In this document: positions 1 to 64,000 of the stretch, in pieces
How positions within the stretch are numbered: the first letter of the stretch is position 1
How the letters are laid out: the number at the start of each line of letters is the position of its first letter
From: Rhodoluna sp.
GTDB lineage: Bacteria; Actinomycetota; Actinomycetes; Actinomycetales; Microbacteriaceae
DNA length: 64,000 nucleotides
Assembly (NCBI GenBank): GCA_024641985.1
Contig: JAHEBZ010000003.1
Coordinates: 1 to 64,000 of the forward strand
Direction: 5' to 3'
Position numbers and translations under genes: made by a program
Notes under the pieces: generated by a model
Database searches by the model: none
Seen by the model: the letters and a program-made list of their open reading frames with translations, nothing else
Told to the model about the DNA's origin: nothing

Positions 1-56
1 AAATTTTGGGTGAATATCTCATCGAGCCAGATAAAAAATATTGGAAGAAAATGCAA

Positions 57-92
57 AACCCCCACCAGACTTTTTAGGGTCTGCTGGGGGTT
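57..92 (-). terminator. Rho-independent terminator of tRNA-Leu
   Basis: A 14-bp stem with one C-C mismatch (arms 57-70 and 79-92, loop 71-78) is followed on the minus strand by a T-rich stretch. It lies 31 bases past the tRNA 3' end, which fits termination of the tRNA transcript. The plus-strand side has no T run, so it is read as minus-strand only. Confidence 0.8.
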
Positions 93-122
93 CGGTGGGA
101 ACCATGTCTTGATTCATCACAC

Positions 123-207
123 TGGTGCGGAAGGTGGGACTTGAACCCACACGTCTCTCAACGCTAGAACCTAAATCTAGTGCGTCTGCCAATTTCGCCA
201 CTCCCGC
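123..207 (-). tRNA. tRNA-Leu (anticodon UAG)
   Basis: The minus strand folds into an 85-nt class II tRNA with the 3' CCA encoded (123-125). The acceptor stem begins GCGGGAG, the anticodon loop is TTTAGGT within a CTAGA/TCTAG stem, and the T arm carries GGTTCAAGTCC. A long variable arm and the UAG anticodon identify it as a leucine tRNA reading CUA and related codons. No integrase or duplicated 3' end is visible nearby, so there is no sign that it serves as an attachment site. Confidence 0.95.
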
Positions 208-217
208 GTGCCTGATT

Positions 218-223
218 AGTTTA
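218..223 (-). promoter_or_regulatory. -10 box of tRNA-Leu promoter
   Basis: On the minus strand TAAACT ends 10 bases before the mature tRNA 5' end. The 13-mer starting at this hexamer, TAAACTAATCAGG, recurs exactly at the rplS promoter (43599-43611), which supports a functional promoter core. No good -35 hexamer is seen. Confidence 0.6.
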
Positions 224-302
224 CACAAAAAATCGGCCTGTGCATAACTTGGGCGCAGATCTTGCTGATTTGCCACCATTTCCTATGAGAGGTGGTGAAC
301 CG

Positions 303-1385
303 ATGTCGACGATTCTCGATAATTTAGTTTCACGAACGCGTGCGGCAGTTGTGCACGGCGAAATAGCTGTTGACACAGCAATCAATTTTGCTGTCGACTC
401 CGTGCTTGAAGTCGGTTCGATCAACTCAGCTCAAGAGCCGGCGCTGCGGTTCGAGATGAATCAGCAACTTTTTGGGTTTGGGCCGTTGCAACCACTCCTC
501 GACGACCCCGAAATCGAAGAAATCTGGGTCAACTCTCCGACCCAAGTTTTTGTTGCCGTGGCTGGGCGTTCGCGCCAACTAGATTTGTCGATTGCACAGC
601 ACGAAATCGAATCAATCGTTGAGCGCATGTTGCGCCCTACTGGCCGCAGGCTCGATCGGTCATCGCCGTTTGTCGATGCATCGCTGCCCGATGGTTCGCG
701 TTTGCATGTTGCCATCCCCGATATAACCAAAGGTCATTGGTCTATAAATGTGCGCAAATTCTCAAAGCAAATGCTTGGTCTGCACGATTTAGCCATGATG
801 GGGTCGCTAACTTTTGACCAAGCCGATTTTCTAGCCAATCAAATGCGGCAAGGCAAAAACATCCTGGTGTCGGGTGCCACTCAAGCAGGCAAAACAACCC
901 TGCTCGGCGCTCTACTTTCGGCTGTCGACCCAAATGAGCGAGTTATCAGTGTCGAAGAGACATTCGAGTTGCGATTGCCAATAAACGACTGGGTTGCACT
1001 TCAAACCAGGCAGGCATCGCTTGAAGGGGCCGGCGAGGTTAGCCTGCGGCGGTTAATTAAAGAATCGCTTCGAATGAGGCCAAGCCGAATCGTGGTCGGT
1101 GAGGTGCGCGAGGCCGAAAGCCTCGACCTCTTGATTGCGCTCAACTCGGGTTTGCCGGGGGCTTGCACCATTCACGCAAACTCTGCGCAAGATGCAATCG
1201 TAAAACTGTGCACATTGCCGCTTCTGGCAGGCGCAAACATCTCATCTGCTTTCGTAAACCCCACAGTTGGAGCTTGCATCGATTTGGTCGTTCATTGCGA
1301 GTTGGGTGAAAACGGAAAACGTGCGGTTGCCGAAATTGCCTCAGTTGAATTTAACAACGGCGTTTTAGAGGTGACCAGGCTATGA
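303..1385 (+). CDS. tadA: TadA/CpaF-type secretion ATPase of the tad pilus
   Basis: Hexameric ATPase of the type II/IV secretion superfamily that powers assembly of Flp/tad pili at the inner face of the membrane. The 360-residue product has a Walker A motif, GATQAGKTT, near residue 195 and the family box with RIVVGEVREAE near residue 265, after an Arg-rich ESLRMRPS segment. The ATG at 303 follows a GAGAGGTGG Shine-Dalgarno; an in-frame start further upstream at 240 lacks one. It is the first gene of a seven-gene operon (ATGA overlap with the next). No TadZ/CpaE-like partner, often found upstream, is present in the window. Confidence 0.93.
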   Translation: MSTILDNLVSRTRAAVVHGEIAVDTAINFAVDSVLEVGSINSAQEPALRFEMNQQLFGFGPLQPLLDDPEIEEIWVNSPTQVFVAVAGRSRQLDLSIAQHEIESIVERMLRPTGRRLDRSSPFVDASLPDGSRLHVAIPDITKGHWSINVRKFSKQMLGLHDLAMMGSLTFDQADFLANQMRQGKNILVSGATQAGKTTLLGALLSAVDPNERVISVEETFELRLPINDWVALQTRQASLEGAGEVSLRRLIKESLRMRPSRIVVGEVREAESLDLLIALNSGLPGACTIHANSAQDAIVKLCTLPLLAGANISSAFVNPTVGACIDLVVHCELGENGKRAVAEIASVEFNNGVLEVTRL

Positions 1386-2146
1386 ACTGGTTTCGATCGA
1401 ACGTTGAAGGTGCAGGGCTTGCAAAGCATGGCGCCCAGGCTGTTCTTGTTGCAGCAATAATTGCGAGCATTCTTATCGGATCAGTGGCCGCCACGATCAC
1501 CGGCGTTTATTCTCTCGGGGTTTGTCTGGCCATAGGCGCGTTCGGTTTTTGCCTCGAGTCTCTTTCGATGCGGGCCAAGGCGCGCAGGCGGTTAGTCTCG
1601 AGTGTTTGGCCTCAAGTGTTTGATTCGCTTCAGTCTGCCGCCTTCTCGGGTTTGCCAATTAGTGAGGCGTTCGCTGATTTGGCCGAAGCGGGGCCATCGG
1701 CGTTGCGTTCAAGTTTTAGTGGGGCGGTTGCAAGGCTCGAGTCTGGTTTGCAATTAGGTGAGGTGCTCGATTGGCTCAAGAGCGATGTGGGCGAGCGCCA
1801 CGGCGATAAGTTATTTGAACTAATTCGCATTTCATCTCAGGCCGGCGGGCAGGCCTATCTGTCTTCGATTCGGGCCCAGGGTTTGCAAATTCGCAACGAT
1901 TTGGCTTTGGTCGGCGAACTTGAAAGCAAACAGGGTTGGGTCACCGGCACTGCCAAGCTTGCCGTGGCCGCACCCTGGATCATTGTCGCCATGCTTTCGT
2001 CTCGCCCCGAAAACGTGATGGCATATAACCAATCGGGCGGCGTTTTGATTCTCTCGATAGGTTTGCTGGTTTGCGCCTTCGCCTACCGACTCATTCACAT
2101 GTTTGGCGCCCTCCCTGAGCGCCCTCGGGTTTTCGCAAGCGCATGA
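1382..2146 (+). CDS. tadB: TadB-like pilus assembly membrane protein
   Basis: Membrane platform protein of the tad system (type II secretion F-domain family), expected to couple the ATPase to pilin extraction. The 254 residues show two N-terminal hydrophobic helices (about 20-60), a cytoplasmic T2SSF-like helical domain rich in 'RISSQAGGQA'-type helix, and hydrophobic segments near 190-240. It starts at an ATGA overlap with tadA and ends overlapping the next gene, so translational coupling is likely. Assignment as TadB rather than TadC rests on order and length. Confidence 0.85.
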   Translation: MNWFRSNVEGAGLAKHGAQAVLVAAIIASILIGSVAATITGVYSLGVCLAIGAFGFCLESLSMRAKARRRLVSSVWPQVFDSLQSAAFSGLPISEAFADLAEAGPSALRSSFSGAVARLESGLQLGEVLDWLKSDVGERHGDKLFELIRISSQAGGQAYLSSIRAQGLQIRNDLALVGELESKQGWVTGTAKLAVAAPWIIVAMLSSRPENVMAYNQSGGVLILSIGLLVCAFAYRLIHMFGALPERPRVFASA

Positions 2147-2778
2147 CGATCGCTTTCGGTGTGTTGCTTGCGCTCGGATTGCTGCTAATGCAACGGGCGC
2201 TAGCGCCTAAGCGTGCGCCTAACCTTCAGATGAGGGTGTCCCGCAATCTAGTATCCGAGTCTTCGGTGGTTGCCGCTCATCAAAGCTTTGGTGTCTGGAT
2301 GCGCAGCAAATTTGTGTCCGATGGCACCAATCAAAAGGTGCTGCTCGAACTGCCAGACATCCTCGATCTGCTTTCAGTTTCTTTGGCTGCCGGTGAGAGC
2401 CTCTTCAATGCAATTCAAAGAGTGGCACCAAGCACGTCGGGATTAGTTGGTCGCCAATTGCAGCTGGCGTTGAGGGCGCTCGAACTTGGTTCTTCGCTCC
2501 AAACTGAAATAGGCCTCATTGCCGAAAGGATTCCGCAACGGCAACTTGTTGAGTTCTGTGCCAAAGTTTCGCTTTCGCTAAAACGCGGAACCCCTTTGGC
2601 TGATCTGCTGACCGAGCAGGCAACTAGTGCTCGCGCCGAAATTCACAACTTGCTGCTTAAGCAGGCTGGTAAGAATGAAACCAAAATGCTCATACCCCTC
2701 GTGTTTCTAATTCTTCCGGTCACAATTCTGTTTGCAATTTATCCGAGTCTTCAAATGCTGAACATCGGTTATCTCTAG
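2143..2778 (+). CDS. tadC: TadC-like pilus assembly membrane protein
   Basis: Second T2SSF-domain membrane protein of the tad platform, 211 residues. It has an N-terminal membrane helix, a central domain with 'DILDLLSVSLAAGESLFNAI' typical of actinobacterial TadC, and a strongly hydrophobic C-terminal helix (about 183-205). It overlaps tadB by four bases. TadB and TadC paralogues probably form a heteromeric platform. Confidence 0.85.
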   Translation: MTIAFGVLLALGLLLMQRALAPKRAPNLQMRVSRNLVSESSVVAAHQSFGVWMRSKFVSDGTNQKVLLELPDILDLLSVSLAAGESLFNAIQRVAPSTSGLVGRQLQLALRALELGSSLQTEIGLIAERIPQRQLVEFCAKVSLSLKRGTPLADLLTEQATSARAEIHNLLLKQAGKNETKMLIPLVFLILPVTILFAIYPSLQMLNIGYL

Positions 2779-2805
2779 CTCCAAACAAAAGAAAGAAGAA
2801 TACGC

Positions 2806-2970
2806 ATGAACAAAACGTTGAAAAAGTTGAGTGATGAATCTGGTGACGTTCCGGGGTGGGTGTTGATTACGCTCATGACAGCGGGCCTAGTGGTTTTGAT
2901 GTGGGGCGTGGCTGGGCCGGCGCTCAAGGGAGTGTTCGATCAAGCAATGCACAAAGTTGTGTCTTTTTAA
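2806..2970 (+). CDS. Small Flp-pilin-like protein (54 aa)
   Basis: A 54-residue ORF with ATG at 2806 behind GAAAGAAGAA. It has a short charged N-terminus (MNKTLKKLSDESGD), one hydrophobic helix (VLITLMTAGLVVLMWGVAG) and a short amphipathic tail. Position directly after tadC and before the TadE-like genes is where the major Flp pilin normally sits. The classical processing site G/xxxxEY is absent: the residues before the helix are DVPGW, so processing may differ from standard Flp pilins. It overlaps the next start by 14 bases. The role is inferred from place and architecture. Confidence 0.7.
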   Translation: MNKTLKKLSDESGDVPGWVLITLMTAGLVVLMWGVAGPALKGVFDQAMHKVVSF

Positions 2971-3355
2971 ATCTATTCGTGCCGGTCAAACCGGGTCTGC
3001 GCCGATTGATTTCATTTTGACCGCGGTGCCCATGCTGGCTCTCACGATTTCGGTTATTGGCGTTGCACTCTTCGGCTTTTGCCGGAACGTTGCGATCGAC
3101 GTGGCCATCGAATCTGCAAGATGGTCTGCGTTGGCTGATCAGCCAATTGCTGCTGGTTGCGAATTAGCAAAGCGCGAGCTTGCGGCAACCTTAGCTGCAA
3201 GCCTTCCCAGTCGAGTTTCTTGCGACGAAATGTTCACATCCAAGGGTCGAGTGATGGTTGTAGAAATCCTTATCGATTTTCCTAGTCTTGGCCTGCTCAG
3301 CGCTAAAGCGCCAATTAAGGCGGTGGGTCATGCATTTGCCGAGATTCAAGGATGA
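2957..3355 (+). CDS. tadE: TadE-like minor pilin / pseudopilin
   Basis: A 132-residue protein with one N-terminal membrane helix (about 20-43) preceded by GSAPIDFIL, the actinobacterial version of the TadE 'GSA..EF' box, then an extracytoplasmic domain with two cysteines (residues 58 and 79 region). The only usable start is TTG at 2957 inside the end of the pilin gene, so expression probably depends on coupling to the pilin. Expected to be a minor pilin or assembly factor on the outer face of the membrane. Confidence 0.75.
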   Translation: MCLFKSIRAGQTGSAPIDFILTAVPMLALTISVIGVALFGFCRNVAIDVAIESARWSALADQPIAAGCELAKRELAATLAASLPSRVSCDEMFTSKGRVMVVEILIDFPSLGLLSAKAPIKAVGHAFAEIQG

Positions 3356-3665
3356 TTCGGGTTCGGCTCCGCTCGAGTTCATCGGCTTCGGTTTGTTGCT
3401 TCAATTGCCAATGATTCCGTTAACTATGCAACTTGTTGCTGTTCAGTTAGAGCAACTGTCGGCCGAATCGATCGCCCGTAATGCTTTGCGCGCCTACAGC
3501 ATCAGCGATGTGCCAATTGAATCTTCGATCGAGCTCATAGCCGCTGATTTTAATTTGCCTGATTCAACAAAGATTTCCCACGCGCTCATTACAGAGGGCA
3601 ATTTGGTGTTTCTTCAGGTCACCGTGGGCCAGGCTATTGGAGCTGCTGTTTCGGTGGCGCCATGA
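3330..3665 (+). CDS. TadE/TadF-like protein
   Basis: Second TadE-family member, 111 residues from ATG 3330, with the box SGSAPLEFIGFG followed by a membrane helix and a short exported domain. It overlaps the preceding gene by 26 bases and the following one by four. A longer in-frame version starting at 3288 is less likely because it would bury the start far inside the upstream gene. Probably a minor pilin. Confidence 0.7.
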   Translation: MHLPRFKDDSGSAPLEFIGFGLLLQLPMIPLTMQLVAVQLEQLSAESIARNALRAYSISDVPIESSIELIAADFNLPDSTKISHALITEGNLVFLQVTVGQAIGAAVSVAP

Positions 3666-4030
3666 CCAGCGATCGAGGTTCGGTGGCGCCGTTGGCTATT
3701 GGCCTGTTGCTAATTTCGTTCGCAACTTTAGCCGTAACGGCTTCGGCTGGCTCGCTGTTTTTAGAGCATCGCCGGTTGCAAACGCTTGCCGAATCGGCAG
3801 CCGTGGTTAGCGCCTCCTCGGCGAGTTCGGTGCAGCAATTTCTTGTTCATCTGCCTTCGCGCTACAGCGCCAGTTTCAAAAATCTAGAAATTTCAAGTGA
3901 GCAAGTGCTAGACGGCTCGACGATCGAGGTTAGGTTATGTGCCGATTGGCAAAACCCGATTACTTCGCCATTCGCCCAAGCATCGGCTGTTATTTGCGCT
4001 GAGGCCAAGGCGCGGTCAGTGATCGATTAA
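3662..4030 (+). CDS. Rv3654c-like TadG/helicase-neighbourhood secreted protein
   Basis: A 122-residue protein starting MTSDRGSVAPLAIGLL: a short N-terminus, one membrane helix (about 8-32) and a small exported domain with two cysteines. This matches the Rv3654c-like family that closes tad operons in Actinobacteria, where it is usually followed by a DEAD-box helicase gene. Here no helicase follows; the next gene is a convergent transporter overlapping by four bases, so the operon ends here. Confidence 0.7.
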   Translation: MTSDRGSVAPLAIGLLLISFATLAVTASAGSLFLEHRRLQTLAESAAVVSASSASSVQQFLVHLPSRYSASFKNLEISSEQVLDGSTIEVRLCADWQNPITSPFAQASAVICAEAKARSVID

Positions 4031-5223
4031 CGAATTCCAAATTTTGGCAGCCAACGCCAAAGCACCGCGGCTCCGCCAATTGCAACCGCACCAATAACCG
4101 TCATTGAGCCGGCAAGCCCGATTGCCACAGTTAGCCCCGCCAGCACCAAAGGAGTAGCGGCAACTCCCGAGTCGATTAGTAGGCGATATGCCGATAGAAA
4201 ATCGCTTCGTTCATCGGGCGGTGCAAGGTCGGCGCCAATCACCAAGATCACTCCGCTGCCGATTCCATTAGCAAAGGCCATCAGAAGCGCGACTACGAGA
4301 AACGACGTCGAATCTAAAGCAAGCCCAACTAACATGTGGGTCACGCCCATTCCAATGAGTGTCGGAATCGCTGCCCATCGGCGGCCAAATCTATCCATCA
4401 CCTGGCCAGAAGAGTAAAACAACGCGAAGTCGAGTGCCCCGGCGATGCCAACATACAAAGCCGCAAGAGCTGGGTCTAAGCCGATATACAGTGCCCAAAG
4501 TGGCAACCCAATGGTTCGCGAAGCGCGAATGACACCTAGGGTTGATGCTGCTAAGCCAACCGTTAGAAACTTGCGCCGTTCGTTTTTTACAACTGACCAA
4601 ACAGCGCCCTGGGCGCGACGCGGTTTGCGGGTGACTTTCTCTGGCTTGGTGGCAATAAGCACGATGCCCGCGAGGCCACAAAAAACTACGGCAAGCCAAT
4701 AAACGCTCATCACGCCAAATTGGGCAACCAAGGCGGCGCCAATAAGCGGGCCGATAAAAGCACCACCGCGATACATGCCGCCCAAAAGCGAGAGCGCTCG
4801 GGCTCGGTGGCTAAACGCCACTTTTTCAGCGATAAAGCTGTGGCGAGCCAAGGCAAATACCGAGACTGTCATTCCGATGATCAAAATGCCAAGGCCCAGC
4901 ACAAAAATGTTTGTGGCAAATACAGAAAACAATATGCCGAGTGAGGCAACCATCGAAGCGCCAATCATGGCTCTGCGTTCGCCAAATCGGTCAACAATCA
5001 AACCAGCCGGAAGGTCGGCGAGCAGCGTGCCGAGCATTACTAGACCAGCAATAACGCCTGCTGTAGGAATATCGGCGCCCAGGCTTTCGGCGCTCGCCGG
5101 AATGATTGGAAGCAGGCCAGCCTCGCCTATCGAGAAGAGAAGTGAAGGCAGATAAACGGGAATGGCCATCTCTTTGATGCCGTATGCCTTGCCCTTATCG
5201 CTCACCTGACCATTATTGTTCAT
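4027..5223 (-). CDS. Major facilitator superfamily transporter
   Basis: A 12-helix MFS exporter or permease of about 398 residues; the substrate cannot be read from the sequence. The loop between helices 2 and 3 carries the MFS motif A-like GLIVDRFGERRA, and a related DRFGRRW occurs in the second half, as expected for the duplicated six-helix fold. The start is uncertain. ATG at 5223 is chosen because longer forms would run into prfB, but it has no Shine-Dalgarno; GTG or ATG codons up to 54 bases further in are alternatives. It is divergent from prfB and convergent with the tad operon. Confidence 0.75.
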   Translation of the reverse strand: MNNNGQVSDKGKAYGIKEMAIPVYLPSLLFSIGEAGLLPIIPASAESLGADIPTAGVIAGLVMLGTLLADLPAGLIVDRFGERRAMIGASMVASLGILFSVFATNIFVLGLGILIIGMTVSVFALARHSFIAEKVAFSHRARALSLLGGMYRGGAFIGPLIGAALVAQFGVMSVYWLAVVFCGLAGIVLIATKPEKVTRKPRRAQGAVWSVVKNERRKFLTVGLAASTLGVIRASRTIGLPLWALYIGLDPALAALYVGIAGALDFALFYSSGQVMDRFGRRWAAIPTLIGMGVTHMLVGLALDSTSFLVVALLMAFANGIGSGVILVIGADLAPPDERSDFLSAYRLLIDSGVAATPLVLAGLTVAIGLAGSMTVIGAVAIGGAAVLWRWLPKFGIR

Positions 5224-5262
5224 GCGTGGCGGTGGGCACGCCAAGCCCGTGCGAGGCTCGCC

Positions 5263-5268
5263 TAAACT
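5263..5268 (+). promoter_or_regulatory. -10 box of prfB (leaderless start likely)
   Basis: TAAACT lies 8 bases before the prfB ATG and no ribosome-binding sequence is present, so transcription probably starts at or within two bases of the start codon. No clear -35 is seen. Confidence 0.5.
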
Positions 5269-5276
5269 AGTAACAA

Positions 5277-6389
5277 ATGGCTGACCTAGATCTTTCCGCA
5301 GATATTCGCGCACTGCGCTCTACCTTTGCCGATATTCGCGATGTTGTGGATGAGCCAAAATTGCAGGACGAAATTGCGGTTTTAAAACTGCAATCAGAGG
5401 ATCAGAATCTTTGGGATAACCCCGTTCATGCACAAAGCGTGACAAGCAAGCTATCGCGGGCGCAGGCCATGGTGGCCAAATTGGATTCGGTTCAATCGAG
5501 GCTTGACGATCTTGAAGTTCTTGTGGAAATGGCGAACGCCGAGGCCGACGCGGCTGTTCAAGGCGAAGCGAAAGCCGAGTTGGTTTTGTTGCAGGCGCTC
5601 GTTTCAGAACTAGAAGTTCAAACCCTTTTGAACGGCGAGTATGACTCTCGTGCGGCTGTGGTCACTATTCGGTCGGGTGCCGGAGGCGACGATGCCACCG
5701 ACTTTGCCGAAATGCTAATGCGCATGTATTTAAGATATGCAGAAAAGCACAAAATGCCGGTGCAAGTGCTCGACACCTCTTTCGCCGAAGGTGCCGGTAT
5801 CAAATCGGCAACCTTCGAAGTTGATGCGCCATTTGCGTTCGGAACTTTGAGTGTTGAAGCGGGAACTCACCGATTGGTGCGAATGAGCCCATTCAACGCT
5901 GCGGGTAAGCGCCAAACCAGTTTTGCCGCCGTCGAAATTGTGCCATTGGTTGAGCAAACCGAGGCGATAGACATTCCAGAAACTGACATCAGAATTGATG
6001 TTTTTCGATCTTCAGGCCCAGGTGGGCAAAGCGTAAACACCACCGACTCAGCGGTGCGCATAACTCACTTGCCAACCGGCACCGTGGTGAGTTGCCAAAA
6101 CGAGAAGAGCCAGATTCAAAACAAAGCCGCAGCCATGCGCGTTCTTCAGTCGCGCCTTTTAGAGGTGCGCCGGCGAGAAGAAGAAGCCACCAAAAAACAA
6201 ATCGCTGGTGATGTAAAGGCAAGCTGGGGTGAGCAAATGCGCTCGTATGTGCTCGCCCCTTACCAGATGGTCAAAGACTTGCGCACCGACTTCGAGGTCA
6301 ACAACCCATCCGCTGTTTTCGATGGCGATTTGGATGGCTTTATTGCCGCGGGTATTCGTTGGCGCAAGCAGACACAGCTTGGCTCTTAA
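5277..6389 (+). CDS. prfB: Peptide chain release factor 2
   Basis: RF2 terminates translation at UGA and UAA. The 370-residue protein carries the SPF stop-recognition tripeptide (in [15 protein letters not shown], about residue 203) and the catalytic GGQ loop ([17 protein letters not shown], about residue 250). The reading frame is continuous from the start: the internal UGA and programmed +1 frameshift known from Escherichia coli prfB are absent, as usual in Actinobacteria. It precedes ftsE and ftsX, the common actinobacterial order. Confidence 0.96.
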
Positions 6390-6412
6390 GGTTGCTTCGG
6401 CAACGGTCAATC

Positions 6413-6418
6413 TAGGCT
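6413..6418 (+). promoter_or_regulatory. Putative -10 box of ftsE
   Basis: TAGGCT ends nine bases before the ftsE ATG, and no Shine-Dalgarno precedes the start; a leaderless or two-base leader transcript is the simplest reading. Confidence 0.4.
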
Positions 6419-6427
6419 GTAAACACC

Positions 6428-7156
6428 ATGATTAGTATCGCCAACGTGACCAAGCAATACAAAGGTTCGGCTAAGCCGGCCCTCGATAACGTGTCTCTTG
6501 AAATCGAAAAAGGCGAGTTCGTCTTTCTTGTCGGGGCCTCGGGTTCTGGCAAATCTAGTTTGATGCGGCTAATGCTTCGCGAAGATGTGCCAACCAAAGG
6601 TGCGGTTCACGTTCTCGGCGAGAACCTGATTGGCATCCCTAGCCGCCGCGTGCCATATTTTCGGCGCAAGTTGGGCGTGGTGTTTCAAGATTTTCGCTTG
6701 CTAACTAACAAAACCGTGGCTCAAAACGTGGCCTTCAGCCTTGAAGTAATTGGCAAATCGCAAGGTTTCATTCAGCAAGCAGTGCCAGATGTTTTGCGTT
6801 TGGTTGGGTTGGAAGGCAAAGAAAACCGCTTGCCAACTGAGTTGTCGGGTGGCGAGCAGCAGCGCGTTGCGCTTGCCAGAGCTATCGTAAATAAGCCCTC
6901 AATTCTGCTTGCCGATGAGCCAACCGGAAACCTCGACCCAACAACCTCGCAAGAGATCATGGCCCTAATCGAACGCATTAACTTGTCGGGCACAACGGTG
7001 ATTATGGCGACCCACGATCGCAACATCGTTGATCGCTTGCAAAAGCGAGTCGTCGAGCTAAATGGCGGTGTGATTATTCGAGACCAGTTGGGTGCTGGTT
7101 ATCAAAAGTCGCAAACCGGGGCCAACCCAATTATCGAGGGTGGTTTTTTTAACTAA
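6428..7156 (+). CDS. ftsE: Cell division ABC ATPase FtsE
   Basis: Cytoplasmic ATPase of the FtsEX complex, which transmits ATP hydrolysis to peptidoglycan hydrolases at the septum. Its 242 residues hold Walker [10 protein letters not shown] (about 37-45), signature LSGGEQQR (about 138) and Walker [13 protein letters not shown] (about 159), followed by the H-loop ATHD. A C-terminal tail of about 25 residues extends past the core ATPase fold. The stop overlaps the ftsX start by one base. Confidence 0.96.
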
Positions 7157-8070
7157 TGCGCGCAGGGTTTATCTTCAAAGAAATCATCCAGGGGCTAAAG
7201 CGAAACGCTTCGATGGTTGTCTCGGTGGTTTTGGTAACTTTTATTTCGCTAACTTTTGTTGGCACTGCTTCGTTGTTGCAGCTGCAAATTGGGCAGATGA
7301 AAAACTATTGGTATGACCGCGCTCAGGTGGCGGTATACATGTGCACCGATGTTTCGCCAAGCGACACTTGCCCTCAGGGTGGGGCCTCTGCTGATTTAAT
7401 TGCCGCGGTAGAGCAACGCTTAGGGTCTCCGACGCTGCAGCCTTACATCGAAAAGTTCTATTTCGAAAACCACGATCAGGCTTATAAAACCTTCCAAGAT
7501 CAGTTCGAAGGCAATGCTGTTGCCAAGTATGTGACCCCAGAGCAGCTCAACGAAACCTTTTGGATCAACCTAAAAGATGCCACCAAGAGCCAAATCATTA
7601 CCGAAAGTTTTAGCGGAGTGGCCGGCGTTGAAGAAGTTCGCGACCAGCGCACCTATCTAGATCAAATTTTTAGCATCCTTAACGCCGCCTCGATTGCGGC
7701 CATTGCGATTGCCTCTCTGATGCTGGTTTCTGCCGCACTACTCATTTCGACCACAATTCGCCTTAGCGCCTTTAGCCGCCGCCGAGAGCTTGGCATCATG
7801 CGTCTGGTCGGTGCTTCGAACTTCTACATCCAGCTGCCCTTCATCCTTGAAGGTGTTGTTGCAGCAACTATCGGCTCGGTTTTGGCTGGTGGGGCAGTGG
7901 TGGCTATTGTGCAGTTCTTTGTTCAGGGTTATCTTGCACAACAGTTGCCGTTCACAAGCTTCGTTGGCTTAGCCGATGGCCTATTGGTGGTGCCAATATT
8001 GATTGGCGCCGGCATGCTCTTGGCTGCGGCTGCTTCGGGCTTGGCCATTCGTCGTTACCTAAAGATTTAG
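7156..8070 (+). CDS. ftsX: Cell division membrane protein FtsX
   Basis: Membrane partner of FtsE. The 304-residue protein has the FtsX layout: a short cytoplasmic start, helix 1 (about 20-42), a large extracytoplasmic domain (about 45-170, with two cysteines, CTDVSPSDTC), then three C-terminal helices. The extracellular loop is the usual docking site for a NlpC/P60 or M23-type hydrolase. It is translationally coupled to ftsE through TAATG. Confidence 0.95.
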   Translation: MRAGFIFKEIIQGLKRNASMVVSVVLVTFISLTFVGTASLLQLQIGQMKNYWYDRAQVAVYMCTDVSPSDTCPQGGASADLIAAVEQRLGSPTLQPYIEKFYFENHDQAYKTFQDQFEGNAVAKYVTPEQLNETFWINLKDATKSQIITESFSGVAGVEEVRDQRTYLDQIFSILNAASIAAIAIASLMLVSAALLISTTIRLSAFSRRRELGIMRLVGASNFYIQLPFILEGVVAATIGSVLAGGAVVAIVQFFVQGYLAQQLPFTSFVGLADGLLVVPILIGAGMLLAAAASGLAIRRYLKI

Positions 8071-8092
8071 TGAGTTTGTCGGCTTCGATTGT

Positions 8093-8098
8093 TAGACT
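8093..8098 (+). promoter_or_regulatory. Putative -10 box of smpB
   Basis: TAGACT, 48 bases before the smpB GTG, gives a leader of about 40 bases containing the CAGGAG ribosome-binding site at 8135-8140. No matching -35 hexamer was found. Confidence 0.35.
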
Positions 8099-8146
8099 TG
8101 CGTGCTGCTCAACGATTTGTTGAGCCTTCACAATCAGGAGTAAATC

Positions 8147-8620
8147 GTGCCTAGAGAGCGCGGCCAAAAAGTAGTGGCCAGCAATCGCAAAGCGCGCCAC
8201 GACTACCAAATCCTCGATGTTTATGAGGCGGGCTTGGTTTTAACCGGTCCCGAGGTCAAGTCGTTGCGTGCAGGTCGAGCCTCGCTAATTGATGGTTTTG
8301 GCAGCATCGAGGGCGGCGAGGCCTGGCTCGAAAACGTGCATATTCCTGAATACACGCAGGCAACCTGGAACAACCACCCTTCGCGCAGGCGCCGCAAAAT
8401 GTTGTTGCACGGCCACGAAATTTACAAGCTCATGGGCAAGATCAAAGAGTCTGGCCTAACTCTGGTTCCGCTTTCTATCTATTTCAAAGACGGCCGAGCC
8501 AAAGTTGAAATCGCACTTGCTCGAGGCAAGCGCGAATATGACAAGCGGCAAACTCTGAAAGAAGCCCAAGACAAACGCGAAACCGCTCGAGCAATCTCAA
8601 CCAAGGGCAAAGACTGGTAG
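8147..8620 (+). CDS. smpB: SsrA-binding protein SmpB
   Basis: Binds tmRNA and delivers it to stalled ribosomes for trans-translation. The 157 residues show the family hallmarks NRKARHDY near the start, [14 protein letters not shown], an Asn-Val-His-Ile-Pro loop, and the basic C-terminal tail ([15 protein letters not shown] pattern) that follows the mRNA path. Start GTG at 8147 follows CAGGAG. The tmRNA gene itself lies 124 bases downstream. Confidence 0.96.
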
Positions 8621-8733
8621 CGCTTCGATTCACAGGCTTTCCACAGCCTAATGTCGGGGGATGCCTCTATAGTTGAACTAACTCCACGAGGCCATGTCCC
8701 AAACGTTTAGGTTAGGTCTCGAGGGTTTGATGG

Positions 8734-8739
8734 TAACTA
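8734..8739 (+). promoter_or_regulatory. Extended -10 element upstream of ssrA
   Basis: TGG followed by TAACTA ends five bases before the first base of mature tmRNA. The TGn extension could compensate for the absence of a clear -35. A second candidate, TATAGT at 8668-8673, would give a longer precursor for RNase P to trim. Confidence 0.35.
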
Positions 8740-8744
8740 AATAT

Positions 8745-9115
8745 GGGGATGATCGGTTTCGACAGTGCATGTGTAACTGGATGAAGCGGGTCGAGAATGT
8801 AGCGTCAACTCGTAAATGTCCGCTGCAAACTATAAGTGCTAAATCATCACGCACTGACTTCGCCCTAGCTGCTTAATAGCCCCTAGCCCCGAAGTCCGTT
8901 AGATCAGGTTTGATTTCGTCCTGAACCCTAGCGTCATTTAGAAATCTCGCTGTGTAGTTGTGCCTTAGGGCTACACGGGACTTTAACTTTGGCTGGGCCC
9001 GTCGGTTATGTCGCTTCAAGCTAGCACCGGGGCCAAGCAGAACCTTATTGAAGCTACACCCGTAGAAGAGCTAGAAACTCTGTATTGGACGGGGGTTCAA
9101 TTCCCCCCATCTCCA
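8745..9115 (+). ncRNA. ssrA: tmRNA (ssrA)
   Basis: Transfer-messenger RNA that rescues stalled ribosomes and tags their products. The 5' end GGGGATGATCGGTTTCGAC pairs over seven bases with CATCTCC (9108-9114), leaving discriminator A9115. The T arm GGACGGGGGTTCAATTCCCCC is intact. The CCA is not encoded (CTC follows), so it must be added afterwards. The internal reading frame is annotated separately. Length of 371 nt is normal. Confidence 0.95.
8838..8876 (+). CDS. tmRNA proteolysis tag, AKSSRTDFALAA
   Basis: The resume codon GCT at 8838 begins twelve codons reading AKSSRTDFALAA, closed by TAA then TAG. The C-terminal ALAA is the degradation signal read by Clp-type proteases. The RTDFALAA end resembles tags of other Micrococcales, supporting the taxonomic placement. 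The frame has no start codon of its own and is used only after trans-translation. Confidence 0.85.
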   Translation, partial: AKSSRTDFALAA

Positions 9116-9167
9116 CTCAGGGCGGTGCCGCAAGGCACAAGCCAACGAGTCATCCCATAACAACTAG

Positions 9168-9191
9168 CCCACCAGCAATGGTGGGTTTTTT
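9168..9191 (+). terminator. Rho-independent terminator of ssrA
   Basis: A 7-bp stem CCCACCA/TGGTGGG with a GCAA tetraloop is followed by six T. It lies 52 bases beyond the tmRNA 3' end. Confidence 0.9.
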
Positions 9192-9245
9192 GTTTAATCG
9201 GCCGAGTTTTGTTGTGGCTGTTATCGTTATGGAAAGGAGCTGATT

Positions 9246-9635
9246 ATGACTTTCATCGAAGCAATCAAGAGCTATTTCAAGAACTATGCAACATTCAAAG
9301 GCCGTGCCCGCCGCAGTGAGTTTTGGTTTACCGTTCTGTTCACGTTCCTAGTTAGTGCCGCTCTGTCGATCGTGTTTACGGGCCCAGTAGAGATGGTTTG
9401 GGGCAACGCGGTTGAGCAGAGCTCTGCCGCCGAAAACCTTTGGTCACTTGCAACCATCGTTCCTTCGCTCGCGGTCACGTGGCGCCGCCTGCACGATGTT
9501 GGCCGTTCAGGCAAATATTTCTTCTTCGTGTTGATTCCTATCGCCGGCATAATCATGTTGATTATCGAGCTCACCAAAGACAGCCAAGCAACCGCAAACG
9601 CTTATGGTGAGCCGGTTAAGCCCACGGTCGCCTAG
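9246..9635 (+). CDS. DUF805 family membrane protein
   Basis: A 129-residue inner-membrane protein with the DUF805 opening (YF..YATFKGRARRSEFWF) and three to four hydrophobic helices, including the family motif WRRLHDVGRSG near residue 78. The function of the family is unknown. The start follows AAAGGAG at 9233-9239, and the gene stands alone after the ssrA terminator. Confidence 0.85.
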   Translation: MTFIEAIKSYFKNYATFKGRARRSEFWFTVLFTFLVSAALSIVFTGPVEMVWGNAVEQSSAAENLWSLATIVPSLAVTWRRLHDVGRSGKYFFFVLIPIAGIIMLIIELTKDSQATANAYGEPVKPTVA

Positions 9636-9661
9636 ATGCTTAAATAGGGCAATATTGCTTT

Positions 9662-10312
9662 ATGACTTCAAACCCATCGATTGCCGAGTGGCTCGTTACT
9701 TATGGCAACCTAGCCTTTGAAATCGTCGGCACTCTGGCCTTTGCTCTCTCGGGTCTAATCGAGGCAGCGCGCAAAAAGCTCGACCTAGTTGGCATGGCAA
9801 TAGTTACAGCGTTGGCGGCCTTTGGTGGCGGAACCCTGCGCGACATCTTGCTCGACCGCAGACCGTTCTTTTGGGTAGAAAACGCGGTGTGGATTTGGGT
9901 AATTTTGGCTCTCTGCGCGCTTGCGCTGGTTTTTCTGAGGTCTCGACACATCGAACTGACCGAGAAATCTATGCAATGGCCCGACGCTTTTGGCCTGGGT
10001 ATTTTTGCTGCGAGCGGCACGCAAATTGCGCTAATCGCGGGGGTAGAACCAATCATTGCGGTGATTATGGGCGTAATCACACCTGTTTTTGGAGGCGTGC
10101 TGCGTGACGTTGTGGTCAATGAAATACCGCGAGCATTCAACGATCACCAGCCTTATGCTGTGATTGCCTTTGCCGGTGGTTGGTTGGTTGTGTTGCTGAA
10201 CGCATTAAACCTAGGGGCGTTCTGGGCAGTCAGCATCTCGGCTTTAGCAATGGTTGCGCTAAGAATTGCCGCAATCGTGCTTGGCTGGCGTTTGCCAACC
10301 TGGCGAGTTTAG
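9662..10312 (+). CDS. Trimeric intracellular cation (TRIC) channel family protein
   Basis: A 216-residue membrane protein made of two copies of the UPF0126 repeat, each ending in a glycine-rich motif (FGGGTLRDILLDRRPFFWV, then FGGVLRDVVVNEIPRAF). About seven membrane helices are visible. Bacterial TRIC homologues form monovalent-cation channels; the physiological role here is unknown. Its stop overlaps the stop of the convergent HicB-like gene. Confidence 0.88.
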   Translation: MTSNPSIAEWLVTYGNLAFEIVGTLAFALSGLIEAARKKLDLVGMAIVTALAAFGGGTLRDILLDRRPFFWVENAVWIWVILALCALALVFLRSRHIELTEKSMQWPDAFGLGIFAASGTQIALIAGVEPIIAVIMGVITPVFGGVLRDVVVNEIPRAFNDHQPYAVIAFAGGWLVVLLNALNLGAFWAVSISALAMVALRIAAIVLGWRLPTWRV

Positions 10313-10710
10313 TGGTGTAAGTTTGCGCTCGAGGTCTCGGTGCATGGCGCCAACTGCGCCACTCGTTGAGGTGTAACGCCCAATAGCACGGCAATATCGC
10401 GCATGGTCAGCCCCTCGTCGCGCATGCGCCCCACAACGTTTCGAATCTCGGCCGAACCTTCTTCTTGAAGCCGAGCGGCCTCGCGCATTTTTTCTTGCGC
10501 GGCTTCTAGGTCGCAAATGATTCCAGGCATAATTGCCTCTACCTTGATGACAATGTCGCACTTTGATTCGCCGGTAGCCGCCTGAGCTAGAAGTTTTATT
10601 TGCTCGGTGGCTTTGTCGAGCCGTTTGGCAGTCGTCTGAAAATTATTTAGCGAGGGGACAGCAACAAGCCAGCCATTTGCTGACCTTTCAAAGCGCGCCT
10701 TGATTTCCAT
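10309..10710 (-). CDS. HicB-like orphan regulator with C-terminal HTH
   Basis: A 133-residue protein with a HicB-like N-terminal fold (MEIKARFERSANGWLVAVPSL, about 1-48), a helical linker, and a C-terminal helix-turn-helix, GLTMRDIAVLLGVTPQRVAQL (about 101-121). HicB proteins are usually antitoxins that bind their own promoter. No HicA-type toxin gene lies on either side, so this looks like an orphan transcription factor. AAGGGG precedes the ATG at a good distance. Its promoter sits in the palindrome at 10733-10775, making autoregulation and control of the divergent DoxX-like gene plausible. Confidence 0.65.
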   Translation of the reverse strand: MEIKARFERSANGWLVAVPSLNNFQTTAKRLDKATEQIKLLAQAATGESKCDIVIKVEAIMPGIICDLEAAQEKMREAARLQEEGSAEIRNVVGRMRDEGLTMRDIAVLLGVTPQRVAQLAPCTETSSANLHH

Positions 10711-10732
10711 CGATGCCCCTTCGTAGAGTTTT

Positions 10733-10775
10733 AGTAAAGCCCTACTTGACTTATTTAGTCAACCCGTGCTTTACT
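10733..10775. promoter_or_regulatory. Two-tier palindrome with divergent promoters
   Basis: Two nested inverted repeats share one centre (10754): the inner TTGACT/AGTCAA (10746-10762) and the outer AGTAAAGC/GCTTTACT (10733-10740, 10768-10775). Read in either direction, TTGACT is followed after 18 bases by TTTACT, so the dyad encodes two overlapping, divergent -35/-10 promoters for the HicB-like gene and the DoxX-like gene. It is a likely operator for the adjacent HTH protein; that link is inference. Confidence 0.6.
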
Positions 10776-10831
10776 TATCAACTGTAAACGCGAAAACGCG
10801 TAATAACAACTACTTAAATCTAAGGACACAC

Positions 10832-11248
10832 GTGAACATCGTTATCGCCATTGCGGCTATTCTCATCTCTGCGTTTGTAGGCTTCGGCTTCTTTAAGGCC
10901 GGCAGCTTCAAGGCAAAATCATCTGAGGCAGTTTTGTTGAGCGCCGGTTTCGGCTGGGTCGAGAAGGCTGGCATGCCGCTAGTTCGCGTTATTGCCTGGC
11001 TTGAGCTTTTGGGCGCCGTCGGCATTGTTGTAGCTCCGCTTGCAGCCATCTTCTTGCCTGGTTTCGAATGGGCCTTGGTTTGGGGCATCGCGGCTGCGGC
11101 AGGTTTGGCGCTAACCATGGTTGTGGCGTTCGTTATGCACGCAGTGCGCGGCGAGGCAAAATACACCTGGAAGAGCAACCTTCAGCTTTTCGCTGCGGCA
11201 GTTGCTGCTGGCCTACTTCAAGCCGTAATTTCATTGCCTGTTTTCTAA
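10832..11248 (+). CDS. DoxX-like small membrane protein
   Basis: A 138-residue protein with four membrane helices in DoxX-family spacing, including GFFKAGSFKA after helix 1 and an AWLELLGAVGIVVAP helix. Function is not established; relatives are tied to redox or respiratory complexes in some species. GTG at 10832 is used because TAAGGACA precedes it by five bases; a longer frame from 10766 would start within the promoter region. Confidence 0.7.
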   Translation: MNIVIAIAAILISAFVGFGFFKAGSFKAKSSEAVLLSAGFGWVEKAGMPLVRVIAWLELLGAVGIVVAPLAAIFLPGFEWALVWGIAAAAGLALTMVVAFVMHAVRGEAKYTWKSNLQLFAAAVAAGLLQAVISLPVF

Positions 11249-12033
11249 GCTTCCAACTTTTCGATTCCGGCTCTGCTTGCTGCCCGTCTTAGGGTGGCTA
11301 GCAGGGCCGGTGCCGTTAATGTAACTAATGCAGTGGTGGTTATGGCCCGCCCCAGATCCCAGAGCAACCCTCCGGTTAGCACCTCGTATGCGATAAACCG
11401 GTTCAGATTCTCGAAGATCGGCGCACCGGGCAAGTAGCTAATTGACGAACCGGTGCCGGCCAAAAAGGGCCAATTCCATAGAGTCATTAGAGCCCCATAT
11501 GCGAACGCCGAGACAACTCCATAGCCGCTAAGCAGTATTATTTCGCGGCGCCTAATTTGAGTTCGACCGCTGGCTCGAATTTTTGGCAACGCTCCGGCCC
11601 CTAAACCAACAAGGCCAGCGGCCATCATTTGAAATGGCAACCATGGCCCAATGCCACCGGTCAGAAGCGCAGAAACAAGCAATGAGGTGCTTCCAAGAAT
11701 GAAACCAAATCCACTTCCAAACACATACGCGCCGATCACGATGATGAAGAAGGCGGTCTCAATGCCCGCTGTTCCGGCTCCGAGCAATCGCACAACAGCA
11801 TTGAGCGCGGTCAATACGCCAAGCAATGCAAGTTGCTTCGCACCGATGCCTCCGGTTGCAAATTCTGCCAACACCATCAAAAGAATGAGTGGCATGAGCC
11901 CGATGAAAACTGTCTGTGCCAAATTTGCTTCATTTGGCGTTGGGGTTTGAATTAAGAGCGGCCAGGTAAACATCAACAGCGATGCGAGGCCGGCAAAAGT
12001 GATGGTTATGCGCGAAAGCCAAGATTTTGTCAC
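11245..12033 (-). CDS. ECF transporter S component (predicted cobalamin/corrinoid)
   Basis: Substrate-binding membrane subunit of an energy-coupling-factor transporter, 262 residues with about seven hydrophobic helices. Features include GGIGPWLPFQMMAAG in a mid-protein helix, a segment typical of S components related to CbrT-type and other vitamin ECF proteins. It is the last gene of the riboswitch-led operon, joined to the ATPase by a GTGA overlap. Substrate assignment rests on the riboswitch and the two secreted binding-type proteins, not on this sequence alone. Confidence 0.78.
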   Translation of the reverse strand: MTKSWLSRITITFAGLASLLMFTWPLLIQTPTPNEANLAQTVFIGLMPLILLMVLAEFATGGIGAKQLALLGVLTALNAVVRLLGAGTAGIETAFFIIVIGAYVFGSGFGFILGSTSLLVSALLTGGIGPWLPFQMMAAGLVGLGAGALPKIRASGRTQIRRREIILLSGYGVVSAFAYGALMTLWNWPFLAGTGSSISYLPGAPIFENLNRFIAYEVLTGGLLWDLGRAITTTALVTLTAPALLATLRRAASRAGIEKLEA

Positions 12034-13439
12034 TGAATCACTCCATCAATCAGGTGCAATTCTGTGTCGGCAACCTGCGCGCTGAATTCAGAATCGTGGG
12101 TAGCAATAAGAATTGCTTTGCCCTGGCTCTTGAGCGATTTCAACTGTTCTGCAAGATGCCGTTTTGCCACGTAATCGAGGCCCCTCGTGGGTTCATCAAG
12201 CAAGAGCAGGTTTGCGCCCTTCACTAGTTGTAACGCTAAAACTAGAGCGAGTTGCTGCCCAGATGATAAATCGCGTGGATGCAAAGCCGGATTCACCTTT
12301 CCGGCTAGTTGGGCGAAAATGGTGGCGGTTGAATTTGGAGTGACCCCGGCAAATCGATCAGATTCGGCGAGCTCTTCACTGAGGCTGTTCAAGAACAAAA
12401 GGTCGGCAGCCCGTTGCGGAACCATGGTGATTGCCCTGAGGCGTTCGCGAGGTTTGAGATCTCGCGGGTCGCCAAAACCGGCAACCGAGACAGTGCCCGT
12501 TGAAACAGCTTTTGAACCATTGCCGGTGCCTTGGATTGCCCATAGCAGAGTGGTTTTACCCGAACCGTTTGCTCCATGAAGTGCAACAATTTGCCCAGGT
12601 TTGATATTCAAGGTGGCACTCGATACAGCAACCTGGTCGGCATATTTAACGGTTAGCTCGCTGGTTGTGAGAGCCCATTCAACACTTGGTGGCGATAGGG
12701 GTTCGCCGACATCAGCTCCAGCAATCGCGGGTTGCCTCAGGTCATCTTCGAAGCTCCAATGGGTGTAGCCCTTGGCCACTGTTCCATCGTTATTCACAAC
12801 TACCACCGAGTCGACCTTGTCGATGATGTTATGAAACCGATGTTCGGCCACCAAAATTGTGACGCCATGCTCTTTGGCAAGGGCCTTCAAAAGATCTACG
12901 GTTTCGGCCGCCGAATCCAAGTCGAGTGCCGATGTTGGTTCGTCTAGCAAAAGCACTCTTTGCCCAGCCGCAAGAGCCGCGCCAATCGCCACTCGTTGCT
13001 GCTGGCCTCCAGATAGAAAACTCAGCGGGCGATCGAGTAGGTCTTGCAAACCAAGCATTTTTGAAACCCTGGCTAGCTCGGCGCTCATTCGGTCTCGCGC
13101 AAAGCCAAGCTGTTCAAGGCCATACACAAGTTCATCCTCAACCGTGTCGGCCACAAACCAGCCTTCGGGCTGCTGGTTCACATAGCCAACCAACTCTGCA
13201 AGCTCGTGAGGCAATCGGCCGGTCACGTCTTGGTTGTCGATTGTGATTCTGCCTCGAAGATTGCCGCCGGTGAAGTGAGGTGCCAAGCCGTTTATTGCTT
13301 TCAGCAAAGTTGATTTGCCACTGCCCGTGGGCCCGCACACCAGCACAAATTCGCCGGCGGCAAACTCAAGGTTTACTCGGGTTAGCTGTGGCGATTCGGC
13401 TCCGTCGTAGCTAAATGTGAGGTCTTTGATCGAAATCAC
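12030..13439 (-). CDS. Fused ECF transporter ATPase (A-A')
   Basis: A single 469-residue protein carrying both ECF ATPase domains. Domain 1 has Walker A GPTGSGKST (about residue 38), signature LSGGQQQR and Walker B VLLLDEPTSALD. Domain 2 has GANGSGKTT (about 285), a degenerate signature LSSGQQLAL, and LLLLDEPTRGLD. The GTG at 13439 lies in a GTGA overlap with the T subunit and follows GGGGTGG; the longer frame to 13514 has no comparable signal. The fusion replaces the two separate genes usual in Firmicutes. Confidence 0.88.
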   Translation of the reverse strand: MISIKDLTFSYDGAESPQLTRVNLEFAAGEFVLVCGPTGSGKSTLLKAINGLAPHFTGGNLRGRITIDNQDVTGRLPHELAELVGYVNQQPEGWFVADTVEDELVYGLEQLGFARDRMSAELARVSKMLGLQDLLDRPLSFLSGGQQQRVAIGAALAAGQRVLLLDEPTSALDLDSAAETVDLLKALAKEHGVTILVAEHRFHNIIDKVDSVVVVNNDGTVAKGYTHWSFEDDLRQPAIAGADVGEPLSPPSVEWALTTSELTVKYADQVAVSSATLNIKPGQIVALHGANGSGKTTLLWAIQGTGNGSKAVSTGTVSVAGFGDPRDLKPRERLRAITMVPQRAADLLFLNSLSEELAESDRFAGVTPNSTATIFAQLAGKVNPALHPRDLSSGQQLALVLALQLVKGANLLLLDEPTRGLDYVAKRHLAEQLKSLKSQGKAILIATHDSEFSAQVADTELHLIDGVIQ

Positions 13440-14398
13440 GTTTGCCACCCCAGCAAGCTGGCCGTCACTGCCGCGATTGCAGCTGTTGCCACAACATAAT
13501 CTTGCAAAAGCCAAGTTTCCTTTTTATGCCTCGTGCGAATGCTGTTTTTCGAAGTTGTTCGCACGGTGAGCAAAATGCCCAGAAAGCCGGCGGCTAGCAG
13601 TAAGAGCGCAATTAATTGGGAACCAGTTGCGACGAGTAAGAGGAATACACCCACCGAAGTGAGAACTACCGAGCAGAGTGAAATCAACCGCAAAGAAATA
13701 ATTTGTTTCTTGGTTAAGAATCCTCGTCGGCCAAAACCGCGCGAATCCATGCTTGCGGCGAGCGATAGGGATGAATCAATCGTGTCTTCGAGAACTGGAA
13801 CAATAGTGCCAGCGAGTGCGCCAAGACCTTTGCTTCGGCCACGCAGTGAACTTGCTCGTCGCACCCGCTGAAGGCTTTCAATAAGTTGTGGCGCCAGGTT
13901 GATGGCCACCGAAATGGCTGTGGCTATTTCGTATAGAGCCGCCGGCGTTGATTTTAAGAGTTTGCGAGGATTCGCCAGCGTATTGGCAAGCCCGATGCTG
14001 ATGATGATGGCCGCGAGACGCAAGCCATCAGAGGTTGCCGAAACCAGGCTTGAACTCGATAAATTGCCAAGCAAAGTTATGTTGCCACCGAAGCCCAGAT
14101 TTAGTGAAAGCTGGGGCAGGCTCAGAGCAATTGGGCTTGAGTCGTCTGGCAAATTGAAGACAATTCTAAAAATAACCCTGACCGCCACTACAAACGAGGC
14201 CAGCGCCAAGTAGAACTTGAGCGACTGTGACCAGGGCGCATATTCGCGCGCCAATAAAATAATGGTCACCAAAATAGCGATTTGAACTAAAAGCATTACT
14301 GGGTTGATATTGAGCCCAGCGACGATTGCAGACGCTATTCCGAGCAGCCACCAAGATGCGGGTTGAACCCGCGAAGCTTTAAGGCTGAACTGGGTCAT
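13436..14398 (-). CDS. ECF transporter T component (EcfT)
   Basis: Membrane scaffold of the ECF transporter, 320 residues with five to six helices. The two coupling helices that insert into the ATPases are visible as ASSLRGRSKG and SMDSRGFGRRG, matching the conserved Ala-Arg-Gly type motifs of EcfT. It lies three bases after the DUF4430 gene and overlaps the ATPase gene. A dedicated T subunit beside its S and A partners implies a group I (self-contained) ECF transporter. Confidence 0.88.
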   Translation of the reverse strand: MTQFSLKASRVQPASWWLLGIASAIVAGLNINPVMLLVQIAILVTIILLAREYAPWSQSLKFYLALASFVVAVRVIFRIVFNLPDDSSPIALSLPQLSLNLGFGGNITLLGNLSSSSLVSATSDGLRLAAIIISIGLANTLANPRKLLKSTPAALYEIATAISVAINLAPQLIESLQRVRRASSLRGRSKGLGALAGTIVPVLEDTIDSSLSLAASMDSRGFGRRGFLTKKQIISLRLISLCSVVLTSVGVFLLLVATGSQLIALLLLAAGFLGILLTVRTTSKNSIRTRHKKETWLLQDYVVATAAIAAVTASLLGWQT

Positions 14399-14401
14399 GG
14401 T

Positions 14402-14926
14402 TTAGTTGCATCCCCGTGGCGTGGGGTCGAAGCTCGGCAGGGTAGCGCTTGCCGATTCACCAGGGGCAATCCACACCCAAGCTTCATATCCGCCACAAAC
14501 CGGCGTGTGGGTCGCGGCGCCAACGCCGCTCATAAACCAGCCGTCACCTATGTCGGGGTTAGTCACATAATAGGCCCAGCTACCTTCGCTAAAGGTTGGC
14601 ACATCCGCGCAATCCTGGTCGGTAGTCGATGGCCAGTCGTTCAGGCGGCAAACGAATCCCGTTGGATAGTTTTGGGTGCCTTCAACTTCAATGCCCACTG
14701 CCTTGAAGATATCCCAGCTGGTAGAGCCGACGGGCAGCTCAAAGTCAACGGTCTCGACGGGTTTTACTGCCGACATGCCGTAGTCGATCACCAATGTGCC
14801 CGAAAGTTTTTCAAAAGCAACGCCGGGTTTTTCTTGCCCCGAACCTGCGAAGAGGGCAGACCAAAGCCCGCCGATGGCCACGAGGGCTATCAGCGCGATC
14901 AACACTCTTCGCAGATTCAGTTGCAT
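14402..14926 (-). CDS. Membrane-anchored DUF4430 (transcobalamin beta-domain-like) protein
   Basis: A 174-residue protein: an N-terminal membrane helix (about 8-28, no lipobox cysteine), then a DUF4430-type domain with GSTSWDIFKAVGIEV, a GSWAYYVTN strand and a closing WVWIAPGESAS strand. DUF4430 is the family resembling the C-terminal beta domain of animal transcobalamin and intrinsic factor. Six cysteines outside the membrane could form disulfides. It follows the alpha-barrel gene by two bases, so the pair probably works together at the cell surface to bind corrinoid. Binding itself is inference. Confidence 0.72.
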   Translation of the reverse strand: MQLNLRRVLIALIALVAIGGLWSALFAGSGQEKPGVAFEKLSGTLVIDYGMSAVKPVETVDFELPVGSTSWDIFKAVGIEVEGTQNYPTGFVCRLNDWPSTTDQDCADVPTFSEGSWAYYVTNPDIGDGWFMSGVGAATHTPVCGGYEAWVWIAPGESASATLPSFDPTPRGCN

Positions 14927-14928
14927 GA

Positions 14929-15915
14929 TTACTTCTTTAGAAGGTCTAGATAGCTGAGGCCAATCATGGGAACGATTGACTGTGAGGTTGCCATGGCGTC
15001 ACCTTTGCCAGCCGACCATGCGCTAGCCACACCGCCATCAGCGGCGATTTTGGTTTTCAACCAAGTGCCGATGGCCGCAATGTTTTGCCCCGCGGCTTTT
15101 AAGCCCATAGCTGCATACGCGGTTCCGTTTACGTCAAATGCGCCCCAAGATTCCCAGTGGGGTCCTTGTGCATCTGTGATCTTCTGAGCGTTCAACCAAG
15201 CAACGGCCTTTGTAGTTGTGACCTTGTTTGCGGCTGCAAGGCGCGCTCCGCCCAAGCCCTTGAGCGAGGCTAAGGCCTGCAATGCGATGCCAGTTGAGTC
15301 AACCGAGCTGTTGGTTGAATCTGCAGTTTGGTCATAACCGAATCCGCCATCCGTTTTGGCCAAGGCAATCAACTTTGCTTCAACTTTGGTTGCCAAAGCT
15401 GTTTGACCTAAAGATTGCAGCCCAAGCACCACCCACGCATAGTCAAAGGTGTTTCCGGTTGAGCCCGCGATGGTGCCATCGGTGGCGATTGTCTTTTTCA
15501 AGGCGGCAAGCACTTTGTTCGAGTTAGGCGCTACCGGTGCCTTTAGCGCTTTGGCTGTAAACAAGAACTTTCCGGCGAGGCCAGGCAACAGAGTTTTGTC
15601 AGAAGGCGAGGCAAGGTAGTCGAGCCCCGATGCAACTCGCGTGTTCAAGACAAAGTTGACGGCAGCGTTCTGGCTGGCCAGGCTTCGGCCAGCAGCTTTG
15701 CGCTGCAGCATAGATTCAAGCGTGATGCCGAAATCAAATTTGCCTGGTGTAAAACCTTCAACAGCTTTGCCCTCAACAAATTTGCTAGTCAAAAAGTTGC
15801 TGGCTGCGTTGGTGGTTGCATCGGCTGCTTGGGCTGGTGCAGCAACGGCGATTGTGGATGTGATGATGCTAAGGATTGCTGTAATTTTGAGCAACCCAGA
15901 TTTTGGTCCAAACAT
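14929..15915 (-). CDS. Secreted alpha6/alpha6-barrel protein resembling transcobalamin alpha domain
   Basis: A 328-residue exported protein with a signal peptide ending AQA|AD at about residue 30. The mature part is built of prenyltransferase-like helical repeats: TFDYAWVVLGLQSLG, SSVDSTGIALQALASL and NGTAYAAMGLKAAGQ. The C-terminus, QSIVPMIGLSYLDLL, recalls the end of the alpha domain in animal cobalamin carriers (pattern Q..PxLxGxxYLD). The start ATG 15915 follows AAAGG; the frame stays open upstream but crosses the riboswitch. First gene of the B12-uptake operon; probable corrinoid-binding subunit together with the DUF4430 protein. Confidence 0.72.
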   Translation of the reverse strand: MFGPKSGLLKITAILSIITSTIAVAAPAQAADATTNAASNFLTSKFVEGKAVEGFTPGKFDFGITLESMLQRKAAGRSLASQNAAVNFVLNTRVASGLDYLASPSDKTLLPGLAGKFLFTAKALKAPVAPNSNKVLAALKKTIATDGTIAGSTGNTFDYAWVVLGLQSLGQTALATKVEAKLIALAKTDGGFGYDQTADSTNSSVDSTGIALQALASLKGLGGARLAAANKVTTTKAVAWLNAQKITDAQGPHWESWGAFDVNGTAYAAMGLKAAGQNIAAIGTWLKTKIAADGGVASAWSAGKGDAMATSQSIVPMIGLSYLDLLKK

Positions 15916-16014
15916 TTTGGAGCCTTTCGCAATTTGCGATCTGAGTGCGAAGGCGAGTGGCTTTTGCCATTCGACCCCGACCGTAGACCTCGACGGTAAA
16001 TAGGAGTCATTCGC

Positions 16015-16125
16015 TTTTATCGCAGGCATTCCGACTTTTGAAAGTGACATTCAATTTACGGTTGCGGGTCAGTGCCAGATTTTCACTGGCTTTCCCTGTG
16101 AGTAAGCAAAATCTGAAACCATTTC
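16015..16125 (-). ncRNA. Cobalamin riboswitch
   Basis: The minus strand contains the cobalamin aptamer core in order: a GGT near 16120, AGGGAAAGCCAGTG then AAAATCTGGCACTGA, the segment GACCCGCAACCGTAA (16056-16070), and AGTCGGAATGCCTGCG (16021-16036). Between the last two there is only a short TTGAA/TTCAA hairpin, so this is a compact form lacking the P8-P12 arms. About 100 bases of expression platform follow before the ATG at 15915, including a TCGCAA-A-TTGCGA dyad just before the ribosome-binding site. It should switch off the ECF operon when cobalamin is plentiful. Confidence 0.9.
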
Positions 16126-16321
16126 TGGCTTCACATCAAATGTATCAGTTGACGAAGCGTGTGAGCAGAAACCTTCGCTGAATCCAGCGCATATGTTTCC
16201 GACGAGTAACGTTTCATCACATTTATGCAAAAAAGAAGTTTGTTCTAGAAATTCGTCATAGGCTTTTGATACCCAGGGCAATGTCGCCGATGATGTTGCC
16301 TACTCAACAAGGAGAAACTGT

Positions 16322-18184
16322 ATGAAACTGACTCGTATTTCACGAGCTGCGATTGCGATCTCGGCCGTTGCAGGTCTAGCTACCGTTGGCGTTGTTGCGC
16401 CTTCGCAAGCAGCTACCCGCACCACCGTAGTTATCGTTGAGAGCAACGCTTTGACCTCACTTAACCCGAGCACCCCAGACACCAACCTCACAATCAACAA
16501 CGACGTTGCATACATGACTGGCAACGGTTTCAACTACTACAACGCATCAGCGAACCTAGTTAAGAACACCGTTTTCGGCTCTTACAAGATTGTCAAGAGC
16601 TCTGCCAAAGACTTCCGCGTTCAGTACACGGTTGCAAAGGGCAAGGTTTGGTCAGACGGCACCCCAATCACCGGTGTAGACCTCTTGCTTAGCCACGTGC
16701 TTTCAAGCTCGGCTTACTCAAAGAAGGCCGGCCTTGGCGACCCTGCAGACACCTCAAAGGCCCCTGCTTTCAACTCTCTTGGCTATGGTGGCGTCTACGA
16801 CACCCACATCGTTGGCCTACCAGAGCTTTCAGCCGACAAGCAGTCAGTAACCGTGCGTTACGACAGCTTCCAGCCTGACTGGGAGATCACTGGCCCTGGG
16901 CCATCACCGGTTCACGCACTTGTTGCGATGGCTAACGGCAAGACCAAGCTAGGCACCGCGGCAGAAAACCTTGCAGCCAAGGCCGCTTACCTTGCAGCTT
17001 TCAAGTCATACAACTCAACCTTGCTAAACAAAATCGCCAAGGTATGGAGCAACAGCTACAACATCAAGACTGTTAACTCGTCAACCAACCCATTGCTTCT
17101 TGTTGGTAACGGCGCATACAAGATTGCTTCTGCTGTTGCCGACCAGAGCGTTACCTTGACCTTGAACCCTAAGTACAACTCGGGCCCAAAGACCAGCGGC
17201 ATCAAAACCGTTGTTCTCAAGATGATCGCCGATGGAACTGCTGCTTCTCAGGCGCTTGCCAACAAAGAAATCGACATCTACCAGGGTCAGCCAACCGCTG
17301 ACGCTGTTGCTCAGCTAAAGGCAATCTCGGGCGTCACCGTTATCGGTGGAACCAACTCTTGCTTCGAGCACGTTGACCTTCGCCTCGGTTCAATCAACGA
17401 CACCGACTACACCGGCCCATTTGCTGCCAGCAACAACGCTGCAAAGAACGCCAAGGCAAAAGACCTACGCACCGCGTTCCTTCTTGCCTACCCACGTCAA
17501 GAAATCGTTGACAAGCTGATCAAGCCAATCAACTCGAAGGCTGTTGTAGTTAACTCGTCATTCACCCTTCCAGGCCAGACCGGTTACTCAACAATCGTCA
17601 AGAGCTCAGGCGTTAGCAAGTTCACCGCTGGTGACCAGGCAAGCCGCACCGCAGCAGCGCTAAAGCTAGTGCAAAAGCACTACCCAACCGCAGCTGCCGG
17701 CAGCAACGCCGTTACCATCACCCTTCTATGGGGTCAGCCAAGCAACACTCGTCGTGCAGCCGAGGCTGCCCTCGTAAAGGCTGAACTCGCAAAGGCGGGC
17801 TTCAACGTAATCAACACCGGCACCTCAGGTTGGGGTGGCCAGCTTGACAACAACAGCTTCGATGCAGCTTTCTTTGCATGGTGCCCAACGTCAACCAGCC
17901 AGACCGGCACCAACGCTAACTTCTTGTCAGACGGCGGAAACAACTTCATCGGCTACAACAACGCCAAGATGGATGACGTTCTGCGCTCACTAGAGGCCAA
18001 GCTAACCCCAGCTCAGATCACCGCAAAGTACCTTGCAGCAGATTCACTTCTAATCTCTGATGCAGTTACCTTGCCGATCTTCCAGCACCCAGCAGCAACA
18101 GCTGTCAACTCGGCATTGAAGAATGTCAAGCCAGCTCCTCTATCACCTACCTTGGTGTGGAACTTCTGGGAGTGGAAGTACTAG
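16322..18184 (+). CDS. Family-5 extracellular substrate-binding protein (peptide/nickel type)
   Basis: A 620-residue exported binding protein of the DppA/OppA type. The signal peptide ends APSQA|AT at about residue 31. It lacks a lipobox cysteine, unlike most Gram-positive binding proteins, and no C-terminal membrane anchor is evident. Family features include VAKGKVWSDGTPITGVDLLLS near residue 100 and NEIDIYQGQP-like segments. Codons are strongly biased to AAC, ACC, GTT and AAG, more than in neighbouring genes, which points to heavy expression. AAGGAGA precedes the ATG. A terminator-like hairpin follows before the permease genes. Confidence 0.88.
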   Translation: MKLTRISRAAIAISAVAGLATVGVVAPSQAATRTTVVIVESNALTSLNPSTPDTNLTINNDVAYMTGNGFNYYNASANLVKNTVFGSYKIVKSSAKDFRVQYTVAKGKVWSDGTPITGVDLLLSHVLSSSAYSKKAGLGDPADTSKAPAFNSLGYGGVYDTHIVGLPELSADKQSVTVRYDSFQPDWEITGPGPSPVHALVAMANGKTKLGTAAENLAAKAAYLAAFKSYNSTLLNKIAKVWSNSYNIKTVNSSTNPLLLVGNGAYKIASAVADQSVTLTLNPKYNSGPKTSGIKTVVLKMIADGTAASQALANKEIDIYQGQPTADAVAQLKAISGVTVIGGTNSCFEHVDLRLGSINDTDYTGPFAASNNAAKNAKAKDLRTAFLLAYPRQEIVDKLIKPINSKAVVVNSSFTLPGQTGYSTIVKSSGVSKFTAGDQASRTAAALKLVQKHYPTAAAGSNAVTITLLWGQPSNTRRAAEAALVKAELAKAGFNVINTGTSGWGGQLDNNSFDAAFFAWCPTSTSQTGTNANFLSDGGNNFIGYNNAKMDDVLRSLEAKLTPAQITAKYLAADSLLISDAVTLPIFQHPAATAVNSALKNVKPAPLSPTLVWNFWEWKY

Positions 18185-18222
18185 AACTTAGGTTCTAGTT
18201 GATCCTCAACTGAACGAAAAAA

Positions 18223-18251
18223 GGCACTCAGAGAAATCTGGGTGCCTTTTT
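18223..18251 (+). terminator. Terminator/attenuator between binding protein and permease genes
   Basis: A 10-bp stem (18223-18232 with 18237-18246, one T-G pair), GAAA loop and five T. It would let the binding-protein mRNA accumulate far above the downstream permease genes, with read-through or a second promoter serving the rest. Confidence 0.88.
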
Positions 18252-18348
18252 CGGGTGGAGGATCATTAATTAAATCTTCTGGTTTAGGCTGATTACGAAT
18301 TCCTTTGGGAATGCCCTAAACACAATGTTGTGAACGAAAGGGATCATT

Positions 18349-19887
18349 TTGATCGCCTACATCTTGCGCCGACTATCGGCCCTGGTTGTCATCCTGTTTG
18401 GCTCAAGCTTCATCATCTATAACTTGAGTGCAATCTCTGGCGACCCCCTCGAAGCGCTACGAATTAGCCAAGACCCAAATGCTGCTCAGCAGATCATTAC
18501 TCTTACGCGCGACTTGCAGCTTGATGTTCCTCCACCCCTGCGCTACTTCTTGTGGCTAAAAGGCGTGCTGGGGGCATTTGTTGGCCAAGTTGACTTCGGC
18601 ATGACTCGCGATGCTCAGTCGGTTACCGATGCAGTGGCTGCTGCAATTCCAACCACCATTCGCCTGGTGGTTGGCGCCACCGTTATTGCTATCATCCTCG
18701 GCATCACCATCGGCATTGTCACAGCACTTCGCCAATACAGTCGTTTTGACTACGCGATGACCTTTTTCGCATTCCTTCTCTTCTCACTTCCAATTTTTTG
18801 GTTCGCAGTGTTGCTCAAGCAATACCTTGCCATCGGTTTCAATAATTTCTTGACCGATCCGCAAGTCAGCGCACCCTGGATCATCGGGCTGTCGCTTTTT
18901 AGCGGTCTATTCTGGGCCTCCGTTATCGGTGGCGACCGACGCAAGGTGTTCACTATTTTTGGCATAGCGGCGGTGGGTTCTGCTGCAGTAATCATGTTGC
19001 TCGGCTCACTCGACTGGTTCCGCAACCCCGGCCTCGGCCCGATTGTGATTTTTGGAGCCAGCGTTGGAATTGCATTTGCGGTTACGCAGCTTTCGACCGG
19101 CCTCGCGGTTAGAGCGGCACTGAAGTCGGCGCTTGCCATGGCCGTTTTTGGTTTGGTCGCTTATTACCCGGCTCAGTGGGTAATGGAGCAAGAAAATCAT
19201 CTGCTGAATTTTGTTCTAATGGCTACCGTCACAGTTGCTGTTGCAATTTTGACTAGCCGCTTTTTTGCCAAAGAGGATCGCGGATCGGTCACCCGAACAG
19301 CAATCATCACCGCAGCTTTCGTTGCAATCTTGATCATCATCGACAAGTTCATGCAGACCTGGGCTCCATACATGGAAACCGATGCCATCAACTACCGCCC
19401 GGTTCCAACCGTTGGTCAGGTTAACGACCTACTTGAGCCAGGCAATTTCTGGATTAGTTCGCTAGATGTTCTGATGCACATGTTCTTGCCAACAGTTGCG
19501 CTTACTCTCATCTCGTTTGCTGGCTACATCCGCTATTCGCGCGGTTCACTTCTCGAGGTTTTGAACCAGGATTACATTCGCACGGCTCGCGCCAAGGGCT
19601 TGACCGAGCGCACCGTGATCATGCGTCACGCATTCAGAAACACAATGATCCCGTTGACTACTCTGATGGTTGTCGACTTCGCCGGCATCATCGGTGGAGC
19701 AATTATCACCGAGCGCATATTCGGTTGGGTTGGCATGGGAACGCTGTTTAACCAAGCCATCAACACGATGGACCTAAACCTTTTGATGGGTGTGTTCTTA
19801 GTAACCGCCACCATGTCGGTAATGGCAAACCTCATCGCCGACCTTCTCTATTCGGCACTTGACCCACGCATTCGAGTTGGAAAGTAA
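18349..19887 (+). CDS. DppB/OppB-type ABC permease with enlarged membrane insert
   Basis: Membrane subunit of the peptide-type transporter. The N-terminus (MIAYILRRLSALVVILFGSS) and the C-terminal half, with EAA-loop DYIRTARAKGLTERTVIMRHAFRN near residue 405, are typical. At 512 residues it is about 200 longer than usual: between roughly residues 165 and 365 an insert adds about six extra hydrophobic helices. TTG at 18349 is chosen because AAAGGGA precedes it by six bases. The start codon lies within GATCATTTTGATC, a short perfect hairpin. Confidence 0.87.
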   Translation: MIAYILRRLSALVVILFGSSFIIYNLSAISGDPLEALRISQDPNAAQQIITLTRDLQLDVPPPLRYFLWLKGVLGAFVGQVDFGMTRDAQSVTDAVAAAIPTTIRLVVGATVIAIILGITIGIVTALRQYSRFDYAMTFFAFLLFSLPIFWFAVLLKQYLAIGFNNFLTDPQVSAPWIIGLSLFSGLFWASVIGGDRRKVFTIFGIAAVGSAAVIMLLGSLDWFRNPGLGPIVIFGASVGIAFAVTQLSTGLAVRAALKSALAMAVFGLVAYYPAQWVMEQENHLLNFVLMATVTVAVAILTSRFFAKEDRGSVTRTAIITAAFVAILIIIDKFMQTWAPYMETDAINYRPVPTVGQVNDLLEPGNFWISSLDVLMHMFLPTVALTLISFAGYIRYSRGSLLEVLNQDYIRTARAKGLTERTVIMRHAFRNTMIPLTTLMVVDFAGIIGGAIITERIFGWVGMGTLFNQAINTMDLNLLMGVFLVTATMSVMANLIADLLYSALDPRIRVGK

Positions 19888-19889
19888 TC

Positions 19890-20969
19890 ATGTTCAAGAA
19901 AAAAGTTAAAGAGCAGCTTTCGAGCACCGACCAAAACGAAAACGCCATTGCTAATAAAGAGACCGAAGGTCTGAGCCAGGGGCAAATCGTTCGCCGTCGC
20001 TTTGTGCGGCACCGTGCGGCAATGATTTCGCTTTGGTCGCTTATCGTTATGGTCTTGTTTGTGTTCACGGCTTCAGGCTTGCACCTGGGCAACGAACAAA
20101 ACCCAATAACAATCCACGGATGGTGGAACTGGAGCATCACCGATATCGACCCTGAATTGTCTATCGGTGCTGACGGCATCGTAGGTGCACCAACTCTCGA
20201 TTTGATTCCGTCATTCATAGACGGAACCGGTTTCAACATCGGTAATCACCCGTTTGGTCAAGATGATATTGGTCTCGACTACTTCGCACTCGTTATGCGC
20301 GGTGCTCAACAGTCGATCGTGGTTATGGTCATCATCGGTCTGATTGCGGCTTTCATCGGAACCGTGGTTGGAGCCGTAACCGGCTACTTCCGTGGCTGGG
20401 TAGACGCAATCTTGATGCGTTTCACAGACTTCATCATCACCATTCCTGCGATCATCATCGGTTCGGTAATTGGTTTTCAGTTCGGAAACCTAGGCGTGAT
20501 TTTCCTCGCTACCTACCTCGGACTCTTCTCTTGGACTGGCCTTTCGCGACTGGTTCGAGGCGAGTTTTTGAGCCTTCGCGAGCGTGAATTTGTTGACGCG
20601 GCTCGAGTTGCAGGCGCAGGAAGTGCTCGAATTGTGTTCAAGCACATCTTGCCCAACGCGGTTGGTGTCATCATCGTTTCGGTCACTTTGCTAATGTCGG
20701 GCGCAATCATCACCGAATCGGCACTCAGCTACCTGGGTTTTGGTGTGGTTCCACCAGATGTGTCTTTGGGCTTGCTGATCAGCAAATACCAAGACTCGTT
20801 CACCACTCGCCCTTGGTTGTTTTGGTATCCGGGCATGTTCATCATCGCTATTGCTCTGTGCATTAACTTCATTGGCGATGGTCTTCGTGATGCTTTCGAC
20901 CCACGTCAGCGCAGACGAATCACCAAGAAAGACCGTGCCGAAGCGAAGTTGGCTAAGGCGCGCGCCTAA
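19890..20969 (+). CDS. DppC/OppC-type ABC permease
   Basis: Second membrane subunit, 359 residues: a cytoplasmic N-terminus of about 45 residues, a membrane helix, an extracytoplasmic loop with NHPFGQDDIGLDYF (family motif HPFGTD-like), then five helices. The EAA loop reads EFVDAARVAGAGSARIVFKHILPN near residue 235. It follows dppB by two bases. The antisense PH-domain gene ends on top of its stop. Confidence 0.9.
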   Translation: MFKKKVKEQLSSTDQNENAIANKETEGLSQGQIVRRRFVRHRAAMISLWSLIVMVLFVFTASGLHLGNEQNPITIHGWWNWSITDIDPELSIGADGIVGAPTLDLIPSFIDGTGFNIGNHPFGQDDIGLDYFALVMRGAQQSIVVMVIIGLIAAFIGTVVGAVTGYFRGWVDAILMRFTDFIITIPAIIIGSVIGFQFGNLGVIFLATYLGLFSWTGLSRLVRGEFLSLREREFVDAARVAGAGSARIVFKHILPNAVGVIIVSVTLLMSGAIITESALSYLGFGVVPPDVSLGLLISKYQDSFTTRPWLFWYPGMFIIAIALCINFIGDGLRDAFDPRQRRRITKKDRAEAKLAKARA

Positions 20970-21553
20970 TGAATGTTTTGAACAATCAAAGCAGCAACCA
21001 CGGTAACCAGCAGAAGTGCTGTTCCGAGGTTGTTGAACTTGACTTGGGCCTCGATGCCCTTGATGTTGCCTGTTGCGAAAGCATCGAGTCTGATGCGGCA
21101 AAGCTGAGCGGCCTCGCCACTAGAGGTGCGAGGGCTTTCACCGGGTCTAATTTGACTCTTATTGCTAAGCCGGTAGCCCTTGAGCTCGGTCTCGTGAACG
21201 GTTCTGCCGTGGTAGCGGCCGGGTGCTGTGGCGGCCCAGGCGCTGATCTTTTTAGTGCGAGTAACCAGGGTGAGCGCGTAGCGAACATCGATGTCATCGA
21301 CCAATTGCCAGCCAAGGGTGTAGCTCACCAAGGGGTTGGTCACGGTCACGCCTTCGTCGAAAACAATGACCTTGGGGCGAATGAAAATCAGGTGGGCGCC
21401 GATGCCGATGGCCACAGCCCAGATGGTGCCGCTGATGGCGTTTTGCAGATTGTCGGCAAACCAAAGGGCGATGCCCAGGCAAGCAGCCATCACATAAACG
21501 ATTGCTGCAAAAATATAGCCGCTGACCGGCCTGAAAACTTGAACATTATTCAC
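20966..21553 (-). CDS. PH-domain (bPH6-type) membrane protein
   Basis: A 195-residue protein with two N-terminal helices (about 12-60), a bacterial PH-like domain (VIVFDEGVTVTNPL ... RKISAWAATAPGR-like region, about 62-110) and a C-terminal helix (about 175-193). Function unknown; such proteins are common in Actinobacteria. It lies antisense between the permease and ATPase genes of the peptide transporter, so its transcription opposes the operon. The plus-strand open frame over the same bases (20969-21604) shows no family features. Confidence 0.7.
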   Translation of the reverse strand: MNNVQVFRPVSGYIFAAIVYVMAACLGIALWFADNLQNAISGTIWAVAIGIGAHLIFIRPKVIVFDEGVTVTNPLVSYTLGWQLVDDIDVRYALTLVTRTKKISAWAATAPGRYHGRTVHETELKGYRLSNKSQIRPGESPRTSSGEAAQLCRIRLDAFATGNIKGIEAQVKFNNLGTALLLVTVVAALIVQNIH

Positions 21554-21606
21554 GAAACAATCATCGCAGGCAAAGCAGCCGGCGATTCAGCAGGAAGAAA
21601 ATAATC

Positions 21607-23253
21607 ATGACTGAGCCGATTCTTAAGGTCAGCAATTACAACATCGACTTTTGGGTGGATGGTGTTTGGTACCCAGCTGCAATTGACATGAATTTTGAGG
21701 TCCTTCCTGGCCAAGTTCTTGCCATCGTAGGCGAGTCTGGTTCTGGCAAATCAACAACAGCAATGGGCCTGATGTCGCTGCTAGCCAGCAACGCGCGCAC
21801 CTCTGGAAGCGTCAAGGTCAAGGGTGTCGAGATGGTCGATGCTCCGGCTTCGACCCTTCGCAAGTTCCGCGGCAAAGAGGTTGCCTACATCTTCCAAGAG
21901 CCAATGACCGCGCTCAACCCGGTTTACACAATCGGCTTCCAAATCGTAGAAACCCTTCGCAATCACTTTGATTTAGGCCCCAAAGAGGCCAAAGCGCGAG
22001 CAATCGATCTAATTGGAATGGTCGAAATTCCAAACCCTGAGGGCTCGTTCGATAAATACCCGCACCAGCTTTCGGGTGGTCAGCGCCAACGCGCAATGAT
22101 TGCGCAGGCTCTGGCATGTGACCCTGGTTTGTTGGTTGCCGACGAACCTACAACAGCCCTCGATGTGACGGTTCAGGCCGAAATTCTTGACCTGATGCGC
22201 AACCTGCGCGACCGCCTAAACTCGGCCGTTTTGCTAATCACCCACGACATGGGCGTTGTAGCCGACCTGGCCGACGACATTTTGGTGATGAAAGACGGCT
22301 TGACCGTTGAACACGGAACCACCGATCAGATTTTCAACCGACCTCAGCACCCATACACGCAGTCTTTGCTGGCTTCAGTGCCCAAGCTTGGCTCGGTTGC
22401 GGTGCGTGAACTTCGAGCCCCCGAGGGGTCGCAAAATGCGCCTGTTCTAAAGCTCGAAAATGTCGAAATTGAATACCCTAAACGGGGTCGAATTCCGGCC
22501 TTCAAGGCCGTTACCGAGTTCAACCTTGAGATTCGCCCGGGCGAAATTGTTGGCCTGGTTGGCGAGTCTGGCTCGGGCAAGACCACGGTTGGTCGTGCAG
22601 CCATCGGGCTGTTGCCAATTTCGAGCGGCCGCCTAGAAGTTGTTGGGCACGATATCAGCAACGCGACTCAAAAAGACCTTCGCAAGATTCGCCGCCAGAC
22701 CGGCATCGTTTTTCAAGACCCAGCAAGCTCGCTAAACCCACGTCTGCCAATTGGCGAGAGCATCGGTGAGCCAATTCTTTTGGCAGGCGTTGCCAAGGGC
22801 GACGAACTGAACCGCATGGTCGAAGACTTGCTCGACTCGGTTGAATTGCCTCGCAGTTATCGCAACCGCTATCCGCACGAACTTTCGGGTGGTCAGCGCC
22901 AACGCGTCGGCATTTCGCGAGCACTAGCCCTGACCCCAGACCTTTTGATTGCCGATGAACCCACTTCGGCCCTCGATGTTTCGGTTCAGGCGAGGTTCCT
23001 CGAACTTTTGCAAGATCTTCAAGACAAACTCAAGTTTGCCTGTCTGTTCATTAGCCACGACCTAGCTGTTGTCGACATCTTGTCGCACCGAATCGCGGTT
23101 ATGCAGCACGGTCGTTTGGTTGAGGTTGGCGAGCGCGACCAGATTTTGAAGAACCCTCAGGATCCTTATACGCAACGACTAATCTCGGCAGTTCCACTGC
23201 CAGACCCAGAGTTGCAGCGCATTCGACGCGAGGCTCGGTTAGCTGCCAAGTAG
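21607..23253 (+). CDS. Fused DppD-DppF-type ABC ATPase
   Basis: A 548-residue protein containing both ATPase domains of the peptide/nickel transporter. Domain 1 has GESGSGKST (about residue 40), LSGGQRQR (about 155) and LLVADEPTTALD; domain 2 has GESGSGKTT (about 320), LSGGQRQR and LLIADEPTSALD. Each half ends with the oligopeptide-family tail (HPYTQSLLASVPK; DPYTQRLISAVPLP). AGGAAG lies upstream of the ATG at 21607. Last gene of the transporter. Confidence 0.93.
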   Translation: MTEPILKVSNYNIDFWVDGVWYPAAIDMNFEVLPGQVLAIVGESGSGKSTTAMGLMSLLASNARTSGSVKVKGVEMVDAPASTLRKFRGKEVAYIFQEPMTALNPVYTIGFQIVETLRNHFDLGPKEAKARAIDLIGMVEIPNPEGSFDKYPHQLSGGQRQRAMIAQALACDPGLLVADEPTTALDVTVQAEILDLMRNLRDRLNSAVLLITHDMGVVADLADDILVMKDGLTVEHGTTDQIFNRPQHPYTQSLLASVPKLGSVAVRELRAPEGSQNAPVLKLENVEIEYPKRGRIPAFKAVTEFNLEIRPGEIVGLVGESGSGKTTVGRAAIGLLPISSGRLEVVGHDISNATQKDLRKIRRQTGIVFQDPASSLNPRLPIGESIGEPILLAGVAKGDELNRMVEDLLDSVELPRSYRNRYPHELSGGQRQRVGISRALALTPDLLIADEPTSALDVSVQARFLELLQDLQDKLKFACLFISHDLAVVDILSHRIAVMQHGRLVEVGERDQILKNPQDPYTQRLISAVPLPDPELQRIRREARLAAK

Positions 23254-23295
23254 TTTTTAGCCACTTCGAAACCCCAATTTTTCGCTCTTTCAAGT

Positions 23296-23301
23296 TAGAA
23301 T
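23296..23301 (+). promoter_or_regulatory. Putative -10 box of typA with structured leader
   Basis: TAGAAT lies 108 bases before the typA start. The leader it would create contains a hairpin, GGGGC..GATG paired with CATCGCCCC (23311-23341). No good -35 was found. Confidence 0.4.
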
Positions 23302-23409
23302 GAGAGGGCAGGGGCTCGATGACGTAATTCTGCATCGCCCCAATAATCCATTTTGTTTCAAACACTGCGCCGGTGCCTATGCCTGGCGCGCTTATATAAG
23401 GATGTTCCT

Positions 23410-25323
23410 ATGGCTCAGGCCACCAGAGATGACTTGCGCAACGTCGCAATTGTTGCCCACGTAGACCACGGTAAGACCACGCTTGTTGACGCGATGCTTC
23501 GCCAGACCGGCTCATTCGACTCTCACGCAGCTGTAGGCGAGCGAGTAATGGACTCGGGTGACCTCGAGCGCGAAAAGGGTATTACTATCCTCGCCAAGAA
23601 CACCGCCATTGCTTATAAGGGCGACCACTCTGCCGGCAAAGAGATCACCATCAACGTGATCGACACCCCTGGCCACGCCGACTTCGGTGGCGAGGTTGAG
23701 CGCGGTCTTTCAATGGTCGACGGCGTTGTGCTTCTGGTAGATGCATCAGAGGGCCCACTTCCTCAGACCCGTTTCGTTCTGCGCAAGGCTCTAGAGGCCA
23801 AGCTTCCGGTTATCTTGTTGGTTAACAAAACCGACCGCCCCGATGCCCGCATCGATGAGGTAGTAGAAGAAACCCACGACCTTCTTCTAGGTCTTGCCTC
23901 AGACCTCCACGACAGCGTTCCAGATCTAGACATCGATGGAATTCTTGAATTGCCAATCATCTACGCTTCAGGCCGCGCCGGTATCGCCAGCCTGGTTAAG
24001 CCAAACGATGGTTCGCTTCCTGAGGGTGAAAACCTTGAGCCGCTATTCGGCGCAATCATGAAGTACATTCCGGCACCGGTTTACGACGACGAGGCACCTC
24101 TTCAGGCCCACGTTACCAACCTCGACGCATCACCATTCTTGGGCCGTCTAGCGTTGCTTCGCATCTTCAACGGCACCCTGCGCAAGGGTCAGCAGGTTGC
24201 TTGGGTTCGCCAAGATGGCACCACTCAAACCGTAAAGATCACCGAACTTCTTAAGACCAAGGCTCTAGAGCGCTTCCCAACCGAAGAGGCAAACCCTGGC
24301 GACATCGTTGCTGTTGCCGGCATCGAAGAGATCACCATTGGTGAAACCCTTGCCGACCCAGCCGACATTCGCCCGTTGCCAATGATCACGGTTGACGACC
24401 CGGCTATCTCGATGACCATCGGTATCAACACCTCACCAATGGCTGGCCGCGTTAAGGGCGCCAAGGTTACCGCTCGTTTGGTAAAAGACCGTCTCGACAA
24501 AGAGCTAATCGGTAACGTGTCGATTAAGGTTTTGCCTACCGATCGCCCAGATGCGTGGGAAGTTCAGGGCCGTGGCGAGTTGGCACTTGCAATTTTGGTT
24601 GAGCAGATGCGTCGCGAGGGTTACGAGCTAACCGTTGGCAAGCCTCAGGTTGTTACCAAGCGCGTCGATGGCAAGTTGCACGAGCCTTTCGAAGACCTAA
24701 CCATCGATGTCCCAGAAGAATTCTTGGGCGCCATGACTCAGCTTCTTGCCTCACGCAAGGGTCAAATGATCAACATGATCAGCAACGCCACTGGTTGGGT
24801 TCGCATGGAGTTCAAGGTTCCAAGCCGTGGCCTAATTGGCTTCCGCACCGAGTTCTTGACCAACACCAAGGGCACCGGAATCGCAAACGCCATTTCGGCA
24901 GGCTACGACGCCTGGGCCGGTGACATCGTTACCCGCAACAACGGTTCTCTAATCGCCGACCGCTCTGGGGTTGTAACGCCATTCGCAATGATTGGTTTGC
25001 AGGAGCGCGGTTCGTTCTTCGTTCAGCCAACCAGCGAGGTTTATGCAGGTATGGTCATCGGCGAAAACTCTCGCGCCGACGACATGGAAGTCAACATCAC
25101 CAAAGAGAAGAAGCTCACCAACATGCGTGCTTCTTCATCAGATGAATTCCAGTCTTTGACTCCACCGCGCACACTTTCACTTGAAGAGTGCCTCGAGTTT
25201 GCTCGCGAAGACGAGTGTGTTGAGGTTACTCCAGAGGCCACCCGCATTCGCAAGGTTGAGCTCGATTCAACAGTGCGTGCACGCCTCTACTCGCAGCGCA
25301 AAAACGCTAGCCAAGGCAAGTAA
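23410..25323 (+). CDS. typA: Ribosome-associated GTPase TypA/BipA
   Basis: Translation-factor GTPase related to EF-G, involved in ribosome assembly and stress or cold adaptation. The 637 residues begin with the G1 loop AHVDHGKTTL (about 14-23), then DTPGHADFGGEVER (G3) and NKTDRPDAR (G4), and end with the TypA-specific C-terminal domain containing RGLIGFRTEFLT. ATG 23410 follows AAGGA; an in-frame upstream start at 23353 has none. Synteny with a PIG-L deacetylase, fdxA and dapC matches other Actinobacteria. Confidence 0.95.
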   Translation: MAQATRDDLRNVAIVAHVDHGKTTLVDAMLRQTGSFDSHAAVGERVMDSGDLEREKGITILAKNTAIAYKGDHSAGKEITINVIDTPGHADFGGEVERGLSMVDGVVLLVDASEGPLPQTRFVLRKALEAKLPVILLVNKTDRPDARIDEVVEETHDLLLGLASDLHDSVPDLDIDGILELPIIYASGRAGIASLVKPNDGSLPEGENLEPLFGAIMKYIPAPVYDDEAPLQAHVTNLDASPFLGRLALLRIFNGTLRKGQQVAWVRQDGTTQTVKITELLKTKALERFPTEEANPGDIVAVAGIEEITIGETLADPADIRPLPMITVDDPAISMTIGINTSPMAGRVKGAKVTARLVKDRLDKELIGNVSIKVLPTDRPDAWEVQGRGELALAILVEQMRREGYELTVGKPQVVTKRVDGKLHEPFEDLTIDVPEEFLGAMTQLLASRKGQMINMISNATGWVRMEFKVPSRGLIGFRTEFLTNTKGTGIANAISAGYDAWAGDIVTRNNGSLIADRSGVVTPFAMIGLQERGSFFVQPTSEVYAGMVIGENSRADDMEVNITKEKKLTNMRASSSDEFQSLTPPRTLSLEECLEFAREDECVEVTPEATRIRKVELDSTVRARLYSQRKNASQGK

Positions 25324-25340
25324 TTTACAGCTGATTCGCG

Positions 25341-25370
25341 AAAACCCTCGGCCTTTGGGTCGGGGGTTTT
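25341..25370 (+). terminator. Rho-independent terminator of typA
   Basis: A 13-bp stem with two G-T pairs (25341-25353 with 25358-25370, loop TTTG) ending in TTTT. It sits between typA and the promoter of the next gene. Confidence 0.75.
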
Positions 25371-25381
25371 CTCGTATCGCT

Positions 25382-25387
25382 TAGAGT
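25382..25387 (+). promoter_or_regulatory. -10 box of the PIG-L gene (leaderless start likely)
   Basis: TAGAGT is followed after six bases by the ATG at 25394, with no Shine-Dalgarno. Transcription would begin at the start codon. Confidence 0.45.
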
Positions 25388-25393
25388 GTGTTT

Positions 25394-26521
25394 ATGGCAA
25401 AGGGCACATTTCAACCAAAGCGACTTCTGATCGTTCATGCACACCCCGATGATGAAAGCCTGTTCACCGGGCACATAATCGCAGATCGCATAGCAAATGG
25501 CGCCGACGTTATGGTTTTCACTTTGACCAGGGGCGAAAACGGCAAAGTTAAACTCGAAGAGCTCAAGGCCCTTGAGGGCAACTTGCCTGCCATGGGTTCT
25601 TTTAGAGCCTCCGAGCTGCGCGAAGCCTTGGCTGCGTTTGGCGATGTTCGGCACCAGTTTGCAGGCACCCGCGCCTATCTTGACTCGGGCATGAGAATCA
25701 CGCCATGGGGCAGGCCGGCAAAGCGCAAAAACCTCGATGAGCTTTCGCTTTCGGCAGCCTCGACCTCGGTGATTGCCGATGACGTTGTGAAAGCGATTTT
25801 GGATTTTAAGCCAGATGCAGTTCTCACCTACAACCGTCGCGGTGGTTTTGGCCACCCAGACCACAAAATGGCGCACGAGGCAACCGCAATGGCAATTCGG
25901 CAGGTTGCCAAGCGCACCGGCCGTGCACCGCAATTTTGGGTGATTGCAGAGCCGCGAGAGCGCTTTGATGCCGAGATTGGCAATGCAAAGACTGCTCTTA
26001 AAAAGAAGGCCGCGCTCGAGGCGCATGCTAGCCAGGTGGCGGTTCATGCCGAAACCTACTCTGTGGTTCCGGGCAAAGAAATTCGATACGATCGCCCCGA
26101 GCGAGTTCGCAGGGCTTCACCAAACCCGCTAATTCAACTTCGGCCCATTTTGACTTTCTTTTGGGCGATTCCGCTCGCCGTGTTGCTAGCGGTTTCGGGC
26201 ACAATGCTTCATCAGGTGCGTGCCTACAACTACGAGGGGGCTCCGATTGGTCTGGTGGTCGCCCTAACCATGGTTGGTTCGCTCGCGCTGGCGCTCAGGT
26301 TACTTCGCCGCAGCCGCGGGGCCTTATACCTCTTGACAGCGGTTTTTACCGCGATAATTTTCTGGTTCTCGCAACCGCAACCGGGCGGCGAATTGATCAT
26401 CCCCGGAAATGACATTGGGAACATTTGGGCTTTTGGTTCGATTGGCCTTTGTGCATTCATCATTCTGTTTCCGCGAATTAAGCCGGGCGCTTGGCGCAGG
26501 TCTTCACGCGGTCATCGGTAA
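25394..26521 (+). CDS. PIG-L family deacetylase (MshB-like) with membrane tail
   Basis: A 375-residue protein. Residues 1-240 form a LmbE/PIG-L zinc deacetylase: metal-binding HAHPDDES near residue 15 and the HPDH motif (GGFGHPDHKMAHEA) near residue 155. The C-terminal 120 residues contain about four membrane helices, not present in typical MshB. MshB removes acetyl from GlcNAc-inositol in mycothiol synthesis, and its position between typA and dapC resembles the mshB neighbourhood in mycobacteria, but other sugar substrates are possible. GTG at 25388 is an alternative start. Confidence 0.78.
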   Translation: MAKGTFQPKRLLIVHAHPDDESLFTGHIIADRIANGADVMVFTLTRGENGKVKLEELKALEGNLPAMGSFRASELREALAAFGDVRHQFAGTRAYLDSGMRITPWGRPAKRKNLDELSLSAASTSVIADDVVKAILDFKPDAVLTYNRRGGFGHPDHKMAHEATAMAIRQVAKRTGRAPQFWVIAEPRERFDAEIGNAKTALKKKAALEAHASQVAVHAETYSVVPGKEIRYDRPERVRRASPNPLIQLRPILTFFWAIPLAVLLAVSGTMLHQVRAYNYEGAPIGLVVALTMVGSLALALRLLRRSRGALYLLTAVFTAIIFWFSQPQPGGELIIPGNDIGNIWAFGSIGLCAFIILFPRIKPGAWRRSSRGHR

Positions 26522-26553
26522 ACTTGTCTTAGAAATCGAAGGGATTCACCAAA

Positions 26554-26874
26554 GTGACTTACGTAATCGCGCTTCCGTGCGTTGATGTCAAAGACAAGGC
26601 CTGCATCGAGGAATGTCCGGTTGACTGCATTTATGAAGGTGAACGTTCGCTTTATATTCACCCCGACGAGTGCGTTGATTGCGGTGCCTGTGAGCCCGTC
26701 TGCCCGGTCGAAGCTATTTACTACGAAGACGACCTTCCATCGCAGTGGGCCGACTACTACAAGGCCAACGTTGAATTCTTTGATGACCTGGGTTCACCTG
26801 GTGGCGCGGCCAAGGTTGGCAAAATTGCCAAAGACCACGCCGTAATCTCGGTGTTGCCGCCTCAGGGCGAATAG
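26554..26874 (+). CDS. fdxA: 7Fe ferredoxin (3Fe-4S/4Fe-4S)
   Basis: A 106-residue electron carrier. The N-terminal cysteines (C-x7-C-x3-CP pattern in [18 protein letters not shown]) and the second cluster [12 protein letters not shown] fit the actinobacterial FdxA/FdxC family with one 3Fe-4S and one 4Fe-4S cluster. GTG at 26554 follows GAAGGGA. It is 23 bases ahead of dapC. Confidence 0.92.
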
Positions 26875-26897
26875 CCTACGAGACCGGCATAAATACT

Positions 26898-28004
26898 GTG
26901 TTTGATCGTCTTCCCGAATACCCATGGGAACAACTAAAGCCCTATGCGGCCAAAGCGGCACTTCATGTTGGGGGAGCCGTAGACCTATCGGTGGGTTCAC
27001 CCGTCGATCCAACTCCGGTAATCATTCAAGAGGCTCTGAACGCAGCTTCAAACGCGCCAGGCTACCCGTCTACCGGCGGCTCACCCGAATTTAAAGCGGC
27101 AGTTGTTGAATGGTTTGCCCGACGTCGTGGCGTGCCCGGTTTAAAGCCAGACCAAGTGATGCCGACTATCGGCTCAAAAGAGCTCATCAGTTGGCTGCCC
27201 CTTTTGATGGGCCTAGGCCCGGGTGATGTTGTTGTGCAACCCAAGGTGGCCTACACGGCCTACGTTGTCGGTGCAGCCCTTTGCGGTGCCGAGATTGTTT
27301 CTGAGGATGACCCAGCAAAGTGGCCGGCAAACTCTAAGTTGATTTGGATCAATTCGCCGGGTAACCCCGATGGCCGAGTGCTAGATGTTGCCGAGATGAA
27401 GGCTGCCGTAGACCGCGCTCGCGAACTTGGAGCCTTACTTGCCAGCGATGAGTGCTATGCCGAACTCGGATGGAATGAGTGGGCTAACAAACTGATTCCG
27501 AGCGTGCTCGACCCGCGCGTTTGTGGTGGCTCGCACGAGGGTGTGTTGGCGGTTTATTCGCTAAGCAAGCAATCGAACCTGGCCGGCTATCGAGCGGCCT
27601 TTGCAGTGGGCGAGGCTTCGCTAATCAAGGGTTTAGTGAACTTGCGCATGCACTCGGGTTTAAACACCCCATGGCCGGTGCAGCGAGCAATGACGGTGGC
27701 TCTGGGCGATGAAGAGCATGTGGCAATCGAAAAAGAAATCTATCGAGAGCGCCGCGAAGTGCTGCTTGCAGCCGTCAAGGAATACGGTTTCAAATTGGCC
27801 GATAGCGAAGCTGGGCTCTATTTGTGGGCCACCCTCGATGAAGATTGCTGGGCCACCGTTGACCGCATGGCAGAGCTCGGAATCGTTGTGGTGCCAGGAA
27901 CTTTTTATGGCGAATCTAGCCATCAATATGTTCGTTTTTCGATCACTGCAACCGATGACAAGATTGCCGAAGGTGCGCGCCGCTTACGCGATGCCATAGG
28001 CTAA
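26898..28004 (+). CDS. dapC: Succinyldiaminopimelate aminotransferase
   Basis: PLP-dependent class I aminotransferase of 368 residues, probably transaminating N-succinyl-2-amino-6-ketopimelate in lysine and peptidoglycan precursor synthesis. The PLP lysine is in SLSKQSNLAGYRAAF (about residue 227); NSPGNPDGRV and SDECYAEL are the other conserved boxes. Linkage to fdxA is the usual actinobacterial arrangement and is the main reason for the dapC call over a general aminotransferase. The GTG start lacks an obvious Shine-Dalgarno. Confidence 0.85.
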   Translation: MFDRLPEYPWEQLKPYAAKAALHVGGAVDLSVGSPVDPTPVIIQEALNAASNAPGYPSTGGSPEFKAAVVEWFARRRGVPGLKPDQVMPTIGSKELISWLPLLMGLGPGDVVVQPKVAYTAYVVGAALCGAEIVSEDDPAKWPANSKLIWINSPGNPDGRVLDVAEMKAAVDRARELGALLASDECYAELGWNEWANKLIPSVLDPRVCGGSHEGVLAVYSLSKQSNLAGYRAAFAVGEASLIKGLVNLRMHSGLNTPWPVQRAMTVALGDEEHVAIEKEIYRERREVLLAAVKEYGFKLADSEAGLYLWATLDEDCWATVDRMAELGIVVVPGTFYGESSHQYVRFSITATDDKIAEGARRLRDAIG

Positions 28005-28048
28005 TAAAACCTCTCAAAAGAGGCACAAACACCAGCACTAGGAGCAGG

Positions 28049-29338
28049 ATGACCTCCAGCGACAAAGTAACTGTCACTTACGGCGATGTAACGGCAGAAT
28101 TTCCGGTAATTCCGGCGATCGATGGCCCGGCCGCAGTCGACATTTCAAAACTCACCGCAACCACGGGATTGACCGCATACGACCAGGGTTTTGTGAACAC
28201 CGCGTCGACCAAATCTGCGATCACATTCATCGATGGCGCCAACGGAATTTTGCGACACCGCGGCTACCCGATCGAGCAGTTGGCTGGCACTAAGAGTTTC
28301 CTTGAAACTTCGTATCTCTTGGTTTACGGCGAGTTGCCAACCCCAGACGAGCTAAGCGCCTTCGAAGAGAAAATTCGCCGCCACACGCTTGTGCACGAAG
28401 ACCTCAAAAACCTCTTTCACGCAATGCCTCAAAATGCCCACCCGATGGCCGTGCTGGCAGCTGGTGTTTCGGCGCTATCAACTTTCTACCAAGATTCTCT
28501 TGACCCTTCAGACCCAGAGCAGGTAGAGCTTTCGACCATTCGCCTATTGGCCAAGTTGCCGGTGTTGGCTGCATATGCTCACAAAAACAGCATGGGTCAG
28601 GCGTTGCTTTACCCCGACAACTCGCTCAACTATGTTGAAAACTTTTTGCGCATGAACTTTGGCAACATGGCCGAAGATTATGTGCAGAACCCGGTTGTCA
28701 CCAAGGCGCTAGACACGCTGCTTGTGCTTCACGCCGACCACGAGCAAAACTGTTCAACCTCTACGGTTCGCTTGGTTGGTTCAAGCCAGGCAAACATGTT
28801 TGCCTCAATTTCTTCTGGCATCAACGCCTTGTTCGGCCCGCTTCACGGTGGCGCAAACGAGGCGGTGCTCGAAATGCTAACCGAGATTCGCGACTCGGGT
28901 CAGTCGGTTGAATCATTTGTGCAGCGCGTGAAAAACAAAGAAGATGGCATTCGCCTGATGGGCTTTGGCCACCGCGTTTACAAGAACCTCGACCCTCGTG
29001 CTCGCATCGTGAAGGCAACCGCCGACAAGGTTCTTGCCGAGCTCGGCGTTCAAGACCCACTGCTCGACATCGCTAAAGAGCTCGAGGCGGCAGCTCTTGC
29101 CGACAGCTATTTCATCGAGCGCAAGCTATACCCAAACGTCGATTTCTACACCGGCGTCATCTACAAGGCGCTTGGGTTCCCGCCGCGCATGTTCACCGCA
29201 TTGTTTGCAATGGGTCGCCTACCTGGCTGGATAGCTCACTGGCGCGAAATGAACATCGATGCCGCCACCAAAATTGGTCGCCCACAGCAGATTTATGTTG
29301 GCGAACCAGAGCGTGCTCTAAAGGGATTCTTCGGTTAG
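28049..29338 (+). CDS. gltA: Citrate synthase
   Basis: First enzyme of the TCA cycle, condensing oxaloacetate and acetyl-CoA. The 429 residues match type II citrate synthases, with the active-site segments FGPLHGGANEAVLEML (about residue 263), MGFGHRVYKN (about 305) and the late aspartate in NVDFYTGVIYKALG (about 362). AGGAGC precedes the ATG, and a short CCTCT/AGAGG hairpin (28010-28023) lies in the leader. A strong terminator follows. Confidence 0.95.
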   Translation: MTSSDKVTVTYGDVTAEFPVIPAIDGPAAVDISKLTATTGLTAYDQGFVNTASTKSAITFIDGANGILRHRGYPIEQLAGTKSFLETSYLLVYGELPTPDELSAFEEKIRRHTLVHEDLKNLFHAMPQNAHPMAVLAAGVSALSTFYQDSLDPSDPEQVELSTIRLLAKLPVLAAYAHKNSMGQALLYPDNSLNYVENFLRMNFGNMAEDYVQNPVVTKALDTLLVLHADHEQNCSTSTVRLVGSSQANMFASISSGINALFGPLHGGANEAVLEMLTEIRDSGQSVESFVQRVKNKEDGIRLMGFGHRVYKNLDPRARIVKATADKVLAELGVQDPLLDIAKELEAAALADSYFIERKLYPNVDFYTGVIYKALGFPPRMFTALFAMGRLPGWIAHWREMNIDAATKIGRPQQIYVGEPERALKGFFG

Positions 29339-29350
29339 ACCGAAATTCAA

Positions 29351-29384
29351 AAAAAAGACCTTCACAAAGTGGAGGTCTTTTTTT
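29351..29384. terminator. Bidirectional terminator between gltA and rsmD
   Basis: A 10-bp stem with one wobble pair (29356-29365 with 29369-29378, loop AAA) is flanked by A6-7 on the left and T7 on the right. It can end transcription from both gltA and the convergent rsmD. Confidence 0.9.
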
Positions 29385-29395
29385 GTTCAACGAGA

Positions 29396-29968
29396 TTAGG
29401 CTCTGACCAACCAAAAAACGGTTGTGTCGCCGTAAGATTTTTCTTCGTCGAGCAACAGTTCGGCAGGAAGTTCTGGGGTGCCAGTTCTGCTCGACCGCTC
29501 AAGCATCACGGTGGCATCTTTTGCCAAACGCGGAATCAAGGCGGTTAGGTTGGCCGAGACTTCTTCGTTGCTAATTTCGTAGGGTGGATCGATGAACACC
29601 ACATCGTATTCGAGGTCGTCGGTGCTTAGAAACGAAGCCACGGCCTTGTTTACCACCTTGGTTACCTGATCGAAGAAGCCCTCTTTTTCCATGGCTTTTT
29701 GAATCATTACGTTGTTTTTCACGCACACGGCGGCGGCTTGGCCATCGCGCTCAACCATTGCTGCATAAATCGCGCCGCGGCTGATGGCCTCCAGAGCGAG
29801 CGCTCCGGTTCCGGCATACAGGTCAAGAACGCGCTTGTTGTCAACAAGATCTCGCGCTTGCAGGCGGTTGAAGATTGCCTCGCGAATTCGATCGCTGGTT
29901 GGTCTGGTTGCTTTGGCTGGGCTGGCGAGTTGTCTCGAACCGGCGATGCCACTAATGATTCGTGTCAT
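29396..29968 (-). CDS. rsmD: 16S rRNA (guanine-966-N2)-methyltransferase
   Basis: A 190-residue SAM-dependent methyltransferase modifying G966 of 16S rRNA. The opening MTRIISGIAGSRQLASP, the SAM loop DLYAGTGALALEA (about 49-61) and the catalytic box VVFIDPPYE (about 121-129) are diagnostic. It is divergent from recG and close to coaD, a common bacterial pairing. Confidence 0.93.
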   Translation of the reverse strand: MTRIISGIAGSRQLASPAKATRPTSDRIREAIFNRLQARDLVDNKRVLDLYAGTGALALEAISRGAIYAAMVERDGQAAAVCVKNNVMIQKAMEKEGFFDQVTKVVNKAVASFLSTDDLEYDVVFIDPPYEISNEEVSANLTALIPRLAKDATVMLERSSRTGTPELPAELLLDEEKSYGDTTVFWLVRA

Positions 29969-30018
29969 AACTCGCCAAGCCTACCGCCACAGGGCGGGTT
30001 GTCGGCGAAGATAGTTAG

Positions 30019-32220
30019 ATGCTGCTTCCCGTGCAACCTCTAGACCGTGTGCTCGGCGATCGCACGGCCAAGTCGTTTGCCAAACACCTTGGTCTAAAAA
30101 CCGTCTCAGATTTGCTAACTCACTTCCCACGTCGATACGCCACCCGAGGCACTCTCACGCCTATCTCCGAAATTCCTATTGGCGAACCAGCCACCGTGGT
30201 TGCCGACATTCTTGAGGTGCGCGAGCGGCGAATGAAGGGCCGCAATGGCAGCATTCTTGAGGTGCGCATAACCGATGGCCATGGGCACATGACCTTAACT
30301 TTCTTCAATCAGTCTTGGCGTCAAAAAGAGCTTCGTGCCGGCATGCGTGGTTTATTTGCCGGCAAGGTTGGCAGTTATCAGGGCAAGTTGCAGCTTTCTC
30401 ACCCCGATTATGAGTTGTTTCCCGAAGAGATCAGCGAGCAAGATGCAAAGCGCTGGGCCGACCTTCCGATTCCCATCTATCCCGCAGCTAGCTCAGTAAC
30501 CACCTGGGCAATTCAGCGGTCGCTGGCGATAGTTTTAGACACCCTTGCTGAAGTGGCCGATGAGCTGCCTGCCGAGGTTGTGAAGACCAACAATTTGATG
30601 CCGCTTGCCGAAGCGCTAGAAAAGATTCATCGACCCGAAACTCACGACGATTGGCGTTTGGCTCGCGACACCCTCAAATATCACGAGGCGTTTCTGCTGC
30701 AAGCAACTCTTCTGACCAGACGCCTGCAAAATGCCCACACCAAGGCAACATCACGCGAAGCAAAGGTTGGCGGTGTTCTCGAGCAATTTGATGATGCCCT
30801 GCCGTTTACCCTTACCAACGGCCAGGTGGCGGTGGGCAATCAGATCGCTCAAGATTTAGCCAGGGCGCATCCGATGAATCGCCTGCTTCAAGGCGAAGTT
30901 GGTTCAGGAAAAACCCTGGTAGCCGTTCGAGCGATGCTTACGGTGGCCGATGCGGGAGGGCAGTCGGCCCTGCTTGCGCCAACCGAGGTTTTGGCAGCCC
31001 AGCACTTTCAGTCGATTGCAAAGAGCCTGGGTGAAAAACTCGCACGTGAAGTTGGGCTAACCCTGCTCACCGGCCAAATGAGCACCGCCGATCGAAAACG
31101 GGCCCTGTTGCAGTTGGTGAGCGGCAAGGCTCAGATTGTGGTTGGCACCCATGCCCTGATAGCCGACAAGGTTGAGTTTGTTGACCTTGGGTTGATTGTG
31201 ATCGACGAGCAGCACAGATTCGGTGTTGACCAGCGCGAGGCATTGAGGCTCAAGGGCAAGTTGCCGCCACACGTGCTAACCATGACGGCAACCCCAATTC
31301 CTAGAACCCTCGCGGTAACAGTCTTTGGTGACCTCGATGTTTCGACACTCACCGAGTTGCCGGCCGGCCGCCAAGGCATCACATCGCATGTGGTTCGCCT
31401 CGAACAATCAGCGCTGGTGGCCAGAACCTGGCAGCGAATAGCCGAAGAGGTTAGCGATGGGCGGCAGGCCTTTGTGGTTTGCCCTCGAATCGATGAAGAC
31501 GACCCCGGTGATGAGCTAATCGAGTCGGGCGGCGTTGCCGAAGATGAACCCATGTTTTCAGACGGCACCGATGAGATGGCTGCCGAAATGGCGAAGAAGC
31601 CAAAACAATTGCTTGCTTCTGCGATTGGCATGACAGAAAGCCTGCGAAATATTCCGGTGCTTGCAAGCCTGCGCATCGAAACGTTGCACGGCCGAATGAG
31701 CGCCGAAGACAAAGCCGACGTGATGGCACGTTTTGCCGCTCGCGACATCGATGTGTTGGTGTCGACCACAGTTATCGAGGTTGGCGTTGATGTGCCCAAT
31801 GCCACGGTGATGGTGGTTTTGGATGCCGACCGGTTCGGCATCAGTCAACTGCACCAGCTTCGCGGTCGGGTGGGCCGTGGTGGCAACGCGGGGCTGTGTT
31901 TGCTGTTGACCTCGGCCCAAGATGGTTCGCTCGCTCTCGAGCGCGTAAACGCCGTTGCAAGCACGCTAGACGGTTTTGAGCTGAGTGAGATTGATCTAGA
32001 ACTCAGGCGCGAGGGAGATGTGCTTGGTCAGACTCAATCTGGCGGACGATCGAGCCTTAAATTGCTAAGAGTGATTGCCGATTCAGAAATTATTCGGAAA
32101 GCAAGGGACGCGGCCGAATCCGTCTTGACCAGCGACCCCACTCTCGAAAAGCACAAGGCGCTCGCCGAATCTTTGCAGTTGGCAGATGCCGCCCGGCAGG
32201 CTAATTTAACGAAGGCTTAA
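30019..32220 (+). CDS. recG: ATP-dependent DNA helicase RecG
   Basis: Branch-migration helicase that rescues stalled forks. The 733 residues have an N-terminal wedge OB domain (about 50-160), then helicase motifs: Walker A QGEVGSGKTLVAV (about 293), DEQHRFG (about 394), TATPIPRTLA, and motif VI QLRGRVGRGG near 615. Residues around 495-535 form an acidic insertion (DEDDPGDELIESGG region). The ATG at 30019 has no Shine-Dalgarno, so a very short or absent leader is possible. Confidence 0.95.
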   Translation: MLLPVQPLDRVLGDRTAKSFAKHLGLKTVSDLLTHFPRRYATRGTLTPISEIPIGEPATVVADILEVRERRMKGRNGSILEVRITDGHGHMTLTFFNQSWRQKELRAGMRGLFAGKVGSYQGKLQLSHPDYELFPEEISEQDAKRWADLPIPIYPAASSVTTWAIQRSLAIVLDTLAEVADELPAEVVKTNNLMPLAEALEKIHRPETHDDWRLARDTLKYHEAFLLQATLLTRRLQNAHTKATSREAKVGGVLEQFDDALPFTLTNGQVAVGNQIAQDLARAHPMNRLLQGEVGSGKTLVAVRAMLTVADAGGQSALLAPTEVLAAQHFQSIAKSLGEKLAREVGLTLLTGQMSTADRKRALLQLVSGKAQIVVGTHALIADKVEFVDLGLIVIDEQHRFGVDQREALRLKGKLPPHVLTMTATPIPRTLAVTVFGDLDVSTLTELPAGRQGITSHVVRLEQSALVARTWQRIAEEVSDGRQAFVVCPRIDEDDPGDELIESGGVAEDEPMFSDGTDEMAAEMAKKPKQLLASAIGMTESLRNIPVLASLRIETLHGRMSAEDKADVMARFAARDIDVLVSTTVIEVGVDVPNATVMVVLDADRFGISQLHQLRGRVGRGGNAGLCLLLTSAQDGSLALERVNAVASTLDGFELSEIDLELRREGDVLGQTQSGGRSSLKLLRVIADSEIIRKARDAAESVLTSDPTLEKHKALAESLQLADAARQANLTKA

Positions 32221-32253
32221 CAAACCACCCTTTTGCGAAACACTATGCTCGGC

Positions 32254-32259
32254 TAACCT
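32254..32259 (+). promoter_or_regulatory. -10 box of coaD (leaderless start likely)
   Basis: TAACCT is followed after six bases (TGAAAC) by the coaD ATG, and there is no Shine-Dalgarno. TATGCT at 32244-32249 is a second candidate. Confidence 0.45.
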
Positions 32260-32265
32260 TGAAAC

Positions 32266-32778
32266 ATGTCGCACATAGCTGTTTATCCAGGCTCATTTGA
32301 CCCAGTCACTCTGGGCCACCTCGATGTTGCTGCCCGCGCGGCCAGGCTGTTCGACGAACTTCACATTGTTGTGGTGCACAACCCTGGCAAAACGCCCAGG
32401 TTCTCAAGCGAAGAGCGAGTGCAACTTATTCAAGCCAGCCTTGCCGAGTTGGGTGTTTATTCGAACGCGCGCATCAAAGTAGACATTCTCGACGGCGGCC
32501 TCTTGGTCAACTATTGCCGCATGGTGGGCGCAACCGCACTGGTTAAGGGTTTCCGAAACAACGTCGATCTCGACTACGAATTGCCGATGGCCCTGGTCAA
32601 TCGCGATTTAGCCGAGGTAGAAACTGTTTTTATTCCGGCTAACCCCGAACATGGGCAAATTTCGAGTTCACTTGTAAAACAGGTGGCCGACCTCGAAGGT
32701 TCGGTTAGCAAATATGTAACTCAGTCGGTCGCGCGTGCGTTAGCCTCTTCTTCGACCAACCGAAAGAAAATTAGCTAA
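32266..32778 (+). CDS. coaD: Phosphopantetheine adenylyltransferase
   Basis: Penultimate step of coenzyme A synthesis, adenylating 4'-phosphopantetheine. The 170-residue protein has the nucleotidyltransferase start [14 protein letters not shown] (TxGH motif) and the C-terminal [10 protein letters not shown] box. It is slightly longer than the usual 160 residues because of a Ser/Arg/Lys tail. The stop overlaps the next start (TAATG). Confidence 0.95.
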
Positions 32779-33296
32779 TGAGCAGCGCTTCACCGTATGT
32801 AATTCCAGTGCACGACATAATGCACAAGGCTGGCGCAATGCGCGAGTTCAAGCTCGATATCGAGGTTCCTAGCGCCCTCGGCGATGCAATCGTGAAAGTT
32901 TCAGAAGGCACCGAACTCGATCTAGACCTTCGTTTAGAGTCGGTTCACGAGGGCATTTTGGCTACCGGCGAGGTCTTTGTAGATGCCGAAGGTGAGTGCA
33001 GCAGATGCCTCGATCCGCTAATCGTGCCGATTGAGGTGGATTTTCAGGAACTTTTCGCCTATTCTTTAACTAACGAAGATGACTTTGTAGTTGACGATGA
33101 ACAAATCGATCTAGAACAAGTCATCCGTGACGCGGTAGTTCTAAGCCTCCCGTTCCAACCTGTATGTCGCAAAAACTGTCTAGGTCTATGCCCTGACTGC
33201 GGTGTGAAGTTGGCCGAGAACCCGCACCACGTGCACGAAGTCGCGGCAGATCCGCGTTGGAGTGCGCTAGAAGAGCTTCGAAAAAAGGAAGAGTAA
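32778..33296 (+). CDS. DUF177/YceD family protein
   Basis: A 172-residue conserved protein almost always found just before rpmF, as here (four-base gap). It contains [14 protein letters not shown] and a cysteine cluster [13 protein letters not shown] near the C-terminus that could bind metal. Family members influence 23S rRNA processing or ribosome assembly in plants and bacteria, but the biochemical role is not settled. Confidence 0.88.
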
Positions 33297-33300
33297 GACC

Positions 33301-33504
33301 ATGCCAGTACCAAAGAGACGCCTCTCTCGTGCCCGTACCCACGCACGCCGTTCACAGTGGAAGGCCGCCGAGGTTACCTTGGTCAAGACCGTAGAGAACG
33401 GCAAGACCGTCTACAGCCTGCCTCACCGTGCCAAGCTTGTTGAAGATTCAGCCGGCAACGCGCTGTTCCTTGAATACAAGGGCCGCAAGGTCGCCGACGC
33501 TTAA
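33301..33504 (+). CDS. rpmF: 50S ribosomal protein L32 (cysteine-free form)
   Basis: A 67-residue large-subunit protein beginning [20 protein letters not shown]. The two CxxC-type zinc pairs of many L32 proteins are absent; the region reads [19 protein letters not shown]. Zn-independent L32 versions are common in this family. AAGGAAGAG lies just upstream. Confidence 0.95.
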
Positions 33505-33522
33505 AACTTTTTGAAGTCAGCG

Positions 33523-34212
33523 ATGAACCTCGACGTTCTTAGCAATCGCCTAGGCGTCGAGATCGAGCCTCAACTGCTCGAGCTCGCAATGACTCACCGC
33601 TCATATGCATATGAGCACGGCAATAAACCCAACAACGAACGCCTCGAATTTCTTGGCGACTCGGTGTTGGGTTTTGTCGTTACTGCACATATTCATGACC
33701 TGCTCACCAGCCTGCCCGAGGGTGAACTCACCAAAGTTAAAAACGCGGTTGTGTCGGCTCGAGCGCTTGCTGGAATCGCCACTCAAATTGGTCTCGGCCA
33801 GTTTTTGCTGCTCGGCAAAGGCGAAGAGCAAACCGGAGGCCGTGAAAAACAAAACCTCTTGGCCGATGCCTTCGAAGCGGTGCTTGGTGCCGCCTATGTT
33901 TCCAAGGGGCTCGATGCCGCCAAAGCACTCGTCGAGCGATTCGTCTTTCCGTTGCTTAAAGACCCCGACGCGCTTCGTGCCAACGCCGACCCAAAAACGA
34001 CTTTGCAAGAGCTAGCGCAGGCTCAAAACGGCTCAATCAGTTTCGAAACGACTCACCAGGGCCCAGATCACGACCGTGATTTCTTTTCTGCCGCTATTTT
34101 CAATGAGAACGTGATTGGCAAGGGGTCGGGCAAAAGCAAAAAGAGCGCCGAGACCGAAGCCGCTATTGATGCACTCAACAGCACTAAATTGACTTCGCGC
34201 AAAATCCTCTAA
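33523..34212 (+). CDS. rnc: Ribonuclease III
   Basis: Double-strand-specific endoribonuclease for rRNA and mRNA processing. The signature NERLEFLGDSVLGFVV (about 38-53) is intact, with the second catalytic acidic pair in LLADAFEAVLGA (about 112). A dsRNA-binding domain occupies about 155-225. ATG 33523 is preferred over the in-frame TTG at 33511. TAATG overlap with mutM. Confidence 0.95.
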   Translation: MNLDVLSNRLGVEIEPQLLELAMTHRSYAYEHGNKPNNERLEFLGDSVLGFVVTAHIHDLLTSLPEGELTKVKNAVVSARALAGIATQIGLGQFLLLGKGEEQTGGREKQNLLADAFEAVLGAAYVSKGLDAAKALVERFVFPLLKDPDALRANADPKTTLQELAQAQNGSISFETTHQGPDHDRDFFSAAIFNENVIGKGSGKSKKSAETEAAIDALNSTKLTSRKIL

Positions 34213-35150
34213 TGCCAGAACTCCCCGAAGTAGAAACCGTTAGGGCCGGTCTGGCTCCGGCAATAACCGAAGCAATAATCACCCGCGTCGAGGTGCTCGA
34301 CTCAAGATCACTAAAACGGCATCCGGGTGGGGTTGAAGATTTTCGCCAAACACTCATTGGCAGCAAGATTTTGGGCGTTGTTCGCCGAGGCAAGTTTTTG
34401 TGGATGCCGCTTGGTTTGCCTGCTGACCGCGCCGGTGAAAAACAACTTGCGCTAGTTGGGCACCTTGGCATGAGTGGGCAGATGTTGCTTCGCACCCCAG
34501 GGTTCGAAGCCGACAAATTAACCAGGGTAATAATTGGCGTCAAAGCTGCAACCGGTGAAGTGGTTGAGTTTCGATTCGTTGATCAGCGAATTTTTGGTTC
34601 GTTAGCCATCGACCAACTCGAGCAAACCGCCGACGGCGCAAGCGGCGGGTTTAGCGCGGGTGTTGGCCAGGGGCAATGGTGGCAAAACCTGATACCGAGT
34701 TCGGCCGCTCATATCACCCGCGACCCACTCGACCCAAATTTTGACATCAATGCGGTTTTAGCAAAATTCGCCAAAAAGAACTCGGGCATCAAGCGCGTGC
34801 TGCTAGACCAACAAACCTTGAGTGGCATTGGCAATATTTATGCCGATGAGTCTTTGTGGCGAGCCAAACTTCACTATGACCAGCCGGCTTGCTCAATATC
34901 GACACCCAAGGCAAAAGAGTTGCTAGAACACGTGCGTCAAATTCTTGCCGATGCGGTTCTTGAGGGTGGCACCAGTTTCGACGAACAATACAAGAATGTA
35001 AACGGCGAAGGCGGTTACTTTGCGGTTTCATTAAACGCCTACGCAATGACCGGGTTACCTTGCAAACGCTGTGGGCATCCAATTAAGCGCGAAACCTGGA
35101 TGAATCGCGGCTCACACTTTTGCCCGAACTGTCAAAAACTAAAGGCCTAG
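34212..35150 (+). CDS. mutM: Formamidopyrimidine-DNA glycosylase
   Basis: Base-excision repair enzyme removing 8-oxoguanine. The N-terminal catalytic PELPEVETVRAGL is exact (Pro2, Glu3), the H2TH region contains DQQTLSGIGNIYADE, and the C-terminal zinc finger reads CKRCGHPIKRETW followed by CPNC. At 312 residues it is slightly long, with a loop near 140-155. Grouping with rnc and smc is typical of Actinobacteria. Confidence 0.95.
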   Translation: MPELPEVETVRAGLAPAITEAIITRVEVLDSRSLKRHPGGVEDFRQTLIGSKILGVVRRGKFLWMPLGLPADRAGEKQLALVGHLGMSGQMLLRTPGFEADKLTRVIIGVKAATGEVVEFRFVDQRIFGSLAIDQLEQTADGASGGFSAGVGQGQWWQNLIPSSAAHITRDPLDPNFDINAVLAKFAKKNSGIKRVLLDQQTLSGIGNIYADESLWRAKLHYDQPACSISTPKAKELLEHVRQILADAVLEGGTSFDEQYKNVNGEGGYFAVSLNAYAMTGLPCKRCGHPIKRETWMNRGSHFCPNCQKLKA

Positions 35151-35243
35151 GCGCCCTGGGTTTGGCGAAAACACGCCATCAAATGCGGTAATTTTGATTT
35201 CTGCGGCGCGTGTCGCAATTTCGAGCGATTTGAAGATGGGTGG

Positions 35244-38200
35244 GTGGCCAACTTGTATCTAAAGAGCCTCACACTCAAGGGCTTCAAATCTTTTGCCCAA
35301 CCAACCACTTTTGCCTTTGAGCCCGGCGTAACAGCCGTTGTTGGCCCCAATGGTTCTGGCAAGTCGAACGTTGTAGATGCGCTTGCTTGGGTGATGGGTG
35401 AGCAGGGCGCCAAGAGCCTTCGCGGCGGCAAGATGGAAGACGTAATCTTTGCTGGCACAAGCACCAAGGGCCCACTTGGTCGTGCCGAAGTCATCTTGAC
35501 AATCGATAACTCCGATGGCGCGCTGCCGATTGACTACACCGAAGTAACCATTTCTCGCACACTGTTTCGCAACGGTGGAAGCGAATATGCAATCAACGGC
35601 GATGCCTGCCGATTGCTTGATGTTCAAGAGCTTTTGAGCGATTCAGGCCTTGGTCGCGAAATGCACGTGATCGTTGGCCAGGGCCAGCTTGATTCGGTTT
35701 TGCGCGCTACGCCCGAAGAGCGCCGGGGTTTTATTGAAGAAGCCGCCGGAATTTTGAAGCACCGCCGACGCAAAGAAAAAACTCAGCGCAAGCTTGAGGC
35801 CATGCAGGCAAACCTGACCCGGCTGAACGACCTTGCCGGTGAAGTGCGCCGCCAACTTAAGCCGCTTGGCCAACAGGCCGAGGTGGCTCGCGAAGCTCAG
35901 GGCATTGCATCGGTGGTTCGCGACGCAAAGGCCAGATTGCTGGCCGCCGACATCAGTGAGTTGCACCGAACGCTCGAAGACACCGCAAAGAGCGAAGCCG
36001 ACCGCCGTGGCGAGCGAAACATCTTGCAAGAGTTGCTTGCCGAAAACACCGTAAGGCTGGCACAGCTCGAAGCGGCTCAAGTTTCGACCGAGCTAGATCA
36101 GGCTCGCAACCTCTCTTATCAATTCGATTCAATGACAGAGCGCCTTCGTTCGCAGCTTTCGATTGCCAACCAGCGCGTTGCTCTGCTTGGTTCGCAAGCC
36201 GAAGTGTCTGCAGCTCAACTTGACCCGGCGGCGCTCGAGCATGAGGCAATTGCCGCAGAGGCAAGAGCCATTGAGCTTGCCGCCAACGTTGAGGCACTAA
36301 AAACAGCGCTTGGGGTGGCCGAGAAGGCTCGAAGCCAAGCTCGCGACATTCTTGAAGAGTTTGACAACGAGGTGGCTGCTCAAAACGCGCTTATTTCAAA
36401 GTTCGATCTCGAAAAATCAAGGCTTGCCAGCGAGGCAAACATTGCCGAATCAAAACTGGCCGGGCTTCGCAACGAGGTGGTTCGCCACGAAACTGCACTT
36501 GCCGAGGCAACCGAGAGGCACCAGTCTCGCAGGGCCGAATATGCGGCCTTAGAAGAGCAGTTGCAGGGGCAACAATCGCCAAGCGATAACGGGCTTGAAA
36601 CCGCCTACGACGCAGCTCAAATTGCCGTTAGCGATGCCGGCGCACAGATCGATGTGCTGCGCGACAAAATTCACCAGGCCGAACGCGAACGTGACTCGCT
36701 TTCGGCTAAGCGATCCGCGCTCAACCTGATGCTCGAACAAAAAGATGGTGCAAGCGAGCTTGCTGCTGCTGGGCTAAGGGGCATCCGAGGTTTGGTTGCC
36801 AGCCACATGAAGATTGCCAAGGGTTTTGAGGTTTCAATTGCGGCCGCACTTGGTTCGCTTGCCGATGCCCTGGTGGCCGATACGCGCGAACAAGGTTTGG
36901 CTGCCATCGAGCACCTCAAGAGCAGCCAAGGTGGTCGTGTTGACCTGATTGTTGCCGATGTTGACGCAAGGGGCAAAGCCGAAAGCCTCATCAAAATTGC
37001 CGGTGCTCGCGCTGCCACCGAAGTTGTTGAAGCCCCAACTGGAATCTTGGCTTTGCTTTCAGAGGTTGTAATTGTTGACGACCTCGAGTCGGCTCGAAAT
37101 TTATACCAGGCAGACCGCTCGGCTCTAAAACTCACACTGATTACTCTCGATGGCGACGTGCTGACCGAATCGATCATTCGAGGCGGTTCATCCAATAAGC
37201 CATCAAAGCTTGAATTGGTTGCCGAACGCGATGCCGCAGAAGCCCGGTTAGGTGAAGTAACTAACCTGGTCGATTCGGCGCGCGGCCAGATGGTTACGGC
37301 TCGCTCGACCGAGGAGGCGGCTAAGGCTTCGGCTAAGGCTGCGCTGGCCTCGCTAAAAGAACACGACACCACGATTGCCTCTAATGCCGAAAAGTTGGGG
37401 CGGTTGCGAGTTGCTGTTGAGGCGACTGCTGGCGAAGTTGAGCGACTGACCCGAGTTGCCAAAACGGCAGCTGAGGGCATTGCGGCGGCTGAGTTATCTT
37501 TGCAGACCGCCATCTCGGCCCACGATGTTTTTGCTGCCCAACAGCGCCCAGCGCTTGACTTGCAAAATCGCCAAACCCTAGCCGAGAATCTTGAGCAAGA
37601 GCGCCAAAGTGAGCTAGAGCTGCGAGTCGATCTTGGCGCTGCGGTCGAGCGCGTGCGTGTTGAAGGCGAACGCGGTTTGGCATTGCGAACCCAGGTGGCT
37701 GAAGCTCAAATTGCTATCGAAAAGGCTCGGGCTGCTGCTGCTGCTCAGCGCTTGCAACTTGAAAGCGCCAAGGCAGTTTTAGATGCCCTTCCGCTAGTTA
37801 TGAACGCGGTTGCCGAGAGCGCCGCGAAAGCGAAATTGCGACTTCACGAGCTTGAGAACGCAAGGGCTAATCAAAACGCCGAGTTGGTTAAGCTGCGCGG
37901 CGAAACAGCCGAGATTCAGATGAAATTGTCGTCGCTCACCCAAAATGTGCACGACATGGAGTTGGCCAACCACGAAAAACGACTAAACCTTGCCAATTTG
38001 GTTTCGCGAGTCAACGATGAGTTGGGCATGGAGCAAGCAACGCTTCTAGAGGAATACAGCCCCGAGTTGCCGATTATTGGTGAAGATGCCGATGGCAACC
38101 CAACCGAATCGGTTTTCAACCGCGAAGAGCAACAAAAACGACTTCGCGAAGGCGAGCGCCTATTTGAGCGTTTGGGTCGCGTGAACCCGCTGGCACTCGA

Positions 38201-38777
38201 AGAATATGCCGCACTCGAACAGCGACACAAGTTTTTGACAGAGCAGCTTGCCGACCTAACGCAGACCCGTAAAGACCTGCTTCAAATCATCGAAGACCTT
38301 GATACCAAGATGAAGGTCATCTTTGCCGAAGCATTCGAAGACACCCGCAAGGCGTTCGAGACCGTATTCCCCACGCTATTCCCGGGCGGAACTGGCTCAA
38401 TTTTCTTGACCAACCCCGACGACATGCTAACCACTGGCCTCGAAGTTACGGTGAAGCCAGCTGGTAAGCGCATCGAACGCCTATCGCTGCTTTCTGGTGG
38501 CGAGCGTTCGCTGGCTGCAGTTGCGTTGATGGTTGCCATCTTCAAAGCGCGCCCTTCGCCTTTCTATGTAATGGATGAGGTTGAGGCTGCCCTGGATGAC
38601 GCGAACCTGGGTCGTTTGTTGCAAATTTTCGAAGACTTGCGTTCAAGCTCGCAGCTGATCATCATCACCCACCAAAAGCGCACAATGGAGATTGCCGACG
38701 CACTTTATGGTGTGTCGATGCGTCAAGACGGAGTATCTGCAGTGGTTGGTCAGCGCTTGATCGAAAAGGGAAATTAG
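35244..38777 (+). CDS. smc: Chromosome segregation protein SMC
   Basis: Condensin ATPase organising the chromosome. The 1177 residues show Walker A GPNGSGKSN (about 32), a first coiled coil (about 165-495), a hinge (about 510-650, GLRGIRGLVASHMKIAKGFE), a second coiled coil rich in Glu/Ala/Gln, and the C-terminal signature LSGGERSLAAVALM with Walker B FYVMDEVEAALDD (about 1115). GTG 35244 is chosen as start; a TTG nine bases on is possible. It is followed at once by ftsY. Confidence 0.95.
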   Translation: MANLYLKSLTLKGFKSFAQPTTFAFEPGVTAVVGPNGSGKSNVVDALAWVMGEQGAKSLRGGKMEDVIFAGTSTKGPLGRAEVILTIDNSDGALPIDYTEVTISRTLFRNGGSEYAINGDACRLLDVQELLSDSGLGREMHVIVGQGQLDSVLRATPEERRGFIEEAAGILKHRRRKEKTQRKLEAMQANLTRLNDLAGEVRRQLKPLGQQAEVAREAQGIASVVRDAKARLLAADISELHRTLEDTAKSEADRRGERNILQELLAENTVRLAQLEAAQVSTELDQARNLSYQFDSMTERLRSQLSIANQRVALLGSQAEVSAAQLDPAALEHEAIAAEARAIELAANVEALKTALGVAEKARSQARDILEEFDNEVAAQNALISKFDLEKSRLASEANIAESKLAGLRNEVVRHETALAEATERHQSRRAEYAALEEQLQGQQSPSDNGLETAYDAAQIAVSDAGAQIDVLRDKIHQAERERDSLSAKRSALNLMLEQKDGASELAAAGLRGIRGLVASHMKIAKGFEVSIAAALGSLADALVADTREQGLAAIEHLKSSQGGRVDLIVADVDARGKAESLIKIAGARAATEVVEAPTGILALLSEVVIVDDLESARNLYQADRSALKLTLITLDGDVLTESIIRGGSSNKPSKLELVAERDAAEARLGEVTNLVDSARGQMVTARSTEEAAKASAKAALASLKEHDTTIASNAEKLGRLRVAVEATAGEVERLTRVAKTAAEGIAAAELSLQTAISAHDVFAAQQRPALDLQNRQTLAENLEQERQSELELRVDLGAAVERVRVEGERGLALRTQVAEAQIAIEKARAAAAAQRLQLESAKAVLDALPLVMNAVAESAAKAKLRLHELENARANQNAELVKLRGETAEIQMKLSSLTQNVHDMELANHEKRLNLANLVSRVNDELGMEQATLLEEYSPELPIIGEDADGNPTESVFNREEQQKRLREGERLFERLGRVNPLALEEYAALEQRHKFLTEQLADLTQTRKDLLQIIEDLDTKMKVIFAEAFEDTRKAFETVFPTLFPGGTGSIFLTNPDDMLTTGLEVTVKPAGKRIERLSLLSGGERSLAAVALMVAIFKARPSPFYVMDEVEAALDDANLGRLLQIFEDLRSSSQLIIITHQKRTMEIADALYGVSMRQDGVSAVVGQRLIEKGN

Positions 38778-38778
38778 C

Positions 38779-39807
38779 GTGGCTGGAATTCTCTTCTGGA
38801 AGAAAAAACGCGATGCCGAGCCAGAAGCGGTTCTTGAGGTTGAGCCTGTTGCACCTGTGCCAGAGCTCGTTGTTGAACCCGAACTGGTCATTGAACCCGA
38901 ACTGGTCGTTGAACCCGAACTTGTGGCCGTTGAATTGCCCAAGCGCAGCGCACGCAAGGGCATTCGAAGCCTGTTTAGTCGAATTAAGTTCGACCCACAG
39001 AATCTTGATGAACTCGAAGACATTCTGATTCAGGCCGACTTTGGGGTTGACACTTCACTTTCAATTGTTGACGAGGTGAAGGCGCGAGCAAAGCAATCGG
39101 GGGCCGAAACCGAAGGCGAACTCAAGGCGATTTTGGCGGCTGTAATTGCCGAAAATCTCGAGCGTGCCGACAAGGCCCTGAACCTAAGTGATGGCAAATT
39201 GCCATACGTGTTCTTGGTGGTTGGCGTGAACGGCGTTGGCAAAACCACCACCATCGGCAAGCTAGCAAATTGGCTAACCGAGGGGGATTGGAGCGTTGTA
39301 ATAGGCGCTGCAGACACATTTAGGGCAGCTGCCGTTGACCAGGTTGCTACCTGGGCGCAGCGCGCGGGAGCCACTTTGGTTGGGCCCAAAACCGAGGGGC
39401 AAGACCCGGCATCGGTTGCATTTGAATCGGTTGAGGCTGCCATCAAACAAGACTCTGACATCGTGATTATTGACACCGCTGGCCGCCTGCAAAACAAGAC
39501 CGACCTCATGATCGAACTAGATAAAATTCGCCGAGTGATCGAAAAGCAGGCAGCAATTAGCGAGGTGTTGTTGGTGCTCGATGCAACCACGGGTCAAAAC
39601 GGTCTGGCCCAGGCAAAAGCTTTCGCCGACGTTGCCAAGGTTACGGGAGTGGTGCTCACCAAACTCGACGGAACCGCGAAGGGTGGCATCGTGTTCTCTA
39701 TTCAACGAGAACTCGGCATACCTGTTAAGTTGGTCGGTGTCGGAGAAGGCATCAATGATTTCGCGTTTTTTGACGCAAAAGAGTTCGCAAGCGGACTGGT
39801 TAGCTAG
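38779..39807 (+). CDS. ftsY: Signal recognition particle receptor FtsY
   Basis: SRP receptor GTPase, 342 residues. An acidic N-terminal A region (about 15-55) contains the repeated VEPELV/IEPELV units, followed by the NG domain: GVNGVGKTTTIGKLA (about 145), DTAGRLQNK (about 233) and TKLDGTAKGG (about 295). The A region normally aids membrane contact. GTG start directly after the smc stop; ffh follows 11 bases later. Confidence 0.95.
   Translation: MAGILFWKKKRDAEPEAVLEVEPVAPVPELVVEPELVIEPELVVEPELVAVELPKRSARKGIRSLFSRIKFDPQNLDELEDILIQADFGVDTSLSIVDEVKARAKQSGAETEGELKAILAAVIAENLERADKALNLSDGKLPYVFLVVGVNGVGKTTTIGKLANWLTEGDWSVVIGAADTFRAAAVDQVATWAQRAGATLVGPKTEGQDPASVAFESVEAAIKQDSDIVIIDTAGRLQNKTDLMIELDKIRRVIEKQAAISEVLLVLDATTGQNGLAQAKAFADVAKVTGVVLTKLDGTAKGGIVFSIQRELGIPVKLVGVGEGINDFAFFDAKEFASGLVS
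38872..38925 (+). repeat. 18-bp tandem repeat in ftsY
   Basis: Three nearly identical 18-bp units (38872, 38890, 38908) encode VEPELV, IEPELV and VEPELV in the acidic N-terminus of FtsY. In-frame repeats of this size can vary in number between strains. Confidence 0.9.
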
Positions 39808-39818
39808 GAGTGCAGTAA

Positions 39819-41324
39819 ATGTTTGGCAATCTTTCCGATCGTCTTGTCGAAACCTTCAAGAACCTTCGAAGCAAGGGCAAACTAAGCCCCGCAGATATCG
39901 ATGCAACCCTTCGCGAGATTCGCCGAGCACTTCTTGAGGCCGATGTTGCACTCGATGTAGTTAAAGCGTTTGTCACTGCCGTGCGTGATCGCGCGTTGGG
40001 CGACGAAGTATCGAAGGCGCTAAACCCAGCTCAGCAAGTTGTGCAAATTGTCAACGAAGAACTCGTTGCCATCCTTGGTGGCGAACAGCGAAAACTGTCT
40101 TTTGCCAAAAAACCGCCAACCGTAATCATGCTGGCAGGTTTGCAGGGTTCGGGTAAAACCACGCTGGCCGGCAAGCTTGCCAAATGGCTAAAAGATCAGG
40201 GTCAGACCCCGTTGCTTGTTGCCGCCGACCTGCAGCGCCCAAACGCCGTTAATCAACTTCAGGTTGTTGGCGACCGAGTAGGTGTATCGGTGTTTGCGCC
40301 CGAGCCAGGCAATGGCGTTGGCAACCCGGTTAAGGTTTCTAAAGATTCGATCAAGCACGCCACGCAAAAAATGTTCAGCGTTGTAATTGTTGACACCGCT
40401 GGCCGTTTGGGCGTTGACGAAGAGATGATGCAGCAGGCCATCGATATTCGCAAGGCGATCGACCCCGACGAAGTGCTTTTTGTCATCGATTCGATGGTTG
40501 GCCAAGATGCCGTGAACGTGGCCAAGGCCTTCGAAGACGGTGTGGGAATTACCGGTGTGGTTCTTACCAAGCTCGACGGCGATGCCCGCGGTGGTGCGGC
40601 ACTTTCGGTTGCCTCGGTCACCGGCAAACCAATCATCTTCGCTTCAAACGGTGAGGGCATGGATGCCTTCGAGCCGTTCTACCCAGACCGCATGGCGAGT
40701 CGAATTCTTGACATGGGTGACGTGCTCACGCTGATCGAGCAAACTCAGAAGAATTTTGATGAGAGCGAAGCTCGGGCGATGGCCGAGAAGCTTGCTAAAG
40801 ACACTTTTACGCTCGAAGACTTTATGGATCAGATGCAGCAGCTTCGCAAAATGGGTTCGCTCAAGAGCATGCTGGCCATGATGCCCGGCGCCGGCCAAAT
40901 GAGAGCTCAGCTTGATCAGTTCGACGAACGCGAGATCGACCGCACCGAAGCAATCATTCGCTCGATGACCCCAGCCGAACGTCGCCAACCAAAAATTCTG
41001 AATGGTTCGCGTCGCAGCCGCATCGCAAAGGGTTCTGGCATGACAGTCACCGATGTGAACTCGCTGGTTAATCGGTTCGAACAGGCCGCCAAGATGATGA
41101 AAACCGTAGCCAAGGGTGGTGTGCCGCAACTACCTGGCATGCCGAATATGCCAGGCATGGGTTCGTTCGGTTCTGGCAAGGGAAAGGCCAAAGACAAGGG
41201 CAAGAAATCTAAGTCTGGAAACCCCGCCAAGCGCGCAGCCGAAGAGGCAGCCCGATTGTCTGGCCAAAAAACTGGCGATGCAGCACCTGACGCCGGTGGT
41301 TCGGCATTTGGCATAGGAAACTAG
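39819..41324 (+). CDS. ffh: Signal recognition particle protein Ffh
   Basis: GTPase of the signal recognition particle. The N and G domains carry GLQGSGKTTLAGKLA (about 107), DTAGRLGVDEEMMQ (about 190) and TKLDGDARGGAALS (about 248); the methionine-rich M domain (about 325-440) binds 4.5S RNA and signal sequences. The C-terminus is a Gly/Met stretch (LPGMPNMPGMGSFGSGKG) and a Lys-rich tail of about 45 residues. No SRP RNA gene was seen in the window. Confidence 0.95.
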   Translation: MFGNLSDRLVETFKNLRSKGKLSPADIDATLREIRRALLEADVALDVVKAFVTAVRDRALGDEVSKALNPAQQVVQIVNEELVAILGGEQRKLSFAKKPPTVIMLAGLQGSGKTTLAGKLAKWLKDQGQTPLLVAADLQRPNAVNQLQVVGDRVGVSVFAPEPGNGVGNPVKVSKDSIKHATQKMFSVVIVDTAGRLGVDEEMMQQAIDIRKAIDPDEVLFVIDSMVGQDAVNVAKAFEDGVGITGVVLTKLDGDARGGAALSVASVTGKPIIFASNGEGMDAFEPFYPDRMASRILDMGDVLTLIEQTQKNFDESEARAMAEKLAKDTFTLEDFMDQMQQLRKMGSLKSMLAMMPGAGQMRAQLDQFDEREIDRTEAIIRSMTPAERRQPKILNGSRRSRIAKGSGMTVTDVNSLVNRFEQAAKMMKTVAKGGVPQLPGMPNMPGMGSFGSGKGKAKDKGKKSKSGNPAKRAAEEAARLSGQKTGDAAPDAGGSAFGIGN

Positions 41325-41368
41325 TCGAATCAACTAGCGCCACGGCGGTTTTTCTGGCAGAATAGAGC

Positions 41369-41413
41369 GGTTGCCTAGTGTTTGACCCTCTAACCAAACA
41401 TTTGCAGGCAACC
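41369..41413 (+). promoter_or_regulatory. Long hairpin in the rpsP leader
   Basis: An interrupted stem-loop upstream of rpsP: GGTTGCCT (41369-41376) pairs with AGGCAACC (41406-41413), then after a 2x5 internal loop TGTTTG pairs with CAAACA (41379-41384, 41395-41400) around a 10-base loop. There is no T run after it, so it is not a terminator. It could be a leader for autoregulation by a ribosomal protein or an mRNA-stabilising structure. Confidence 0.5.
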
Positions 41414-41490
41414 CCTAGAGCTTTTTCTACCGAGTGTGCCCCCACGCTCACGGTTGAACGTTCGCACCATTACGAAAAACAGGAGCAATC

Positions 41491-42075
41491 GTGGCTGTAA
41501 AAATTCGCCTCAAGCGCATGGGCAAGATCCGTGCACCTCACTACCGCATCGTCGTAGCCGACTCACGCACCGCGCGTGATGGCCGTGCCATCGAAGAGAT
41601 CGGTCGTTACGTACCAACCGAAAACCCATCGATCATCGAGATCAACTCTGAGCGCGCTCAGTACTGGCTAGGCGTTGGCGCTCAGCCAACCGAGCAGGTT
41701 GCTGTGCTTCTAAAGCTCACCGGTGACCTTCAGGCTTCAAAGGGCGACAAGACCGCTAAGAACACTGTTCAGGTCAAGGCAGCTAAAGAGGCTTTCGTTA
41801 TCGACACCAAAAAGAAGACCGTTCTTGTTCCAAAGACCGAGGCTCCTGTAAAGGCTGCACCTGCAGCAGAAGAGGCACCTGCAGCCGAGGCCGCAGAGGT
41901 TGAGGCTCCAGCGGTTGAAGATGTAATTGCTGAAGCCGCAGACGCAGCCGAAGAAGCAGTTCAGTCAGTTGAAGACGCAGTTGCAGATGCAGCAGACGAG
42001 GCAGCTCCGGTTGCTGAGTCAGTTGAAGAGGCAGCAGTTGTTGAAGAGGCTCCAGCAGCTTCAGAAGAGGCTTAA
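41491..42075 (+). CDS. rpsP: 30S ribosomal protein S16 with long acidic extension
   Basis: Small-subunit protein. Residues 1-80 are canonical S16 ([26 protein letters not shown]). The remaining 110 residues are an extension almost entirely of Ala, Glu, Val, Pro and Asp, giving 194 residues against 80-90 in many bacteria; actinobacterial S16 proteins often carry shorter tails. CAGGAG precedes the GTG start. It heads the rpsP-khpA-rimM-trmD operon. Confidence 0.95.
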
Positions 42076-42080
42076 TAAAA

Positions 42081-42317
42081 GTGCTAGCCGCTGCGCTCGA
42101 ACACCTGGTCAAAGGCATCGTCGACAATCCTGAAGACGCCACCGTGACTGCACGCTCAACCTCGCGAGGAGACTTGCTTGAGGTTCACGTGCACCCAGAC
42201 GACCTGGGCCGCGTGATCGGGCGCAACGGCCGCACCGCCAAGGCGCTTCGCACAATTGTGAACGCCCTTGCCGATGGCAAAAAAGTACGCGTAGACGTGG
42301 TTGATACCGATTTCTAG
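42081..42317 (+). CDS. khpA: KH-domain RNA-binding protein KhpA
   Basis: A 78-residue single KH-domain protein with the RNA-binding GxxG loop as IGRNGRTAKALRT. KhpA (YlqC) pairs with KhpB in other bacteria to bind many RNAs and affect cell division and growth. Located between rpsP and rimM, its normal place in Gram-positive bacteria. GTG start; 17-base overlap with rimM. Confidence 0.93.
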   Translation: MLAAALEHLVKGIVDNPEDATVTARSTSRGDLLEVHVHPDDLGRVIGRNGRTAKALRTIVNALADGKKVRVDVVDTDF

Positions 42318-42882
42318 CAAGACCACGCTGCGAGTTGGTCGCCTAGTTAAGGCTCACGGCCTAAAGGGTGCATTCAAACTCGAGCTATATACAGACAGCC
42401 CCGAAGATCGCTTTACGGCGGGCGCAGTTCTAGACCTTCAGGTTCCCGAAACCTCACCTTGGTTCGGCAAAACCGTGACAGTCAAAGAACTCCGCTGGTA
42501 TAACGCTTCGCCGGTTCTATTTCTAAATGACATCGAAGACCGCGATGCCGCAGAAACGCTCATCAAGGCAATTTTGCTAGTTAATGCAGATGTAGAAATT
42601 TTGCCAACCGAGCCTGATGCTTGGTATGACCACCAACTTATTGGCCTCAAGGTTATTCGCGATGGCGTTGATTTCGGCAAAATTATTCGCGTCGAGCACC
42701 TGCCGGCACAAGATTGCCTCGCAATCGAGTCGGCGTCGGGTGAGCACTTGTTGCCCTTCATCAAAAAGTTTGTTCCTACAGTCGATGTTGCCAAGGGCGA
42801 AGTCATCATCACCCCTCCGGGTGGCCTTTTCGAAGAGCTCGATGGCCCTGCCGAAACCACAGATTCGGGCGACGCGGAGTAA
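42301..42882 (+). CDS. rimM: Ribosome maturation factor RimM
   Basis: 16S rRNA processing factor acting on the 30S head and S19. The 193 residues have the RimM domain ([20 protein letters not shown], about 9-28) and a PRC-barrel domain with [11 protein letters not shown] (about 105-115). The TTG at 42301, overlapping khpA, is the only start that keeps the N-terminal strand; translation is probably coupled. Confidence 0.92.
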
Positions 42883-42884
42883 TC

Positions 42885-43571
42885 ATGCGCATCGATGCAA
42901 TCACGATTTTTCCTGATTACTTCAACGCCCTCGATATTTCACTTTTGGGCAAGGCCCGCGAAAAACAAATTCTCGACATGCGAGTTCACGACCTTCGCAA
43001 GTTCACCTTCGACAAACACAAAACCGTCGATGACAGCCCCTATGGCGGCGGCGCAGGCATGCTCATGAAACCCGAGCCTTGGGGTTTGGCGCTCGATGAA
43101 ATTCTTCCTGAAGATGGCGATTGCACAGTCATTTTTACCTCGCCAGCCGGTGAACAATTTAAACAGGCAACCGCAGCCGAACTGGCAAACGAAAAGCAAA
43201 TTGTTTTCGCCTGCGGTCGCTATGAGGGCATCGACCAGCGAGTTGTCGATTATGCGTCAACCAAGGCTAAAGTTCGGCTGATCAGCCTTGGCGATTATGT
43301 TCTAAACGGCGGTGAAGTGGCTGCCATTGCAATGATCGAGGCCATCGCAAGATTAATTCCCGGGGTCATTGGCAACGCCGAAAGCCTGGTCGAAGAATCG
43401 CACTCCGATGGGCTGCTCGAGTACCCGAGTTACACAAAGCCATCTAGTTGGCGTGGCCTCGAAGTGCCCCAGGTTTTGCTTAGCGGCAACCATGCCCTGA
43501 TTGCCCAGTGGCGCAAAGACCAGCAAATCGAGCGCACCAGGCGGGTTCGCCCCGACTTGCTGCCCGAATAG
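42885..43571 (+). CDS. trmD: tRNA (guanine-37-N1)-methyltransferase
   Basis: SPOUT methyltransferase making m1G37 in tRNAs with G36, preventing frameshifts. The 228 residues include [14 protein letters not shown] (about 49-62), the trefoil-knot motif [13 protein letters not shown] (about 130) and [21 protein letters not shown] (split over about 183-205). Starts two bases after rimM. Confidence 0.95.
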
Positions 43572-43575
43572 GTCT

Positions 43576-43604
43576 TTGCTAGCAGCGGCTTTTGCCGCTA
43601 AACT
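43576..43604 (+). promoter_or_regulatory. Promoter of rplS
   Basis: TTGCTA (43576-43581), a 17-base spacer and TAAACT (43599-43604). The spacer holds a perfect hairpin sequence, AGCGGC-TTTT-GCCGCT. The -10 and following bases, TAAACTAATCAGG, are identical to the tRNA-Leu promoter at the left end of the window. The transcript would carry a leader of about 107 bases. Confidence 0.6.
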
Positions 43605-43718
43605 AATCAGGTTGTTAGCCTTCACGTGCTCTGCCGCAGGGGAGCCAGGCTTCTAAGCAACAAACCGACAAATCACTTACCCGTTGTTGACCTGCGCGCA
43701 GTAACAGAAGGCGAAAAA

Positions 43719-44069
43719 ATGCACATTCTCGATTCAGTAGACGCAAAGTCACTACGTTCAGACATTCCAGAGTTCCGCGTTGGTGACACCGTTAACGTTC
43801 ACGTAAACATCATCGAAGGTAACCGCAGCCGTGTTCAGGTTTTCAAGGGCATCGTAATTCGTCGTTCAGGCGAATCAGTTCGCGAGACCTTCACTGTTCG
43901 TAAGGTTTCTTTCCAGGTTGGCGTAGAGCGCACCTTCCCGGTTCACTCACCAGTCATCGAAAAGATCGAAGTTGTAACCCGCGGTGCAGTGCGCCGTGCC
44001 AAGCTTTACTTCCTACGCGACCTGCGCGGCAAGAAAGCAAAAATCGCTGAAAAGCGCGACGCTAAATAA
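43719..44069 (+). CDS. rplS: 50S ribosomal protein L19
   Basis: Large-subunit protein at the 30S-50S interface, 116 residues starting [19 protein letters not shown] and containing [16 protein letters not shown] and the basic C-terminal [18 protein letters not shown]. The start at 43719 follows GAAGG; the open frame extends upstream to 43626 through the leader but lacks family sequence. It follows trmD in the standard order. Confidence 0.95.
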
Positions 44070-44089
44070 ATCTTTCTTACGCTTAAAGC

Positions 44090-44845
44090 ATGAAGAACCT
44101 CGGGCAACTAATTAGCCCGCTAAGAAAAGCACCACGCGACCAGGCTGATGACAGCAACTGGGGTCGTTTCAGACGAAATGTTTTCGTATCGTTTGTCATC
44201 GACCTCGTTGTCATCGTTGGCACCGCGTTGGTGCTTTCTCTGTTAATCAAGAGCTTTCTGGTCCGGTCGTTTTTTGTGCCCTCTGGGTCGATGCTCGAAA
44301 CGTTGCAAATCGATGACCGCATAATCGTGAACGAGCTTGTTCCCGATTTGGTGCCAATCGAACGCGGCGATGTTGTGGTCTTTCAAGACCCGGGTGGCTG
44401 GCTTGGGCCCGTTTCAAAGCCATCCGATAACCCCGTCGTTGCAGTAAGCGACTGGTTCCTTTCGGCTTTTGGCATCACAGCACCCGACAGCTCTCAGCAC
44501 CTGGTTAAGCGAGTTATTGGTGTTGGAGGCGACCGCATCGTTTGCTGCGATGTAGATGGCAAATTGACCATAAACGGCAAAGCGATCACTGAGCCATACC
44601 TGCCCAAAGATGTAAAACCTTCCACGATCGATTTCGATGTGATTGTTCCCGAGGGCTCTATTTGGGTGATGGGCGATAATCGCGATAACAGCGCCGACTC
44701 TCGTTTTCACCTCGACTTGCCAAGCAAGGGCTTTGTATCGAAGCAGTTCATTGTGGGCCGTGCGTTTCTAATCACGTGGCCGTTCAATCATTTTGGTTGG
44801 CTCGACAACTACCCAGATGTCTTCGCAGACGTTCCCAACCCTTAG
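44090..44845 (+). CDS. lepB: Signal peptidase I
   Basis: Membrane protease that removes signal peptides from exported proteins, including those in this window. The 251 residues have a cytoplasmic N-terminus of about 35, one membrane helix, the catalytic serine in PSGSMLETL (about residue 67) and the general-base lysine in VKRVIGVGGDRI (about residue 140), then MGDNRDNSADSR (box E). TACGCT lies six bases before the ATG with no Shine-Dalgarno, so it may be leaderless. Confidence 0.95.
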   Translation: MKNLGQLISPLRKAPRDQADDSNWGRFRRNVFVSFVIDLVVIVGTALVLSLLIKSFLVRSFFVPSGSMLETLQIDDRIIVNELVPDLVPIERGDVVVFQDPGGWLGPVSKPSDNPVVAVSDWFLSAFGITAPDSSQHLVKRVIGVGGDRIVCCDVDGKLTINGKAITEPYLPKDVKPSTIDFDVIVPEGSIWVMGDNRDNSADSRFHLDLPSKGFVSKQFIVGRAFLITWPFNHFGWLDNYPDVFADVPNP

Positions 44846-45518
44846 CCTCGAGCGCCAGCTTGAGGCCGCCGGTTCGAGGTTTGTAATCGGGGTTGACGAA
44901 GTTGGCCGTGGCGCAATCGCGGGCCCTGTTGCCGTAGGTGTTGCACTTATAGATTTCGAATCTGCCAAAGCCTCAACGCCTTGGCCGGCAAAACTACGCG
45001 ATTCTAAGTTGATGAGTGAAAAAGCGCGAAACGAGAGCGTTGATGCGGTTCGTGCCTGGGTTGCGCACTCGGCTGTGGGCATGGCCAGTGCCGCCGAAAT
45101 CGATGCAAAGGGCATCATCGCTGCGCTTGCGCTAGCTGCATCAAGGGCACTAGATGAAATGCTGAGCGACACCCATCTAAGGGCGTCAATCGCATCTTCG
45201 GGGGCCACCATAATTCTCGATGGTTCGCACAATTGGTTGGGCGCCAAAGCGGCCGGCATCGCGGTTGTGGTTAGAACCAAGGCCGACCGTGATTGCGTTT
45301 CGGTCGCGGCCGCATCGGTGATATCTAAGGTTGAACGTGACAATCTGATGATTGCCCTTGATGGAGAGTTGCCAGAGTTTGGGTTTGCTGGTCACAAAGG
45401 TTATGCCGCCGCAAGCCACATAGCTGCGGTTCGTTTGGTGGGGCCTTCTGCTCATCATCGCCACAGTTGGCTTGGCAAGATTCTTGCCGATGGCCAGCTG
45501 TCAGGGTTGAGCGAATAG
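44817..45518 (+). CDS. rnhB: Ribonuclease HII
   Basis: Cleaves RNA in RNA-DNA hybrids and at single ribonucleotides. The 233-residue protein has GVDEVGRGAIAGPVAVG (catalytic Asp-Glu, about 20-36), the LRDSKLMSEKAR box and a further acidic residue in ILDGSHNWLG. ATG 44817 is chosen, overlapping lepB by 29 bases; ATG/GTG codons 24 bases earlier are alternatives. Confidence 0.93.
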   Translation: MSSQTFPTLSLERQLEAAGSRFVIGVDEVGRGAIAGPVAVGVALIDFESAKASTPWPAKLRDSKLMSEKARNESVDAVRAWVAHSAVGMASAAEIDAKGIIAALALAASRALDEMLSDTHLRASIASSGATIILDGSHNWLGAKAAGIAVVVRTKADRDCVSVAAASVISKVERDNLMIALDGELPEFGFAGHKGYAAASHIAAVRLVGPSAHHRHSWLGKILADGQLSGLSE

Positions 45519-45521
45519 ACT
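45516..45521 (+). promoter_or_regulatory. -10 box of the DUF2469 gene (leaderless start likely)
   Basis: TAGACT overlaps the rnhB stop and is followed seven bases later by the ATG at 45529, with no ribosome-binding sequence. Confidence 0.45.
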
Positions 45522-45528
45522 TATCTGG

Positions 45529-45852
45529 ATGGATGAGAACGAGATCGAAGATTATGACCGCGAGGCGGAGCTAGCGCTCTATCGCGAATATCGTGACGTG
45601 GTTGCCACCTTCAGGTATGTAATCGAAACCGAACGTCGTTTTTATCTGGCGAACGAGGTTAACCTGGTGCGCGTTGATACGGCCAGCGATTTCTATTTTG
45701 AGCTCAACATGGTTGATGTATGGGTTTGGGATATCTACCGAACAGACCGTTTCGTAAAGAATGTTCGCGTGCTGACCTTCAAAGATGTGAATGTTGAAGA
45801 ACTGACCGGCAAAGCCTTCAACCTGCCAAAAGAGCTCGCCGTCGGCGAATAA
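45529..45852 (+). CDS. DUF2469 family protein
   Basis: A 107-residue acidic protein starting MDENEIEDYDREAELALYREYRD, with a conserved aromatic-rich segment (FYFELNMVDVWVWDIYR). The family is confined to Actinobacteria and sits beside rnhB and yraN. Its function is unknown. No signal peptide or membrane helix is present. Confidence 0.9.
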   Translation: MDENEIEDYDREAELALYREYRDVVATFRYVIETERRFYLANEVNLVRVDTASDFYFELNMVDVWVWDIYRTDRFVKNVRVLTFKDVNVEELTGKAFNLPKELAVGE

Positions 45853-45936
45853 TTTCACAGGCTGAAAAAGCCTTAGTTATTCACAAAAATCTTGCACTGA
45901 GGTCCTTCGCTTTCCAAGCGAGAGCATCTTTGATGC

Positions 45937-46287
45937 ATGACCTTCAAACAAAACCTGGGCATTCAGGGCGAAAACGCCGCCGTCGACTATCTCGAGGCCC
46001 TGGGCTATCAAATAATCACACGCAATTGGCGATGCCGATTCGGTGAAGTCGATATTGTTGCCTTGCACAATAGTCAAACGGTTTTCGTTGAGGTGAAAAC
46101 TCGGTCGGGAGCAGGTTTTGGGCACCCATTCGAGGCAATCACTTCTTCGAAGGTTCGTGCGATGCGCAAGACGGCAAATGCCTATTGCGTCGCTAACCGT
46201 GCCGGCCCAAGCATTCGTCTCGATGCCATCGCCGTTTACCTGCTGCACGGCAAAATTTCTATCGAACACCTAAAGCAAGTTTTCTGA
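45937..46287 (+). CDS. yraN: YraN/UPF0102 nuclease-fold protein
   Basis: A 116-residue protein of the UPF0102 family with the restriction-endonuclease-like core GEVDIVALHNSQTVFVEVKTR (Asp...Glu-x-Lys, split at about 40-60). The biological role is not established. It is usually linked to comM (yifB) and dprA, as here; the TGA stop overlaps the comM ATG. Confidence 0.9.
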   Translation: MTFKQNLGIQGENAAVDYLEALGYQIITRNWRCRFGEVDIVALHNSQTVFVEVKTRSGAGFGHPFEAITSSKVRAMRKTANAYCVANRAGPSIRLDAIAVYLLHGKISIEHLKQVF

Positions 46288-47861
46288 TGTTGGTTTCAAA
46301 AAGTTACGCCGTCAGCCTGCTTGGGCTCGCCGGAACCGTGATCGAAATCGAAGCCGAAATCTCGAGCAACCTACCCAACTTTGTTTTGGTTGGCCTTCCC
46401 GATGCTTCGCTTTCTGAATCTAAAGACAGGGTTAGGTCGGCGGCTAACAACTCGGGTTTTGCTCTGCCCGGGCGTCGAATCACAGTCAATCTTTCGCCCG
46501 CCTCGGTGCCAAAACACGGTTCTGGTTTCGATTTGGCAATTGCGGTTGCGGTGCTTGCGGCAAGCGGAGAGCTCAATGCTAAAAGTGTTAGCGATTGGGT
46601 TCACCTCGGCGAGCTTGGCCTCGATGGTTCGTTGCGGCCAATCGGCGGCATTTTGCCTTCGCTGTTAGTTGCGCAGCAAGCAGGCTTTAGCCAAGCAGTG
46701 GTGCCCAAAGCAAATCTTGCCGAAGCGCAACTTGTAGCGGGCCTCAGGGTTGTTGGGGCCGATTGTTTAGCCGAGGTTGCCGAGCTGCATGGGGCCGAAC
46801 ACAAAAAAACTGAGCGGCGCTTCAGCGTTAGGTCTGGCCCGGCTAATAAACAAGTCGAATTGATGCCCGAGCTTGATGTGAGCGATGTAATTGGCCAGGA
46901 TGTTGCCGTTCAGGCGCTTACTGTGGCTGCTGCCGGAGGGCATCACCTGTTGATGGTGGGGCCACCTGGTGCCGGCAAAACCATGTTGGCCGAAAGGTTG
47001 CCGGGCCTGCTACCAGATCTGCAGATGACTGAGGCCCTAGAGACCACTGCGGTCATGTCTATTTCTTCGCGCAGGCGGCAACCGGGCGCAAGTTTGAACG
47101 GTTTGCTGGTTCGGCCGCCATTTGAAGCCCCACACCACACCTCATCGGTTTCATCTCTGGTTGGCGGCGGCCTGGGGGTGCCCAGGCCGGGTCTAATTTC
47201 GCTTGCAAATCACGGAGTTTTGTTTCTCGATGAGGCGCCCGAGTTTTCGCAACCCGTTCTAGAGGCGCTTAGGCAACCGCTCGAATCTGGCGAAGTTTTA
47301 GTTAATCGTTCTTCTGGGTCTGCCCGATTTCCGGCGAGGTTTCAATTGGTTTTGGCGGCCAACCCCTGCCCGTGTGGCAAGAGCCACGGCAGGGCGGCAG
47401 AGTGCAAGTGCACCAGCCAGCAGAAAATCAAGTACTCCTCGAAATTATCTGGGCCGTTGCTCGATCGAATCGACATTCGACTGCTGATCGAACCGGCTAA
47501 CCCGGCTCAGATCGCCATGGCTCGCGAAGGCTCAGGTGCGCGTCAAACCAGTAAAGAACTCAGGCAAGTGGTTCTCGCTGCTCGTCAGCGCTCGGGCGCA
47601 CGGCTCGCGCAAACGCCGTGGGCTCTCAACGCACAGGTTCCTGGCCCATATCTTCGTCGAAATATGTCTATCGAGCCAAGCAGCAGGCTTGCTCTCGACC
47701 GCATGCTCGAACTCGGAAAGCTGAGTATGAGGGGTTATGACCGCTGCCTTCGCTTGGCCTGGACTCTCGCCGATTTAGAGGCCGAAGATCGACCGAGCAA
47801 AGATCACATAGCCAGAGCATCCTTCTTGCGTGGCGCAGATAACCCCATGGAGGCGCGATGA
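46287..47861 (+). CDS. comM: Mg-chelatase-like AAA+ ATPase ComM (YifB)
   Basis: A 524-residue AAA+ protein. The N-terminal Lon-like domain (about 1-175) precedes the Mg-chelatase module with Walker A GPPGAGKTMLAERLPG (about 228) and Walker B GVLFLDEAPEF (about 310), then a C-terminal Mg-chelatase domain with LDRIDI. ComM promotes branch migration during integration of transforming DNA in naturally competent bacteria. A CPCG..C..C cluster lies near residue 358. It overlaps dprA by four bases. Confidence 0.93.
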   Translation: MLVSKSYAVSLLGLAGTVIEIEAEISSNLPNFVLVGLPDASLSESKDRVRSAANNSGFALPGRRITVNLSPASVPKHGSGFDLAIAVAVLAASGELNAKSVSDWVHLGELGLDGSLRPIGGILPSLLVAQQAGFSQAVVPKANLAEAQLVAGLRVVGADCLAEVAELHGAEHKKTERRFSVRSGPANKQVELMPELDVSDVIGQDVAVQALTVAAAGGHHLLMVGPPGAGKTMLAERLPGLLPDLQMTEALETTAVMSISSRRRQPGASLNGLLVRPPFEAPHHTSSVSSLVGGGLGVPRPGLISLANHGVLFLDEAPEFSQPVLEALRQPLESGEVLVNRSSGSARFPARFQLVLAANPCPCGKSHGRAAECKCTSQQKIKYSSKLSGPLLDRIDIRLLIEPANPAQIAMAREGSGARQTSKELRQVVLAARQRSGARLAQTPWALNAQVPGPYLRRNMSIEPSSRLALDRMLELGKLSMRGYDRCLRLAWTLADLEAEDRPSKDHIARASFLRGADNPMEAR

Positions 47862-49084
47862 CAAGTTTCAATCTGAGTTCAACCGAGGTTAAAGAAATTG
47901 TTGCTGGTTTATCAACAGAGGAAGTGGATCCGCAGGAACTTTTTGCCTCACTGGTTTGGTCAGTATGGAACGAACCGGGGGATGGCTTTGCCGGGATGCT
48001 GACCAGAGGCTTAGGTGCTGCGAGGGCACTCGAGTTGGAGATAAACAGGGTTGCGCCCCAAGCAATCAAATCGATGCTCGTCGACCAAGGGGTTAGCGAA
48101 GAAGCACTGTCGGTACACGGAGACTTTGCCGAGAGCCTTCAGCAAGCCAGAGCGCGTTGGGCATCGCGCAGATTTGTCAGCATGATCAAAGCTGCTGCCG
48201 ACACGCAACGCAGCATCGCTGGCAAGGTCATTTGCCCAATCCAGCCGCATTGGCCTCAGTCGGTTAACGACCTACGCATACACACTCCGCTAGCGCTTTG
48301 GCTCAGAGGGAACCCAGAGCTTCTAAGCATGCCGGCCGTTTCGATTGTGGGTTCAAGAAACGCGACTTCTTATGGCGAGGCGGTTACTTCAGAACTAGTG
48401 AGTGCGCTTGCGCAGGAGGGTTTTGGGGTTATCTCTGGCGGCGCATATGGCATCGATGCCATGGCGCACCGATCGGCGCTGGCGATATCAACCCCAACTG
48501 TTTCAGTGCTCGCGGGCGGCCTAGATCGGCTATATCCAGACGGCAACAAACTCTTGCTCGAGCGAATCGCCAGGGAGGGCTGCTTGGTAAGCGAAATGAA
48601 CCCGGGCGTAGCGCCAAGTAAATGGAGGTTCTTGCAAAGAAATCGACTAATCGCTGCTCTTGGCTTGGCCACGGTGGTGGTTGAGGCCAATTGGCGATCG
48701 GGCGCCATAAACACGGTTAGCCACGCTGGCGCACTGAACCGCCGAATCGGGGCGGTGCCTGGTTCAATAAAATCTCCGGCCTCGGCTGGTTGCAACCAAT
48801 TGATTCGCGCCTATAAAGCCGAGTTGATATCTAGCGGCTCTGAGTTGTTAGAACTAGTTGGCATCTCTCATTCACCCACCACGCAGAGTTCGCTAGCCGG
48901 CCTTGGAGCATTCGAGACGCGAGCGTTGGATTCAATTGGTTTTGATAACCCAACCGATGCCGAAATTTTGGCAGACTCTGGGCTGACGCCTAGAGAGCTC
49001 GCTACAGCTCTGGGTGCTTTGGATATGGTTGGACTTATCGAGCGAAAAAAGGGTGGCTGGCAAAGAAGGCAAACTAAAGTTTGA
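47858..49084 (+). CDS. dprA: DNA processing protein DprA
   Basis: Loads RecA on incoming single-stranded DNA during transformation. The 408-residue protein has the Rossmann-fold core SIVGSRNATSYGEAVTSELV (about 165) with GVISGGAYGIDAMAHRSAL and the FLQRNRLIAALG box, plus a C-terminal winged-helix region (about 345-405). An N-terminal extension of about 130 residues resembles the SAM-like domain. ATGA start overlapping comM. Confidence 0.92.
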   Translation: MTSFNLSSTEVKEIVAGLSTEEVDPQELFASLVWSVWNEPGDGFAGMLTRGLGAARALELEINRVAPQAIKSMLVDQGVSEEALSVHGDFAESLQQARARWASRRFVSMIKAAADTQRSIAGKVICPIQPHWPQSVNDLRIHTPLALWLRGNPELLSMPAVSIVGSRNATSYGEAVTSELVSALAQEGFGVISGGAYGIDAMAHRSALAISTPTVSVLAGGLDRLYPDGNKLLLERIAREGCLVSEMNPGVAPSKWRFLQRNRLIAALGLATVVVEANWRSGAINTVSHAGALNRRIGAVPGSIKSPASAGCNQLIRAYKAELISSGSELLELVGISHSPTTQSSLAGLGAFETRALDSIGFDNPTDAEILADSGLTPRELATALGALDMVGLIERKKGGWQRRQTKV

Positions 49085-49087
49085 AAT

Positions 49088-49996
49088 GTGACCACGACAA
49101 TGCGCAACGCGCTCGCCGCCTATGCGGTGCACCTTGAGGCCGGTCGAGGATATTCGGTCAATACGGTCAAAAGTTATCTTTCAGACCTCGAGAGTCTGGC
49201 CGAATTCATGGCACAACAAAAATTTGATTCAATTGCCGACTTGAATCTTGAAATTATTCGAGATTGGCTTTGGGAGGCAAGCCAGAAGGGTCTGGCCAAA
49301 AGCTCTCTTGCCAGGAAGAGCGCAGCCATTCGGTCTTTCACCAGCTGGTTATTTAAACTTGACCAAATCGAAGCCGATTACGGTCTTCGGCTTAGGTCGC
49401 CAAAGGCAGGCCGCGCTTTGCCCAAGGTAGTCTCGCGAGAATCGCTTGCTCAAATCTTTGACCACTTGGCAGTTTTGGCCCTCGACAACAACCCAAATGG
49501 CATCCGAGATTTGGCAGTTGTCGAATTGCTTTATGCAAGCGGGGCTCGCGTTAGCGAATTGGTTGGCCTAGATATTGAATCGATCGATTTTGATCGCAAT
49601 GTGATGCGAGTTTTGGGTAAGGGTGGCAAAGAGCGCATGGTTCCCTTCGGGCAACCGGCCCGCGAAGCCTTGGCAAACTGGCTTCGAGTGGCACGGCCAC
49701 AATATGCAAATGATTCAAGTGGTCAGGCTCTGCTAATTAATTCTCGAGGCCAACGCATTGGTGTGCGCCAGGTTTATTCGTTGGTTTCAAAACTGCTCGA
49801 GGCAACGCCCACCGGCGCCGCTGGCCCGCACGCTCTAAGGCACAGCGCCGCCACACACTTGCTAGATGGCGGAGCCGATCTTCGGGCCGTTCAAGAGTTG
49901 CTTGGTCACGCTAGCTTAGGAACCACCCAGATCTACACCCACGTATCTATCGACAGGCTTCGCGAAGGTTATCAAAACGCTCACCCTCGGGCATAA
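49088..49996 (+). CDS. xerC: Tyrosine recombinase XerC
   Basis: Chromosome dimer resolution recombinase, 302 residues. The N-terminal SAM-like core-binding domain is followed by the catalytic domain: Arg in YASGARVSELVGLD (about 155), Lys in GKGGKERMVPFG, HALRHSAATHLLDGG (His, Arg), LGHASLGTTQIYTH (His, Tyr about 284). Placement after dprA and before rpsB is the normal core position, so it is not a phage integrase. It overlaps the convergent M23 gene by 16 bases. Confidence 0.92.
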   Translation: MTTTMRNALAAYAVHLEAGRGYSVNTVKSYLSDLESLAEFMAQQKFDSIADLNLEIIRDWLWEASQKGLAKSSLARKSAAIRSFTSWLFKLDQIEADYGLRLRSPKAGRALPKVVSRESLAQIFDHLAVLALDNNPNGIRDLAVVELLYASGARVSELVGLDIESIDFDRNVMRVLGKGGKERMVPFGQPAREALANWLRVARPQYANDSSGQALLINSRGQRIGVRQVYSLVSKLLEATPTGAAGPHALRHSAATHLLDGGADLRAVQELLGHASLGTTQIYTHVSIDRLREGYQNAHPRA

Positions 49997-50469
49997 GGCA
50001 ACAGCCTGCTAGGGCTAAGCCCACCGATTAGCGCGAGTGGTGAAATGTATCTGCCATCTTTTCTTACAGAGAAGTGCAGGCAAACCTCAGCAGCGCAATG
50101 GCCTCGATAAGTGAGCCGTGGTTGGCAAACATAGCCAATTGCCTTACCTTTTTGAACACGCTCACCTTTGCCAAGACTGCTGCACACGGGTTCAACCTCG
50201 CTAATCAATTGATTTGCGTGATTAAGGCTTAGAAGCGGGCGATCTACCAGCATTCCCGAATAAATCACGAAGCCATCGGCAGGTGCAAAAACAGGTTGCT
50301 CATAGTCGACTGCATAATCAACGCCGCGATGCCCGGCCGAATAGTCGCTTGAGGGTTGTTGAAATTGGCGAACCAGTCGAATCGGTGAATCTAATGGCAA
50401 CTGCCATGTGGTTGAAGGGGTCAGAAATGCTGCCAAGGTGAAGCCAACTGCGACGGGTTTTATCAACAT
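49981..50469 (-). CDS. M23-family (LytM) peptidase domain protein, probably degenerate
   Basis: A 162-residue exported protein with a signal-type N-terminal helix (about 3-20) and a LytM fold. The first zinc motif is present, GHRGVDYAVD (His and Asp). The second motif, usually HxH, reads CLHF, so the position of the first histidine is cysteine. That change occurs in actinobacterial relatives found upstream of rpsB and suggests weak or regulatory activity. The ATG at 50469 is used; the longer open frame to 50619 has no family sequence. Confidence 0.75.
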   Translation of the reverse strand: MLIKPVAVGFTLAAFLTPSTTWQLPLDSPIRLVRQFQQPSSDYSAGHRGVDYAVDYEQPVFAPADGFVIYSGMLVDRPLLSLNHANQLISEVEPVCSSLGKGERVQKGKAIGYVCQPRLTYRGHCAAEVCLHFSVRKDGRYISPLALIGGLSPSRLLPYARG

Positions 50470-50541
50470 AATCTCAGCCTGCCCGAACTGGCGAAATGCC
50501 AGACAAACATTGGCAAATCGGTGGATAACCCGTGCGCTGGA

Positions 50542-50550
50542 TGGTATGAT
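50542..50550 (+). promoter_or_regulatory. Extended -10 promoter of rpsB
   Basis: TGG-TATGAT, an extended -10 element, gives an untranslated leader of about 185 bases. No -35 hexamer at the usual distance is seen. The leader contains hairpins CGAG...CTCG (50562-50583), CGGTTC/GAACCG (50631-50644) and TGGCGC/GCGCCA (50707-50724). Confidence 0.5.
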
Positions 50551-50706
50551 TTTAGACAGCGACGAGTGTTTGAAAAAGCGCTCGTTGACTTCGCGTGTCG
50601 AATCAGATCCACGCTTCACTCAGTCCGAGTCGGTTCTTGAACCGTGTTTGGCGAAGCAGGTCCGGCACCAGGTGTTTAGAGCAACCGCTCAAAACAGAAA
50701 ACTGAG

Positions 50707-50724
50707 TGGCGCCTTCGCGCGCCA
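50707..50724 (+). promoter_or_regulatory. Hairpin adjoining the rpsB ribosome-binding site
   Basis: TGGCGC (50707-50712) pairs with GCGCCA (50719-50724) around a CTTCGC loop. The Shine-Dalgarno AAGGAG starts five bases later. Such a placement could permit autoregulation by S2, as known for other rpsB leaders; that is inference. Confidence 0.45.
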
Positions 50725-50741
50725 AAAAAGGAGAACTGCTC

Positions 50742-51596
50742 ATGGCAGTCGTAACAATTCGCCAGCTGCTAGACAGCGGCGTTCACTTCGGGCACCAAAC
50801 CCGTCGCTGGAACCCAAAGATGCGTCGTTTCATTCTGACCGACCGTTCAGGCATCTACATCATCGACCTTCAGCAGTCACTTGCCTTCATCGACAAGGCA
50901 TACGACTTCGTTAAAGAGACCGTCGCCCACGGCGGCAGCATCCTTTTCGTTGGCACCAAGAAGCAGGCCCAAGAAGCGATCGCCGAGCAGGCTCTTCGCG
51001 TTGGCCAGCCATACATCAACCAGCGTTGGTTGGGTGGCCTCTTGACCAACTTCCAGACCATCCAGAAGCGTCTTTCACGCCTCAAAGAGCTTGAGGTCAT
51101 GGACTTCTCAGGTGCGACCAAGACTGGTCTTACCAAGAAAGAACTTCTTATTCTTCGTCGCGAAAAAGACAAGCTAGAGAAGGCTCTTGGCGGTATCCGC
51201 AACATCAGCAAGACCCCTTCGGCTATCTGGGTAGTTGACACCAACAAAGAGCACCTAGCAATCACCGAAGCTAAAAAGCTTGGAATTCCTGTAATCGGAA
51301 TTCTTGACACCAACTGCGACCCAGACGAGGTCACCATTGGTATTCCTGGAAACGACGATGCAATTCGTTCAGTTCAGTTGCTGACCCGCGTTATCGCAGA
51401 TGCAGTTGCTGAAGGCCTAATTGCCCGCCACGCAAAGCCAGAGGCAGCAGCTGAGCCTCTAGCCGAGTGGGAGCGCGAGCTTCTTGAGCAGGGCAACGCG
51501 GCAGCAGCCGTTGAGACCGTAGAGGCACCAGTTGAGGCTGTTGTTGAGACCGTAGAGGCACCAGTTGAGGCTGTTGCAGTTGAGGAAGCAAAGTAA
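50742..51596 (+). CDS. rpsB: 30S ribosomal protein S2
   Basis: Small-subunit protein, 284 residues. The core begins [19 protein letters not shown] and contains [10 protein letters not shown] and [11 protein letters not shown]. After about residue 240 comes an acidic tail containing two copies of [11 protein letters not shown]. Start at 50742 behind AAGGAG; an upstream in-frame start at 50706 falls in the leader hairpin. It forms an operon with tsf. Confidence 0.95.
51510..51575 (+). repeat. 33-bp perfect tandem repeat in the rpsB tail
   Basis: Two identical 33-bp units (51510-51542 and 51543-51575) encode [11 protein letters not shown] twice. Exact identity, including third positions, points to a recent duplication or strand slippage. 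Confidence 0.92.
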
Positions 51597-51598
51597 TC

Positions 51599-52426
51599 AT
51601 GGCTAACTACACCGCCGCAGATGTAAAGGCCCTGCGCGAGCGCAGCGGCGCCGGAATGATGGACTGCAAGGGTGCACTCGATGAGGCCGACGGCAACATC
51701 GAAAAGGCTCTTGAATTTCTTCGTCTAAAGGGTCTAAAGGGCGTTACCAAGCGTGAAGGTCGCACCACCAGCAACGGTCTTATCGTTGCTCGTGTAAACG
51801 GCGGCGCTGGTTACCTAATCGAGCTAGCCTGCGAGACAGACTTCGTTGCTAAGGCACCAAAGTTCATCGAGCTTGCCGACAAGGTTGCTGACGCAGTTGC
51901 CGCTGCAGGCGCAGAGACCCTAGAGGCTGCGCTTGCCGCAGACCTAGCTGGTCAGACTGTTCTTGCCGCAATCAACGACGAAGCCGCAATCATGGGCGAG
52001 AAGGTCGAGCTTCGCAAGGTTGCATCTCTAAAGGATGCCGCCGTAGACGCTTACCTTCACCGCACCAGCAAGGATCTACCTCCTCAGGTTGGCGTGCTAG
52101 TTGCTTATTCGGGCAGCGATGCCGAGACCGCTCACGATGTTGCCGTGCACATCGCGGCATTCTCGCCAAGCGTTCTAAACCGCGACGCAATCGATGCAGA
52201 GGTTGTAGCAACCGAGCGTCGCATTGCCGAAGAAACCGCGCGCAACGAAGGCAAGCCAGAGGCTGCGCTTTCAAAGATCGTTGAAGGCCGCGTTACCGGA
52301 TTCTTCAAAGAGAACGTGCTTCTTGAGCAAGACTTCGCTAAAGACACCAAGCAGACCGTTTCCAAGGTTGTCGAAAACGCGGGTATCACCATTTCTGGCT
52401 TCCTACGCTTCCGCGTTGGCGCCTAA
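51599..52426 (+). CDS. tsf: Elongation factor Ts
   Basis: Guanine-nucleotide exchange factor for EF-Tu, 275 residues. The UBA-like N-terminus YTAADVKALRERSGAGMMDC is typical, followed by the ELACETDFVAKAPKF box (about 82-96) that contacts EF-Tu, and the dimerisation region. GAGGAAG at the end of rpsB serves as Shine-Dalgarno. A strong terminator follows. Confidence 0.96.
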   Translation: MANYTAADVKALRERSGAGMMDCKGALDEADGNIEKALEFLRLKGLKGVTKREGRTTSNGLIVARVNGGAGYLIELACETDFVAKAPKFIELADKVADAVAAAGAETLEAALAADLAGQTVLAAINDEAAIMGEKVELRKVASLKDAAVDAYLHRTSKDLPPQVGVLVAYSGSDAETAHDVAVHIAAFSPSVLNRDAIDAEVVATERRIAEETARNEGKPEAALSKIVEGRVTGFFKENVLLEQDFAKDTKQTVSKVVENAGITISGFLRFRVGA

Positions 52427-52443
52427 AAAGCTCTAAAAGCGAC

Positions 52444-52475
52444 AAAGGCTCGGTCGATTTCGGCCGGGCCTTTTT
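52444..52475 (+). terminator. Rho-independent terminator of rpsB-tsf
   Basis: A 13-bp stem with two G-T pairs (52444-52456 with 52461-52473, loop ATTT), GC-rich at its centre and ending in five T. Confidence 0.93.
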
Positions 52476-52486
52476 GCTGCCTCGCC

Positions 52487-52492
52487 TAGGAT
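52487..52492 (+). promoter_or_regulatory. -10 box of pyrH
   Basis: TAGGAT, just after the tsf terminator, gives a leader of about 27 bases that contains AGGAGGA (52516-52522) before the GTG start. Confidence 0.5.
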
Positions 52493-52526
52493 AGAAGTAG
52501 TTCAAAACTCGATTCAGGAGGATCCA

Positions 52527-53237
52527 GTGCCACACAAAAAACGCCGTGTATTGCTCAAACTTTCAGGTGAAGCATTCGGCGGTGGCACCCTTGGTGTAAA
52601 CCCTGACATTGTTGCCGAGATGGCCAAAGAAATCGCCGAAGGTGCAAAACACGCCGAAGTTGCGATTGTCGTTGGCGGTGGCAATTTCTTCCGCGGAGCA
52701 GAGCTGTCGCAGCGCGGAATGGACCGCTCACGAGCCGACTACATGGGAATGTTGGGAACGGTAATGAACGCTCTCGCCCTTCAAGATTTTCTTGAGCAAG
52801 CCGGCGTTAGCACACGCGTGCAGTCTGCAATTAACATGGCGCAAGTTACCGAGGCCTACATTCCACTGCGCGCTGTTCGTCACCTAGAAAAGGGTCGCGT
52901 AGTCATTTTTGGCGCTGGCGCCGGATTGCCATATTTTTCTACCGACACGGTTGCTGCTCAGCGCGCCCTAGAAATCAAGGCAGACGAAGTTTTGGTCGCC
53001 AAGAACGGCGTAGATGGCGTGTATTCGGCTGACCCTAAAAAAGACCCGACCGCGGTTAAACTTGAATCGATCACCTATCAAGACGCCCTGGTTCAGGGTT
53101 TGAAGGTAGTTGACGCAACCGCGTTCAGCCTTTGCATGGATAACAAAATGCCAATGCGCGTATTTGGCATGCAAGGTAAGGGCAACGTTACCGCCGCTAT
53201 CATCGGTGAAAAAATCGGAACCTTCGTAACCGCCTAA
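52527..53237 (+). CDS. pyrH: Uridylate kinase
   Basis: Phosphorylates UMP to UDP in pyrimidine nucleotide synthesis. The 236-residue amino-acid-kinase fold starts [14 protein letters not shown], with [10 protein letters not shown] (about 51-60) and [15 protein letters not shown] (about 135-149). GTG start with a strong AGGAGGA. It heads the pyrH-frr-cdsA cluster found in most bacteria. Confidence 0.95.
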
Positions 53238-53272
53238 GCTGCACCCAAGATTTTCAAAAACAGGAGAAAACC

Positions 53273-53833
53273 GTGATTACAGAGATCATTTCAACGACAA
53301 CCGAAAAGATGGCCAAGGCCGTCGACTCTGCAAAGGAAGATTTTGCAAATGTGCGCACCGGGCGCGCCAACCCACAGATCTTTCAGAAGGTAATGGTTGA
53401 TTACTACGGAACACCAACACCTCTTGGCCAGCTTGGCCAGCTTGCAAATCCAGAAGCGCGCACCATTGTGATCACCCCTTACGACAAGGGTGCCCTTGCC
53501 GGCATCGAGCGCGCTATTCGTGAAATGCCCAACTTAGATGCCAACCCACAGAACGACGGCAACCTTATTCGTGTCACTTTGCCCGACCTAACCGAAGAGC
53601 GTCGCCGTGACTACGTGAAAATCGTCAAGGGCAAGGCCGAAGATGCTCGTGTGTCGGTTCGCAACATCCGCCGCAAAGGCAACGATGACCTAGCCGCCTT
53701 GAAAAAGGACGGCTTAGCTGGCGAAGATGACATTGCTCGTGCCGAGAAAGAACTCGATGCGCTTACCAAGACCCACGTCGATGCCATCGACGACGCATTG
53801 AAGCGTAAAGAGGCAGAACTTCTAGAGGTCTAA
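53273..53833 (+). CDS. frr: Ribosome recycling factor
   Basis: Splits post-termination ribosomes with EF-G. The 186-residue helical protein has [21 protein letters not shown] (split near residue 26) and the conserved [11 protein letters not shown] and [12 protein letters not shown] segments. GTG start after AGGAGA. Its stop abuts the cdsA start. Confidence 0.95.
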
Positions 53834-54688
53834 TTGAGTCAGCAACAAGCCGCTGCCGGGGGCAGAAGCCTCTCCAAGTCAATAGTTGTTGGCTTGGCTC
53901 TTGGTGGCGTCTTTTTGCTTTCTGTCTTGATCTATAAAGAGCTATTTATGGTTCTTGCCGCCGCAGTTGCCGCACTTGGCGCCTGGGAGTTATCAACGGC
54001 CCTGCGAATCAAGGGCTGGTATGTGCCGCGCGTGCCTGCTGTTGTGGGTGCCGCGCTAATCATGCCGGCTACCTTCTATGGCGGAGCTGAGATTCAATGG
54101 CTTGTGGCACTTGGAATAGTGGCTGCTCTAATTCTTTGGCGCAGCGTGCATTTGTTGTGGGAGCGACGAGAAGCCCCATTTCAAGCGCTGACGCACACGA
54201 TTCGTGATTTCGCCGCATCAGCCTTTGTGGTGATTTATTTGCCGCTTATGACCAGCTTTACCGTTTTGCTTTTGCGCCGTGAAGATGGCGCTCAATGGGT
54301 TCTCACACTGGTCGTTACGGTTGCCATGATCGATACAGCTGGTTATCTGGTTGGCCGCAAATTTGGCAAGCATAAATTAGCCCCCGGAGTAAGCCCAAAG
54401 AAGACCTGGGAGGGTTTGCTGGCCTCTATTACAGCTGGCACAATCTCTGCAATGCTTTTCATGCACTTCGCCTTTGGGCAACCTTGGTGGCTGGGCCTAT
54501 TGTTGGCAGCTGCACTATTGCTCTCTGCAGTCTTCGGAGATCTGGCTGAGTCTATGATCAAACGAGATCTTGGAGTTAAAGACATGAGTTCGCTGCTTCC
54601 GGGGCACGGTGGCATGATGGACAGACTCGATTCGATTCTGCCTTCTGCACTGATTGCCTACCTCTTCACCCTGATTTTCTTCACCTAA
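53834..54688 (+). CDS. cdsA: Phosphatidate cytidylyltransferase
   Basis: Makes CDP-diacylglycerol, the precursor of anionic phospholipids. The 284-residue membrane protein has about eight helices and the family signature KDMSSLLPGHGGMMDRLDS near the C-terminus (about 252-270). The TTG start directly follows the frr stop, with AGAGG upstream. Confidence 0.93.
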   Translation: MSQQQAAAGGRSLSKSIVVGLALGGVFLLSVLIYKELFMVLAAAVAALGAWELSTALRIKGWYVPRVPAVVGAALIMPATFYGGAEIQWLVALGIVAALILWRSVHLLWERREAPFQALTHTIRDFAASAFVVIYLPLMTSFTVLLLRREDGAQWVLTLVVTVAMIDTAGYLVGRKFGKHKLAPGVSPKKTWEGLLASITAGTISAMLFMHFAFGQPWWLGLLLAAALLLSAVFGDLAESMIKRDLGVKDMSSLLPGHGGMMDRLDSILPSALIAYLFTLIFFT

Positions 54689-54719
54689 ACAATTTCAATA
54701 GACCTGCGAGAATATTCCT

Positions 54720-55271
54720 GTGAGTTTCAGTTTTCCGAGAGCCGCCACCAAAGCAAATGGCTACGTGCCAGAGCAAGTCGATGCGTTCATAGCCAAGGCT
54801 CGCGAGCAATACTCAAACCCCGAAAGTGGCCAGCTTGAAGCGAGCGATTTAAGGGCAATCGAGTTCGATTTTGTGGCGGGCGGCTATTCGATCGGTGCAG
54901 TCGATTCTGCAATCGACAGACTTGAAGACAGTTTTGCAAAACGCGAAACTGCGCGCCAGCGTGCCAAAGCAGGCGATGCAGCCGTTGCCGATCACTTGGC
55001 CAGAGTCGTCGAAATAATTCGTGCCAGGCTAAACCGCCCAGCAAGAAAAAAGTTTTCTAGCGCTGGTTTCTTGTTACGCGGTTATTCAAAAAAGCAGGTT
55101 GATTCCCTTTGCAGCCAAATTGCAATTCACTTCGAAAGCCAGGCCGCAATTTCGGTTGATGATGTTCGCCGAGTGATATTCAAGGCCAAACGGGGAGGCT
55201 ATGTTGAAAGTCAAGTTGATGCATTTATTGACCGGGTCATCGAGGCACTACACCTCGAACGAAACAGCTAG
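54720..55271 (+). CDS. DivIVA-domain repeat protein
   Basis: A 183-residue soluble protein built from four copies of a DivIVA-like motif with core GY-x3/4-VD-xx-I: NGYVPEQVDAFI (about 13), GGYSIGAVDSAI (about 57), RGYSKKQVDSLC (about 119) and GGYVESQVDAFI (about 157). DivIVA domains bind curved or negatively charged membrane and organise polar growth. The repeats here lack a long coiled coil. GTG at 54720 has GAGAAT six bases upstream and no Shine-Dalgarno. Function unknown beyond the domain. Confidence 0.72.
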   Translation: MSFSFPRAATKANGYVPEQVDAFIAKAREQYSNPESGQLEASDLRAIEFDFVAGGYSIGAVDSAIDRLEDSFAKRETARQRAKAGDAAVADHLARVVEIIRARLNRPARKKFSSAGFLLRGYSKKQVDSLCSQIAIHFESQAAISVDDVRRVIFKAKRGGYVESQVDAFIDRVIEALHLERNS

Positions 55272-55956
55272 CCCAAGCTGTGCGGCGCTCGTTGCCGCAC
55301 TAGTTCTAGCCCTAACCGCTCTGCCCGCCACTGATCTCGCGCCAGTTGGCCCCATCGAATCGTCTCGCGCCACCGCTGCCACCGCCAAAACTGCTGTTAG
55401 CGCACTAAGCGGGTTAGCCGTGAAGGGCAGGGCACCCAAAACAGGTTATGAACGAAAGCTGTTCAGTGATGGTTGGGGCGATCAGGCATGGGGTTGCGAT
55501 ACCCGAAACTTCATTTTGAAGCGCGACCTAACCTCGATTCGAATGCGCCCAGACGAAACCTGCATAGTAGCCTCGGGAGTTCTAAAAGACCCCTACACAT
55601 TGAAAACGATTTCTTTCACCCGTGGTGTTAAAACATCGATTGCCGTTCAAATTGATCACGTTGTAGCCGTTAGCGACGCCTGGCAAAAAGGTGCACAGCA
55701 AATCAGTTCGCAACAGCGCTACAACTTCTATAACGACCCGCTTAACCTGCTTGCCGTTGATGGGCCCACCAACTCATCTAAAGGCGATGGCGATGCGGCC
55801 ACCTGGCTGCCACCCAACAAGGCCTTTAGATGTGCATATGTTGCCAGGCAAATAGCGGTAAAAGCCAAATACAAACTGTGGGTTACCGCAGCCGAAAAAA
55901 CCGCTATGGCTACAGTCTTAGGCAAGTGCCCCACCCAATCTTTGCCTACAAAATAA
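55201..55956 (+). CDS. Secreted HNH nuclease (DUF1524/GmrSD C-terminal type)
   Basis: A 251-residue protein with an uncleaved-looking N-terminus, a hydrophobic signal region (about 29-47) and a C-terminal HNH domain: QIDHVVAVSDAWQKGAQ (metal-binding Asp-His, about 150) and YNDPLNLLAVDGPTNSSKGD (Asn). The four cysteines suggest disulfides in an exported enzyme. The start is uncertain: ATG 55201 and TTG 55204 both lie behind GGGGAGG and overlap the DivIVA-repeat gene by about 70 bases. Likely an extracellular nuclease for nucleotide or DNA scavenging. Confidence 0.8.
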   Translation: MLKVKLMHLLTGSSRHYTSNETASPSCAALVAALVLALTALPATDLAPVGPIESSRATAATAKTAVSALSGLAVKGRAPKTGYERKLFSDGWGDQAWGCDTRNFILKRDLTSIRMRPDETCIVASGVLKDPYTLKTISFTRGVKTSIAVQIDHVVAVSDAWQKGAQQISSQQRYNFYNDPLNLLAVDGPTNSSKGDGDAATWLPPNKAFRCAYVARQIAVKAKYKLWVTAAEKTAMATVLGKCPTQSLPTK

Positions 55957-56018
55957 CGCTCGGGTAGACTTTCAAGGTTGCATTAGAACTGCATACGAAA
56001 ATCGATTAGAGGTTGGCA

Positions 56019-56684
56019 ATGGGCAAACACGAGGCATCGCGCCCGAGCCTGTCGCACCGCATTGGCGAAAACATCGATAACCGCCTTGTTGGCACCAGAT
56101 TTCGCCGGCCAACTCTGCCAAAGCTAAAAAAGCATGCCTTCAGGCCCATGTGGGGCTTTTTGTTCTCAGTTGGTTTTGTGCTCGTCACCATCATCGATCC
56201 TTATTCGGGCACAATGGCAAGCGCCAGCACCATCCAAATTTATGACACCGACAACATCGATCCCGCGCAGACCTACGGCTATGCCAGCACCCAACAGATC
56301 TCATTTGCCCGCGGTGGTTTCAACATTGTCACCGGCTCAGACGCTGCTGCAATGTTCGTTGAAACCGCGATTATTCCATCACCCGGAACAGCCAAGGCCT
56401 TTGCCTTTGATTTGTTGACTTCGCTGAAATTTGGCGAGGATCAGTATTCGTGTTTGGTCAAGCTCTGGGAACGCGAATCGAACTGGAGAGTGAACGCCAA
56501 GAACAAGAATTCTGGAGCCTACGGGATTCCTCAGTCATTGCCGGGTGCGAAGATGGCTAGCGAGGGACCCGATTGGCAGAGCAACCCCGAAACCCAGATT
56601 CGTTGGGGCGTGAAATACATCAAGGGGCGCTACGGATCGCCTTGTGGAGCGTTGGCTCACTCAGACAAGCTGGGCTGGTATTAA
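56019..56684 (+). CDS. Exported transglycosylase-like protein
   Basis: A 221-residue protein with an N-terminal membrane helix at about 47-65, a linker, and a C-terminal lysozyme/SLT-like domain: LVKLWERESNWRVNAKNKNSGAYG (catalytic Glu in WERESNW, split near 148) and IRWGVKYIKGRYGSPCGAL. Relatives cleave peptidoglycan glycan strands. ATG 56019 has AGAGG at six bases. The TAATG overlap with the next gene indicates an operon. Confidence 0.8.
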   Translation: MGKHEASRPSLSHRIGENIDNRLVGTRFRRPTLPKLKKHAFRPMWGFLFSVGFVLVTIIDPYSGTMASASTIQIYDTDNIDPAQTYGYASTQQISFARGGFNIVTGSDAAAMFVETAIIPSPGTAKAFAFDLLTSLKFGEDQYSCLVKLWERESNWRVNAKNKNSGAYGIPQSLPGAKMASEGPDWQSNPETQIRWGVKYIKGRYGSPCGALAHSDKLGWY

Positions 56685-56986
56685 TGCCCAGAAGCAATCG
56701 GCCTTCGCGAGGCAAAAAGGCCGCTGAACCCATCGAGGATTTGAACCTAAACACGCTCCGAATGGGCGTGCGGCGAACCGAATTCAAGCGAGGAGTCGAA
56801 TACACCGTGCAAACGAGTGTTGGCGCCAATGCCGAAGACACCAAAACCTGGATGTGCCCATATTGCAATCTGCAAATTGCCAAGGGCTTGAGCCACCTGG
56901 TTGCCTTTGACTCTGTTCGCGGCGTTGAGACTCGCCGGCACTTTCACACTGCATGCTGGTCTTCGTTTCAGGGGCCATTGCTGTGA
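56684..56986 (+). CDS. Small conserved CxxC...HxxxC zinc-type protein
   Basis: A 100-residue protein with a basic N-terminus and a probable zinc site, WMCPYCNLQI ... RRHFHTACW. Similar small proteins are common in Microbacteriaceae next to an alpha/beta hydrolase and are of unknown function. The start overlaps the upstream stop, and the stop lies in a GTGA overlap with the next gene. Confidence 0.7.
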   Translation: MPRSNRPSRGKKAAEPIEDLNLNTLRMGVRRTEFKRGVEYTVQTSVGANAEDTKTWMCPYCNLQIAKGLSHLVAFDSVRGVETRRHFHTACWSSFQGPLL

Positions 56987-57699
56987 CCACCGAAATTAGA
57001 TCAGATGTTCAGTTGCCGAGCTTGCGCGAAGAAATAACTTTGCAAACGGCCGATGGGTTGTCTCTCGTAGGTGAACTGGCGCTGCCAATTGGCGGTCAGC
57101 CAATGGCAACTATCATCACGCTTCACCCGCTGCCCACGCACGGTGGTTTCATGGATTCTCACATTTTGCGAAAGGCCGCCAACCGACTGCCAGCTTTGGC
57201 GAACATAGCCGTGCTCAGGTTTAACACTCGCGGAACCGCATCGGCCCGCGGCACCAGCGATGGAAGCTTTGGTGAAGGGGTAACCGAGCGCTACGACGTA
57301 GCTGCAGCGGTTGACTTTGCTAAGCAGCGCGGGCTAAAAAATATTTGGCTTATGGGTTGGTCTTTCGGCACCGAATTGACTCTCAAATATGGTCTCGAGC
57401 ACGATATCGCTGGTGCCATTCTGCTGTCACCGCCATTGCACAGAACATCCGAGCATGAGCTAAGTGCTTGGGCTCAAAACCCTAAGCCGCTGTTTGCCCT
57501 GATACCCGAGCACGACGACTATCTAAGGCCACCCGAAGCGGCACTTAGATTTGCTAGCATTCCGCATTTGCAACTAATCAATGTTGCCGGGGCGAAGCAT
57601 CTGTGGGTAGGAGAGTCGGCGACAAAGCGTGTTTTGGACGAGGTTGTTTTAGCAATTAACCCTCAAGCCAGCCCGTTGCCCGAGTTCTGGAACGAGTGA
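56983..57699 (+). CDS. Alpha/beta hydrolase
   Basis: A 238-residue hydrolase with the HPLPTHGGFMDSH oxyanion region (about 43-55), nucleophile elbow GWSFG (serine about 127), a late Asp in PEHDDYLRPPE and His in GAKHLWVG. The pattern fits a serine hydrolase acting on small acyl or ester substrates; the substrate is unknown. GTG in a GTGA overlap with the zinc-type gene is chosen; an upstream ATG at 56953 is unlikely. Confidence 0.8.
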   Translation: MTTEIRSDVQLPSLREEITLQTADGLSLVGELALPIGGQPMATIITLHPLPTHGGFMDSHILRKAANRLPALANIAVLRFNTRGTASARGTSDGSFGEGVTERYDVAAAVDFAKQRGLKNIWLMGWSFGTELTLKYGLEHDIAGAILLSPPLHRTSEHELSAWAQNPKPLFALIPEHDDYLRPPEAALRFASIPHLQLINVAGAKHLWVGESATKRVLDEVVLAINPQASPLPEFWNE

Positions 57700-57709
57700 A
57701 ATCTAGGCT

Positions 57710-58762
57710 TTAGAGAGAGTCTTGACGCGGGGAAAGCACTTGCCGAATGATCAACATGACCGATGCGGCAACAGGGATTGCTACAAGCGCACCAAGGACA
57801 CCGAGAATTGCGCCACCAGCCAATGCTGCAACCACAACGACCGCCCCAGGCACCGAAACCGCTTTGCTCATTATGCGGGGGCTGATGAAATAGGCCTCGA
57901 CCTGCATGTAAATCAGGTAATAAATGGCTGCGATTAGTGCCGTGGTTGGCGAAACTGTAAGGGCTACAAGAGTGACAATCGCCGCACCCGCAATTGTGCC
58001 GACCAATGGAATTAGGCCAAGCAGGAAGGTGATTGCGGCCAAAACGAGGGCAAACGGAACTCCGAGAATGCTCATCATGATTAGTGCCAGAGTTGCCGCG
58101 ATTAAACCGATGGTGACTTGCCCCATAACGTAGCGCCCAACAGCGGTTGCGATTTGCTCTGCGATGTCGACAAATTGAGTGCGGCGACTCGCTGGAACCA
58201 TCGAATAAATGAACTTTTTGAATCGCTCCATCGAAGCCATGAAGTAGAGGCTCAGAATCACGATGATTAGAGCGCCAAAAAAGCCATTGAAAATTGATAA
58301 CCCAACTTGAAAAACGCCGCCGAGCATCGAAGGCCAATTGCTTGAATCTCCCAGAAAATTGCCCAGACCAGTTAGCGCCTCGGTTATTGCCCCGCCAAAT
58401 TGCCCATCAATGCGTTGCACCCAATCGAGGTCGTTGAATCCGCGGATAAGATCAGGAGCCGTTTTAACAAAGTGCGCCGCTTGGCTTGCGATGGATGGCA
58501 CGAGAGCCCAAATTAGCGCAGTTAAGATCGCTAACAGTGAGACCACAACAGTAGGAATTGCCAGGCGCCGTTTCATGCCCAGCTTTTCGAGTTTGGTAAC
58601 TATGGGCTCTAAACCAAGTGCGATGAAAATGGCCGCCGCAACATAGGTGAGCAGGTTAGCGATCGAAGTTATTGCCCCACCAACTAGCAAGGCAGCAAGC
58701 ACACCTAGCCCGCCCAGCAGACCAATTTGAAAAGCGTTAGAGACTTTGATGTTGCGGTTCAT
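57710..58762 (-). CDS. AI-2E family transporter (PF01594)
   Basis: A 350-residue membrane protein with eight helices in the 2-4-2 style of the family, including the conserved late segments FLLGLIPLVGTIAGA and the C-terminal LGVLGALVAIPVAASV. Members have been linked to autoinducer-2 export, Na+/H+ exchange or nothing known; the substrate cannot be decided here. It is convergent with the hydrolase gene and ends 10 bases away. Confidence 0.85.
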   Translation of the reverse strand: MNRNIKVSNAFQIGLLGGLGVLAALLVGGAITSIANLLTYVAAAIFIALGLEPIVTKLEKLGMKRRLAIPTVVVSLLAILTALIWALVPSIASQAAHFVKTAPDLIRGFNDLDWVQRIDGQFGGAITEALTGLGNFLGDSSNWPSMLGGVFQVGLSIFNGFFGALIIVILSLYFMASMERFKKFIYSMVPASRRTQFVDIAEQIATAVGRYVMGQVTIGLIAATLALIMMSILGVPFALVLAAITFLLGLIPLVGTIAGAAIVTLVALTVSPTTALIAAIYYLIYMQVEAYFISPRIMSKAVSVPGAVVVVAALAGGAILGVLGALVAIPVAASVMLIIRQVLSPRQDSL

Positions 58763-58790
58763 GACTCAAACTTATAGCCTGAACGACCAT

Positions 58791-59885
58791 TTAGAGGGTT
58801 GGGCGCAGGTATTGCGCGCCATCGAGCACCTTTCGAAGATTACGCATATAGACCTCAACCGAGTCGCGCTCGCCTTGAATTCGTTCAACCTCTTTGTTTG
58901 CCTGCGAAAGCCTAGCCGCAGCCTCATTCTTTGCCTCTGCCAGTATTTCGCGAGCCTCGGCATCGGCGGCTGCAATTATTGCATCAGCCTTTTTGCGCGT
59001 TGCCAAGGTAGTTTGTTGATTCACAGAAATTGCCGCTGCCTCGAGAGTTTCTGCTTCGAGGCGGGCCGCATTTGCCCTGGCAAGGGCATTGCCAAGTTGG
59101 GCGTTGGCGTCATCCAAGTATTTTTGCGTTGCAGCAACGGCTTCTTGGTGTTTGGCCAAATATTCAGCTTCGGCTTCGGCCCGGCGCGCGGTTAGTTCAA
59201 GCTCAAGGTCAATTCGTGCTTGCTCGGTAACCAGTGAAACGGCAAAATCGAGGTCTAGCTGGCGAGTGTTATCGCGAAGGGCCATCAGTTTGCGCTCGGC
59301 CAAATCGCGGTCGGTTTTTGCCTTGTTTGATTCAATTTCGCGCTTGGCGTTGGCGCGCATTTTGGCAACTTCGGTAGAAATTGCGCCACGAATTGAGCTG
59401 GCCTCACGTGTCGATTCGTCTGCAAGTGCACCGGCTTCGCTTCGAGCCTGCTTGATTATTTCGTCATAGTCGCTGCGGGCCGCGTTGATAATGCGATCTG
59501 CGCGTCTCTGTGCCTCGGCAACAAGCGAGTCGTAATAGCCTTTGGCTTCACCCCGCTGGGTGTCAATCTCGTGGGCTAGTTCGCGGCGTAGTTTTTCGGC
59601 TTCGAGTTTTGCCTCTTTGGTTAGGTGGGCCGCTTGATCTTCGGCTGCGCTCAAAATCAAAGCCGCACGGGCACCAACACCGGTGTAGGTTGGGTCGCCA
59701 ACTTCACTTAGCTGAGCATCGAGTTGTTCTAAGCGTTTGCTGGCAGTCTTTAGCTCTGCTGCAAGTTGGGCATTCGATGCCGAAAGGTGCAAAATCTCTT
59801 TGCGAAGGTCTAGCAGTGCATCGTCAACAAGACCACGCTCGTAGCCACGAAGGGCTATTGGGAATTCGGTCTCATCGCCTGACAA
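58791..59885 (-). CDS. DivIVA-like long coiled-coil protein
   Basis: A 364-residue protein: a short DivIVA-type N-terminus (FPIALRGYERGLVDDALLDLR, split over about 7-27), then heptad-rich helix with many Ala, Glu, Arg and Lys over about 30-350. It resembles the polarisome or cytoskeletal coiled-coil proteins of Actinobacteria (DivIVA, Scy/FilP types). TTG at 59885 is chosen because AGGAG precedes it by seven bases and the promoter lies just upstream; the open frame continues further to 60029. Likely involved in polar or septal organisation. Confidence 0.75.
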   Translation of the reverse strand: MSGDETEFPIALRGYERGLVDDALLDLRKEILHLSASNAQLAAELKTASKRLEQLDAQLSEVGDPTYTGVGARAALILSAAEDQAAHLTKEAKLEAEKLRRELAHEIDTQRGEAKGYYDSLVAEAQRRADRIINAARSDYDEIIKQARSEAGALADESTREASSIRGAISTEVAKMRANAKREIESNKAKTDRDLAERKLMALRDNTRQLDLDFAVSLVTEQARIDLELELTARRAEAEAEYLAKHQEAVAATQKYLDDANAQLGNALARANAARLEAETLEAAAISVNQQTTLATRKKADAIIAAADAEAREILAEAKNEAAARLSQANKEVERIQGERDSVEVYMRNLRKVLDGAQYLRPTL

Positions 59886-59909
59886 AGTAGGGCTCCTAGG
59901 CTCTTCGGT

Positions 59910-59939
59910 AGAATAAAAGGGCTTGTTGCTTTGTCCCAA
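59910..59939 (-). promoter_or_regulatory. Promoter of the DivIVA-like coiled-coil gene
   Basis: On the minus strand TTGGGA (59934-59939), an 18-base spacer and TATTCT (59910-59915), followed by AGGAG and the TTG start. A good match to the standard vegetative pattern. Confidence 0.55.
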
Positions 59940-59960
59940 GTTTACCTGATTGGATTTTCG

Positions 59961-61652
59961 ATGCGCCTTTGGATTGCCGCTGCATTGTTTATGCTGTCGG
60001 TTATTTTGATGCTGGTTGGTTTGGGGCAACGCACAATTTGGGCACCACCGGCCTCAACCTCGATCTCGATTCAGGTCGACGCCAGCGCCCCATACACCGT
60101 GATTCCACACTCTGTCATCTCACTAAACCCGGGTAACCCAATAATTCGGGCCGCCGGCGCCAAGAACGCCTTCATTGCAAGTGGGCGCGAATCAGATGTT
60201 ATGGCCTGGGTTGGCGCCAGCAAGTATCAGAACCTTGAGCCAAAAAAAGCTGAGCTAACCGTTGTTGAACACCCCGGCGATTCGGCATTTGCGGCTCCGG
60301 CAGGCTCTGACCTTTGGCGCTCAGAAAGCTCATCTGTCGGCACTACCACGCTGAGAATCAGCTCAAAGGATGAAGCGGCAGTTCTCATAGCCAGTAACGG
60401 CAAGTTGGCAGCTCCTGGCGATATTGAAATCATTTGGCCAATTTTTCATGACTTGACCTGGTCAAATATCTTCTTGATTAGCGGTGCAGCATTCTTGTTG
60501 GCAGCACTGCTGTTCAATTGGCTAACTTTCCGCTCGATCCGCCGCAAGAGCGGGCCTAAGCGCAAAACACCCAAAGCTCCAAAACCACCTCAATATCGAG
60601 CCAAAAAGCGGGTTTCGCTAGCTCCGGTTAGGGGCAGGCGTTCTTCGCGTCGCGCCTTCATCGCGGTGCCGGCCTCGATTCTGGCTCTCGGCCTATTGGC
60701 CGGCTGTTCAGCACCTTCTGACAAACCATCACCTCAGGCTTCGGTCGATCAAATCGAGGTTCCGCCGCCGGTGGTTACCACTCAGCAGCTCGAGCGAATC
60801 TTGTCTTCGATTAGCTCGTCGATAAAGGCAGCCGATGATTCCCTCGACAAAAAACTTTTGACTAGCCGCACCGCCGGCCCAGCGCTTTCCTTGCGTGCCG
60901 TTAATTACTATTTGCGTTCCAAATCTTCTTCGGTGCCTGCCTCGGCCGCCATCGTAAGTGAGCCAATCACATTTAGCCTGCCAGCGGCGTCAAGCACCTG
61001 GCCGCGCACTGTCATGGCCGTTACCGATGAGCCTGGCGATTCGGCCCTGCCTCAGATGCTCATCTTGCAACAGCGCAGCCCTCGAGAAAACTACCGCCTA
61101 TGGTTCAACGTTCGCCTGATGCCGGGCGCCAAGATTCCCGAAGTTCCGTCGACAGAGGCTGGGGCCATACCGGTTGATCCATCTTCGGTGTTCTTAAAGT
61201 TGGCCCCACAGAGCATCCCAGCTGCCTACGGCGACGTTATAAATCGCGGTGCAAGCAGCCTGAGTGCCGGTTTGTTTGATACCTCAAAGGATGAGTTTTA
61301 CAGGCAGGTATCTGACAGTCAAAAATCGCAGGTGGTCACCCTAACCACAGCCAAAATTACCTTCACTCACGCACTTGGCGATAAAAACGTGCAGGCGCTT
61401 GCCACCACAACCGGTGGCGCCCTGGTTGCTGTTTACATGACCGACACCTACACCATCAAGCCAATTCGACGCATTTCTGCGGTTGCTGTTACCGGCCAAG
61501 AAAAGATATTGCTTGGGGCCGATGGTTCGACCACCGGAGTTCGCTCGGTTTATGGCGACATGCTGTTGTTTTATGTGCCTGCGCTGTCTGATGAGCAGGG
61601 AATTCGACTGTTGGGTGTAACTCAAGGTCTAGTAAGTGTAAGGAGCCTTTAG
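59961..61652 (+). CDS. Unknown membrane protein with internal lipobox
   Basis: A 563-residue protein of no recognised family. It has an N-terminal helix (about 6-26), an extracytoplasmic domain (about 30-165), a second helix (about 168-187), a basic Pro/Lys linker, and then a second signal-like helix ending LGLLAGC at Cys249, followed by a large Ser/Ala-rich domain (about 255-563). The second half has the layout of a lipoprotein, yet no start codon exists to make it alone. ATG 59961 is chosen; a TTG at 59931 is possible. It overlaps the YbbN-like gene by one base. Confidence 0.65.
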   Translation: MRLWIAAALFMLSVILMLVGLGQRTIWAPPASTSISIQVDASAPYTVIPHSVISLNPGNPIIRAAGAKNAFIASGRESDVMAWVGASKYQNLEPKKAELTVVEHPGDSAFAAPAGSDLWRSESSSVGTTTLRISSKDEAAVLIASNGKLAAPGDIEIIWPIFHDLTWSNIFLISGAAFLLAALLFNWLTFRSIRRKSGPKRKTPKAPKPPQYRAKKRVSLAPVRGRRSSRRAFIAVPASILALGLLAGCSAPSDKPSPQASVDQIEVPPPVVTTQQLERILSSISSSIKAADDSLDKKLLTSRTAGPALSLRAVNYYLRSKSSSVPASAAIVSEPITFSLPAASSTWPRTVMAVTDEPGDSALPQMLILQQRSPRENYRLWFNVRLMPGAKIPEVPSTEAGAIPVDPSSVFLKLAPQSIPAAYGDVINRGASSLSAGLFDTSKDEFYRQVSDSQKSQVVTLTTAKITFTHALGDKNVQALATTTGGALVAVYMTDTYTIKPIRRISAVAVTGQEKILLGADGSTTGVRSVYGDMLLFYVPALSDEQGIRLLGVTQGLVSVRSL

Positions 61653-62605
61653 TGTCTGACTTTATGTCGCGAGCTAGTCTTGCTGGTGCAATGGATCTCT
61701 CAAGTCTGAGGCGGCCCGATCAGAGCATTGGTGCGGCCACTTCGTCTGCGAGTGCCTCAGGGTCGACGGTTGCCTCGGGCGCTTCAATCGAGGCGCCAAA
61801 GGTTGCCTCGCTAGTTGTGCGCGGCACTCAGGGCAACCTGAAACGCCTGCTCGAAATTTCAAACACGGTTCCGGTAATTATCGATTTTCACACCGATCGC
61901 GGCGATCAAAGCAAGGCGCTCAGCCCCAAACTAGAGGCTCTCGTTACCGCTCAAAATGGTCGAATTCTGTTGGTCCAGATCGATCTAGATGCCGAGCCTC
62001 AAATTGCACAAGCCTTTCAAATAACGCAGGCACCAACCGTGTTGGCGGTGTTGAAGGGGCAACCGGTGCCGTTATTTAGCGGCGACCAGCCAAATGAGGC
62101 TTTGATTACCGTGCTCGATCGCATGCTGCAGGTGGCAGGCGAAAACGGGCTGGCTGGGGTGGTTGAAGTCGACGAGAACATGGTTGAAGAAGCGCCGCGT
62201 TTGCCGCCGCGTCACGAGGCTGCATATGCGGCCATCGATTCTGAAAACTATGCCGAGGCAATTGCCCAATATGAGGCCCAGTTGGCCGAAAGCCCAGCCG
62301 ATTCGCTGGCCAAGAGCGGCCTTGCCCAAGCCAAATTGCTATTTCGCACCGACAAAATTGATTTCGAAGCTGTCTTGGCATCGACGCCTCTCGATCTAAA
62401 AGACTTATTGCTAAAAGCCGACGCGTTTGTTGCTGTGGGTCACCCTGCTCAAGGTTTTTCAGTCATACTCACCAGATTTGCCAACTCAGAAAACGCAGAT
62501 CGCGAAACCTTGAGAAAGCACCTCGTTGAACTATTTGAGGTGTGCCCACCAGAGTCACCCGAAGTCGCGGCTGCTCGACGGGCTCTCGCCTCGATGCTCT
62601 ATTAA
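61652..62605 (+). CDS. YbbN/CnoX-like thioredoxin-fold TPR protein
   Basis: A 317-residue protein with an unstructured Ser/Ala-rich start (about 1-50), a thioredoxin-like domain (about 52-165, VIIDFHTDRGDQSKALSPKLE) and helical TPR-like repeats (about 180-317). The CxxC active site is lost: its place reads HTDRGDQ. YbbN/CnoX proteins act as holdases and co-chaperones. GTG start behind AAGGAG, in the same transcript as the unknown membrane protein. Confidence 0.8.
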   Translation: MSDFMSRASLAGAMDLSSLRRPDQSIGAATSSASASGSTVASGASIEAPKVASLVVRGTQGNLKRLLEISNTVPVIIDFHTDRGDQSKALSPKLEALVTAQNGRILLVQIDLDAEPQIAQAFQITQAPTVLAVLKGQPVPLFSGDQPNEALITVLDRMLQVAGENGLAGVVEVDENMVEEAPRLPPRHEAAYAAIDSENYAEAIAQYEAQLAESPADSLAKSGLAQAKLLFRTDKIDFEAVLASTPLDLKDLLLKADAFVAVGHPAQGFSVILTRFANSENADRETLRKHLVELFEVCPPESPEVAAARRALASMLY

Positions 62606-62611
62606 CTGGTT

Positions 62612-62631
62612 CCCGACTTTAATTTGTCGGG
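62612..62631. terminator. Weak hairpin between ybbN-like gene and glgB
   Basis: CCCGAC (62612-62617) pairs with GTCGGG (62626-62631) around an A/T loop, flanked by AACTG and CAGTT that can extend it. T content after it is low, so termination strength is uncertain. Confidence 0.45.
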
Positions 62632-62637
62632 TGTTAT

Positions 62638-64000
62638 TCAGTTAGCTGGCCTAAACCAAACGGCGCCCAGCGGTGGAACCGAAATGTTGGCCGAGTGTGG
62701 CTGACCGTGACTGCCATCGCCATTCGCCTCGATTCTGCCAAAGTTGCCCACTCCAGAGCCGCCGAACTCGGTTGCATCCGTGTTCAAAATTTCTTCCCAG
62801 ACACCTGCCTTTGGCAAACCCAGCTTGAAGTTGTGGTGCGGGTGCCCAGCAAAATTGATTACCACTGCAATCGGGTTTCCGGCTTCGTCATAACGCAAGA
62901 AACTGAGCAAGTTTCCATCGGCATTTCCACCATCGATCCACACAAAACCACGGTGATCGTGATCCAGTTGCCACAGTGCCGGAATTTCTACATAAAGTTT
63001 GTTCAAAGTGGCCACCAAATTTAGTAGACCGCGGTGGCTAGGCTGGTCGAGAATCCACCATTCCAAACCGCGCTCCTGCGACCACTCCGACTGTTGGCCA
63101 AACTCTGAGCCCATAAAGATGAGCTGTTTGCCCGGGTGCGACCACATGAAAGTTAGATAGGCGCGCACGTTGGCAAGCTGCTGCCAGCGATCGCCAGGCA
63201 TCTTTGAAAGCAGCGAACCCTTGCCATGCACAACTTCATCGTGGCTGATTGGCAAAACGAACTTCTCGTCGTATGCGTAGAGCATCGAGAAAGTCAGCTC
63301 ACCGTGGTGATATTTGCGATAGGCAGGGTCTTTTTCTATGTATTGCAGGCTGTCATTCATCCAGCCCATGTTCCACTTGAAACCAAAGCCCAAACCTCCA
63401 CCATCGGTTGGCGATGAAACTCCGCCCCAGCTGGTTGATTCTTCGGCAATCATCATGATTCCAGGGTGTCGGCGGTAGGCGGTTGCGTTAACTTCTTGCA
63501 TGAACGCAATTGCATCTAGGTTTTCACGACCACCAAATTGGTTTGGCAACCAATCGTTGCCTTCGCGAGAATAATCGAGATACAGCATCGAGGCAACGGC
63601 ATCAACGCGCAGGCCATCGATGTGGAATTCTTCGAACCAGTAGAGTGCGTTGGCAACCAAGAAATTGCGAACCTCGTTTCGACCGAAGTCAAAAATGTAG
63701 GTTCCCCAATCGGGGTGCTCGCCGCGACGGGGGTCTTCGTGTTCGTAAAGGGCGCGACCATCAAAGCGGCCAAGAGCCCACTCATCCTTCGGAAAGTGCG
63801 CTGGAACCCAATCGAGAATTACTCCGATGCCTGCCTCGTGAAGTCGATCGATCAGGTATCGCAGATCATCTGGTGAACCAAAACGACTGGTCGGTGAATA
63901 ATAGCCGGTAACTTGGTATCCCCAAGATGGCGCATAAGGGTGTTCGGCCAGCGGCATGAACTCGACGTGAGTAAAGCCGAGTTCTTGCATGTAGGGGATT
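62638..64000 (-). CDS. glgB: 1,4-alpha-glucan branching enzyme GlgB (5' end outside window)
   Basis: GH13 enzyme that makes alpha-1,6 branches in glycogen. About 454 C-terminal residues are present; the N-terminus lies beyond the right edge. Visible GH13 regions include [14 protein letters not shown], the nucleophile Asp in [16 protein letters not shown], the acid/base Glu in [14 protein letters not shown], and [12 protein letters not shown], followed by the C-terminal beta domain. The presence of glycogen synthesis suggests carbon storage. Confidence 0.95.

What the first reader, a model, noticed from the sequence alone, without database searches (positions are those of the whole stretch)
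11245..16125. Riboswitch-controlled B12 uptake operon with a split transcobalamin-like pair and its own ECF transporter
Seen: a compact cobalamin riboswitch leads five co-directional genes: a signal-peptide protein of alpha/alpha-barrel repeats, a membrane-anchored DUF4430 protein, EcfT, a fused EcfA-A' and an S component. Known: animal transcobalamin and intrinsic factor consist of an alpha6/alpha6 barrel plus a beta domain, and DUF4430 resembles that beta domain; the barrel protein even ends in a QxxxPxxGLSYLD segment like the alpha domain end. Inference: the two exported proteins clamp a corrinoid between them and pass it to the S component, a two-gene version of the eukaryotic carrier feeding an ECF importer. 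This would be a surface capture route for a vitamin-dependent freshwater bacterium.
Basis: partly seen in the sequence, partly recalled or inferred. Interest (0 to 1): 0.9.

Follow-up and report, generated by a model that had tools for sequence, protein, structure and literature searches.

The report
Bacterial two-part vitamin B12 catcher
A small freshwater bacterium that appears unable to make vitamin B12 carries a B12-controlled set of genes for an importer plus two exported proteins, one of which is predicted to have the shape of half of our own blood B12 carrier, so bacteria may catch the vitamin much as animals do.

Summary
On the minus strand a cobalamin riboswitch (15973-16126) leads a packed five-gene operon: exported alpha/alpha-barrel protein, membrane-anchored beta protein, EcfT, fused EcfA-A', S component. 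The aptamer just misses Rfam's threshold (36.1 vs 36.5 bits) but shows covariation over 27 sequences. It precedes the operon in 41 of 46 genus loci (the other five are cut by contig ends) and, at E 0.001, in 32 of 39 other actinobacterial genomes with the beta protein (19 over Rfam's cut-off). The beta protein matches no Pfam family, DUF4430 included, yet its AlphaFold model retrieves transcobalamin as the top 14 of 350,542 PDB chains. The barrel is an alpha6/alpha6 toroid, not specifically transcobalamin-like. Ten of 120 further loci fuse barrel and beta domain in one frame, six in the transcobalamin order. The genome has MetH and a B12-type ribonucleotide reductase; CobS and BtuF-type proteins were not found. 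Best reading: a split transcobalamin-like corrinoid catcher feeding a dedicated ECF importer. Binding, clamp and hand-off are inferred. Burroughs et al. (2007) predicted such systems in other bacteria; new are the actinobacterial, riboswitch-led, two-gene form and its spread.

The parts
15973..16126 (-). Cobalamin riboswitch: compact (class II-like) aptamer plus conserved downstream hairpin whose loop can pair with the aptamer loop (possible kissing loop)
   Evidence: RF01689 16016-16110, 36.1 bits; RF00174 16004-16126, 27.3 bits; own model R1 15973-16102, 129.4 bits, the window being part of the model; covariation
15922..15954 (-). Predicted hairpin that pairs the Shine-Dalgarno region of the barrel gene (expression platform, inferred)
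   Evidence: Minimum-energy fold in the window; Shine-Dalgarno paired in 17 of 30 relatives folded
14929..15915 (-). Exported alpha6/alpha6 barrel (toroid) protein, 328 aa from ATG 15915
   Evidence: AlphaFold mean pLDDT 91.2, twelve helices of 8 or more residues and one of 6; SQHop_cyclase_C E 3e-4, below cut-off; lipobox-like cysteine (loose pattern) in 15 of 38 genus homologues, not in the window's own copy
14402..14926 (-). Membrane-anchored beta-grasp protein with the predicted fold of the transcobalamin beta domain
   Evidence: AlphaFold mean pLDDT 90.0, helix 2-25 then beta domain; PDB top 14 matches all transcobalamin; no Pfam match beyond a chance-level one at E 0.24
13436..14398 (-). 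EcfT (transmembrane coupling component)
   Evidence: Window copy has no Pfam match at E 0.1; 7 of 10 copies tested, the window's among them, match CbiQ over cut-off
12030..13439 (-). Fused EcfA-A' ATPase (two ABC domains)
   Evidence: ABC_tran E 2.4e-47, two stretches; ECF ATPase models below their equivalog cut-off; start GTG 13439 overlaps the EcfT stop
11245..12033 (-). S component (substrate-binding membrane protein)
   Evidence: ECF_trnsprt PF12822, 39.8 bits against cut-off 30.7; 52-70% identity to 27 genus homologues

Best explanation
A cobalamin-repressed operon for scavenging B12. When cellular cobalamin is low, the riboswitch lets the five genes be expressed, probably by freeing the ribosome-binding site (inferred). 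The barrel protein is exported, and in many relatives it appears to be lipid-anchored. The second protein is held at the outer face of the membrane by its N-terminal helix. Together they act as a two-gene version of transcobalamin: the beta protein, and probably the barrel from the other side, hold a corrinoid (inferred). They pass it to the S component (inferred), which the EcfT/EcfA-A' motor uses to bring it into the cell. There it serves MetH and a class II ribonucleotide reductase. Shown here: gene content, riboswitch, linkage, folds as predicted models, fusions in relatives, genes for B12-dependent enzymes. Not shown: corrinoid binding, complex formation, transport.
For: Riboswitch with covariation, found in 42 of 47 sources (window plus 46 genus loci that have the beta protein). 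The 5 misses (L033, L037, L050, L068, L075) have little or no sequence left upstream of the first gene. Phylum survey: 40 of 296 genomes, own included, in 34 of 193 genera have the beta protein. Of the 39 others, 32 have a same-strand cobalamin riboswitch match (E 0.001) within 3.5 kb upstream, 19 of the 32 over Rfam's cut-off; roughly 0.04 expected by a simple chance model that takes 4 Mb per genome. Beta protein fold: top 14 PDB matches are all transcobalamin, including its isolated beta domain with and without cyanocobalamin (TM to target 0.68-0.69), then a Ruminococcus protein and haptocorrin, and intrinsic factor at rank 21. Fusions: 10 ORFs in 120 loci (L106-L145, L146-L225), six barrel-then-beta and four beta-then-barrel. 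Pfam DUF4430 over cut-off lies on the same strand in the same gene cluster in G256 and G137, the only 2 of 39 genomes with a match over cut-off. Own genome: MetH-type ORF, class II RNR; not found at E 0.001: CobS, Peripla_BP_2, class I RNR small subunit.
Against: No sequence model links the beta protein to DUF4430: 0 of 39 and 0 of 71 members at E 0.1; 0 PDB sequence hits with the family profiles at E 10. The fold match is modest by numbers: TM by query length 0.41-0.47, rmsd 3.9-6.9 for the top 17. The barrel is closer to cyclases than to transcobalamin. The barrel is missing in some operons: in L059, L074 and L076 the beta gene directly follows the riboswitch; no barrel was found in 11 of 40 phylum loci and 28 of 80 named loci, some cut by contig ends. 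G064, G300 and G331 have the beta protein with a fused T-A-S gene and no riboswitch match in the genome. 12 of 60 genus genomes, 3 of the 20 good ones, have no beta-protein match. The window aptamer is just below Rfam's threshold. The genome is about 91% complete, so absences are weak evidence.
Confidence: 0.74

Rival explanations
1. Only the beta protein (with the S component) handles B12; the barrel is an accessory exported toroid with another job, such as wall attachment or a catalytic role, and there is no two-sided clamp.
For: Barrel absent where the beta gene directly follows the riboswitch (L059, L074, L076) and not found in 11 of 40 and 28 of 80 loci; barrel fold is nearest to cyclases; the PDB holds a cyanocobalamin complex of the isolated transcobalamin beta domain (5np4, title listed).
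Against: Barrel and beta domain fused in one frame in 10 of 120 loci, in both orders (three of the ten, L109, L111 and L113, come from one genus); barrel found in 40 of 46 genus loci, three of the six without it being at contig edges or broken; invariant Q312 and D306 in 34 of 34 genus barrels.
Confidence: 0.17
2. The operon imports cobalt or another B12 precursor rather than a complete corrinoid; cobalamin riboswitches also control cobalt importers.
For: EcfT relatives match the CbiQ cobalt-transport family; in C. difficile a cobalamin riboswitch precedes an operon described as a cobalt ECF importer (PMC11477304, passage).
Against: Transcobalamin beta fold; CobS not found in the genome, so free cobalt would be of little use; the S component matches PF12822, and no CbiM/CbiN match was listed for the five proteins.
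Confidence: 0.05
3. The ligand is another tetrapyrrole such as heme, for which Rhodoluna is reported to be auxotrophic.
For: Heme auxotrophy reported for Rhodoluna (PMC12381374, passage).
Against: A cobalamin riboswitch precedes the operon in 41 of 46 genus loci and in 32 of 39 other genomes of the phylum survey; the fold is that of a cobalamin carrier.
Confidence: 0.02

Closest known systems
Transcobalamin-type SLBB proteins of bacteria with CbiO/CbiQ (Burroughs, Balaji, Iyer, Aravind 2007, PMC1796856)
   Same: Exported transcobalamin-type beta-grasp domain, alone or fused to an alpha/alpha toroid in either order, in operons with CbiO-like ATPase and CbiQ-like permease, predicted to scavenge B12 (passages and first part of section 7)
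   Different: The paper lists the clade in low-GC Gram-positives, planctomycetes and, less often, euryarchaea; its main text has no 'riboswitch' and names actinobacteria only for ComEA; its supplement was not seen. The present family is actinobacterial, outside Pfam DUF4430, mostly split into two genes, and riboswitch-led.
Animal transcobalamin, haptocorrin and intrinsic factor
   Same: Beta-domain fold; alpha6/alpha6 toroid partner; six actinobacterial fusions keep the barrel-then-beta order
   Different: Two separate bacterial proteins, one membrane-anchored; no detectable sequence similarity of the beta domain; barrel not specifically transcobalamin-like; feeds an ABC-type importer, not a receptor for endocytosis
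ECF-CbrT, vitamin B12 importer of Lactobacillus delbrueckii (species recalled; PMC5997447: title and start of abstract in the listing, two reference-list passages)
   Same: ECF-type importer for vitamin B12 (from the paper's title)
   Different: Profile of the present S component finds only a FolT chain at E 0.33 among PDB sequences, no CbrT at E 10; dedicated extracytoplasmic proteins are encoded here. That CbrT works without such proteins is recalled, not looked up.
BtuFCD
   Same: Extracytoplasmic B12 capture feeding an ABC importer (recalled)
   Different: BtuF belongs to Peripla_BP_2 (recalled), which has no match in this genome at E 0.001

Membership tests
Cobalamin riboswitch (Rfam CL00101) | Score at or above the family's gathering score | tested here: inconclusive
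   Window 36.1 vs 36.5 bits for RF01689, 27.3 for RF00174: not reached. 16 of 19 relatives searched (of 29 loci held) reach it.
Cobalamin riboswitch (Rfam CL00101) | Conserved structure kept by compensatory changes | tested here: met
   27 sequences, 96.4% of cells paired, 10 of 28 pairs with change on both sides, four of five measures at 0 of 500 shuffles, the fifth at 251 of 500, far above slid controls
DUF4430 (Pfam PF14478) | Match to the Pfam model | tested here: not met
   No match for the window protein, 0 of 39, 0 of 71. Sub-threshold matches (E 0.08 and 0.19) overlap the beta-protein match in G115 and G130.
Transcobalamin-type SLBB superfamily (Burroughs 2007) | Transcobalamin beta-domain fold | tested here: met
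   Top 14 PDB matches of the model are transcobalamin, E 2.6e-4 to 1.2e-3; TM 0.68-0.69 to the isolated domain, 0.43-0.47 by query length; model pLDDT 90
Transcobalamin-type SLBB superfamily (Burroughs 2007) | Insert after the helix carrying a conserved aromatic or hydrophobic residue | tested here: inconclusive
   Segment between helix 72-77 and strand 92-95 of the model holds an aromatic at position 87 in 38 of 39 and 60 of 71 members; geometry of the insert was not inspected, no coordinates available
Transcobalamin-type SLBB superfamily (Burroughs 2007) | Association with alpha/alpha toroid and CbiO/CbiQ genes | tested here: met
   Neighbouring genes; fusions
Eukaryotic cobalamin-binding protein alpha domain (Pfam PF01122), for the barrel | Match to the Pfam model | tested here: not met
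   Window no match; 1 of 34 members, E 0.0021, 2 of 39, best E 0.00026. Of 10 barrels scanned singly, 4 match at E 0.05-0.32, all below the cut-off.
Transcobalamin mechanism | Cobalamin held between alpha and beta domain | not testable with these tools
   No complex prediction or binding assay available
ECF importer | S component, T component and two ABC ATPase domains | tested here: met
   S: PF12822 over cut-off; A-A': two ABC_tran stretches; T: no Pfam match in the window copy, but 7 of 10 copies tested over the CbiQ cut-off; for the fused L074 copy only 25 of 49 families were shown
ECF importer for cobalamin (CbrT) | Sequence relation of the S component to CbrT | tested here: inconclusive
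   Profile search of PDB sequences lists only FolT, E 0.33; whether a CbrT chain is in that set was not checked, and no direct comparison was made

The most novel reading that the evidence does not exclude
An ECF importer, a class thought to dispense with external binding proteins (recalled), works here with a dedicated two-lobed extracytoplasmic corrinoid clamp made by two genes. This split actinobacterial pair and the animal transcobalamins are descendants of one bacterial capture module, the animal protein being the fused form.
Probability: 0.5. Interest if true: 0.8.

Novelty: new variant of a known kind. Interest (0 to 1): 0.62.

Why it matters
This freshwater actinobacterium seems to depend on B12 made by others, and how such cells catch it at trace levels is not known to me. 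If the reading is right, many actinobacterial genes that match no Pfam family form one riboswitch-marked B12 capture system. Animal B12 carriers then have a bacterial counterpart that can be dissected by genetics. Rhodoluna lacicola, apparently of the same genus, is naturally transformable and its genes can be replaced (PMC11577799, passages).

Tried and rejected
PDB sequence hit 21nr (TLP-IPT) for the beta protein, E 4e-6: rejected, it is the sum of four near-identical repeats of 8-9 bits each with single-match E 10-14, and it vanished with a family profile. The ATG at 16050 as the barrel start: rejected because it lies in the aptamer and many homologues start at an MFGxK-like motif. His253, conserved in 33 of 34 genus barrels, as a cobalt ligand: only 11 of 39 in the wider set, so not argued.

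Literature: a CbrTUV search gave nothing of use; DUF4430 is named in 6 papers, none on bacterial B12 uptake by its title; searches on transcobalamin-like bacteria, ECF with intrinsic factor, CbrT, transcobalamin beta domain, SLBB, Rhodoluna with B12, and cobalamin riboswitch with squalene listed no report of this actinobacterial system by title. Listings were capped, and only open-licence PMC papers are held.
Full report
OBSERVATION. Five co-directional ORFs occupy 15915-11245 on the minus strand, with gaps of 2 and 3 nt and a 4-nt overlap between EcfA and S; EcfA most likely starts at GTG 13439, overlapping the EcfT stop. The ORF finder's first start (ATG 16050) lies inside the aptamer; ATG 15915 opens with the MFGPK motif, and similar openings are seen in many homologues. 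The window belongs to a 1.38-Mb genome in 6 contigs, 91.03% complete. Contigs of its genus relatives have the same lengths as named contigs labelled Rhodoluna, Microbacteriaceae or Micrococcales (for example G043:C9 and JAURKU010000002.1, 26182 bases), so the genus is inferred to be Rhodoluna or close to it.

RIBOSWITCH. At Rfam gathering scores the window lists only a tmRNA and a tRNA. A local search gives RF01689 (AdoCbl-II) at 36.1 bits, 0.4 below its threshold, E 5.7e-7. Of 29 relatives held as loci of 2-3.5 kb I searched 19, because of the size cap: 19 of 19 have a cobalamin-clan match upstream of the barrel and 16 exceed the listed family's gathering score. In an alignment of 27 distinct sequences, 96.4% of cells in my structure pair, 10 of 28 pairs show changes on both sides, and no shuffle of 500 reaches the covariation score; the number of further pair types is not above the shuffles (251 of 500). 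The kissing-loop pairs (GACC in the aptamer with GGUC in the downstream hairpin loop) hardly vary, so they are plausible but unproven; 3 of 27 break one pair. A model built from this alignment finds the element in 42 of 47 sources (window plus 46 genus loci; 27 of the 47 built it); the five misses have little or no sequence left upstream of the first gene. It finds it in 58 of 80 named loci at E 0.1, two of these only at E above 0.001. Downstream, the minimum-energy fold pairs the ribosome-binding site of the barrel gene in the window and in 17 of 30 relatives, which suggests control of translation. The element is the only RF00174 match of the genome at E 0.001.

GENES. Pfam: S component PF12822 over cut-off; EcfA-A' two ABC domains; barrel SQHop_cyclase_C below cut-off; beta protein nothing meaningful; EcfT nothing in the window copy, but 7 of 10 copies tested, the window's among the 10, are over the CbiQ cut-off. 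By a loose pattern 15 of 38 genus barrels carry a lipobox-like cysteine; the window's beta protein begins with a helix at 2-25, read as a membrane anchor. In the beta family six cysteines are conserved; the first two are absent together in 7 of 39 members, the window included, and one further member lacks only the first, as expected of a disulfide outside the cell.

FOLDS. AlphaFold models built from window and named-locus sequences only: barrel pLDDT 91.2, beta protein 90.0. The beta model's 14 best PDB matches are all transcobalamin, including the isolated human beta domain (5no0, 5np4; TM to target 0.68-0.69), then 3u7z of Ruminococcus gnavus and haptocorrin; unrelated chains begin at rank 18 (E 0.08) and intrinsic factor comes at rank 21. 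TM-scores by query length are modest (0.41-0.47) with rmsd 3.9-6.9 for the top 17, partly because the membrane helix and linker have no counterpart (my reading). The barrel has twelve helices of eight or more residues and matches terpene cyclases, complement-type domains and GH76; of the 50 matches shown, transcobalamin appears at rank 49. Profile searches agree. So the beta half is specific, the alpha half only of the same fold class.

SPREAD AND CONTEXT. In the genus, 48 of 60 genomes (17 of 20 good ones) have the beta protein (one of the 48 only at E 2e-4). In 296 genomes of the phylum, own included, 40 do, in 34 of 193 genera. Of the 39 others, 32 carry a same-strand cobalamin riboswitch match (E 0.001) within 3.5 kb upstream, 19 of the 32 over Rfam's cut-off, with about 0.04 expected under a rough chance model that takes 4 Mb per genome. 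The exceptions are G363, G064, G300, G331, G119, G100 and G292 (G292 has a riboswitch before another, weaker copy). Barrel and beta genes occur together in 40 of 46 genus loci, 29 of 40 phylum loci (from 39 genomes) and 50 of 80 named loci, which include genus members. Ten ORFs in the latter 120 loci fuse both domains: L109, L111, L113, L114, L131, L165 (barrel first) and L175, L213, L220, L221 (beta first); L109, L111 and L113 are from one genus. A stop-free frame across both domains cannot be two genes, assembly errors apart. In G256 and G137 a DUF4430 protein over Pfam's cut-off sits in the same gene cluster on the same strand; these are the only 2 of 39 genomes with such a match. Against a strict pair: in L059, L074 and L076 the beta gene directly follows the riboswitch, and many loci have two or more beta ORFs (28 of 80, 6 of 40).

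NEED FOR B12. The genome encodes a MetH-type protein and a class II ribonucleotide reductase; searches at E 0.001 found no class I small subunit, no CobS and no Peripla_BP_2 protein. Other B12 genes, other importers and class III reductase were not tested, nor were these families in other genus members.

MECHANISM. I commit to B12 scavenging by a split transcobalamin-like catcher feeding an ECF importer (0.74), the beta-only rival at 0.17. Steps shown: operon, switch, linkage, predicted folds, fusions in relatives, genes for B12-dependent enzymes. Steps inferred: ligand binding, clamp, hand-off, transport, mode of control.

PRIOR WORK. Burroughs et al. 2007 (PMC1796856: abstract, passages, first part of section 7, and the reviewers' comments read) predicted B12 scavenging by bacterial transcobalamin-type domains with toroids and CbiO/CbiQ genes, and derived the animal carriers from low-GC Gram-positives. 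Its main text lists that clade in low-GC Gram-positives, planctomycetes and euryarchaea, names actinobacteria only for ComEA and has no 'riboswitch'; its supplement was not seen. The present system is therefore a new variant of a predicted kind, and I saw no experimental test of it in the listings and passages of the papers searched.

Noticed in passing
window 8745-9118 (+): tmRNA gene with tag peptide AKSSRTDFALAA.
   Followed up: no
window 16322-19887 (+): Divergent from the operon: a family 5 solute-binding protein (SBP_bac_5) and an ORF that looks like an oligopeptide-type permease (not scanned); an SBP_bac_5 homologue lies upstream of the operon, on the other strand, in many genus relatives.
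   Followed up: partly
window 10766-11248 (+): Convergent DoxX-like membrane protein, kept next to the S gene in many of the genus loci.
   Followed up: partly
L012 157-244, L014 3184-3271, L016 144-230, L019 225-312: Glycine riboswitches over threshold, back to back with the B12 riboswitch on the opposite strand, in four of the 19 genus relatives searched.
   Followed up: no
L122, L123, L133: Beta protein next to a single ORF of about 1000 aa that fuses EcfT, EcfA-A' and S, with no RF00174 match at E 0.001 in those genomes; possibly another substrate.
   Followed up: no
L074, L075, L076: Genus members with a fused EcfT-EcfA ORF of about 500 aa and no barrel found; L075 and L076 are cut by contig ends.
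   Followed up: partly
L198, L205, L211: Some actinobacterial loci carry two or three cobalamin riboswitches and more than one beta-protein gene around one ECF operon.
   Followed up: no
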